DNA of 27,770 nt from positions 1 through 27,770 of the IMG/VR virus record IMGVR_UViG_3300018481_000061. The stretch is one strand, 5' to 3'. Both the position numbers and the translations under genes were made by a program. This DNA comes from a virus. The notes beneath the pieces are model-generated. The model searched no databases. It was not told the DNA's origin and saw only the letters and a list, made by a program, of their open reading frames with translations. Shown here piece by piece: positions 1 to 27,770 of this stretch. Numbering within the stretch: position 1 is the stretch's first letter; the number at the start of each line of letters is the position of its first letter.

Positions 1-48
1 ATCGGCGTGGTAAAGCGCATCTACAGCGTGAGAATCAAGGGCCAATAG
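1..48 (+). CDS. 3' end of a small unidentified phage protein (partial)
   Basis: An open frame enters from the left edge and encodes IGVVKRIYSVRIKGQ before a TAG stop at 46-48. The stop lies 8 bases before the ATG of the next gene, and that gene's Shine-Dalgarno (AGGAG, 47-51) overlaps it. This is the usual spacing inside an operon here. Only 15 residues are visible, basic and beta-prone, so no function can be given. Confidence 0.4.
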   Translation: MGVVKRIYSVRIKGQ

Positions 49-56
49 GAGTGAAC

Positions 57-356
57 ATGACTACAGAAGAATTGAAGGTGCGGTACCCACACCTGTTCCA
101 GACGTTGGAAATTGTTTCCACTGACAACGGCATGCCGTTCCATGAAGAGATCACGTTGCCGCCGTTTCTGGTGCCAAGTCTGGCATTGGCGGAAAATCAG
201 GCCAGCCAACTGTCTGATGACGAGAAGGAAGTCATTGCTACGGGCGACGATGCAGCCCGTGAGGACCTGGTCGATCGTACTGGCTTCGTAGTGCTGGATG
301 ACTTCCTTACAGAGGCCTTCGAGGGTATACTCAGCGAGACATTCTGGCGGCCCTAG
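57..356 (+). CDS. hypothetical acidic protein, 99 aa
   Basis: Start chosen at ATG 57, not the in-frame GTG at 51, because AGGAG (47-51) sits five bases before the ATG and overlaps the GTG. The product begins MTTEELKVRYPHLF and is acidic, with a helix-prone stretch around SDDEKEVIATGDDAAREDL (residues about 53-71). There is no membrane segment, signal peptide or cysteine motif. The first line resembles the start of many short phage proteins that open with 'LkekYP.LF', but I do not recognise a family with a known role. It is followed by a 40-base gap with a promoter-like sequence, so it may be the last gene of its transcription unit. Confidence 0.65.
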   Translation: MTTEELKVRYPHLFQTLEIVSTDNGMPFHEEITLPPFLVPSLALAENQASQLSDDEKEVIATGDDAAREDLVDRTGFVVLDDFLTEAFEGILSETFWRP

Positions 357-381
357 TCTTGAAGCAAGCGCACGTTCGTAT

Positions 382-391
382 GTGCTATACT
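382..391 (+). promoter_or_regulatory. extended -10 promoter candidate in front of a leaderless start
   Basis: TGCTATACT (384-391 plus the preceding TG) matches an extended -10 element. It ends six bases before ATG 397, which puts the expected transcription start on or next to the ATG. No good -35 is seen at 16-18 bases (TTGAAG at 359-364 is 21 bases away). The ATG also lacks a Shine-Dalgarno, which fits a leaderless mRNA. The call is inference from spacing only. Confidence 0.35.
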
Positions 392-396
392 GCCTT

Positions 397-921
397 ATGG
401 CAAAAAGGGCACCAGGCTATGAAAATTGGGCAGAGCAAATGAAAGCACGGCGGCACATCAAGGGTGAAGGTACCTTTGTGGGCGAAGTAACCCCCATTAC
501 TCTGACTAACGGGGAAACGACAGAGATGGGCACCTACGAGGTAATGCCCCCAGAGAGTCGTATGCTTACTATCAGTATCCCCATTGGCGATGCTAATATC
601 ACACAGGTTACTGATAGATGGGGCAACGTTATCCAGAAGCCAGAGTTTACTGAGGCACAATGGCAGGCTATCGAAACGTGCGCGTTGCTCAATATCCATT
701 ATCAGATTGAGCATTGGGTATCTGAACTAATTTCCCCAGAGCTAGACTTCTGGGAGCCAAGTGAGAGTGAGTTTCCCAACCCCGAGGAAGAAGGCATTAG
801 CAAAGAAGAAGAGGAAGCACGGTACGAAGCACAGTTCGACGGCATGGGTGCCGTGTGCGAAGTGCTAGAGAAGATTACAGCGCATTTTGGTGGGGGAGAG
901 CATGAGTCTTACAGCGGCTAA
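397..921 (+). CDS. hypothetical protein, 174 aa, acidic C-terminal third
   Basis: The frame is open from 298, but the upstream part (a Ser/Arg-rich stretch) does not look coding and overlaps gene 57-356. I place the start at ATG 397 (MAKRAPGYENW), directly after a -10-like TGCTATACT. The middle (about residues 20-80) is beta-rich, with GTFVGEVTPITLTNGE and RMLTISIPIGD. Residues 125-150 are a Glu-rich run (EEEGISKEEEEARYE) followed by a predicted helix. There is no signal peptide, membrane segment or catalytic motif, and I do not recognise a family. It overlaps the next gene by 20 bases, which suggests coupled translation. Confidence 0.65.
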   Translation: MAKRAPGYENWAEQMKARRHIKGEGTFVGEVTPITLTNGETTEMGTYEVMPPESRMLTISIPIGDANITQVTDRWGNVIQKPEFTEAQWQAIETCALLNIHYQIEHWVSELISPELDFWEPSESEFPNPEEEGISKEEEEARYEAQFDGMGAVCEVLEKITAHFGGGEHESYSG

Positions 922-1237
922 GCGCGAGATTACTTTTACTGTCAAGTACGAGCTTGAGAGTGAGGAAGAGTTTACACCAGAGCAGGTGCGCTTCATCGAG
1001 GCGCGTGCTTTGGAGCAGTTGCGGGAGTTTGTTGGTGCGCAGCACGAGTTCTTCCATGATAACTTTGTAATGGATATTGACTTCGACGCACCAGTGCCAT
1101 TGTTTCCCGAGGACGATTACAATGGTGATAACCATGCGTTCTTGCTGCGCGGTGCGGGTGCAATGTCAGATATCATCGAGGGGTTTGTTAGCGAGCTGGA
1201 GGACCAGATTAACAAGCGTGATGGTGAGCTACCATGA
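902..1237 (+). CDS. hypothetical acidic protein, 111 aa
   Basis: Start at ATG 902 (MSLTAAKREITFTVKYE), because GGGGGAG at 892-898 lies three to four bases upstream; a GTG at 887 would lose this site. The N-terminal strand-like segment EITFTVKYELESEEEF is followed by helical VRFIEARALEQLREFV (about residues 27-42) and an acidic loop with DIDFDAP and EDDYNGDN. No cysteine or membrane features are present. It overlaps the previous gene by 20 bases and the next by four (ATGA), so all three are probably translated from one message. Function unknown. Confidence 0.7.
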   Translation: MSLTAAKREITFTVKYELESEEEFTPEQVRFIEARALEQLREFVGAQHEFFHDNFVMDIDFDAPVPLFPEDDYNGDNHAFLLRGAGAMSDIIEGFVSELEDQINKRDGELP

Positions 1238-1452
1238 CATTCAGTGATCCCAAGGTACCCCGTAGGTGGGCTACAATTGCTGAGCTACCGACTGATTATG
1301 AGTCTGTAAAGGTTATCCATTGGGTGGCTGACAGGTACCCTGAGCCCAATACGGGTTACTACTATCAGTTTACAGATGGTAGTATGTGTATCTTGTATGT
1401 ACGACATACAGAAAAGTTTACTTGGACTGATGAGGTGCTTGTTGGTGGATGA
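1234..1452 (+). CDS. hypothetical protein, 72 aa
   Basis: ATG 1234 overlaps the preceding stop as ATGA, the standard coupling signal of this genome. The product is rich in aromatics (RRWATIAELPTDYE, GYYYQFTDG, FTWTDEVLVGG) and looks like a small beta domain. It has no zinc, membrane or catalytic motif and I recognise no family. The unbroken operon context and natural amino acid mix support it as a real gene. Confidence 0.6.
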   Translation: MTFSDPKVPRRWATIAELPTDYESVKVIHWVADRYPEPNTGYYYQFTDGSMCILYVRHTEKFTWTDEVLVGG

Positions 1453-1654
1453 GTTTCCGCCAGGGCTGTGTGTTGACTGCGGTATTAATCTACCTGAAAG
1501 CATGGTGAGATGCAGTGAGTGTACGGAAGCCTGGTCCTCGTTTAGTGCGTACCTGGGACGAGGACGGCACGTTGCTGTACAGCCAGGGATTCAAGAACTT
1601 CAAGACCAGGGTACCGTGCAACTGGTGCTCCCTGAAGAGACCAATGATGCATAG
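1445..1654 (+). CDS. small zinc-knuckle protein, 69 aa, GTG start
   Basis: GTG 1445 is preceded by GAGGTG (1431-1436) at eight bases. The first 30 residues look coding and carry two CxxC pairs (CVDC, then CSEC 13 residues later), the pattern of a small zinc ribbon. After about residue 35 the sequence looks less natural and lies over the next gene (1515-1775) for 140 bases. That is much longer than any other overlap here except 17344-17453. Either the zinc ribbon is a very short protein with a run-on tail, or a frameshift joins it to the next frame to make one protein with two zinc motifs. Confidence 0.4.
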   Translation: MDEFPPGLCVDCGINLPESMVRCSECTEAWSSFSAYLGRGRHVAVQPGIQELQDQGTVQLVLPEETNDA

Positions 1655-1775
1655 GTATGCATTAGCTAAGAAGGGCGAGACGCCCACATTCTCAGAACAG
1701 GTGTTCTGTAGCGCGGCGTGCCACCGCAAACGTCAGGAAAGCCCCAATGCTGTGACTCCCCAGGGGCTTGCATAG
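1515..1775 (+). CDS. hypothetical zinc-finger protein, 86 aa, GTG start
   Basis: The frame reads RTWDEDGTLLYSQGF and then VPCNWCSLKRPM through VFCSAACHRKRQ: CxxC, about 25 residues, then CxxxC, a plausible single zinc site for nucleic-acid or protein binding. GTG 1515 has GGTGAG (1504-1509) five bases upstream, although it lies inside the preceding frame. A small basic zinc protein in an early-type phage operon could be a host-takeover factor, but no specific role can be read from it. A 71-base gap follows. Confidence 0.55.
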   Translation: MSVRKPGPRLVRTWDEDGTLLYSQGFKNFKTRVPCNWCSLKRPMMHRYALAKKGETPTFSEQVFCSAACHRKRQESPNAVTPQGLA

Positions 1776-1846
1776 GGAATGTCCAGGCTGCTACACTGTA
1801 CCAGGCGCAGCTATAGGGCAAGATAGCGGCCTGGAGATGACAGTGC

Positions 1847-2119
1847 GTGGCAGAACGCCTGTACAAGAATCTACCGTACATGGTAGAAGGCATGTATGTT
1901 GTCGGTGTAAAGCCCAGGTCTTTGGGCGAAGGAGTGGTGCCGCTGGTCTACAGTGTAGACTATGCAAAAATCTACCAATGGTGGCTAGACCATGACGGGT
2001 CTAACGCAATATATCAGTGGGCCAGAGGTGCGCTCAGGTGTGTTGGCAAGTATCACCGGAGCAAGTACGGTATCGTGTACCATGCACCAGTCCCACCAGC
2101 GCATATGGATACGGCTTAG
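1847..2119 (+). CDS. hypothetical protein, 90 aa
   Basis: The strongest part is the middle and C-terminus, with VDYAKIYQWWLDHDG, SNAIYQWARGALR and GKYHRSKYGIVYHAP: aromatic, mixed charge and clearly protein-like. GTG 1847 is chosen with GGAG (1833-1836) ten bases upstream. A rival start, ATG 1837, is in another frame, whose product is also Cys-rich but less natural. No signal, membrane or catalytic motif is seen. The stop at 2117-2119 runs directly into a hairpin-rich region that starts with its final G. Confidence 0.5.
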   Translation: MAERLYKNLPYMVEGMYVVGVKPRSLGEGVVPLVYSVDYAKIYQWWLDHDGSNAIYQWARGALRCVGKYHRSKYGIVYHAPVPPAHMDTA

Positions 2120-2350
2120 GGTGGACATCCCTGCCAGGATGCCTAAGCTATGTACTTTCCACCCAAGGGCTGCCGTCGAGCTTCACTCCCTCCGGCAGCC
2201 TACGGCCAGGAGTGTGTTTATTTGTGGACATCCCGCTAGGAACGGGGTGACGGGCCGCATATGCGAAAGCTTTCCTAGAGGCAAGTAGCGCGGTCTAAGG
2301 GTCTTGCGGGGGCGGAACACTGAGACCTGAAATATGGTGTGGTGCCGCAA
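2119..2350 (+). ncRNA. hairpin-rich intergenic region, candidate upstream part of a structured RNA
   Basis: There is no convincing frame here. Perfect or near-perfect hairpins follow one another. GGGTGGA (2119-2125) pairs with TCCACCC (2158-2164), enclosing CATCC/GGATG (2126-2130 with 2137-2141). GGCTGCCG (2168-2175) pairs with CGGCAGCC (2193-2200). A seven-pair stem lies at 2229-2235/2243-2249, and TTGCGG (2304-2309) pairs with CCGCAA (2345-2350). The density suggests a folded RNA or a structured leader. It may be one molecule with the two tandem hairpins that follow. Confidence 0.45.
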
Positions 2351-2356
2351 CTCTCA

Positions 2357-2503
2357 TGGGGCGTTCTGTCATAAGTCAATGGGTCTAATCCTCCTCGTTG
2401 GCGTGCGGTGGCAGAACGCCCCACCCTCATGGGGTGTCTTGTCATGGTTGCAGCGGTATCCTCCGTCTGTGGCGCGCGCGGTGACAAGACACCCCACCTT
2501 TTT
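2357..2503 (+). ncRNA. two tandem 73-nt long-stem hairpins ending in a T tract
   Basis: Hairpin 1: TGGGGCGTTCTGTCA (2357-2371) pairs with TGGCAGAACGCCCCA (2409-2423). Hairpin 2: TGGGGTGTCTTGTCA (2430-2444) pairs with TGACAAGACACCCCA (2482-2496). Both stems are 15 pairs and both loops are exactly 37 nt, with a 73-nt repeat period. The stems differ at three paired positions and each change is compensated, which is direct evidence that the RNA fold is conserved. Each loop shows ATCCTCC, complementary to a Shine-Dalgarno core. TTTTT at 2499-2503 makes the second hairpin a possible intrinsic terminator. No known RNA family is recognised. Confidence 0.65.
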
Positions 2504-2513
2504 GTGGTGATTA

Positions 2514-2855
2514 ATGGTATCTGAGCAGATGTTGTGGGCGCTAGGGTACAGGGGTGGTACTATCGCGCTTGGAGAACATTGGTCTAGCAATAGACACATT
2601 GCATTGTCTAACACCCAGACGCTGTGTGGTAAGAAGATGGTGCTTGCTCGCCTTGTATATGGCAAGGACGGTAAGTTCATTGGATACCAGTCTGATTCGT
2701 TTGAGCATGCTTACGGATTTTACGGCTCGCAGCGTTGCAAAGAATGCCTGAGAAGGTACTTGCGTCACAGGCTCAGTCCCTTAGGGAAAAAGCAAGTGAG
2801 GCTATACAACGCCAAGATCGCGTTGCGATTGCCCATACGCTTTCCCAGGGGGTAA
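2514..2855 (+). CDS. small CxxC protein of a common phage type, 113 aa
   Basis: The product has HIALSNTQTLCGKKM (about residues 28-42), later QRCKECLRRYLRHRL (about 73-87), and a basic tail. One Cys-Gly followed about 35 residues later by CxxC is a layout I remember from short phage proteins (often actinophage) where His/Cys residues form a zinc site; their role is unknown. ATG 2514 has no clear Shine-Dalgarno and starts 11 bases after the T tract of the tandem hairpins, so its translation may depend on that structure. ATG 2529 in the same frame is an alternative start. Confidence 0.6.
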   Translation: MVSEQMLWALGYRGGTIALGEHWSSNRHIALSNTQTLCGKKMVLARLVYGKDGKFIGYQSDSFEHAYGFYGSQRCKECLRRYLRHRLSPLGKKQVRLYNAKIALRLPIRFPRG

Positions 2856-2863
2856 AATGTGCC

Positions 2864-2886
2864 TAGCGGCCAAGTAGGGGCCGCTA
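2864..2886 (+). terminator. perfect 8-bp hairpin between genes
   Basis: TAGCGGCC (2864-2871), loop AAGTAGG, GGCCGCTA (2879-2886). It is followed by TATTG and not a true T run, so it is either a weak terminator or an operator/processing site. It separates the gene ending at 2855 from the strongly translated secreted protein at 2913. Confidence 0.4.
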
Positions 2887-2912
2887 TATTGAAGAGAAAG
2901 GAGGAGAAGCAC

Positions 2913-3245
2913 ATGAAAGGCCTGCGTATTCTGGTAGTTGCAGGGACAATTGCTGTCATGGCTATGGTTCCGGCCGCAGCCTCAGCGTCATCCTGCACCA
3001 GTCAACCTTTGGGTAGCAATGGACGTAGCTCTAGTATCAGCTGTGACAATGGTGTCACTGGCACCACGTACTGCTATGGTTCAAACAATCGCTTCTGCGA
3101 TACTACCTATAGCACGGGCGTCACAGGTAGCACTGTCTGGTCTTCGAATGGCCGTTACGGTGACACGACGTATTCTAACGGCGCGTCGTCTACAACGTAT
3201 TGCTACGGAACTAACAATCGCTACTGCAACACCACGGGTAACTGA
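2913..3245 (+). CDS. secreted repeat protein (YCYG / NNRYC repeats), 110 aa
   Basis: ATG 2913 has a consensus Shine-Dalgarno AAAGGAGG (2897-2904) eight bases upstream, the strongest in the left arm. Residues 1-24 are a signal peptide: a basic start (MKGLR), a hydrophobic core, and an AAASAS cleavage region. The mature chain is about three Thr/Ser/Asn/Tyr-rich repeats of roughly 21 residues: TTYCYGSNNRFCDTTYS, STVWSSNGRYGDTTYSNG, TTYCYGTNNRYCNTT. Repeats 1 and 3 carry a Cys pair that could form disulfides outside the cell; repeat 2 lacks it. Similar 'GNTTYSNG' proteins occur in bacteria and phages without a known role. A clear terminator follows. Confidence 0.75.
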   Translation: MKGLRILVVAGTIAVMAMVPAAASASSCTSQPLGSNGRSSSISCDNGVTGTTYCYGSNNRFCDTTYSTGVTGSTVWSSNGRYGDTTYSNGASSTTYCYGTNNRYCNTTGN

Positions 3246-3250
3246 TTAGT

Positions 3251-3271
3251 GGCGGGCGAAAGCCCGCCTTT
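3251..3271 (+). terminator. intrinsic terminator with GAAA tetraloop
   Basis: GGCGGGC (3251-3257), GAAA loop, GCCCGCC (3262-3268), then TTT. The stem is seven perfect GC-rich pairs closed by a GNRA tetraloop. It ends the message of the secreted repeat protein. Confidence 0.8.
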
Positions 3272-3285
3272 CCAGGGAGTGAAGA

Positions 3286-3534
3286 ATGATTGTTGTGCTC
3301 GTCCACAGGCCAGAAGGGGTGGAACCACGCCTTCACTACCAACCGCGTCCATTTGATGGCATTGAGGTTCAAGGGATATATTACGATGCCGAAGAGAAGG
3401 CAGTTGTGCAGATGATGGATGACCTGCGTAAGCAACACCCGGATTGGGTGTTCCACTTTGAAACTGGCATCAAGGCCAAGATTGGCTTCAATGTGGGCCA
3501 GTACAAGATTCCCAAAGGGGCTAGTAATCGATGA
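3286..3534 (+). CDS. hypothetical protein, 82 aa
   Basis: ATG 3286 has GGGAG (about 3276-3280) at a good distance. The sequence begins MIVVLVHRPEGVEPRLHY, has a helix VVQMMDDLRKQHPDWVFHF (about residues 40-58) and a basic end (KIPKGASNR). It looks like a small alpha/beta fold with no catalytic or metal motif. It starts 15 bases after a terminator without a visible promoter, so it may be read through or have an unrecognised promoter. It overlaps the next gene by four bases (ATGA). Confidence 0.65.
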   Translation: MIVVLVHRPEGVEPRLHYQPRPFDGIEVQGIYYDAEEKAVVQMMDDLRKQHPDWVFHFETGIKAKIGFNVGQYKIPKGASNR

Positions 3535-3797
3535 GTAATGACGAAGCGACTGTAAATCTGGCCAACGACATCTCAAACTATGTGAATAGATATGGGACAA
3601 GTGGCAGCTTGTATCTGGCCGAACTGATGGCTAGGGACCACCGCACACTTCAGCAGGCTAAGATGCGCCTGTTCGTGTTCTTCGTGCGCGAAATGGCTAA
3701 GGAAGAGTTCCCTGATGCGCGCAATGAAGCTAGTGTCAAGCTGGCCAAGGGACTAGTAAAGGAGTGGGGTGATGGACCAGCCTTACCAGCCATCTAG
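3531..3797 (+). CDS. hypothetical helical protein, 88 aa
   Basis: ATGA overlap with the preceding stop fixes the start at 3531. The product is almost all helix: NLANDISNYVNRYG, SLYLAELMARDHRTLQQAKMRLF, FVREMAKEEFPDARNEASVKLAKGLVKEW. It is soluble with no cysteines, and its mixed charge suggests a small helical bundle or protein-binding factor. I do not recognise a family. It overlaps the next gene by 26 bases. Confidence 0.65.
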   Translation: MSNDEATVNLANDISNYVNRYGTSGSLYLAELMARDHRTLQQAKMRLFVFFVREMAKEEFPDARNEASVKLAKGLVKEWGDGPALPAI

Positions 3798-3975
3798 GAA
3801 AGACATGAAGGACCAGACACTTGTTGACCTGCTGACTGCCAAGCGTTTATGTGAGCGTCTGGTCAAGCCCTACCAGGAGGAGAATAGCAACAAGAATATG
3901 GTTGTTCCTTCTCATGCCTGGGAGAAGTTGATGGAGGCCGTTCAGCAAGTATTGCTTGAGGAACTTACTCATTAG
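3772..3975 (+). CDS. hypothetical helical protein, 67 aa
   Basis: ATG 3772 is preferred to GTG 3769 because AAAGGAG (3758-3764) is seven bases upstream. The protein is charged and helical (VDLLTAKRLCERLVKPYQEEN, HAWEKLMEAVQQVLLEELTH). One cysteine; no metal, membrane or enzyme motif. It overlaps the previous gene by 26 bases and is the last gene before a conserved promoter (3987-4016), so it closes the transcription unit that begins at 3286. Function unknown. Confidence 0.6.
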   Translation: MDQPYQPSRKDMKDQTLVDLLTAKRLCERLVKPYQEENSNKNMVVPSHAWEKLMEAVQQVLLEELTH

Positions 3976-3986
3976 TCTAATGGGGT

Positions 3987-4016
3987 TGGTGCCACGAGCC
4001 TCCCATGCCCCATAAT
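3987..4016 (+). promoter_or_regulatory. phage promoter family, copy A (before the helicase)
   Basis: TGGTGC at 3987-3992 acts as the -35, and GAGC lies in the spacer at 3996-3999. Exactly 11 bases later comes the -10 CATAAT (4011-4016), with an 18-base -35/-10 spacing. The same arrangement recurs at 6463, 8304, 9231 and 10395, each before a new gene block. The -10 lies between CCCCAT and ATGCGGG, an imperfect dyad. The helicase start is 44 bases downstream. Confidence 0.65.
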
Positions 4017-4059
4017 GTACCCATGCGGGTAGCATACATGAAAGCAGTGAGGGGTGAGC

Positions 4060-5559
4060 GTGGCGCTACAACTTAGCCCTCAGCAAGAGGAGATAATGCG
4101 GGTGTGTGAGCATGAGCAATGCCACCTGCTTATCAAGGCTCTTGCTGGTACGGGTAAGACGACTACTATACTGGAGGCACTGAAAGTGCTGCCCAGGGGA
4201 AACAAAGTAGCATTTGTCTGCTTCAACAAGACAATTGCTGTAGAATTACAGGGTAGGGTGCCACGAGGAGTGATGGCGTGCACTCTGCACAGCCTGGGAG
4301 GCCAGGCTGTCGCACGGCATACGCGCAAGAGCTTGCGTGATCTGGTGGACAAAGATAAGGTAGCCAAGATGCTGCCGCCTCTGGCTGCACCACACGTGAG
4401 AAGCAGTGTTCTCAAGCTAACATCGCTGTGCAAGAACATGCTAATCGAGCCAACTAATGAGAACCTGATTGACCTGGCTGCACAGTACGGTCTCGAGCTA
4501 GAGAACAGTGTCAAGCCAATCTGCAATCTGACCCGCCAGTGCCTTGAACAAAGCAAGGCAGACCTTGGCACCATAGACTTTGACGACATGATTTACCTGC
4601 CTGTCGCATTGGGTATGGGTGTTGAGAAGTTTGACGTATTGTTTGTAGATGAGAGCCAGGACCTGAACAGGGCGCAGCAAGAACTGATTATGCTGGCTGG
4701 CAGGCGCATAATTCTTGTGGGCGATGAGCACCAGGCTATCTACAGGTTCAGGGGTGCGGATGCTAAGAGCATGGCTAACATGCAGGCTATGCTGGAAGGT
4801 ACTGGTCGTGAGACCAAGGTACTGCCCTTGACTGTAACGCGCAGATGCCCACCTGTTGTGGTTGAGTATGCACAATCTATTGTGCCAGACTTTGAATGCG
4901 TGCCAGAGACATGGCAGGCGTATCAAGCCTGGAGGCTTAACCCTGAAGGAGAGCAACCAGCAGAGTTTGGTGTGCTCAAGCATGGTAGCCAGCTGGAGTA
5001 CCAGCGCGGTCACATGGCGCTGTGTCGTACGAATGCACCGCTAATCAGCGTGGCCTACGGGTTGATTGCACAGAACATACCCGTCAAGGTGCAGGGTAGA
5101 GAATTTGGCCAGGACCTGGCCAAATTGATTAAGAAACTGGCTGCACCACAGGATACCGTGGTGCGTCTAACTGAAGCCCTGGGCGAGTGGCGTGCCAAGG
5201 AACAAGCGCGTCTAACGGCAGACCCCACTAAAACTATCAGTAACGAAGCCAAGCTTCAGGTACTGGCAGATAAGTGTGACTGTATTGAGTGTCTTTGCGA
5301 AGGAATGGACACGGTACAACAAGTGTTGGACCGCATTGTTCTCATATTTGCCGACATCGAAAAGGCTACAGACAAAACCAAGTTCGTGTTGCTTAGTTCT
5401 GTGCACAGGGCTAAAGGATTAGAAGCCGACATTGTGCATATAATCAAGCCAGAATTGATGCCGCACCCATCTGCTAAAAATGATGAGGAGTTGGTACAAG
5501 AAATGAATTTGAAATATGTTGCCATCACCCGTGCAATTAGAGAACTGCACATCCATTGA
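4060..5559 (+). CDS. UvrD/Rep-type superfamily 1 DNA helicase, 499 aa
   Basis: An ATP-driven DNA translocase/helicase, likely used in phage replication or recombination. A Q-motif-like SPQQ lies at residues 6-9, Walker A AGTGKTT at 29-35, and Walker B DESQD at 197-201. Motif III GDEHQAIYRFRGA is at 221-233, motif V SVHRAKGLEAD near 445 and motif VI YVAITRA at 486-492. At 499 residues it is shorter than cellular UvrD/Rep (about 670-720), as many phage versions are. GTG 4060 is chosen because GAGGGG (4049-4054) is five bases upstream; the in-frame GTG 4054 overlaps that site. It sits directly behind promoter copy A and is coupled to the endonuclease VII-like gene through TGATG. The order suggests a replication/repair unit. 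Confidence 0.93.
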   Translation: MALQLSPQQEEIMRVCEHEQCHLLIKALAGTGKTTTILEALKVLPRGNKVAFVCFNKTIAVELQGRVPRGVMACTLHSLGGQAVARHTRKSLRDLVDKDKVAKMLPPLAAPHVRSSVLKLTSLCKNMLIEPTNENLIDLAAQYGLELENSVKPICNLTRQCLEQSKADLGTIDFDDMIYLPVALGMGVEKFDVLFVDESQDLNRAQQELIMLAGRRIILVGDEHQAIYRFRGADAKSMANMQAMLEGTGRETKVLPLTVTRRCPPVVVEYAQSIVPDFECVPETWQAYQAWRLNPEGEQPAEFGVLKHGSQLEYQRGHMALCRTNAPLISVAYGLIAQNIPVKVQGREFGQDLAKLIKKLAAPQDTVVRLTEALGEWRAKEQARLTADPTKTISNEAKLQVLADKCDCIECLCEGMDTVQQVLDRIVLIFADIEKATDKTKFVLLSSVHRAKGLEADIVHIIKPELMPHPSAKNDEELVQEMNLKYVAITRAIRELHIH

Positions 5560-5966
5560 TGGGTAAGCCCAAGCTGCCCTGGACAACGTGTGTCAAATGC
5601 GGTGGACTCAAGGTTCGCCGCAAACATGGCAGTGGATGGTGGTGCCCTCCCTGTAAGTTTGAGTACACACGTCTATCAAGGGCACGATGGGCGGCAGCTA
5701 AGCCTACTCGATGGCGTGTGTATCAGCTAAAGATGAAGTGCAAACGCTACGGCATCGATCCTACTATTTTTGTTCAGGCTTATGTAGACCAAGGTTTCAA
5801 GTGTGCAGCATGTCGGGTAGATTTGCCTATACCTCACATTGACCACGACCACACAACTGGCAAATTCCGTGGGTTGCTGTGCAGAAAGTGCAATCTGGGT
5901 ATGTATATTATTGATGACCCAGTCTGGCAAGAGCAACTAATTCAGTACAAATTGAGGAGTGAGTGA
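5559..5966 (+). CDS. endonuclease VII-like HNH nuclease, 135 aa
   Basis: The C-terminal half has the recombination endonuclease VII signature: CAAC (82-85), HIDHDHTTG (93-101), RGLLCRKCN (104-112). Four cysteines bind structural zinc and HIDHDH supplies the catalytic beta-beta-alpha metal site. T4 gp49 of this family resolves Holliday junctions and branched DNA before packaging; many phage members are small relatives with less certain substrates. An extra N-terminal zinc ribbon, CVKC (11-14) and CPPC (29-32), is seen here. ATG 5559 overlaps the helicase stop (TGATG), so the two are probably made together. Confidence 0.88.
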   Translation: MGKPKLPWTTCVKCGGLKVRRKHGSGWWCPPCKFEYTRLSRARWAAAKPTRWRVYQLKMKCKRYGIDPTIFVQAYVDQGFKCAACRVDLPIPHIDHDHTTGKFRGLLCRKCNLGMYIIDDPVWQEQLIQYKLRSE

Positions 5967-6277
5967 TGACTAGGAGTATTTACCGTACCGCCATTGAGAT
6001 TCAGAATGCTAGCAATCCCAGTGGTGTTATCCTGGCGTTGAGGCATGAGATTCTACCTGCTGTACAGCAGGAGCCTGGCTATCGTGAGCAAGGTACCAAG
6101 TACCTTGAGAGCCACCCTGCACTTGTCTTGTTCATGTACAAGCTGAGTGAAATGTTTGGCATCCTTTGCCTCAGTGGCGATAGCGTTAATCGCTATGGGG
6201 ACATGGAAGAGGAGTGCTTGCGGCGGGCCAAGGTGGATGAAGACCTTGAAGCGTTTGTGGATGCGGTGTGTCGATGA
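5966..6277 (+). CDS. phage protein of unknown function, 103 aa
   Basis: ATG 5966 is favoured over GTG 5963: GGAG (5956-5959) lies six bases upstream. The pattern AIEIQNASNPSGVILALRHEIL followed by ESHPALVLFMYKLSEMFG recalls a group of small phage proteins in which a Gln-(Asp/Asn)-(Ala)-x-Asn-x-SGV segment precedes a short His-Pro-containing helix. I know no assigned role for that group. It has no metal or membrane features. It overlaps the nuclease stop by one base and the next gene by four, keeping it in the helicase operon. Confidence 0.7.
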   Translation: MTRSIYRTAIEIQNASNPSGVILALRHEILPAVQQEPGYREQGTKYLESHPALVLFMYKLSEMFGILCLSGDSVNRYGDMEEECLRRAKVDEDLEAFVDAVCR

Positions 6278-6459
6278 CACGCGGCGGCAAGTTTCAAACT
6301 GTGGATGAGGCCAAGCAGCGCAGTAGCCAAGAGCTCAGGGTTATGGTGCGTCGCCTGATGAAGTGCCATATGAACAGCGAAGAGATCAAAGAATGGTTTG
6401 TGCAGGAACTACCTCAGGCCCTGAGGGGTACACCCAGGGGTATCGCGTCTAGAAGCTAG
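6274..6459 (+). CDS. hypothetical basic protein, 61 aa
   Basis: ATG 6274 overlaps the upstream stop as ATGA; the in-frame GTG 6268 is less likely. The product MTRGGKFQTVDEAKQ has a helical middle (SSQELRVMVRRLMKCHMNSEEIKEWFVQEL) and a short basic tail. Its size and helix-loop-helix outline would suit a DNA- or protein-binding factor, but there is no recognised HTH signature. Last gene before promoter copy B. Confidence 0.55.
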   Translation: MTRGGKFQTVDEAKQRSSQELRVMVRRLMKCHMNSEEIKEWFVQELPQALRGTPRGIASRS

Positions 6460-6462
6460 GGA

Positions 6463-6505
6463 TTGCTTGTGGAGCCGTCGCTGCCGCATAATGTGCCATG
6501 CGGCA
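6463..6505 (+). promoter_or_regulatory. phage promoter family, copy B, with -10 inside a perfect dyad
   Basis: TTGCTT (6463-6468), 18 bases, CATAAT (6487-6492), with GAGC at 6472-6475 and 11 bases from it to the -10. CTGCCGCAT and ATGCGGCAG form a nine-pair perfect inverted repeat around AATGTGCC, so the -10 is embedded in an operator-like dyad. The next start (ATG 6539) is 46 bases after the -10. Confidence 0.65.
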
Positions 6506-6538
6506 GGGTACACCTAATATGAACCGCATGGAGTGTTG

Positions 6539-6751
6539 ATGGTAAGTGTGGATAGGCCCGTAGTCACAGCTACGGTGTACCGTCAGGCAGGCAAGTATCG
6601 AAAGACTGCTTTTGTCCTGGGGTACCCCGTTATAGAACTGGTAAACGTGGAGGTTAGCATGGTACTCACGGCAGGTACCAGGCAAGAGCTAGCTTTCATG
6701 GTTAAGATGGCGGCTGTCGATGGTTGGAAAACAAGTAGGGTGAAGAAATGA
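6539..6751 (+). CDS. hypothetical protein, 70 aa
   Basis: ATG 6539 is chosen: GGAG (6530-6533) lies five bases upstream and the gene follows promoter copy B. The chain is beta-rich (VTATVYRQAGKYRKTAF, YPVIELVNVEVSMVL), then helical (GTRQELAFMVKMAAVDGW), with a basic end (KTSRVKK). No cysteine, membrane or enzyme motif. First gene of a short-gene operon with overlapping ends (ATGA to the next). Function unknown. Confidence 0.65.
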   Translation: MVSVDRPVVTATVYRQAGKYRKTAFVLGYPVIELVNVEVSMVLTAGTRQELAFMVKMAAVDGWKTSRVKK

Positions 6752-7044
6752 ACACCATGAGCAAGTGGCGCGCAGCGGGTCGAGTGAAGCATGCCCGCAA
6801 GCGTGCTCTCAAGAAGGTCGACATTAAGATGGGACGCGTGCTGTCCATGCAGCAGTACCTGCAGAACACGGCCCATCAAAACCACCAGCACGAAGAAGTG
6901 GCTGTGGAAGAGACACCAGTGTCTACCCACCAGTTGGTTGACAAAGACAATGGTGATGTGGTGGACACTGGCACTGAGTACGAGATGCGGAAGCTGCGTA
7001 CCAAGCTTGGTGCCGCTGACTACAGCGTTAGGAAGGTGAAGTAA
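6748..7044 (+). CDS. hypothetical protein with basic N-terminus, 98 aa
   Basis: ATG 6748 overlaps the previous stop (ATGA). Residues 5-30 are strongly basic (SKWRAAGRVKHARKRALKK), which suits nucleic acid or ribosome contact. The middle is Gln/His-rich (TAHQNHQHEEV) and acidic, and the end basic again (RTKLGAADYSVRKVK). Such charge segregation is typical of small disordered phage factors. No domain recognised. It ends TAATG with the next short gene. Confidence 0.6.
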   Translation: MNTMSKWRAAGRVKHARKRALKKVDIKMGRVLSMQQYLQNTAHQNHQHEEVAVEETPVSTHQLVDKDNGDVVDTGTEYEMRKLRTKLGAADYSVRKVK

Positions 7045-7136
7045 TGATACAGCGTATAATCAACTGGCTGAAGTATGTGTTCAGCAGCCAGGGGTCTGAT
7101 GGCGTTGATCCATCGAAGTATGGGAAGGGAAAGTAA
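7044..7136 (+). CDS. 30-aa peptide with amphipathic helix
   Basis: A short gene fitted exactly between two neighbours: its ATG overlaps the upstream TAA (TAATG, 7042-7046) and its TAA overlaps the next ATG (7134-7138). The product begins MIQRIINWLKYVFSS, an amphipathic helix able to lie on a membrane, followed by a polar Gly/Ser/Asp tail ending KYGKGK. GGAAGG (about 7031-7036) can serve as Shine-Dalgarno. The perfect tiling supports a real gene. A membrane-active or host-directed peptide is possible but unproven. Confidence 0.55.
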   Translation: MIQRIINWLKYVFSSQGSDGVDPSKYGKGK

Positions 7137-7384
7137 TGGACAAAATCTCACCAGAGCTACGTGCCGCTATCGCAGCGGCGTTCGCTTCGATGGATGCCCC
7201 AGACCCCACCCTGGCCTACAATCCAGGGGACACGGTTACCATGAAGATGTGGAACGGTAGTACCCGTGACGTGCGCGTTATCGAGCGCCATGCCGATATC
7301 AAGAACGGCAAGGCTGGTTTCGAGGGCCTTGAGGGTTGGGGCTACGACAATCAGATTGTGGCTATCAATGGAGTGCAACTGTGA
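7136..7384 (+). CDS. hypothetical protein, 82 aa
   Basis: The start at 7136 is fixed by the TAATG overlap. An N-terminal helix (ISPELRAAIAAAFASMDAPD) is followed by a small beta segment (GDTVTMKMWNGSTRDVRVIE) and a Gly-rich end. The second part has the look of a small SH3-like barrel (strand-turn-strand with 'PGDTV'), a fold often used for RNA or protein contact; this is inferred from pattern only. Coupled to the next gene by GTGA. Confidence 0.6.
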   Translation: MDKISPELRAAIAAAFASMDAPDPTLAYNPGDTVTMKMWNGSTRDVRVIERHADIKNGKAGFEGLEGWGYDNQIVAINGVQL

Positions 7385-7797
7385 CACAACGCAAGTGGAC
7401 AACTGAGGACGGGTGGTCCGTGGTTACGGGCTGGGACCGCCCACTGCAATACTTCTTTGTCAGCATTGACAGAGAGTGTGGTGGCTGTGATGGCGAGGGT
7501 ATTATTACTGATGGGTTTGGTGGTACCGAGGATGACCCTCGCGACTGCAACACCTGTGATGGCACTGGTACAGAGTACCTGTTCAATAACCTCGACGATA
7601 AATCTGGCCAAACAGATGCTCGTGGTGGTATGACCATTGAGCAGGTAATGGTTGTCCTGGCTGATAAGCTAACGGATATGCCGCCAGATATCTTCAATCG
7701 GTTGTATGCAGATAAAGCCCATGATGTGGGTAACGATACCACTGACTATGGCACTATAGGGGAAGAGAAGGATGACAGTATCGACGGTTCTAGCTGA
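7381..7797 (+). CDS. DnaJ-type zinc-finger protein, 138 aa
   Basis: GTG 7381 overlaps the upstream stop (GTGA). The N-terminus reads TQRKWTTEDGWSVVTGWDRPLQYFFV. Two CxxCxGxG repeats follow, CGGCDGEG and CNTCDGTG (about residues 34-41 and 57-64), the cysteine-rich repeat of DnaJ/Hsp40, which binds one zinc. The J domain is absent. Many phages carry such small DnaJ-zinc-finger proteins whose job is not settled. The C-terminal half has an acidic helix (MTIEQVMVVLADKLTDMP). The DNA holds an intragenic copy of the TGGCCA repeat at 7600-7634. It overlaps the next gene by 26 bases. Confidence 0.7.
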   Translation: MTQRKWTTEDGWSVVTGWDRPLQYFFVSIDRECGGCDGEGIITDGFGGTEDDPRDCNTCDGTGTEYLFNNLDDKSGQTDARGGMTIEQVMVVLADKLTDMPPDIFNRLYADKAHDVGNDTTDYGTIGEEKDDSIDGSS

Positions 7798-8095
7798 TGC
7801 AATTATGAGCGGCAAGTTTGACCAGCAATTGGACGGGCTTGCCAATCTAATCAACCAGCGTAAAATTTTCCTGGGCCAGTATTTGTTGACTACACTTAGT
7901 CCTGGGGATAGGGTGCGGTTCAATAACCGCACTCGGCCCAAGTACCTCAGGGGATGTATTGGTACTGTTGTCCGTACTGAAAGCGGCAAGGCGATAGTCC
8001 AAATAGCGTTTGGAATAGGTAAGTATCGTGCGGGTTCTCAAATAGGGACACCTGCTACTCTGCTCGAAAGAGCACCTGAGAACGGCACTCACTAG
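7772..8095 (+). CDS. hypothetical protein with SH3-like C-terminus, 107 aa
   Basis: ATG 7772 follows GGGGAAGAGAAGG. Residues 1-40 are helical (TVSTVLADAIMSGKFDQQLDGLANLINQRKIF). Residues 42-107 look like a KOW/SH3-type barrel: LSPGDRVRFNNRTRPKYLRG, GCIGTVVRTESGKAIVQIAFG. 'PGDRVrf...G..GTVv' is a typical nucleic-acid or ribosome-contact barrel pattern. Function unknown. Its stop codon lies within the stem of a strong terminator, so it ends the transcription unit begun at 6463. Confidence 0.65.
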   Translation: MTVSTVLADAIMSGKFDQQLDGLANLINQRKIFLGQYLLTTLSPGDRVRFNNRTRPKYLRGCIGTVVRTESGKAIVQIAFGIGKYRAGSQIGTPATLLERAPENGTH

Positions 8096-8109
8096 TGCCG
8101 TTTTTCTTT
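8081..8109 (+). terminator. intrinsic terminator
   Basis: AACGGCACT (8081-8089), loop CACT, AGTGCCGTT (8094-8102), then TTTCTTT. Nine perfect pairs plus a T-rich tail; it overlaps the last codons of the gene ending at 8095. This closes the operon that starts at promoter copy B. Confidence 0.9.
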
Positions 8110-8304
8110 ACCTACTGTGGTCATGGAAAGCCGACTACTCCACAGCCCCTCCAGCGCCTTTATAGGCGCATGTGTGTGTTGGGGCCGTGTTTGGCTAAAC
8201 ACATGCCTCTTTGCTTGTCTTTGGTGCCTCTTTTAGCGTGCACATGGGGTGGCTGTTGCGCTAGGCGCACGCACTGACTCCTCCCCACTAATTCTTTGTG
8301 GGAT
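8110..8304 (+). ncRNA. hairpin-dense intergenic region, candidate structured RNA
   Basis: No credible frame. Successive stems are CTGTGG/CCACAG (8115-8120 with 8140-8145), GCGCCT/AGGCGC (8154-8159 with 8164-8169) and GCATGTGT/ACACATGC (8168-8175 with 8199-8206). They continue with GCGTGC/GCACGC (8236-8241 with 8267-8272) and CCCAC/GTGGG just before promoter copy D. The second and third stems share two bases, so they may be alternatives. It lies between a terminator and a promoter, so a transcript would need its own start. Confidence 0.35.
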
Positions 8305-8333
8305 GGTGCCTTGAGCGTCCTATAGGGCATACT
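8304..8333 (+). promoter_or_regulatory. phage promoter family, copy D
   Basis: TGGTGC (8304-8309), 18 bases, CATACT (8328-8333), with GAGC at 8313-8316 and 11 bases from it to the -10. GGCAT and GTGCC flank the -10. The leader after it (TTTGGGTGCCGCACCAGG) closely matches that of copy C. The next start is ATG 8386. Confidence 0.65.
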
Positions 8334-8385
8334 TTGGGTGCCGCACCAGGGTATGTGCCTTGAGTACATGCGGCAGGAGTGTGTT

Positions 8386-8562
8386 ATGTATAAAGAAGGC
8401 GATTGGGTGTGGCTCACGCAGCCACGCCAGAAGGCAGTGGTCCTGGGACCGGAGAGCAACGGTACATACATTGTCAGCTTGAAACTAGCTGGTACGCCAG
8501 TAAAGTCTGGCGATGATGGCTTGCGAGAAGTGCCAATCGACCAGATTGAGGGATTAGCATAA
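8386..8562 (+). CDS. small SH3-like protein, 58 aa
   Basis: The frame is open from 8338, but that part is the promoter leader. ATG 8386 has AGGAG (8375-8379) at a good distance. The product (MYKEGDWVWLTQPRQKAVVLG, then GTYIVSLKLAG) reads as one small barrel of the type 'y..GDwVwl..p.q.a.V.g...g.Y.V.l', a layout seen in SH3-like and KOW-like small proteins. Partner unknown. It is joined to the next gene by TAATG. Confidence 0.65.
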   Translation: MYKEGDWVWLTQPRQKAVVLGPESNGTYIVSLKLAGTPVKSGDDGLREVPIDQIEGLA

Positions 8563-8774
8563 TGACAATTGGTAATTGTGACTTTTGTCACCTGGATTTC
8601 GAGGTGGATGATGATGACCTGGTTAATACTCTGGTCATGCAGTTGGCTCCTGGTCTTGTCTACTACCCTGAGAAACACTTTGGGTCGTACAATGGTACTG
8701 AGGTCCACATGACGTGTGCCGCAGAGTACCAGCAGTATCTGATGAGTGAGAAGCTGTTGAGTTTTGACGAGTGA
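8562..8774 (+). CDS. small zinc-binding protein, 70 aa
   Basis: TAATG overlap fixes ATG 8562. CDFCHLDFEV (CxxC at residues 6-9) opens the protein, and a later HMTCAAEYQQYL gives His and Cys ligands (about residues 49-52): CxxC plus HxxC. This matches small phage proteins with a single treble-clef-like zinc site. The central segment is acidic (VDDDDLVN). Role unknown. GTGA coupling to the next gene. Confidence 0.65.
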   Translation: MTIGNCDFCHLDFEVDDDDLVNTLVMQLAPGLVYYPEKHFGSYNGTEVHMTCAAEYQQYLMSEKLLSFDE

Positions 8775-9226
8775 AAGTACAGTACGATGATGGCACTATA
8801 AGGGATGAGCCAGATCCCACATGTGGGTGTGGCAAATCCGTGGTGCAGTATGTGCTCCATCGTCTGGATGGCACCCCTGATGAGAACTATTGTCAGGTGT
8901 GCCTATTCCAGGAAATACCTAACCTGAAATACTGCATGGTTAGCAAGTGGGATCCTGACTTCCTATTGCCTCTTGTCGATGAAAAATCTGGCCATGAAGA
9001 CGTGTTGCAGAGTATGGAATGGGATGAATGGGAGTACGATATCTGGTGCCGATGGTGCCGTACTACTGTCAGTACATACAGTGACCCAGGTACTGTCTGC
9101 AAGTGTCATCGTGTGAGTTCAGATTGGATGCGGAACAACAGGCAAACTCTGTATGAGCGCAGTGAGAGCCAGTACAATCCTTCACACGTAAGGAAGTTCA
9201 GGCCGAATGAGGCTTTCACTCCGTAG
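8771..9226 (+). CDS. cysteine-rich hypothetical protein, 151 aa
   Basis: GTG 8771 overlaps the upstream stop. Cysteine pairs are spaced along the chain: TCGCG near residue 18, YCQVC near 41, WCRWC near 93 and VCKCH near 109. That is enough for two zinc sites. The centre is acidic and Trp-rich (MEWDEWEYDIW). Such proteins usually bind nucleic acid or other proteins; no family recognised. The DNA at 8982-9017 holds an intragenic copy of the AAATCTGGCCA repeat. It is the last gene before promoter copy C. Confidence 0.65.
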   Translation: MKVQYDDGTIRDEPDPTCGCGKSVVQYVLHRLDGTPDENYCQVCLFQEIPNLKYCMVSKWDPDFLLPLVDEKSGHEDVLQSMEWDEWEYDIWCRWCRTTVSTYSDPGTVCKCHRVSSDWMRNNRQTLYERSESQYNPSHVRKFRPNEAFTP

Positions 9227-9230
9227 GGGG

Positions 9231-9260
9231 TGGCACCTGGAGCGGTCTGCGTGGCATAAT
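9231..9260 (+). promoter_or_regulatory. phage promoter family, copy C
   Basis: TGGCAC (9231-9236), 18 bases, CATAAT (9255-9260), with GAGC at 9240-9243 and 11 bases from it to the -10. The leader GCGCACCAGG and the AGGAGTG ribosome site before ATG 9307 repeat what is seen at copies D and F. Confidence 0.65.
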
Positions 9261-9306
9261 TTGGGCAGCGCACCAGGCAGTGCGTATATGAAACAGGAGT
9301 GAGAGT

Positions 9307-9636
9307 ATGACGGGTTTGGCTGTAGAATTTAGCCCCAATCTGCTGTACAAAGAGTACACCCATTGTGATGGAGGGCGTGGCTGGAAGCCCGCCTCCACCA
9401 TCTACAGGTGGGAGAAAAGGCGGATGGCCAAGCTGTCCCGCAGGAATGGCCGCAAGGTTGTTGCTGAGTACGGTGACGCGGTTGACATGGAGCTGCAAGA
9501 GCAGCTCCTGTTTACCCTGGCCTATCTGTACATGATTGAGGCCAACCACTTTGCCAAACTCGTGGTTGAGCTCATGCGCCCGATGTGCAGTGGTCCTGGC
9601 TACTGCAATTACTGTGATGGAGTAGGAAATGAGTGA
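9307..9636 (+). CDS. hypothetical protein with C-terminal Cys cluster, 109 aa
   Basis: ATG 9307 has AGGAG (about 9292-9296) upstream and follows promoter copy C. The N-terminal part is beta-like (GLAVEFSPNLLYKEYTHCDG), followed by basic RWEKRRMAKLSRRNGRK and a long helix (MELQEQLLFTLAYLYMIEANHFAKLVVELM). The tail CSGPGYCNYCDGVGN resembles one CxxCxGxG zinc repeat. An eight-pair hairpin with an AAGA loop (9489-9508) lies inside the gene. Function unknown. It overlaps the next short gene. Confidence 0.65.
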   Translation: MTGLAVEFSPNLLYKEYTHCDGGRGWKPASTIYRWEKRRMAKLSRRNGRKVVAEYGDAVDMELQEQLLFTLAYLYMIEANHFAKLVVELMRPMCSGPGYCNYCDGVGNE

Positions 9637-9748
9637 TAGTGTGTGCCCTGGTTTCGAGGGTGAAGAAGATTTCCACCCGTGTGAGTGTGGTGACCACAGC
9701 CATTGCAATCCGGGCATGACGCCCGAGGAGGCCGCTCGGGTTTACTAA
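9629..9748 (+). CDS. 39-aa Cys/His-rich miniprotein
   Basis: ATG 9629 has GGAG (9619-9622) six bases upstream. The gene overlaps its left neighbour by eight bases and ends TAATG with its right neighbour. The product MSDSVCPGFEGEEDFH then has CECGDHSHCNPG: four cysteines and three histidines in 39 residues, enough for a zinc site. The exact tiling between neighbours and the ligand pattern support it. No function known. Confidence 0.6.
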   Translation: MSDSVCPGFEGEEDFHPCECGDHSHCNPGMTPEEAARVY

Positions 9749-10092
9749 TGTCATACGGGTTGGAGTTTCAAGGGGAGCGCAAGCTCCCCTCTTGGTACAA
9801 TGGTGGATACGATTGTAGAATCTGCATGGCGTTTCGCAGCCATGAAGAGGAGGATCGTTACGAGGCACGTACTGGCCGTAAGAACGTGTGGAAAGATGGC
9901 AGGCTTCAGTACCACGTTATGCGTATCCAGGTGGGAGAACTAATTATCTGCCTGCCTGACCATGATTACGCACATGCGGACCACGACAAACAGGAACGGC
10001 TAATGTATGGGGAAATGCTAGAGGCGCGTTTCCCACGTGATGAGTGTGAACGCCTCGATGTTTATGGCTGGTTGACGGAGAATAGTGACTGA
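9748..10092 (+). CDS. hypothetical protein, 114 aa
   Basis: ATG 9748 is fixed by TAATG; the frame is open further upstream, but that part lies over the 39-aa gene. MSYGLEFQGERKLPSWYNGG is followed by CRIC (about residues 28-31) and charged helical segments (SHEEEDRYEARTGR, DHDKQERLMYGEMLEARF). Asp/His-rich PDHDYAHADHD could bind metal. The first codons contain a GNRA hairpin, GGGGAGC, GCAA, GCTCCCC (9772-9789). Function unknown. TGATG to the next gene. Confidence 0.65.
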   Translation: MSYGLEFQGERKLPSWYNGGYDCRICMAFRSHEEEDRYEARTGRKNVWKDGRLQYHVMRIQVGELIICLPDHDYAHADHDKQERLMYGEMLEARFPRDECERLDVYGWLTENSD

Positions 10093-10295
10093 TGATTGCC
10101 CTGATAATGTTGTTCGTTTCGCTGCTGCCTCTGGTGCAGCAGCCGCTGGACGCTTGGTCTGATCCTAATGATGACCGTGAAGCTATCTACATCCGCGCTC
10201 CCGAAGATGCTTGCCGTGTAACTTTCAACCCAGAGACACGCATCATCATCATTGATTTCTCAGATGCCTGTGAGCAGGAGTGGGATATCGACTAA
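10092..10295 (+). CDS. small exported or membrane-anchored protein, 67 aa
   Basis: TGATG overlap sets ATG 10092. Residues 1-16 are hydrophobic (MIALIMLFVSLLPLV), like a signal peptide or anchor without a basic start. The rest is acidic and soluble (WSDPNDDREAIYIRAPEDACRV, IIIIDFSDACEQEWDID), with two Cys that could pair outside the cell. The outside location is inferred from the hydrophobic start only. It is the last gene before a TGGCCATC repeat and promoter copy F. Confidence 0.6.
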   Translation: MIALIMLFVSLLPLVQQPLDAWSDPNDDREAIYIRAPEDACRVTFNPETRIIIIDFSDACEQEWDID

Positions 10296-10335
10296 AAAAT
10301 CTGGCCATCATACGCATTCCCAGAGTGTATCATAA
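10294..10335 (+). repeat. dispersed TGGCCATC repeat, copy R0
   Basis: AAAAAATCTGGCCATC (10294-10309), then 14 bases, then AGTGTATCAT. It has the same first half and spacing as the copies at 12281-13027. It begins at the stop codon of the preceding gene. Confidence 0.6.
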
Positions 10336-10394
10336 AGATAGATTGGCAGATCTATTGGAGTCACCCATTAGCTTCGGCCACACTCAGTAAAGGA

Positions 10395-10424
10395 TTGCAC
10401 AAAGAGGCGTCCATGTGGCATTAT
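10395..10424 (+). promoter_or_regulatory. phage promoter family, copy F
   Basis: TTGCAC (10395-10400), 18 bases, CATTAT (10419-10424), with GAGG at 10404-10407 and 11 bases from it to the -10. GGCAT and GTGCC flank the -10. The leader is longer (67 bases) than at the other copies and ends in GGAG before ATG 10491. This shows that the upstream open frame from 10395 is not coding. Confidence 0.6.
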
Positions 10425-10490
10425 TGGGGGGTGCCGCGCCGCATTGGGCCTACTTTTGTTTGGGGTACCAGGCGCGCGTATGGAGTGTAT

Positions 10491-10634
10491 ATGAAACAAG
10501 CGTTGCGGTTGTGGGACAAGGCCAGCCTTCTGCGGGCCAAGGCGTGGTGGGCGTCCACGGGTGTGGAGCTGTGCGGTAAAATGACGGCCTACAACAACAT
10601 TGCGGCCATTGACGCCGCGTTGCGGGCCAAGTAG
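10491..10634 (+). CDS. hypothetical basic helical protein, 47 aa
   Basis: ATG 10491 is chosen because GGAG (10482-10485) lies five bases upstream and the frame before it is promoter copy F. The product MKQALRLWDKASLLRAKAWW is a basic amphipathic helix with Trp, followed by a second helix (GKMTAYNNIAAIDAALRAK). Helix-turn-helix size, but no recognised DNA-binding signature. A membrane- or RNA-binding miniprotein is also possible. Confidence 0.55.
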   Translation: MKQALRLWDKASLLRAKAWWASTGVELCGKMTAYNNIAAIDAALRAK

Positions 10635-10638
10635 GCTG

Positions 10639-10995
10639 ATGCCACAGTACCACGGCATCATGTGCAAGGAGGGGCCAAAAGGCCCCTTTCACCCCACGTT
10701 TGCGGAGATTGTAACCACGGACCGCACCAAGTTTCTGGCCTGGTACGACCGCATGGCTGCTTCTGGGTACCAGGCGCAGGACGATTATGAGCAGCACCTA
10801 AACATGCTACGTGCCATGAGCAGGCGCAGGCAGGCTGAGCTAAGCAAGCCATATGAGCCCACGCCCCAGGACGTGGCCAACATGCGCGCCAACAAGCCGT
10901 CTGGGTATGGACAAAAGCCCTGGGCCAAGCAGGTGCGCGAGCCTGACAAAAAGGTTGTCACCAGCAAGTGGACGCCGCTGCCTGGCGGCCGATAA
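10639..10995 (+). CDS. hypothetical protein, 118 aa
   Basis: ATG 10639 starts four bases after the previous stop; ATG 10660, in frame, is an alternative directly before AAGGAGG. The N-terminal segment (MCKEGPKGPFHPTFAEIV) lies over a terminator-like hairpin. The middle is helical (RTKFLAWYDRMAASG, DDYEQHLNMLRAMSRRRQAEL) and the tail basic and Pro/Lys-rich (YGQKPWAKQVREPDKKVVTSK). No motif recognised. The basic tail suggests nucleic acid or ribosome contact. Confidence 0.6.
   Translation: MPQYHGIMCKEGPKGPFHPTFAEIVTTDRTKFLAWYDRMAASGYQAQDDYEQHLNMLRAMSRRRQAELSKPYEPTPQDVANMRANKPSGYGQKPWAKQVREPDKKVVTSKWTPLPGGR
10671..10689 (+). terminator. terminator-like hairpin inside the start of a gene
   Basis: GGGGCC (10671-10676), AAAA, GGCCCC (10681-10686), TTT, lying 32 bases after ATG 10639. 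It could attenuate transcription from promoter copy F or control translation. The downstream codons remain protein-like, so the gene seems to continue through it. Confidence 0.4.
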
Positions 10996-11006
10996 TAGCG
11001 TGTGTC

Positions 11007-11024
11007 CCGCCCCTACGGGGGCGG
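11007..11024 (+). terminator. GC hairpin with UACG tetraloop
   Basis: CCGCCCC (11007-11013), TACG, GGGGCGG (11018-11024): seven pairs closed by a UNCG-type loop, between two genes. No T run follows on the plus strand, so it may be a processing or mRNA-protecting structure and not a terminator. Confidence 0.5.
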
Positions 11025-11059
11025 ACCATGCCCCGTACTATAGAGGGAGTGTAGTTTTT

Positions 11060-11269
11060 ATGAGTGACGTGGTTTTGGTTTCCAACTTTGACGCGCAGCC
11101 GCGTGTCTGGCACTTTGTCCGCGAGCAGTGGCGGCTGGACCTGGCGGTGTCGTTTTGCGGCATCGACAACGGGGAGAGCTGGCTCGTTGGGGGCCTGGGC
11201 CTGGACGAGGGCACGGTCTGCACGCCTTGCATGTACGGCGTGCTTCAGTCCCGTGGTGTGGCCATCTAA
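11060..11269 (+). CDS. hypothetical protein, 69 aa
   Basis: ATG 11060 has GGGAG (11045-11049) ten bases upstream. The open frame further upstream lies over the hairpin and the previous gene. The product MSDVVLVSNFDAQPRVWHF is beta-rich, with CTPC (about residues 57-60) near its end. WLVGGLGLDEGTVCTPCMYG resembles a small redox or zinc pair, but a single CxxC without context is not diagnostic. TAATG coupling to the membrane protein that follows. Confidence 0.6.
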   Translation: MSDVVLVSNFDAQPRVWHFVREQWRLDLAVSFCGIDNGESWLVGGLGLDEGTVCTPCMYGVLQSRGVAI

Positions 11270-11559
11270 TGATTACGCGCATTATCATTGGGGGCAGCGT
11301 AGTGCTGCTCTCCCTAATATTCTTCGGGCCTGTGGGCCTGGGGATTGCGCTTGTCCTAGCTCTACTGTTCGGGTCTGTTGGTGGCAGCTGGACGACTGTG
11401 ACAGAGGAACAAAAAGAGGAAGCGCGTAAGATGGACGAAGTAATGGGTTGGGGACAATATAGGAAGAAGAAGGAAATAGCCCCACCAGTAACGCCAGAAG
11501 TTGTGCAGTCTCCTGAAGAAGGCTACCAGGACCTGATGAAAGTGTGGTTGAAGAAGTGA
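11269..11559 (+). CDS. small integral membrane protein, 96 aa
   Basis: TAATG fixes ATG 11269. Residues 4-36 are strongly hydrophobic (IIIGGSVVLLSLIFFGPVGLGIALVLALLFGSVGG). They form one long or two short membrane helices with a Pro-Gly turn at about 22. The rest is a charged cytoplasmic-type tail with a helix (EEQKEEARKMDEVMGW), basic YRKKKE and acidic residues to the end. The layout is that of a holin-like or membrane-anchoring phage protein, but nothing specific proves lysis function here. TGATG to the next gene. Confidence 0.65.
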   Translation: MITRIIIGGSVVLLSLIFFGPVGLGIALVLALLFGSVGGSWTTVTEEQKEEARKMDEVMGWGQYRKKKEIAPPVTPEVVQSPEEGYQDLMKVWLKK

Positions 11560-11876
11560 TGTTGGGTGAAGTTACGATGCGATGCATGGTGTGCTCTGCG
11601 CCTTTTGGCGTAGAGGATTCCCCGCACATTGAGAAAAATACAATCGTGTGCGGCGAGTGTAATGAGCGACTTAGCGGTATTTTCGATGGCGACAGGCCCA
11701 CATTCTATCAGCAATACAACAAAGAAATAGTTGCGGAAATTGGTGTAGAATTGGCCATGGATGGTAAACGGCCAGAAACGCTTGGTTTCTATATGGGTGG
11801 CTACCGGAAACTAGACTGGGACGAAGCCACTTGTGCTTGCCCGCGACAAGATAGGCGTTGGGCAACAGAGAACTAA
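11559..11876 (+). CDS. small zinc-ribbon protein, 105 aa
   Basis: TGATG overlap suggests ATG 11559; ATG 11577 (MRCMVC) is an alternative. CMVC (about residues 8-11) and CGEC (about 30-33) form a classical zinc ribbon. A mixed region follows with YQQYNKEIVAEIGVELAM and a final CACP. Such ribbons bind nucleic acid or act as scaffolds; the target is unknown. A 33-base gap with a good ribosome site follows. Confidence 0.6.
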   Translation: MLGEVTMRCMVCSAPFGVEDSPHIEKNTIVCGECNERLSGIFDGDRPTFYQQYNKEIVAEIGVELAMDGKRPETLGFYMGGYRKLDWDEATCACPRQDRRWATEN

Positions 11877-11909
11877 AAGTAGATGTTAATATTCCAGTAG
11901 GAGGGCATT

Positions 11910-12197
11910 ATGACTGGACGTGTTAGCGATATCGAACAGGAACGGTGGTTGGGCACGCGCCTGGAAAACTACCGTCTCGCAGTATTGGCGGGCTTCTACA
12001 ACGAAGGGCCTGCGACAGTGGCCTACAAGGGTTTTCAGTTCGTACCTGACAACAAGGCATACGCCATTATGCAGAACGGGCGGGCACTAATCCATATCAC
12101 TAGTCTCCATACTGCAAAGATCTGGGTAACGTGCAGGGTATCCGGGGTAAACATTGTGGAAGCTAATGCAATTATCAGGGAAGAAAATGCATCCTGA
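11910..12197 (+). CDS. hypothetical protein, 95 aa
   Basis: ATG 11910 has GTAGGAGG (about 11896-11903) upstream, one of the better ribosome sites. The sequence has a helix (DIEQERWLGTRLENYRLAVLAGFY) and then beta strands (ATVAYKGFQFVP, YAIMQNGRALIHI, KIWVTCRVSG). It looks like a compact alpha+beta domain. I do not recognise it. It overlaps the next tiny gene by ten bases and is the last sizeable gene before the 1.4-kb non-coding region. Confidence 0.65.
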   Translation: MTGRVSDIEQERWLGTRLENYRLAVLAGFYNEGPATVAYKGFQFVPDNKAYAIMQNGRALIHITSLHTAKIWVTCRVSGVNIVEANAIIREENAS

Positions 12198-12277
12198 AGA
12201 AACTATGTTTTGGGCGATAACAGGTATGTTCGTCGCCCTTCTCCTTCTCTTTGCATTGTGGCCGCAGAAGAAATGAT
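12188..12277 (+). CDS. 29-aa single-helix membrane peptide
   Basis: ATG 12188 overlaps the end of the previous gene; CAGGGA (12176-12181) is a fair ribosome site. The product MHPEETMFWAITGMFVALLLLF ends in ALWPQKK. It has a short acidic N-terminus, one hydrophobic helix (about residues 8-24) and a basic end, so it should sit N-out/C-in. The size and shape suit a holin-like, pinholin-like or regulatory membrane peptide. The clean membrane pattern makes chance unlikely. Confidence 0.5.
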
Positions 12278-12280
12278 CGT

Positions 12281-12321
12281 ATAAAAATCTGGCCATCGTA
12301 CCTGAAAACGAAAGTATTCTG
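12281..12321 (+). repeat. dispersed TGGCCATC repeat, copy R1
   Basis: ATAAAAATCTGGCCATC (12281-12297), 14 bases, AAGTATTCTG (12312-12321). The first 15 bases match R0 exactly. Confidence 0.65.
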
Positions 12322-12687
12322 CTTACCGAGAATGCCGCAGTTTATTTGGGCTTCCTCCAGGCATACCTGTGCGACTACACTATGAAGTATTTGCGACGCA
12401 ATTCTCAAGGGGGCTAACCATTGATCGCGATCTATACCTTGGCGCACCTTACTCCGTGGGCGGCTCTGCGATGTGTAACTTCGCGCGAAATACCTTACAT
12501 CTAATCTATAACAATCTAAGAAATCGTGGTGCCCTACTATTCCTTCAGTACAGTGTATATAGCGTAGGTATTTGAAGTGAATCCTAGATATTGCACAGGA
12601 ATTCTCTAGAAACGTAGAAATGCAACTTTCTTGTGGTTGTGTATACTGTCTCGCTCGTATAAGACCATGATATACTCTATAATGAGC

Positions 12688-12729
12688 GATAAATTCTGGC
12701 CATCTCCTGTAAAGGGATGGTATATTCTG
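12688..12729 (+). repeat. dispersed TGGCCATC repeat, copy R2
   Basis: GATAAATTCTGGCCATC (12688-12704), 14 bases, GGTATATTCTG (12719-12729). The end reads TGGTATATT, an extended -10-like sequence. Confidence 0.65.
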
Positions 12730-12740
12730 TCTATATGCCC

Positions 12741-12780
12741 CTAAATTTGGCCATCCTCGTCCCGACGACGGTATACTCTG
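12741..12780 (+). repeat. dispersed TGGCCATC repeat, copy R3
   Basis: CTAAATTTGGCCATC (12741-12755), 14 bases, GGTATACTCTG (12770-12780). It starts only 11 bases after copy R2 ends. Confidence 0.65.
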
Positions 12781-12786
12781 CGATTA

Positions 12787-12808
12787 GATCGGGATCTGGA
12801 TCCCGATC
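12787..12808 (+). repeat. 22-base perfect GATC inverted repeat
   Basis: GATCGGGATC (12787-12796), TG, GATCCCGATC (12799-12808). GATCGCGATC palindromes also occur near 12423 and 12956, so GATC-based dyads are enriched in this region. Confidence 0.6.
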
Positions 12809-12908
12809 CCGGGGGTTCTGCAGTCTCCTTTTTGTCCCTTAGAATAGGTCGCTCGTGGCACTGTCTTCAGTTCAGTTTATAACCCTTGTACCCTGAGGTT
12901 TGGTGGTT

Positions 12909-12951
12909 ATAAAAGGATTTGGCCATCTTTTCCCTGAAGACGGTAGTTTCT
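12909..12951 (+). repeat. dispersed TGGCCATC repeat, copy R4
   Basis: ATAAAAGGATTTGGCCATC (12909-12927), 14 bases, GGTAGTTTCT (12942-12951). The last spacer bases GAAGAC resemble GACGAC in R3 and GAGGAC in R5. Confidence 0.65.
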
Positions 12952-12985
12952 AGGGATCGCGATCTAAATCTGGGGTCACGTTCTC

Positions 12986-13027
12986 ATGGAAAATCTGGCC
13001 ATCTTCCTGCCGAGGACGGTAGTGTCA
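12986..13027 (+). repeat. dispersed TGGCCATC repeat, copy R5
   Basis: ATGGAAAATCTGGCCATC (12986-13003), 14 bases, GGTAGTGTCA (13018-13027). Confidence 0.65.
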
Positions 13028-13086
13028 GTGACGCCGAGGCGTACCTTGAGACGCCGCGCGTCTCGTCCTTAGTGCGTACCCATCCC

Positions 13087-13106
13087 GTTAGTGCGCGCGC
13101 ACTAAC
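13087..13106 (+). repeat. 20-base perfect palindrome
   Basis: GTTAGTGCGCGCGCACTAAC is identical to its reverse complement. TTAGT/ACTAA half-sites recur over the next 100 bases (CATTAGTGTGTGC, CATTAGTACGTGC), suggesting a set of binding sites for a dimeric protein. Confidence 0.65.
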
Positions 13107-13170
13107 CGCGTTAGTATGTGCTTGCATACCACATTAGTGTGTGCTTACATACGGCATTAGTACGTGCTAA

Positions 13171-13233
13171 CTAACTCTTGCAGTTAGCTGGTGCTGCGCT
13201 GCCATGTTAGCGCTTGCTAACTGCAAGAGTTAG
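13171..13233 (+). repeat. 18-pair perfect inverted repeat with 27-nt loop
   Basis: CTAACTCTTGCAGTTAGC (13171-13188) pairs with GCTAACTGCAAGAGTTAG (13216-13233). As RNA this is a strong hairpin without a T tract; as DNA it could be a cruciform or a pair of operators. Confidence 0.65.
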
Positions 13234-13274
13234 CGCTGGCGCTTTCCGCGGGGGCAGCTGCCAGGGGCGGCACT

Positions 13275-13310
13275 AATACGGAGTCTTAGCACTTGCATAC
13301 ACTCCGTATT
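13275..13310 (+). repeat. 10-pair inverted repeat with CGGAGT words
   Basis: AATACGGAGT (13275-13284) pairs with ACTCCGTATT (13301-13310) around a 16-base loop. CGGAGT or ACTCCG occurs again near 13321, 13393, 13400, 13450 and 13461. Confidence 0.6.
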
Positions 13311-13579
13311 TGCATTGCTTCCGGAGTCCAGGTGCGCGGCTGCCACTCTGTCAAATACTCCACATTTGCATATGCTAAGCGGAGGCATTAGCCGGAGTTC
13401 CGGAGTGCTAATATGACATGCTTGCGGATTCTCATATGACAGTCTGGCACTCCGCTTGCACTCCGGAGCCATTTTGCACTCTGTCAGGCTTGCTACATTC
13501 GGGGAATCCGCTTGCGACATGCCCAATGTATTGCGACAGGTTTAGCAGTGAACCTGTAAACACTTTATCAACGTTTGCC

Positions 13580-13640
13580 AAACTGCAAATGCTAACGTGT
13601 AACGGCAGCGCCAAACTGCAAAACTGCAAAAACTGCTAAA
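13580..13640 (+). repeat. iterated AACTGCAA words
   Basis: AACTGCAA appears at about 13581, 13614 and 13622, with a variant AACTGCTAAA ending at 13640; the last three are nearly head-to-tail. The A-rich array lies 80 bases before ATG 13721, in an operator- or iteron-like position. Confidence 0.5.
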
Positions 13641-13720
13641 TCTGTTACAAACGGCAATCGTGTGGCTGCAATACAAGGGGTGTGCGCGGCAAGCTGTGCC
13701 GCCAAAGGGAGTGCAAGCCG

Positions 13721-14875
13721 ATGGCTCGCAAGATGGAAGCGGCGGAGTCCGCAATTGACAATTCGAGTGCAGTGCAAGCGGAGCAGTCCGCTACGGAGTC
13801 CGATGTGGACACCAATACCGTTGTGGCCAGCGCGCCAGTGTCCGATGCAGTTGCCGCCGCGCTGGCGGAAGTGAACGAAACGGAAGCCGCGCTAGCGGTG
13901 GCCACGCGCCCCATCATCCGCGCCAGCTTGGAAGCCGCACTAGTGGAGGCGCGCGGACTGTTGGCACTGGCGGAGGCGGAAGCCGCATTGCAAGCGGACC
14001 GCGCGCAAGCGGAATCGGAGGCGCGCGCCAGCGTTGAGTCGATCACCAACCCTGAGCGCCGTGCCGTGATGCTGGCCAGCATGTTGCAAGCGATCGAAGT
14101 CGAGTTTTCACCCGTCGCGCCTGCCGTTGAGCAGGCGGCAGTTGTTGAGGCGGCAGTTGGCAGGCGCAAGCTTGGCGCGCGGCACACGGCACTCAACGCG
14201 GCAGTTGCATCGGACACGGATGCACTCGACATTGGTGCGCTGGCATATACCGTCTGGCTCAAATCGCCTGACAATGATGCGCGCATTTTCGGAATCAATA
14301 GCGGCACGCGCTATCCGTCTTTCGTTCCGCTGGCCAGCACTGGTAACGGAGTCGCCAACTACGCTGACTTGGAACGTCAAACGGCGGCAGTGCGGCACCA
14401 TATGCGGACCGTTCACGAAATTGACGGCGATGGGAATAGCACGGCGGAGGCGGCATGGTTGGCAGCACGCGGCAAGTCATACGGCCCCAATATGGCCAAA
14501 CACGCCAAGTGCGGCATCTACCAATTCACGGATGGCCGCGAAGTGGCACTCTGCTCCGATGGCAGATTCCGCCTGTCAAATGCGCCTGACGCGCGTTTCA
14601 TTAGTGATGATGATGCCGCCTACGCGCTATTCACTGGCGGCACGTCGGCAGGCGGCACAGTGTCCGCTAACGCCACTGTGAGCGCGCCTACGGTGCCTGC
14701 TAGCAAGCGGACTGCCGTAGGCACGCCAACTGTGCCCACCGCGCCTACGGTGGCCGCTAGCGCGTCAACAGGCAAGCTGGCCAAACCCGCACACTGCCAA
14801 CACTGCGGCGCGCGGAACGTGATCGGCGATGCCGAATGCGCCACCTGCCACGACACGGAATGGTTGGCAGACTGA
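13721..14875 (+). CDS. hypothetical Ala-rich coiled-coil protein with C-terminal zinc ribbon, 384 aa
   Basis: ATG 13721 is chosen (GGGAG ends nine bases upstream) over the GTG at 13682. Residues 1-130 are Ala/Glu-rich and helical (VAAALAEVNETEAALAV, EARGLLALAEAEAALQADRA), likely a coiled coil. Residues 150-290 look globular (DIGALAYTVWLKSPDNDARIFG, CGIYQFTDGREVALCSDGRF). A Ser/Thr/Pro/Val linker follows, and the end is a zinc ribbon, CQHC then CATC about 12 residues later. No family recognised. Codon use is much richer in GCG, GGC and GCA than in the neighbours, suggesting different ancestry. It is the first gene after the putative control region, so it may act there, for example in replication or partition. 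Confidence 0.7.
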   Translation: MARKMEAAESAIDNSSAVQAEQSATESDVDTNTVVASAPVSDAVAAALAEVNETEAALAVATRPIIRASLEAALVEARGLLALAEAEAALQADRAQAESEARASVESITNPERRAVMLASMLQAIEVEFSPVAPAVEQAAVVEAAVGRRKLGARHTALNAAVASDTDALDIGALAYTVWLKSPDNDARIFGINSGTRYPSFVPLASTGNGVANYADLERQTAAVRHHMRTVHEIDGDGNSTAEAAWLAARGKSYGPNMAKHAKCGIYQFTDGREVALCSDGRFRLSNAPDARFISDDDAAYALFTGGTSAGGTVSANATVSAPTVPASKRTAVGTPTVPTAPTVAASASTGKLAKPAHCQHCGARNVIGDAECATCHDTEWLAD

Positions 14876-14884
14876 CGATTGGAC

Positions 14885-14906
14885 GGGTGGCAGGCAACTG
14901 CCACCC
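14885..14906 (+). terminator. strong intergenic hairpin with GCAA tetraloop
   Basis: GGGTGGCAG (14885-14893), GCAA, CTGCCACCC (14898-14906): nine perfect pairs and a GNRA loop, ten bases after the 384-aa gene. No T run, so it may be a processing or stabilising element rather than a full terminator. Confidence 0.45.
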
Positions 14907-14928
14907 TACCCTCACACTGGACCCCACC

Positions 14929-15324
14929 ATGCCAACCACTACCCTCACCCTGCTACCCGCTCAGGTATGCCGCCTGCCACGTACCTACGCTATGGCAGCA
15001 CTCCCCATGCCAGCACACCGCGTGGCAGTGTCACGCGCCAACGCTCGCACAGCGCGTGCCAGCGCGCCTATGTGGACGATTGTGGACTGCCATTCGGACG
15101 GCGCGCGTGCCTATCGGAACGATGCTCACAGCATCGTGCCAGCGTTCACCCCATGGCAGGCAGCTTGCCTTGACGCCATCCGAATGATGCGCCGCTGGCA
15201 TGCCTACTCGGACGGCGCGCTAGAGCCAGCGCAACCGAACATGCCGCTAGACGGATGCAACTGCCGAGTCTGCCTGTCGCGGATGGCGCATCACCTGGAA
15301 CGCGCCAGCGCGCCTACCCGATAG
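14929..15324 (+). CDS. hypothetical protein, 131 aa
   Basis: The frame opens upstream, but ATG 14929 (MPTTTLTLLPAQVCRLP) is the first start clear of the hairpin at 14885-14906. No ribosome site is visible. Better-looking segments are WTIVDCHSDGARAYRNDAHSI, FTPWQAACLDAIRMMRRWHAYSDG and a terminal DGCNCRVCLSRM with CxCxxC. It shares the unusual GCG/GCC word use of the previous gene (CCAGCGCGCCTA recurs), so the pair probably arrived together. The absence of a ribosome site and the overlap with other open frames keep confidence moderate. Confidence 0.5.
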   Translation: MPTTTLTLLPAQVCRLPRTYAMAALPMPAHRVAVSRANARTARASAPMWTIVDCHSDGARAYRNDAHSIVPAFTPWQAACLDAIRMMRRWHAYSDGALEPAQPNMPLDGCNCRVCLSRMAHHLERASAPTR

Positions 15325-15344
15325 CCTGCAAGCGCAAGGTACCG

Positions 15345-15367
15345 GCCCCGCGCATAGCGCGCGGGGC
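15345..15367. terminator. GC hairpin at the convergence of two operons
   Basis: GCCCCGCGC (15345-15353), ATAGC, GCGCGGGGC (15359-15367): nine perfect pairs, 21 bases after the last plus-strand gene and about 110 bases beyond the last minus-strand gene. Its symmetry lets it work from both sides, although neither side has a T run directly next to it. Confidence 0.55.
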
Positions 15368-15389
15368 ATAGGGTGGGGGGTGGTACTTG

Positions 15390-15442
15390 CCCTCTTTACC
15401 TAGATCGTCTTTTGGTTACCCTCTTTGGATAGATCGTCTTTT
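15390..15442. repeat. two 24-base direct repeats in the convergent gap
   Basis: CCCTCTTT, four variable bases, then AGATCGTCTTTT at 15390-15413 and again at 15419-15442 (period 29). CGTCTTTT recurs at about 15449 and CGTCTTG at 15468. The T runs point in the plus direction, so the array may act as a termination zone for leftward-arm transcripts. Confidence 0.55.
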
Positions 15443-15478
15443 ACCACACGTCTTTTGGTTGCTCAACCGTCTTGTCGC

Positions 15479-16678
15479 TTACCGTCTGTCCCTACATCCA
15501 GGCCGCTGCGAGTTGCCTGGACAATTCACTGTAGGTACTGCGGTGAGGGTAGGAGGTACAAGAGTAGAGGTAGGCACAGGAGTCGAAGGTACCAGGGTTG
15601 CTGTAGGTACCATTGTGGATGGTACTGATGTAGAGGTGGGGACAGACGTAGCAGTCTGGGTGGGTACGACTGTTGGGCTAGGCACTGCTGTAGGTGGCGT
15701 AACACTTCCTTCAGGATTCACTGCAAGATGGTCCCAATGGAAACGCAATGCTCTACCTGGGTTCATCCTGTAAGCGAAATCCCCATTGTAGACGTAGAAG
15801 TTGTTGTTCAGGATATTACTGAGATTGGTATCAATGAGACCCGCTTCATAGAAGCGCTGCCCATTGACATGCAACAAGACCCTGTTGGACCAGATCTGCC
15901 ATCTGAACTTGTTCCTGCAGACTGTATCAGGGTCTTGGGTGGATGTGCAGCTCTTCCATGCGCTTGGTGCTAAACCTCCAGGTCCACCACCCTGCTCATA
16001 GGTAACATCGCCACCATTCTGGTTGATCTCCCAGATGCGGTCTGGACCGCCTGCGTAATCAAAACCATTGTTGTAGAGCGCGCAGATTGGGTGCTTGCTT
16101 TGCTGCATGCGGCACCCAAAGGTCCAGGAGCCAGGGAAAGCCTCGTAGAGGTAGGTGCCATTGCGTCTGAGAGCGCTTCCCCAGGGCTGCATGCCAGGCG
16201 GTTGCGGTGCGGTACTAATCACAACCTCAGGCCAGGAATCGCTCAGAGTATCAACACTTCTGGTCCCTGCAATAGGCACAGCAACCTCGAACTCAATAAC
16301 GACAGAGCCATCAGATTGCAGACGAAACGATCTATTAGGGCGCATCCAGGCTGCAATCAAGGCACCCTCGCCATGAGACTCGATGTCCACCATCCAGTGG
16401 TTCAGGTGCTGGAAGTGCAGAGCCTCGCCATTACCGAGGTATCCCTCGCGGTAGGCGGGGTTCAACTGGGCGAAGGTATTGCCGTGGTTGAAGTCGTCGA
16501 TCCAGCTGTTGGCACCTTCAGTGTGGGTATCGGTGCCAGATCCCAATGCTTCACACCAGATAGGACGCGCGGGAGTAACTGCACCCATAGGCAATGTGGT
16601 CGTGCAGGTACCTGCCAGAGCAGGTGAGATAAGGAGGACACTCATCATGGAGAACACGAAAACGATAACAAAACGCAT
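15479..16678 (-). CDS. secreted ConA-like lectin/glucanase-type protein with Pro/Thr/Val tail, 399 aa
   Basis: Residues 1-23 are a clear signal peptide (MRFVIVFVFSMMSVLLISPALAG). Residues 24-320 are beta-rich and aromatic (LNHWMVDIESHGEGALIAAW, FRWQIWSNRVLLHVNGQRFY, ALRFHWDHLAVNP). This is the strand pattern of a concanavalin A-like jelly roll as in GH16-type or LamG domains; I cannot see a certain catalytic Glu pair. Residues 325-385 are a low-complexity PT/PV tail (VPTQTATSVPTSTSVPS), and the end is NCPGNSQRPGCRDRR. The layout matches exported Chloroflexota proteins. A role in surface sugar binding or degradation, or in host-surface change, is plausible. TAATG couples it to the upstream zinc gene. 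Confidence 0.75.
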   Translation of the reverse strand: MRFVIVFVFSMMSVLLISPALAGTCTTTLPMGAVTPARPIWCEALGSGTDTHTEGANSWIDDFNHGNTFAQLNPAYREGYLGNGEALHFQHLNHWMVDIESHGEGALIAAWMRPNRSFRLQSDGSVVIEFEVAVPIAGTRSVDTLSDSWPEVVISTAPQPPGMQPWGSALRRNGTYLYEAFPGSWTFGCRMQQSKHPICALYNNGFDYAGGPDRIWEINQNGGDVTYEQGGGPGGLAPSAWKSCTSTQDPDTVCRNKFRWQIWSNRVLLHVNGQRFYEAGLIDTNLSNILNNNFYVYNGDFAYRMNPGRALRFHWDHLAVNPEGSVTPPTAVPSPTVVPTQTATSVPTSTSVPSTMVPTATLVPSTPVPTSTLVPPTLTAVPTVNCPGNSQRPGCRDRR

Positions 16679-16869
16679 TAACGTCTCTTTCCTTTAGACA
16701 CTAGCAAATCCTCACATATGTGATTTCTTGGATCCCCGTTGACTTCTTGGGAACAATCTATACAGGTATAGCCCCTGAGGCATGCTGGGATGCCATCACT
16801 GTGCTCTGCTGCCCTTTGCTCAGGGTAAACCAACTGGTTATCGTTCTTATAGTGACAGACTATACACAT
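16678..16869 (-). CDS. small zinc-binding protein, 63 aa
   Basis: CIVCHYKND (CxxC, residues 2-5) and CIDCSQEV (about residues 36-39) with further Cys/His residues (CLRGYT, NHICEDLL) make a zinc ribbon likely. The tail is basic (SKGKRR). Its stop overlaps the start of the secreted protein (TAATG), and it begins just after the stop of the upstream gene. Role unknown; it resembles short HNH-like 'CxxC...CxxC...H' phage proteins, but the catalytic His pattern is incomplete. Confidence 0.6.
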   Translation of the reverse strand: MCIVCHYKNDNQLVYPEQRAAEHSDGIPACLRGYTCIDCSQEVNGDPRNHICEDLLVSKGKRR

Positions 16870-16870
16870 T

Positions 16871-17110
16871 TCATTCTGGAGGAGGACCAGCAGTAGTTAA
16901 CTCTAATGGATCTGGCACTGGCACAGGTGGAGTTTCAGTTGGAGGCTCCTTATACTTTACATCAATACCAAGCCCTAGCAAGACAAATTGAAGGAAGTTA
17001 TCCAGCTGCTGCTCTGTGCATTCATGGGTTCCCTCAATAACCAGATTGATAGTTGTAGTGTTACTATCATTGGTGATCTCGGCAATAGCTTCGTCTCTAG
17101 TTACTCGCAT
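16871..17110 (-). CDS. hypothetical protein with Pro-rich C-terminus, 79 aa
   Basis: ATG 17110 (MRVTRDEAIAEITND) is preferred. It overlaps the upstream stop by 14 bases, whereas the longer frame from 17158 would lie far inside the membrane-protein gene. The N-terminal two-thirds is a small alpha/beta unit (TTTINLVIEGTHECTEQQL, then DNFLQFVLLGLGIDVKYKE), and the tail is Pro-rich (PPTETPPVPVPDP, AGPPPE). 'LTEQQLDNFLQFVLlGLGi' resembles small phage proteins with a helix for self-assembly; no function assigned. Confidence 0.65.
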   Translation of the reverse strand: MRVTRDEAIAEITNDSNTTTINLVIEGTHECTEQQLDNFLQFVLLGLGIDVKYKEPPTETPPVPVPDPLELTTAGPPPE

Positions 17111-17453
17111 CTTGGCTGCGCCTTTCAATAATCTTCTGGTGTAGTAGTTCGACGTCATGGTCCGACATTTTCTCGACTTCTATCAGTTCATCACTGGCTT
17201 TAGGTACCGCGCTTACCAACTCATCCATCTTTAGATGGAGAGCTCTGTTGTCGCGGTTCTGGGTGTACTGAATGATGAACACAAGCCAGAAAGTAATCAC
17301 CGTGGTGCTGGTATTGATTATCAGCTGCCAGGTATCACTGTAGTTAAAGAACGGGCCTGTGATGGCCCATAGTAAGACCACAAGCACAGAGGCCAGGAAC
17401 GCCCACCATGTGCCTACTAAAAGGGCTGTAGTCTCCGCGAACTTCCGGAACAT
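17097..17453 (-). CDS. two-helix membrane protein, low-affinity iron permease type, 118 aa
   Basis: FRKFAETTALLVGTWWAFLAS, two membrane helices (about residues 10-33 and 44-64), then FIIQYTQNRDNRALHLKMDEL match what I remember of the short bacterial family named 'low affinity iron permease' (PF04120 type). The Gln-Asn-Arg-(Asp)-(Asn/Gly)-x-Ala-x-H-x-KxDEL motif after the second helix is diagnostic. The family name comes from a fungal relative; iron transport is not proven for the short bacterial form. The C-terminus is a charged helix. Finding it in a phage envelope operon is unusual. Confidence 0.8.
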   Translation of the reverse strand: MFRKFAETTALLVGTWWAFLASVLVVLLWAITGPFFNYSDTWQLIINTSTTVITFWLVFIIQYTQNRDNRALHLKMDELVSAVPKASDELIEVEKMSDHDVELLHQKIIERRSQDASN

Positions 17454-17571
17454 CTTCTATGGTTACCTTGACTCTCTTGCCCACAAACTCTATCAGCATA
17501 TCTTCAAACCTCAGGTCATCTAAAGTATATCTATCGGTTACCATACCTGAGTAGGCTGCCACGGTACTCAT
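17344..17571 (-). CDS. hypothetical protein, 75 aa, with long overlap
   Basis: ATGA coupling to the upstream gene fixes the start (MSTVAAYSGMVTDRYTLDD). The first 45 residues look coding (LRFEDMLIEFVGKRVKVTIEDVP). The last 36 residues lie over the first 110 bases of the iron-permease-type gene, which is certainly coding in its own frame. Either a true long overlap or a shortened protein extended by a lost stop is possible. CACGLTMGHH in the tail looks zinc-like but may be a shadow. No family recognised. Confidence 0.5.
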   Translation of the reverse strand: MSTVAAYSGMVTDRYTLDDLRFEDMLIEFVGKRVKVTIEDVPEVRGDYSPFSRHMVGVPGLCACGLTMGHHRPVL

Positions 17572-17762
17572 TCGTCTTCCCTTCTCTTAGATAGCGTAAG
17601 GTCTCTGAACAAGTTGCGCTCTGCCATGATGTCTGCTACTTGTTTCTCCAGAGATTCTATGTGTGCGGTCTTGGCAGATACCAGTATTCTCAGCAGGAAG
17701 GTTACGGTGCCTATAAGAGCACCGATAATAGTCCCTACGGTTACGACGTCTGCACCTACCAT
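17568..17762 (-). CDS. membrane-anchored coiled-coil protein, 64 aa
   Basis: The start at ATG 17762 overlaps the upstream stop (TGATG); a GTG at 17798 is a weaker option. Residues 4-26 are one membrane helix (DVVTVGTIIGALIGTVTFLLRILV). Residues 30-64 are a coiled coil (AHIESLEKQVADIMAERNLFRDL). A single N-terminal helix plus cytoplasmic or periplasmic coiled coil is the shape of holin-like and Rz-like lysis proteins, so a lysis role is a reasonable inference from shape and operon, not a demonstrated one. ATGA to the next gene. Confidence 0.65.
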   Translation of the reverse strand: MVGADVVTVGTIIGALIGTVTFLLRILVSAKTAHIESLEKQVADIMAERNLFRDLTLSKRREDE

Positions 17763-18796
17763 CAGAGCGGACTTGGCACAACGGTAGGAGTGCGACACTC
17801 TGGGCGGTTGTTCTCACAGGGCGTAGGAGTAGGTACCACTGTCAAGGTTGGGGTGGGAGTGGGTGGCAGTGGTGTCCTGGTGGGGGTCGGTGGGGCAATA
17901 GTAACAGTCGTGGTTGGCACCCCCGTGGAGGTGAGAGTTGGGACCACAACAATAGTTGCAGTCATTGTGGGTACAGCTGTAGACGTTGATGGAGGGACAG
18001 CTGTAGACGTCGTAGTCGGTAGGGGCATATTGGGCGGGTTTGCGCCTTGTTCCCCATTACCTGATGTGCTGGTCGCCAATAATAAGGTAGGCGCGCGCGT
18101 ATTCGTTACAACGGGTGTATATGTATATACGGGAGCGCGCTCGGGTGTATTCGTATACGCGGGAAGCGCGCGCGTATATATAGGCGAGGGCGTTAGCGTA
18201 GGCGCGGGTGTGCGAGTGGGCGCGCTCAATTCCGCGTTGTGCTCATTGCTCCAAGCATCTTCTGCTTGACCTCCATAAACTGCTGCAAAGTCTGCCTGAG
18301 TTTGCAGAGATTGGCTTGTTAGACGCTGGCCGTCCTGGGTCTGTACTACCTCAGGCTCTTCTATAACTTCTTCAGGCTCTACTATTACTTCAGGTACTGG
18401 TGGAGGCAGGGCAGGAGGGGGTGGAGGTGCTGGCTTGACGGCAGGTTTTATCACAGGCTTGGGGACCGCTGCGATAGCAACTATTACGGTCGCCGATGGT
18501 AAGGGTGTGGGCACTTCGGTAGGTTCCATAGTTGGCGTCTCTGTAGCCGTAGGTGTCTGCGTGGGCACTGGTGTCTGTGTAGGTACTGGCGTAGATGCTA
18601 CCAGAGGAGTAGGCTCTGGTAGAGCAGTATTCTCAGGTACATTGGTAGCCACTTCTACTTCTATATGTACACCAGCCGTAGCTTCCGCAGAAGTTACTTC
18701 CTCAGCTGCTCTCTGGTTCTGGACGGAACCTAACATCAACGCTCCACACAGGCCTCCAACGGAGATGTAGATAGCGCAGTTGAGGTACAGGTTCAT
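17762..18796 (-). CDS. membrane-anchored Pro/Thr-rich protein, 344 aa
   Basis: ATG 18796 has AAGAGG upstream. Residues 1-24 are a membrane anchor (LNCAIYISVGGLCGALMLG). Residues 60-110 are TP repeats (PVPTQTPVPTQTPTATETP) and 115-145 are Lys/Pro-rich (PKPVIKPAVKPAPPPPPALPP). A short globular-looking stretch follows at 160-195 (QRLTSQSLQTQADFAAVYGGQAEDAW). Residues 200-330 are TP/TN/TS-rich, and the end holds PCENNRPECRTP. TonB-like KP/EP segments suggest a periplasm- or wall-spanning rod. No enzyme motif is present. It is typical of Chloroflexota in style. The DNA at 18090-18230 is locally rich in GCGCGC. Confidence 0.65.
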   Translation of the reverse strand: MNLYLNCAIYISVGGLCGALMLGSVQNQRAAEEVTSAEATAGVHIEVEVATNVPENTALPEPTPLVASTPVPTQTPVPTQTPTATETPTMEPTEVPTPLPSATVIVAIAAVPKPVIKPAVKPAPPPPPALPPPVPEVIVEPEEVIEEPEVVQTQDGQRLTSQSLQTQADFAAVYGGQAEDAWSNEHNAELSAPTRTPAPTLTPSPIYTRALPAYTNTPERAPVYTYTPVVTNTRAPTLLLATSTSGNGEQGANPPNMPLPTTTSTAVPPSTSTAVPTMTATIVVVPTLTSTGVPTTTVTIAPPTPTRTPLPPTPTPTLTVVPTPTPCENNRPECRTPTVVPSPL

Positions 18797-18814
18797 CAGA
18801 ACCTCTTAGTATCC

Positions 18815-19111
18815 TCACCTGCCTGCTTGCTTGCGCTCTCGAAGCAGGTTTTTACCGTAGAGCCGAAATGCTCTCTGTTGTCTTTGCATACTGGACAATC
18901 TGGTTGTTGGGTATGTTTTACTGATTCCTCTTGCTTCAGGTCTTCTGATGACATCTGTAATGTCCTCTCCTATAAGATGGAAGTAGCCAACACTGGCTCC
19001 AATAACTTCGCCATCTTCGTTGGTTTCGATGCTTCCCTTTTTGAGCAGATACTCGCTCACCAGGTCATTATACATTATAGAAAATGCGCCTACATAAGTA
19101 GCAGTTTGCAT
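18815..19111 (-). CDS. hypothetical protein, 98 aa
   Basis: ATG 19111 (MQTATYVGAFSIMYNDLV) is preferred to the longer frame from 19189, which would run into the start of the divergent terminase gene. The chain is SEYLLKKGSIETNEDGEVIGASVGYFHLIGED and ends in a very basic helix (MQRQQRAFRLYGKNLLRERKQAGR), suggesting nucleic acid or membrane-surface binding. First gene of the minus-strand operon. No recognised family. Confidence 0.6.
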   Translation of the reverse strand: MQTATYVGAFSIMYNDLVSEYLLKKGSIETNEDGEVIGASVGYFHLIGEDITDVIRRPEARGISKTYPTTRLSSMQRQQRAFRLYGKNLLRERKQAGR

Positions 19112-19134
19112 CAATTTACGCCCGAGTGTATCAT
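19106..19134 (+). promoter_or_regulatory. promoter of the packaging/head operon, leaderless
   Basis: TTGCAT (19106-19111), 17 bases, TATCAT (19129-19134). The -10 ends six bases before ATG 19141, so the message should begin at or next to the start codon. No Shine-Dalgarno is seen. The spacing is ideal for a housekeeping sigma factor. Confidence 0.55.
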
Positions 19135-19153
19135 TAGCGCATGGTGTACAAAA
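19125..19153 (-). promoter_or_regulatory. divergent promoter candidate for the minus-strand operon
   Basis: On the minus strand TTTTGT (19153-19148), 17 bases, TACACT (19130-19125). Its -10 overlaps the -10 of the forward promoter by two bases, so the two could not be used at the same time. The -35 match is weak. Confidence 0.3.
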
Positions 19154-19782
19154 CAATGCGGGAGGGTCGGCAGAAGAGACAACAGACACATTATCTGCCT
19201 GCCTTCCGTGAAAGAGTGTTCAGGATCTGGTTGCACAACGAACAGAATTGCCACCAGACAGCCAAGGTCTGTAAAGATAAATTACGCACTGAGGTTTCAG
19301 TACCTACTATTACTAGATGGCGTGACAAGTTTGACTGGGAAGCTAAAGCCGCCGTCTACAACAATGAACTGCAGAGAATGCTACGCACCAGCGAAGACCC
19401 TGTTCTCCAGCAGTTAGCCATGGACGATATTGAGACCGCGCGGGTGCTGACCGAGATACAGCACATTATGCGCGAGGTACTGCGGCATCCCAAGAAGTAT
19501 GGCATGTTCCCCAAGAATGTGGGCGAAGCAGTTACTCTTATGAAGTTTACCCGTGAGGAACGAGAGCGCATTCTCCGGAAGGTAAACCAGGCGACACCAG
19601 CAGTTCCCCAACAGCAGGGGATTACCTACTACGACCAGCGCAAGAACGAACTGAAGGTCAACTTTGACCAGTTGCCTCCAGAGCAACAGAGAGTGCTTAT
19701 TGGGCAACTTTCTCAGGTAAACGGCCAGGCCAGCAGGGCAGTAAAGCTAGCACGACAGGATGCTTTTGCAGATGAAGATTGA
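19141..19782 (+). CDS. terminase small subunit-like HTH protein, 213 aa
   Basis: Recognises phage DNA and hands it to the large subunit. The N-terminal part is a helix-turn-helix with a Trp pair (FRIWLHNEQNCHQTAKVCKD, then VSVPTITRWRDKFDWEAKA, about residues 27-70), like small terminases of the homeodomain/HTH class. Residues 75-140 are helical (oligomer region) and the C-terminus is basic and Gln-rich. It lies directly ahead of the large subunit with one small gene between them. ATG 19141 appears leaderless behind TATCAT. Family membership is inferred from the HTH pattern and position; no motif alone is decisive. Confidence 0.72.
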   Translation: MVYKTMREGRQKRQQTHYLPAFRERVFRIWLHNEQNCHQTAKVCKDKLRTEVSVPTITRWRDKFDWEAKAAVYNNELQRMLRTSEDPVLQQLAMDDIETARVLTEIQHIMREVLRHPKKYGMFPKNVGEAVTLMKFTREERERILRKVNQATPAVPQQQGITYYDQRKNELKVNFDQLPPEQQRVLIGQLSQVNGQASRAVKLARQDAFADED

Positions 19783-19957
19783 CGAGTTTGGTCTGATAAC
19801 TAAAGATGGCAAAGATTGCCCCAAGTGCATGGATCTCATTATAAAGATACGACGCGGCGAGCTAACTGGTACTGTTCTCAGCTGCCATCCCCTGGATCAG
19901 ATAATAGACGAAGACCTGGCGCAGTACATCGAGTCCAGAGAGATGAGTCCCAATTGA
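19772..19957 (+). CDS. small CxxC protein between terminase genes, 61 aa
   Basis: ATG 19772 (MKIDEFGLITKDGKDC) overlaps the small-subunit gene by 11 bases. CPKC (about residues 16-19) and a later SCHP give three Cys and a His, a possible zinc site. The rest is charged and helical (MDLIIKIRRGELTG, DQIIDEDLAQYIESREM). Its stop overlaps the TTG start of the large subunit. A helper of packaging is possible from position only. Confidence 0.6.
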   Translation: MKIDEFGLITKDGKDCPKCMDLIIKIRRGELTGTVLSCHPLDQIIDEDLAQYIESREMSPN

Positions 19958-21747
19958 CCTTTGCTACTGTAACCGCAGGCTTTGCAGAGTTATTGAAAGA
20001 TAACCCTGGTATCGCCAGTGAGATCCTGGGTGATATCGATCCTATTACCTGGATGGCCAACAGGGCACAGCTTAGAACAGAGAAACTCGAGCCGCTAGAG
20101 TTTAACGACCATTTACCTATGGTAGATGTATACCGTGACTGGCACCCGATGATTGTGGCCCAGAAGGGTAGCCAGATTGGGATGACTACATGCCAGATCT
20201 GCAAGCTACTGTACTATGCGGACACCCATAACATCACGGCCATATACACGATGCCGACAGCGAAGGACGTATTCGAGTTCTCACAGGCGCGCTTTGCTCC
20301 GGTTATCAAGGCATCGCAGTATCTCAGTGCCAGGATGGGTAATGTCGACAACGCAACCCTCAAGCGTATGGGGGCTTCCACGCTTTATTTCCGTGGTGCT
20401 CAGAAACACAGTCAGGCTATATCAGTCCCAGCCGATATTATTGTCAATGACGAATACGACTTTTCTTCTCAAGATGTCATGGACACTTTCGAGAAGAGGG
20501 TTGGTGCTTCTAAGCTCAAGTGGTTCTGGCGATTCTCAACGCCATCGATCCCTGATTTTGGTATCAACTCCCTATACAAAGATACAGACCAAAGACACTG
20601 GCTTGTCAAGTGTACAAGCTGCGGAAAGTGGCAAGACGTCACGTTCGAGCACAACCTCCTAAAGCGTACAGGCGGCACCCCCTACTTTGGCTGTAGACAA
20701 TGTAAGACCCGTCTCAAGCGCCGTCGGGGGGCATGGGTGGCAAAGTACCCCAACAGGGCCACTGATGCAGTCTATGACGAGCAGGGAAGATTGGTACAGC
20801 CTGCCGAAGGGATGCGGGGCTACTGGATCAATCCACTTACGTTTACTTACGTTACTGCCCACGCGGTAATGAATGAATGGCGCAAGGTCGAGCGCAAGAA
20901 CACCAACTATGCGCGCAAGCGGTTTCACAACTTTGATCTCGGGTTGCCTTATCTCAGCGGCGAGGGCTTGATTACCCGTGACACAATTCTTAAGACAATG
21001 CAACTGTCTGTTGCCGACGTGGGTTTCAATGTCATCGGGGTCGACCAGGGTGATTTATTGCATTGGGTTGTCCGACGGGTCCTACCAACCGGACGTATGG
21101 CAGTCGTCGCATTTGGAGTTACGAACGACTTCGGCAAGATCGATCAAATCATTGGTCTGTACAGGGTGCGGACGGGAATTATTGACGCCCTACCAAATAA
21201 GCACAATGCGAGAGATCTAGTACAACGCTTTCGCGGTCGCATGTACATGGCTTATTATAGGGACCAGCGTGAAGAGAAGAAGTATGTAACCGAGAACAAG
21301 AAGCGCATGGAAGAGAAGAAGAAGCACGACCAGGAGGTCGAAACCCAGACTATGCACCTGGACAGAACTGAGACTCTGGATGATAGTGCTCAGGACTGGA
21401 TCGACGGTATGGCTTTTCTGGTGGGCGACCCCATGAAGAACTTGTCCGAAGACCAGGAAGAGTTTATCAAGCAGATGACCAATATGAAGCGCGACCTGGG
21501 CGAGGATACCAAGGGTAATACCGTGGCACTCTGGCTGAAGGTAGGCGACGACCACTATCGCCATGCAGATAACTATGCTAAAGCCGCCGCTAATATATAC
21601 GGGCGCGGCAGAATAGAAGATTTGCACGTCGGTGGGTCCATCGATGGGCTCGTGCTACCTGGGACCAGCAACAGTATAGGTATCTCAGACCTCGTTCCAG
21701 CTGGTATGGATTTGCGATCTACTTTTAGGGGGGTCAGGGGATTTTAG
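19954..21747 (+). CDS. terL: phage terminase large subunit, GpA type, 597 aa
   Basis: The packaging motor: an ATPase that drives DNA into the prohead and a nuclease that cuts it. Walker A variant AQKGSQIGMTT at residues 69-79, Walker B ADIIVNDEYD at 160-169, and a GpA-type zinc pair CTSC and CRQC near 223-252. The nuclease-domain opening NVIGVDQGD is near 360 and HADNYAKAAANIY near the end. The zinc pair and deviant Walker A mark the lambda GpA/PF05876 family (usually 550-700 aa). TTG 19954 overlaps the previous stop (TTGA); the frame further upstream lies over the small CxxC gene and reads as noise. Lys/Glu-rich 440-470 replaces part of the lambda nuclease region. Confidence 0.93.
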   Translation: MTFATVTAGFAELLKDNPGIASEILGDIDPITWMANRAQLRTEKLEPLEFNDHLPMVDVYRDWHPMIVAQKGSQIGMTTCQICKLLYYADTHNITAIYTMPTAKDVFEFSQARFAPVIKASQYLSARMGNVDNATLKRMGASTLYFRGAQKHSQAISVPADIIVNDEYDFSSQDVMDTFEKRVGASKLKWFWRFSTPSIPDFGINSLYKDTDQRHWLVKCTSCGKWQDVTFEHNLLKRTGGTPYFGCRQCKTRLKRRRGAWVAKYPNRATDAVYDEQGRLVQPAEGMRGYWINPLTFTYVTAHAVMNEWRKVERKNTNYARKRFHNFDLGLPYLSGEGLITRDTILKTMQLSVADVGFNVIGVDQGDLLHWVVRRVLPTGRMAVVAFGVTNDFGKIDQIIGLYRVRTGIIDALPNKHNARDLVQRFRGRMYMAYYRDQREEKKYVTENKKRMEEKKKHDQEVETQTMHLDRTETLDDSAQDWIDGMAFLVGDPMKNLSEDQEEFIKQMTNMKRDLGEDTKGNTVALWLKVGDDHYRHADNYAKAAANIYGRGRIEDLHVGGSIDGLVLPGTSNSIGISDLVPAGMDLRSTFRGVRGF

Positions 21748-21762
21748 TACGCTTAATGAGCA

Positions 21763-23214
21763 ATGCCAGCTGGACGCCCCAAGAATATAGTCAAGGACCT
21801 GCAACCGGAGGAGACAAGAGACAAGCCGACACTGGTTGAGATCGGCAGGTCAATTATTTCTCCGTTTAGCCTGTTCGACATAGACGAGCTGTATGATGAA
21901 AGCTCTGTCACTCTTGCCGAACTGGATAGAATGGTCCAAACCGATGGAAATGCACAGTCGCTGTACCGTATCCTCACCATGCCTATACGGGCAGGTGAAC
22001 TAAGGGTAAAGCCTATCAACGGTGGAACAAACGAGGCTGACTTTATCCATGCTCAGCTAGTAAACCCACCAGAGCTAGGCGGGATGACATCACCCTGGTC
22101 AACTGTCATCCAGAGCATTGCCAAGTACGTGCTCACGGGTGCGGAAGTACTCGAGAAGGTGCACGAAGTACGCAATGGGCATATTGTCCTGCGAAAGTTG
22201 GCCCCGAGACCGCGCAATAGCATTGTCATCCAGATGGACGCTAAGGGCGGCTTCGATGGCGTCAAGCAGGTACTGCCTTCAGGTACTGTAAAGATCCCCC
22301 GAGAAAAGTGTGTGCTCTTTGTTGCTGGTAAAGAGCATAACCCACTATACGGGCGTTCAATGCTACTGCCTGGATACGGCCATTATGAGATGAAGCACAA
22401 GCTGTACTACATCTCACATCTGGCATATGCTCTAAACGCTATCCCGATTCGCGAAGGTAGCATCCCGCCAGGTGTACAGGAAAGCGAACGCAAGGCATTC
22501 CAGAATGCTCTTGACAACGTTGGAGTGAATACCAGCATTATCGTACCCGAAGGTTACGGTATGACGATTCATGAGACTCGGCAGGTGGCAGACTCTATGC
22601 CCCTGATCGACCATCATGACATCGAGATGGCTAAGGCTATCCTTGGCCAAATTATTAATATGGGGACCACTGTTTCTGGTGGGTCGTATGCTCTGGGACA
22701 GACACAGTTAGAGATGTTGCTCTTGTCGCTCCAAGCACTCAGGGACGACATCGCGCAGATGATCAATAGCTATGTCATCCCAGAGCTTATCGACTGGAAC
22801 TATAATACCCAGCGATACCCACAACTGAAACTACTGCCACCAAGCACAGATCTCAAGGTGCTAACTAAAGAGATCTTCCAACACATGAGCGCAGCCAGGC
22901 AGGTAAACACCAGCGCTGAGTTCTGGCTCAAGATGGAACGCAAGATGGCAGAGATGTTAGGCTTCGAGGACGAGATCGATTACGATAGGCTCGAAGACGA
23001 AATGAAGGCTGCTTATGAGGAACGCCAGAAAGCACAAACTGGTGTCTCACAAGTAAAGGTCGCTGAGAAGCAGGCAACAACCGCAGAGAAAGCGCAAAAG
23101 GACTCAGCCAAGATTGCTGAAAAGCAGGTTGAGGTAGCGAAGAAAGTAGCAGATAAACCAGCACCAGCGGCGGCTCCTGCGGCCAGGCGACAACCCACGA
23201 GGCCAAGTAAGTAA
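21763..23214 (+). CDS. portal protein, Mu gp29/DUF935-like, 483 aa
   Basis: Forms the dodecameric ring for DNA entry and exit. The opening IDELYDESSVTLAELDRMVQ and the segment TDGNAQSLYRILTMPIRAGE match the 'D..v.s.l..Rk..v....W.i' start of this family. NPLYGRSMLLPGYGHYEMK and AILGQIINMGTTVSGGSYALGQ match its core. Residues 425-483 are an Ala/Lys/Gln-rich helix and tail (KVAEKQATTAEKAQK). ATG 21763 lacks a good ribosome site and follows the terminase stop by 15 bases. Order terL, portal, protease, decoration, capsid is canonical. Confidence 0.88.
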   Translation: MPAGRPKNIVKDLQPEETRDKPTLVEIGRSIISPFSLFDIDELYDESSVTLAELDRMVQTDGNAQSLYRILTMPIRAGELRVKPINGGTNEADFIHAQLVNPPELGGMTSPWSTVIQSIAKYVLTGAEVLEKVHEVRNGHIVLRKLAPRPRNSIVIQMDAKGGFDGVKQVLPSGTVKIPREKCVLFVAGKEHNPLYGRSMLLPGYGHYEMKHKLYYISHLAYALNAIPIREGSIPPGVQESERKAFQNALDNVGVNTSIIVPEGYGMTIHETRQVADSMPLIDHHDIEMAKAILGQIINMGTTVSGGSYALGQTQLEMLLLSLQALRDDIAQMINSYVIPELIDWNYNTQRYPQLKLLPPSTDLKVLTKEIFQHMSAARQVNTSAEFWLKMERKMAEMLGFEDEIDYDRLEDEMKAAYEERQKAQTGVSQVKVAEKQATTAEKAQKDSAKIAEKQVEVAKKVADKPAPAAAPAARRQPTRPSK

Positions 23215-23215
23215 G

Positions 23216-24661
23216 ATGCCTTGGAGCGTTAAGAACCCGCCAGGACCAGCGAAGAACTGGTCGGCTGCTGCCAAGCGTATATGCGTCAGGGCAGCAAACG
23301 GAGCATTAAAGAATGGAGGGTCTGATACAGATGCGATTCGGGCGTGCATTGGTGCCGTGAAGCGTGGAGCACCAGGTTCCATCAAAGCACCTAAGCGAGA
23401 CTGGAAGGGGCGGAAGCACGACGACGTTTCTGCATTAGCCTTCACCGCAGAGTTTTACGCACTACCTCGTATTGAATTGGAGGACGGCGCAGGCAGGAAC
23501 GTTAGCACGCTACAGGTACTTCCAGAGGGCAGGTTCAAGCACCCACTTTACGGAGACTTGGATTTCACGGAGCAGACACTCCGTGCTATGCAACGAAACT
23601 TCGATCGTAAAGTGCTTGGCATCGACATCGCGGTAGATGAGAACCACGATAGAAGTCGTGCGCTTGGTTGGTTCAGGGGACTGAAGCACCGTAAGAACCA
23701 CGATATGAACGGTGTGCAGTATGCTGGCCTCTTTGCAGAGGTCGAATGGACCGACGAAGGCCGCAGCCTGCTGGAACGGGATATCTACAGATACTTCAGC
23801 GCTGAGGTCGGTAGCTTTACTGGCCCAGACGGAAAGAAGTATCCCAACATTGTATTTGGTGGCGGTCTAACGAACCGTCCGTTCTTCAAGCAAATGCCAG
23901 CGGTAAAGTTCAGTGAAGGCACCGCTGAAGATCGATTCTTGATTGGTCTCTTCGAAGATAGGGATTGGGCTTTCAACGACGTAGAAGATAACGACGACGA
24001 AGAAGAGCGTACCTTCTACGCAGGGTATAGTGCTGAGATCGATGAAGACGAAGATCTAGACGAGGAAGAACCTTTAGAGGATGACGAGGAAGAAATGAAG
24101 TACACGGATCTAATTGCCAAGCTCAACAAGGACTACAGCCTTACGTTGAGTGCGGATAACGAGGTGGAAGCAGCCGAGGCGATCGAGCATGCTTTCGGAA
24201 GCCAGGCTGCGCTGGCTGGTCTCAGGCACAAGTTTACCGAGGCTGGCTTCAAGTTCAGTGCCAATGCGGATATCGCCGATGTAGTGCTGGCAGGGTACAA
24301 CACTTTGAAGTCACAGAACACCGAGAACGCAGAGGCCATCAGGGCCATCCGCCAGGAGCTGGACGATACACGGGCTACTACGGCTGTTGACAGGCTCGTA
24401 GACAGCGGCAGGGTTACTCCTGCGAAGCGTGACCAGTATGTCAAACTGTTCCACACCAACCACGAACTGTTCGAGGAAATGACCAAGGATCTCGAGCCAG
24501 TGGTGGTGCTTGCTGAGATTGGCGGCGATGGTATCCCGCAGGCCCCAGGCAGCAGCACGATGGAGAAGTTCCTCGAGCCTGCCAAGGCTACCGAGGAAGC
24601 CGACCGCTACATGAGTCTGGTGCCAGTGCTCGAAGAGCGCATTGCGGCGAAGAGGAAGTAA
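23216..24661 (+). CDS. head maturation protease with C-terminal scaffold, Mu gpI-like, 481 aa
   Basis: Cleaves scaffold and itself during prohead maturation. Residues 1-55 form a small helical unit (AAKRICVRAANGALKNGG, DAIRACIGAVKR) resembling ChaB-like additions. Residues 70-250 match the Mu gpI protease pattern: IDIAVDENHDRSRALGWF, YAGLFAEVEWTDEGRSLL, IYRYFSAEVGSF, with His in DENH as probable catalytic residue. Residues 255-293 are extremely acidic. Residues 294-481 are helical scaffold. An internal ATG at 24095 could give scaffold alone. ATG 23216 follows the portal stop by one base. Confidence 0.85.
   Translation: MPWSVKNPPGPAKNWSAAAKRICVRAANGALKNGGSDTDAIRACIGAVKRGAPGSIKAPKRDWKGRKHDDVSALAFTAEFYALPRIELEDGAGRNVSTLQVLPEGRFKHPLYGDLDFTEQTLRAMQRNFDRKVLGIDIAVDENHDRSRALGWFRGLKHRKNHDMNGVQYAGLFAEVEWTDEGRSLLERDIYRYFSAEVGSFTGPDGKKYPNIVFGGGLTNRPFFKQMPAVKFSEGTAEDRFLIGLFEDRDWAFNDVEDNDDEEERTFYAGYSAEIDEDEDLDEEEPLEDDEEEMKYTDLIAKLNKDYSLTLSADNEVEAAEAIEHAFGSQAALAGLRHKFTEAGFKFSANADIADVVLAGYNTLKSQNTENAEAIRAIRQELDDTRATTAVDRLVDSGRVTPAKRDQYVKLFHTNHELFEEMTKDLEPVVVLAEIGGDGIPQAPGSSTMEKFLEPAKATEEADRYMSLVPVLEERIAAKRK
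24095..24661 (+). CDS. possible internal-start scaffold protein, 188 aa
   Basis: In-frame ATG 24095 (MKYTDLIAKLNKDYSL) has GAGGA (24086-24090) four to five bases upstream and lies exactly at the end of the acidic linker. Translation from here gives the helical domain alone (QNTENAEAIRAIRQELDDTRATTAV). Mu gpI/Z and lambda C/Nu3 make scaffold from such nested starts, so the same is inferred here. No direct proof. Confidence 0.45.
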   Translation: MKYTDLIAKLNKDYSLTLSADNEVEAAEAIEHAFGSQAALAGLRHKFTEAGFKFSANADIADVVLAGYNTLKSQNTENAEAIRAIRQELDDTRATTAVDRLVDSGRVTPAKRDQYVKLFHTNHELFEEMTKDLEPVVVLAEIGGDGIPQAPGSSTMEKFLEPAKATEEADRYMSLVPVLEERIAAKRK

Positions 24662-24664
24662 CAG

Positions 24665-25069
24665 ATGCCTGCTGCTCCCAGCGGAAACACCCGCGCTTAC
24701 GGAACTATTAGCAACGTAGCAATCGTTGATCCAGTTGAGATTCTGCGTAGCACTGCGCTCCAGTGCAAGATCTCAGGTGGTGTCAGCGTTGCTCCTGCTA
24801 CTGCCAACATCGTGCCTGGAATGGGCTTGATCAAGGATGGTACGTCTGGGCAGTACCGTCCTGTGGTACCTGCTTCTGAGGCTGCTGAAGTCGTGGCTGC
24901 AAACTACGTCTACACCAGTGCCACAGAACAGCAGGTCTGCGACTGCTATCTGACAGGCATCTTCAAGTACTCTGAGTTGATCAAGCTGTACACAGCACCT
25001 CAGATTGCTACCGTCTTTGTTGGCAGCAAGATTCGACCCAATCTTGACGCCGTTATCATCACAGGTTAG
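24665..25069 (+). CDS. head decoration-like protein, 134 aa
   Basis: It lies between protease/scaffold and major capsid, as lambda gpD does. The chain is small, beta-rich and without charge clusters (NIVPGMGLIKDGTSGQYRPV, EVVAANYVYTSATEQQVCD). 'PGMgLikdg.sGqYrPv' resembles the 'kGmvla...g.y.p' motif of the lambda D/head-decoration family, and the final segment IATVFVGSKIRPNLDAVII fits a capsid-surface trimer subunit. The gap before it is three bases. Tentative name, good context. Confidence 0.65.
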   Translation: MPAAPSGNTRAYGTISNVAIVDPVEILRSTALQCKISGGVSVAPATANIVPGMGLIKDGTSGQYRPVVPASEAAEVVAANYVYTSATEQQVCDCYLTGIFKYSELIKLYTAPQIATVFVGSKIRPNLDAVIITG

Positions 25070-25078
25070 GAGTTAACG

Positions 25079-26080
25079 GTGCCAGAGATTAGTCTTCTCC
25101 AGCCAACGGTACTCAACGGCTTCGTGCGCCGCAAGCCGTACCCCCAGAATATGCTGGGTCTCGCCCTCATGGGTGCCCGTACTGGATATCCTTTCCCGAA
25201 CTGGGCATATGACATCGTTCAGGGCAACCAGTTGATGTCCAAGCCGAACGTACCTAACCAGGAAGCCCACATCAGGCCACAGCGTGGTGTCGGGCAAGTG
25301 GCAGGTTCGTTCATTTACATGCGCGACAAGAAGGTCTTCACCCCAACTGCCATCCACTGGCTGCGTGTTCCTGGCGAGCTTGCTCGCTCGGCCGCAGAGG
25401 CAAAGGTAGCTGAAGAGGTTTCGGATCTGGACGACGCAATCGAAAGGTTCGTCGAGTGGTCTGTATGGCAGATGCTTCTGACGGGCACCCTGGTCGTTAA
25501 CCGACCGGATGCGCCGCGCGTGAACGTCAACTATCAGATCCCTTCGGATCACCTCTTCACACCTGCGCCGCTATGGACGGATCTGGCTAACTCCAACATC
25601 CTGGCTAACGTTACGGCTTGGAAGTTGAAGATCCAGACTGACAGCAATATGTCGGTGCGGCGTGTGTTCCTGAATAGCACTACGCTGTACTCTGTCGTGT
25701 ATGCCAACACCAAGATTCAGGGCTTGCTCAGCGACGATATGCGTGAGGAATTCCTCAAGACTAACGTCGTTCGTGGGTTGGCGGGTGTAGATTGGGTAGT
25801 CTATGACAATACCTACACCGACGACTGGACGGTCCCAGGGACCCCCTCCACAAAGTTCTTCATCCCTAACAACAAAATCCTCTTCCTGGCTGAGGATCGC
25901 TCAGCTTACGGCATCATGGAAGGCCCAACAGCCGACGACGAGGCCCCCGCAGGGAATACAGGAAAGTACACTAAAACCTGGAAGGAGAAGGATCCTTCCA
26001 CGCGTCTCGTCCTCGAGGAGTACCCGTTTATTCCCATCCTTCCCAAGCCCGACAACGTCGGTATCGCCACAGTAGGATAA
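25079..26080 (+). CDS. major capsid protein, lambda gpE-like, 333 aa
   Basis: Builds the icosahedral shell (HK97 fold). GTG 25079 has AGGAG (25068-25072) at six to seven bases. Features of the gpE family (PF03864 type) include EEVSDLDDAIERFVEWSVWQMLLTG (the long helix region, residues about 118-142), and RVNVNYQIP followed by PLWTDLANSNILANVTAWK (strands and the 'W.D....dI..di' helix). FFIPNNKILFLAEDRSAYG and KTWKEKDPSTRLVLEEYPF complete the match. The length of 333 is close to lambda E (341). It is preceded by the decoration-like gene, as expected. Confidence 0.88.
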   Translation: MPEISLLQPTVLNGFVRRKPYPQNMLGLALMGARTGYPFPNWAYDIVQGNQLMSKPNVPNQEAHIRPQRGVGQVAGSFIYMRDKKVFTPTAIHWLRVPGELARSAAEAKVAEEVSDLDDAIERFVEWSVWQMLLTGTLVVNRPDAPRVNVNYQIPSDHLFTPAPLWTDLANSNILANVTAWKLKIQTDSNMSVRRVFLNSTTLYSVVYANTKIQGLLSDDMREEFLKTNVVRGLAGVDWVVYDNTYTDDWTVPGTPSTKFFIPNNKILFLAEDRSAYGIMEGPTADDEAPAGNTGKYTKTWKEKDPSTRLVLEEYPFIPILPKPDNVGIATVG

Positions 26081-26081
26081 T

Positions 26082-26711
26082 ATGACAACAACTGATACGG
26101 AAGAAGTCCAGTACGCTGATTACTACCAGTGTTCAGCTGGCCTTACTGTCGGTCTTACCGTTTGCGAAGAGGGTGAGGTTGTCCCAGGCAGCGAGATGGG
26201 ATTTACCAAGAGTAACCCCCCTCTGAGCGAAGAAGACCAGGTCAAGGCATACGGCCAGGTTATGTACAAAGAGTACGATCCGGAAGATGACGAGGAGGCG
26301 GTGCTCCAGCAGCAGGCTTCTTCCGTCAGGGCATTGCAGGGAATGAACACTCCTGACATGCCGCCCGTGGATCCTGCTCCTGGTGCAGCTGAGGTCCCGC
26401 TCGAAACCCTCAGTCGGCAGCAACTGCGCCAGCGTGCCAAGAAGCTTGGTCTCAATTTCCCAGAGGACACTGACCGCGAGCAGCTACTTGGCGCTATCCA
26501 GAAGAAGCAGCAGGAAACTGCTGGTGCTAGGACCGAAGAAGAGAGCGAGATTATCAAGAAGCGTAGGGAATCAGCCAAGGAAGCCATCGAGGCCAACAAC
26601 GAGCTGATCTCGGGTGGTGGTTCCAGCGGTGGCGGTAGTGCTACTCGCACACCACGTCGTGCGCCTGCGCGTCAGGAAGTGCCTGAGGAAGAGGAGCGGC
26701 CAAATGCCTAA
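26082..26711 (+). CDS. head-associated protein with SAP/Rho-N-like helix pair, 209 aa
   Basis: It starts one base after the capsid stop. The first half is acidic and disordered. Residues 107-140 (LSRQQLRQRAKKLGLNFP, then EDTDREQLLGAIQKKQ) form the helix-extended-helix seen in SAP, HeH and Rho-N domains, which bind nucleic acid. A charged helix (EEESEIIKKRRESAKEAIEA) and a Gly/Ser-rich, basic, acidic-ended tail follow. Many phages put such a protein after the capsid gene; it may bind DNA at the portal vertex or act as a head-completion partner. Confidence 0.65.
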   Translation: MTTTDTEEVQYADYYQCSAGLTVGLTVCEEGEVVPGSEMGFTKSNPPLSEEDQVKAYGQVMYKEYDPEDDEEAVLQQQASSVRALQGMNTPDMPPVDPAPGAAEVPLETLSRQQLRQRAKKLGLNFPEDTDREQLLGAIQKKQQETAGARTEEESEIIKKRRESAKEAIEANNELISGGGSSGGGSATRTPRRAPARQEVPEEEERPNA

Positions 26712-26820
26712 GACCAATGGCAGCAAGCCTTCGCGTCAGGGTGGTCCCAAGCAGTCTGGGGTACCCAAGGTAAAGATGGGTCCTCTCAAGGGAAGCAAAG
26801 GCGCCAAGACTGTTGGTTAG
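26704..26820 (+). CDS. 38-aa very basic protein
   Basis: ATG 26704 overlaps the previous gene by eight bases. The product MPKTNGSKPSRQGG goes on with KQSGVPKVKMGPLKG and ends SKGAKTVG: Lys/Gly/Pro-rich, no acidic residue, disordered. Such small basic proteins can coat DNA or fill the head. A strong terminator begins at its stop codon, so it is the last gene of the head operon. Confidence 0.6.
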   Translation: MPKTNGSKPSRQGGPKQSGVPKVKMGPLKGSKGAKTVG

Positions 26821-26839
26821 GGGGCTTCGGCCCCCTTTT
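26820..26839 (+). terminator. intrinsic terminator with UUCG loop
   Basis: GGGGGC (26820-26825), TTCG, GCCCCC (26830-26835), TTTT. It has a very stable UNCG loop and T tract. It separates head genes from the connector/tail genes. Confidence 0.9.
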
Positions 26840-26856
26840 CCTGATAAGGTGAGCAG

Positions 26857-27297
26857 GTGGCAGTAACAGCAAAGCTCTACGGCAACTACGTCATAGCCCT
26901 GCATAAGAAAGAAATCGACTGGGCGAATGACACTATTGCCGTCACGTTACATACTGTCGGGTACGTGCCTGATCAGGATGTACATGACTATGCTAATGAT
27001 CTCACGGCTGAAGTAGCTGCGACAGGCGGCTACACAACGGGTGGTAAAGTCCTTACAGGCAAGACCATCACCTATACGGCTGGTACCAATACAATTACTC
27101 TGGATGCGGCAGATGTCCAATGGGCGGCATCAACTATCACTGCCAGAGTAGCTGTAATCAAGGATGATACCCCTGGGACTGCTGCAACGAAGCCTTTGAT
27201 TGGCTATCAGTTGTCTGACACAGACATCAGCAGTTCTGGCGGTAACTACGACCTCGTGTGGAATGCCAGCGGTATCGCATCGTTTGTGGTGGCTTGA
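26857..27297 (+). CDS. phage structural protein, likely tail or neck, 146 aa
   Basis: GTG 26857 has AAGGTGAG upstream. The sequence (KLYGNYVIALHKKEIDWANDTIAVTLH, GYTTGGKVLTGKTITYTAG, TLDAADVQWAASTITARVAVI, then YDLVWNASGIASFVVA) is a beta-sandwich pattern. 'idW.nDti.v.L', 'gY..gG..L' and 'lda.dv.w...ti.aR.avi.d' recur in siphophage proteins coded just after the capsid. Their exact job (tail tube, neck or baseplate-linked) is not settled. No promoter is visible after the terminator. TGATG to the next gene. Confidence 0.75.
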   Translation: MAVTAKLYGNYVIALHKKEIDWANDTIAVTLHTVGYVPDQDVHDYANDLTAEVAATGGYTTGGKVLTGKTITYTAGTNTITLDAADVQWAASTITARVAVIKDDTPGTAATKPLIGYQLSDTDISSSGGNYDLVWNASGIASFVVA

Positions 27298-27557
27298 TGG
27301 CTGACGCAGTACAGCAACTGGAAGCTCTGGTAGCAATACCTGGAGCATTGCAGGTTATCACAAACGAGCATGCCCACAGTGGGGATTGCTCTTCGGCAGA
27401 CACAACCCCAGACCTACCTGCACATTTTGTCTGCCACAATGTTACTGAGATAGAGGATGCAGGTGGCGGCCTGTTCAGGGCCAAAACTGCTGAAGGCGAC
27501 TGGACGATAGGTAATCCCGAAGATCTACTTCGTAGACTACAACAGGCGGGTGGATAA
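27297..27557 (+). CDS. hypothetical protein, 86 aa
   Basis: TGATG overlap fixes ATG 27297 (MADAVQQLEALVAIPGALQ). A helix is followed by a small beta domain with His/Cys (EHAHSGDCSSADTTPDLPAHFVCHNV), then FRAKTAEGDWTIGNPEDLLRRLQQ. In such a position the product may be a small structural or assembly protein. No family recognised. It ends directly before the next ATG. Confidence 0.6.
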   Translation: MADAVQQLEALVAIPGALQVITNEHAHSGDCSSADTTPDLPAHFVCHNVTEIEDAGGGLFRAKTAEGDWTIGNPEDLLRRLQQAGG

Positions 27558-27770
27558 ATGGCTGGTAGCAAAACCGACGCACTTGAAGCACGCATTCTGG
27601 ATCATCTGTTCAAGGGTGCGGCTACGCCAGCCCTGGGAGCACTGTCTACAGTTTGGGTGGCTCTCTATACTATTGTCCCGAGTGATTCTGCGGCGGGTAC
27701 CGAGGTAACTGGCTCTTCATACGCGCGTGTGTCTGTGGCCGCAGCCGCCTGGACACGTACTGCATCTCAA
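27558..27770 (+). CDS. tail-associated structural protein, N-terminal 71 residues (cut by right edge)
   Basis: ATG 27558 follows the previous TAA without gap. MAGSKTDALEARILDHLFKG, WVALYTIVPSDSAAGTEV and SSYARVSVAAAAWTRT match a common phage pattern: 'leA.iLdhlfkg......tvyvaLyt..Psd.g.GtEvsGgsYaRv.v....w'. I remember this from tail-fibre or minor structural proteins of siphophages. The end is missing, so total length and attached domains are unknown. Confidence 0.75.
   Translation, partial: MAGSKTDALEARILDHLFKGAATPALGALSTVWVALYTIVPSDSAAGTEVTGSSYARVSVAAAAWTRTASQ

Follow-up and report, generated by a model that had tools for sequence, protein, structure and literature searches.

In type III toxin-antitoxin operons such as ToxIN and CptIN, a pseudoknotted RNA lies upstream of a small protein gene and is separated from it by a leaky terminator. 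The antitoxin RNA consists of tandem repeats, each folding into one pseudoknot (PMC8860590). GOLLD and ROOL are phage-encoded structured RNAs of unknown function, about 660–800 nt long. Multiple pseudoknots have been predicted in ROOL (PMC12286853), and STAXI RNAs have several consecutive pseudoknots near genes for DNA-acting proteins (PMC2864571). Riboswitch and attenuator leaders have a structured 5′ domain and then a terminator hairpin just before the gene.

The RNA described here resembles each of these in part. It was found in the window, by which is meant the whole stretch of DNA analysed, a 27,770-base IMG/VR virus record carrying the phage genes for terminase, portal, protease and major head. 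Its predicted elements and neighbouring genes are given in Table 1. As in type III systems, a pseudoknotted RNA precedes a small protein gene, here Y; however, its three pseudoknots differ from one another in layout and sequence, the units that do stand in tandem are simple hairpins, and Y matches no ToxN-like endoribonuclease or known toxin in Pfam, PADLOC or solved structures. At ~390 nt it is shorter than GOLLD and ROOL, and a tRNA island is absent (no tRNA was found in the window). STAXI repeats one pseudoknot two or three times, whereas the three here are different. Neither GOLLD and ROOL nor STAXI was matched in Rfam. The arrangement recalls riboswitch and attenuator leaders, but here the hairpins before the gene lie outside the core and differ freely from one lineage to another, and neither a ligand nor a known class was found.

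Table 1. Predicted RNA elements and genes of the locus (window coordinates)
Feature	Positions	Strand	Details
Gene X, 90 aa	1847–2119	+	41–52% amino acid identity in G003 and G006; stop TAG within 5′ strand of P1
Conserved RNA core, three H-type pseudoknots	2113–2348	+	76–85% nucleotide identity to relatives over pieces covering 2141–2232 and 2296–2350; pair counts; model R2
Pseudoknot A	2113–2163	+	P1 2113–2119/2143–2149; P3 2120–2125/2158–2163; inner hairpin P2 2126–2130/2137–2141
Pseudoknot B	2168–2214	+	P4 2168–2175/2193–2200, near-invariant loop TYGAGCTTCACTCCCTC; P5 CACTCC 2184–2189 with GGAGTG 2209–2214
Possible 5-codon ORF, MWTSR*	2222–2239	+	TTG TGG ACA TCC CGC TAG, behind GGAGTG of P5
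Hairpins P6 and P7	2229–2296	+	P6 2229–2235/2243–2249; P7 2252–2258/2290–2296
Pseudoknot C	2300–2348	+	P8 2300–2304/2323–2327; P9 2312–2315/2345–2348 plus 2317–2320/2337–2340
Tail hairpin unit 1	2357–2423	+	15 bp, 37-nt loop; arms 2357–2371/2409–2423
Tail hairpin unit 2	2430–2503	+	15 bp, 37-nt loop; arms 2430–2444/2482–2496, then CC and TTTTT (2499–2503); intrinsic terminator-like
Gene Y, 113 aa	2514–2855	+	ATG 10 nt past the T-run; 48–54% amino acid identity, conserved neighbour

No near match to the window was found by blastn among 50,697 phage records. Eight IMG/VR contigs carry relatives of its terminase (79–90% amino acid identity) and three of these, G003, G004 and G006, cover the region of interest. 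As G003 and G004 are near-identical there, three independent sequences of one phage clade, the window included, were compared. The core is absent from the other terminase relatives, but these contigs are fragments and the absence carries no information; alignments of the helicase (A4) and of Y (A3) revealed no additional clade member.

The gene order X–RNA–Y is common to the three independent sequences. Cys/His motifs in Y suggest zinc binding, and no Pfam or PADLOC family or solved-structure relative was found for it; the AlphaFold2 models of X and Y were poor (pLDDT 60–62), and a Foldseek search with Y was uninformative. The window encodes a small secreted-looking protein (2913–3245) between Y and the conserved gene that follows, with a 44-nt repeat that is 77% identical; G003 and G006 have no counterpart between the same genes.

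Other regions of the window also drew attention. A non-coding stretch of about 1 kb (12.45–13.7 kb) contains four copies of a promoter-like element at 12690–13030, each consisting of TTTGGCCATC, 15–18 nt and then GACGGTATACTC or TATATTCT. Non-coding hairpins (13110–13233 and 13275–13310) lie at 13095–13392, another possible regulatory or origin region, which is conserved in L081 (83% nucleotide identity over 13095–13188 and 87% over 13354–13392). Short GC-rich repeats and overlapping palindromes occur at 18086–18177 inside the minus-strand ORF 17762–18796.

Comparison of the three sequences shows that the three-pseudoknot core is conserved by compensatory change. It could be folded in the same way in all three, and in a structure-guided alignment 155 of 155 helix pair-cells were standard; 42 pairwise double changes were counted and no pair was broken (both counts leave out P7, which is less certain). 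The double changes were found in P4 (16), P2 and P3 (7 each), P6 (6), P8 (4) and P9 (2). P1 is nearly invariant and P5 invariant, so that both fall outside the covariation test.

As a structure-guided alignment leans towards structure, an unadjusted MAFFT alignment was scored too. In this, 85.9% of the cells were paired, against 37–46% for slid versions, and 12 pairs had double changes compared with 5.3 in shuffles, none of 500 being as high. When helices were sought de novo in the structure-guided alignment, the scan gave 9 helices and 25 two-sided pairs, the permutation maxima being 3 and 6 (n = 300). An earlier note on this DNA had proposed a structured phage RNA beside the gene at 2514 with its fold conserved over its sequence. 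It was right about the kind of element, but had placed it in the tandem hairpins at 2357–2503, and the conserved part is the core upstream.

The same note knew of no RNA family with this layout, and the database searches bear it out. An Rfam scan gave zero matches at the gathering score and, at E values up to 5, only weak unrelated ones below it; no tmRNA was found by ARAGORN. Matches to the core motif GAGCTTCACTCCCTC-N8-38-GGAGTG in IMG/VR were limited to the three known contigs, and an exact scan of 84,980 prokaryote genomes gave zero. The covariance model of the core (R2), run on 89 sources and 17 records, returned the four known copies only, and blastn against the 50,697 phage records showed no further relative. 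The pattern AACACTGAGA-N5-12-TGGTGTGG gave three extra matches (L147–L149), which were put down to chance on inspection: they look coding and the rest of the core is absent. An HDV-like ribozyme was considered for the topology of P1–P3 and rejected, the P4 domain of that ribozyme and an Rfam match both being absent, as was a retron, no reverse transcriptase being present among the window ORFs scanned.

The tandem hairpins, with which the earlier note began, had been described accurately. Two adjacent units with 15-pair stems and 37-nt loops are spaced by 73 nt, the second ending in TTTTT. Three stem pairs differ between unit 1 and unit 2 and each keeps its pairing (C-G/U-A, U-A/C-G and C-G/U-A); a fourth, previously uncounted, shows a one-sided change from U-G to U-A. 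There is one G-U pair in unit 1 and none in unit 2. Both loops contain ATCCTCC, though at different offsets (loop position 17 in unit 1 and 14 in unit 2). The folding z-scores were −6.95 and −4.31 for units 1 and 2, with 0/200 shuffles equally stable, and no stem of at least 13 bp with at most one G-U pair arose when the whole window was Markov-shuffled eight times. In a gapped alignment the two loops were homologous (1/2000 shuffles as good) and align as diverged copies, so that the units look like the outcome of a tandem duplication followed by divergence. A coding origin for the region was rejected: the period of 73 nt cannot be divided by 3, and the GTG frame that spans 33–35 codons in the relatives shrinks to 8 codons in the window.

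After P9, strong hairpins are found at the same place in every lineage, one to three in number and unrelated in sequence. In G006 there is a single hairpin, 16 bp long with a loop of 3 nt, and G003 has three, the last followed by TTTTCTTT. In both the window and G003, 10 nt separate the end of the T-run from the ATG of Y, suggesting an attenuator or a leaky terminator of the kind seen in type III toxin-antitoxin operons; the absence of a T-run from G006 counts against a strict terminator rule. The hairpins do not form a family of their own: a covariance model of both units (R1) had no match in the close relatives and a degenerate pattern of the stem had none in IMG/VR, so that no homologue with the 15-pair stem was found, the outcome that the earlier note had itself named as refuting it. 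From this comparison, the tail hairpins are best described as the lineage-specific 3′ tail of a larger predicted RNA of ~390 nt (about 2113–2503), and the 73-nt duplication as a lineage-specific doubling of that tail in this phage.

A conserved anti-Shine-Dalgarno loop is present in the core, in pseudoknot B. The conserved P4 loop contains CACTCC (2184–2189), the exact complement of GGAGTG. Among the hexamers that precede ORF starts in the window, GGAGTG ranks first. It is biased to the plus strand, with plus to minus counts of 20:8 for the window, 19:3 for L105 and 11:2 for L104, and is the usual Shine-Dalgarno-like hexamer of the phage group (the early region of the window, L104 and L105), often overlapping a TGA stop. 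The possible mini-ORF starts (TTG or ATG) 7–9 nt after the GGAGTG of P5, and its counterpart in G003 and G006 reads MWTSG* with an ATG start. As there are two distinct sequences to compare, and P6 constrains part of the codons, this is no more than suggestive of a 5-codon leader ORF.

Taken as a whole, the locus is best explained by a leader that acts in cis on read-through into Y, a reading to which we would give about an even chance. The last tail hairpin would be an intrinsic terminator or attenuator and, since the 10 nt between the T-run and the start of Y leave no space there for a promoter, Y would be made only via read-through, the degree of which the core would set. The middle pseudoknot would mask the Shine-Dalgarno sequence GGAGTG with its invariant anti-Shine-Dalgarno loop CACTCC, and the masked GGAGTG might gate the 5-codon ORF. 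The conserved core, the same gene order, the tails at the same place, the position of the T-run before Y and the Shine-Dalgarno-like character of GGAGTG all support a leader, although conservation of the neighbours is expected anyway when the three independent sequences all belong to a single phage clade. The core is conserved in all three, and a T-run terminator precedes the gene in the window and G003 but not in G006. No competing (antiterminator) pairing was identified, and the strong invariance of the single-stranded segments, beyond the needs of a simple attenuator, counts against the leader. The idea that the RNA is a riboregulator of the gene at 2514 survives as an option in the form of a probable leader, but not by way of the tail loops. 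In a more detailed and rather doubtful version, the invariant anti-Shine-Dalgarno loop, kept in place by its pseudoknot, would mask the Shine-Dalgarno sequence of the 5-codon ORF (MWTS-G/R), whose ribosome occupancy would report translation during infection and switch read-through of the tandem-hairpin attenuator into Y.

The main rival to the leader is a stand-alone, trans-acting phage RNA, a tentative reading that we would on balance bet against. Here the core would bind a factor of the host or of the phage, be it ribosome, polymerase, a protein or another RNA, the tail would terminate the RNA and protect its 3′ end, and Y would be expressed by leaky read-through. This would account for the long invariant loops TYGAGCTTCACTCCCTC and GAACACTGAGA, it is consistent with a 3′-end terminator in two of the three lineages, and large multi-pseudoknot phage RNAs are known, for example ROOL (PMC12286853). 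However, no promoter of its own was recognised before 2113 (a weak test); furthermore, Y is always downstream in the available sequences.

It is improbable that the two units owe their compensatory differences to template switching at cruciforms, a mutational process that corrects inverted repeats, and not to selection for an RNA fold; the tail would then be plain terminator material. In favour of this, such correction readily affects perfect inverted repeats, and the tail sequences are unrelated between lineages. Against this, one to three strong hairpins stand at the same place in 3/3 lineages, so that the presence of hairpins seems to be kept, and the pseudoknotted core is left unexplained.

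The mechanism first suggested for the hairpins, a small RNA whose ATCCTCC loops mask GGAGG ribosome sites such as that at 2913, can very nearly be dismissed: although ATCCTCC is retained in both diverged loops and the unit 1 loop pairs on average better with ribosome-binding regions than do shuffles (1/100 as low), the unit 2 loop is no better than shuffles (16/100 as low), the site at 2913 ranks only 25th–26th of 39 by duplex energy, CCTCC occurs in none of the four tail hairpins of G003 and G006, and ATCCTCC is not enriched across the window (3 found, 2.7 expected).

The cis-acting leader, if correct, would make this locus a concrete test case of a phage possibly gating an early gene through an anti-Shine-Dalgarno loop matched to its own Shine-Dalgarno sequence. 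The locus also illustrates that what the eye picks out as tandem hairpins can belong to a conserved RNA as its fast-evolving tail. To the few ornate RNAs known from phages it adds a compact one with three pseudoknots, which covariation supports well and Rfam lacks.
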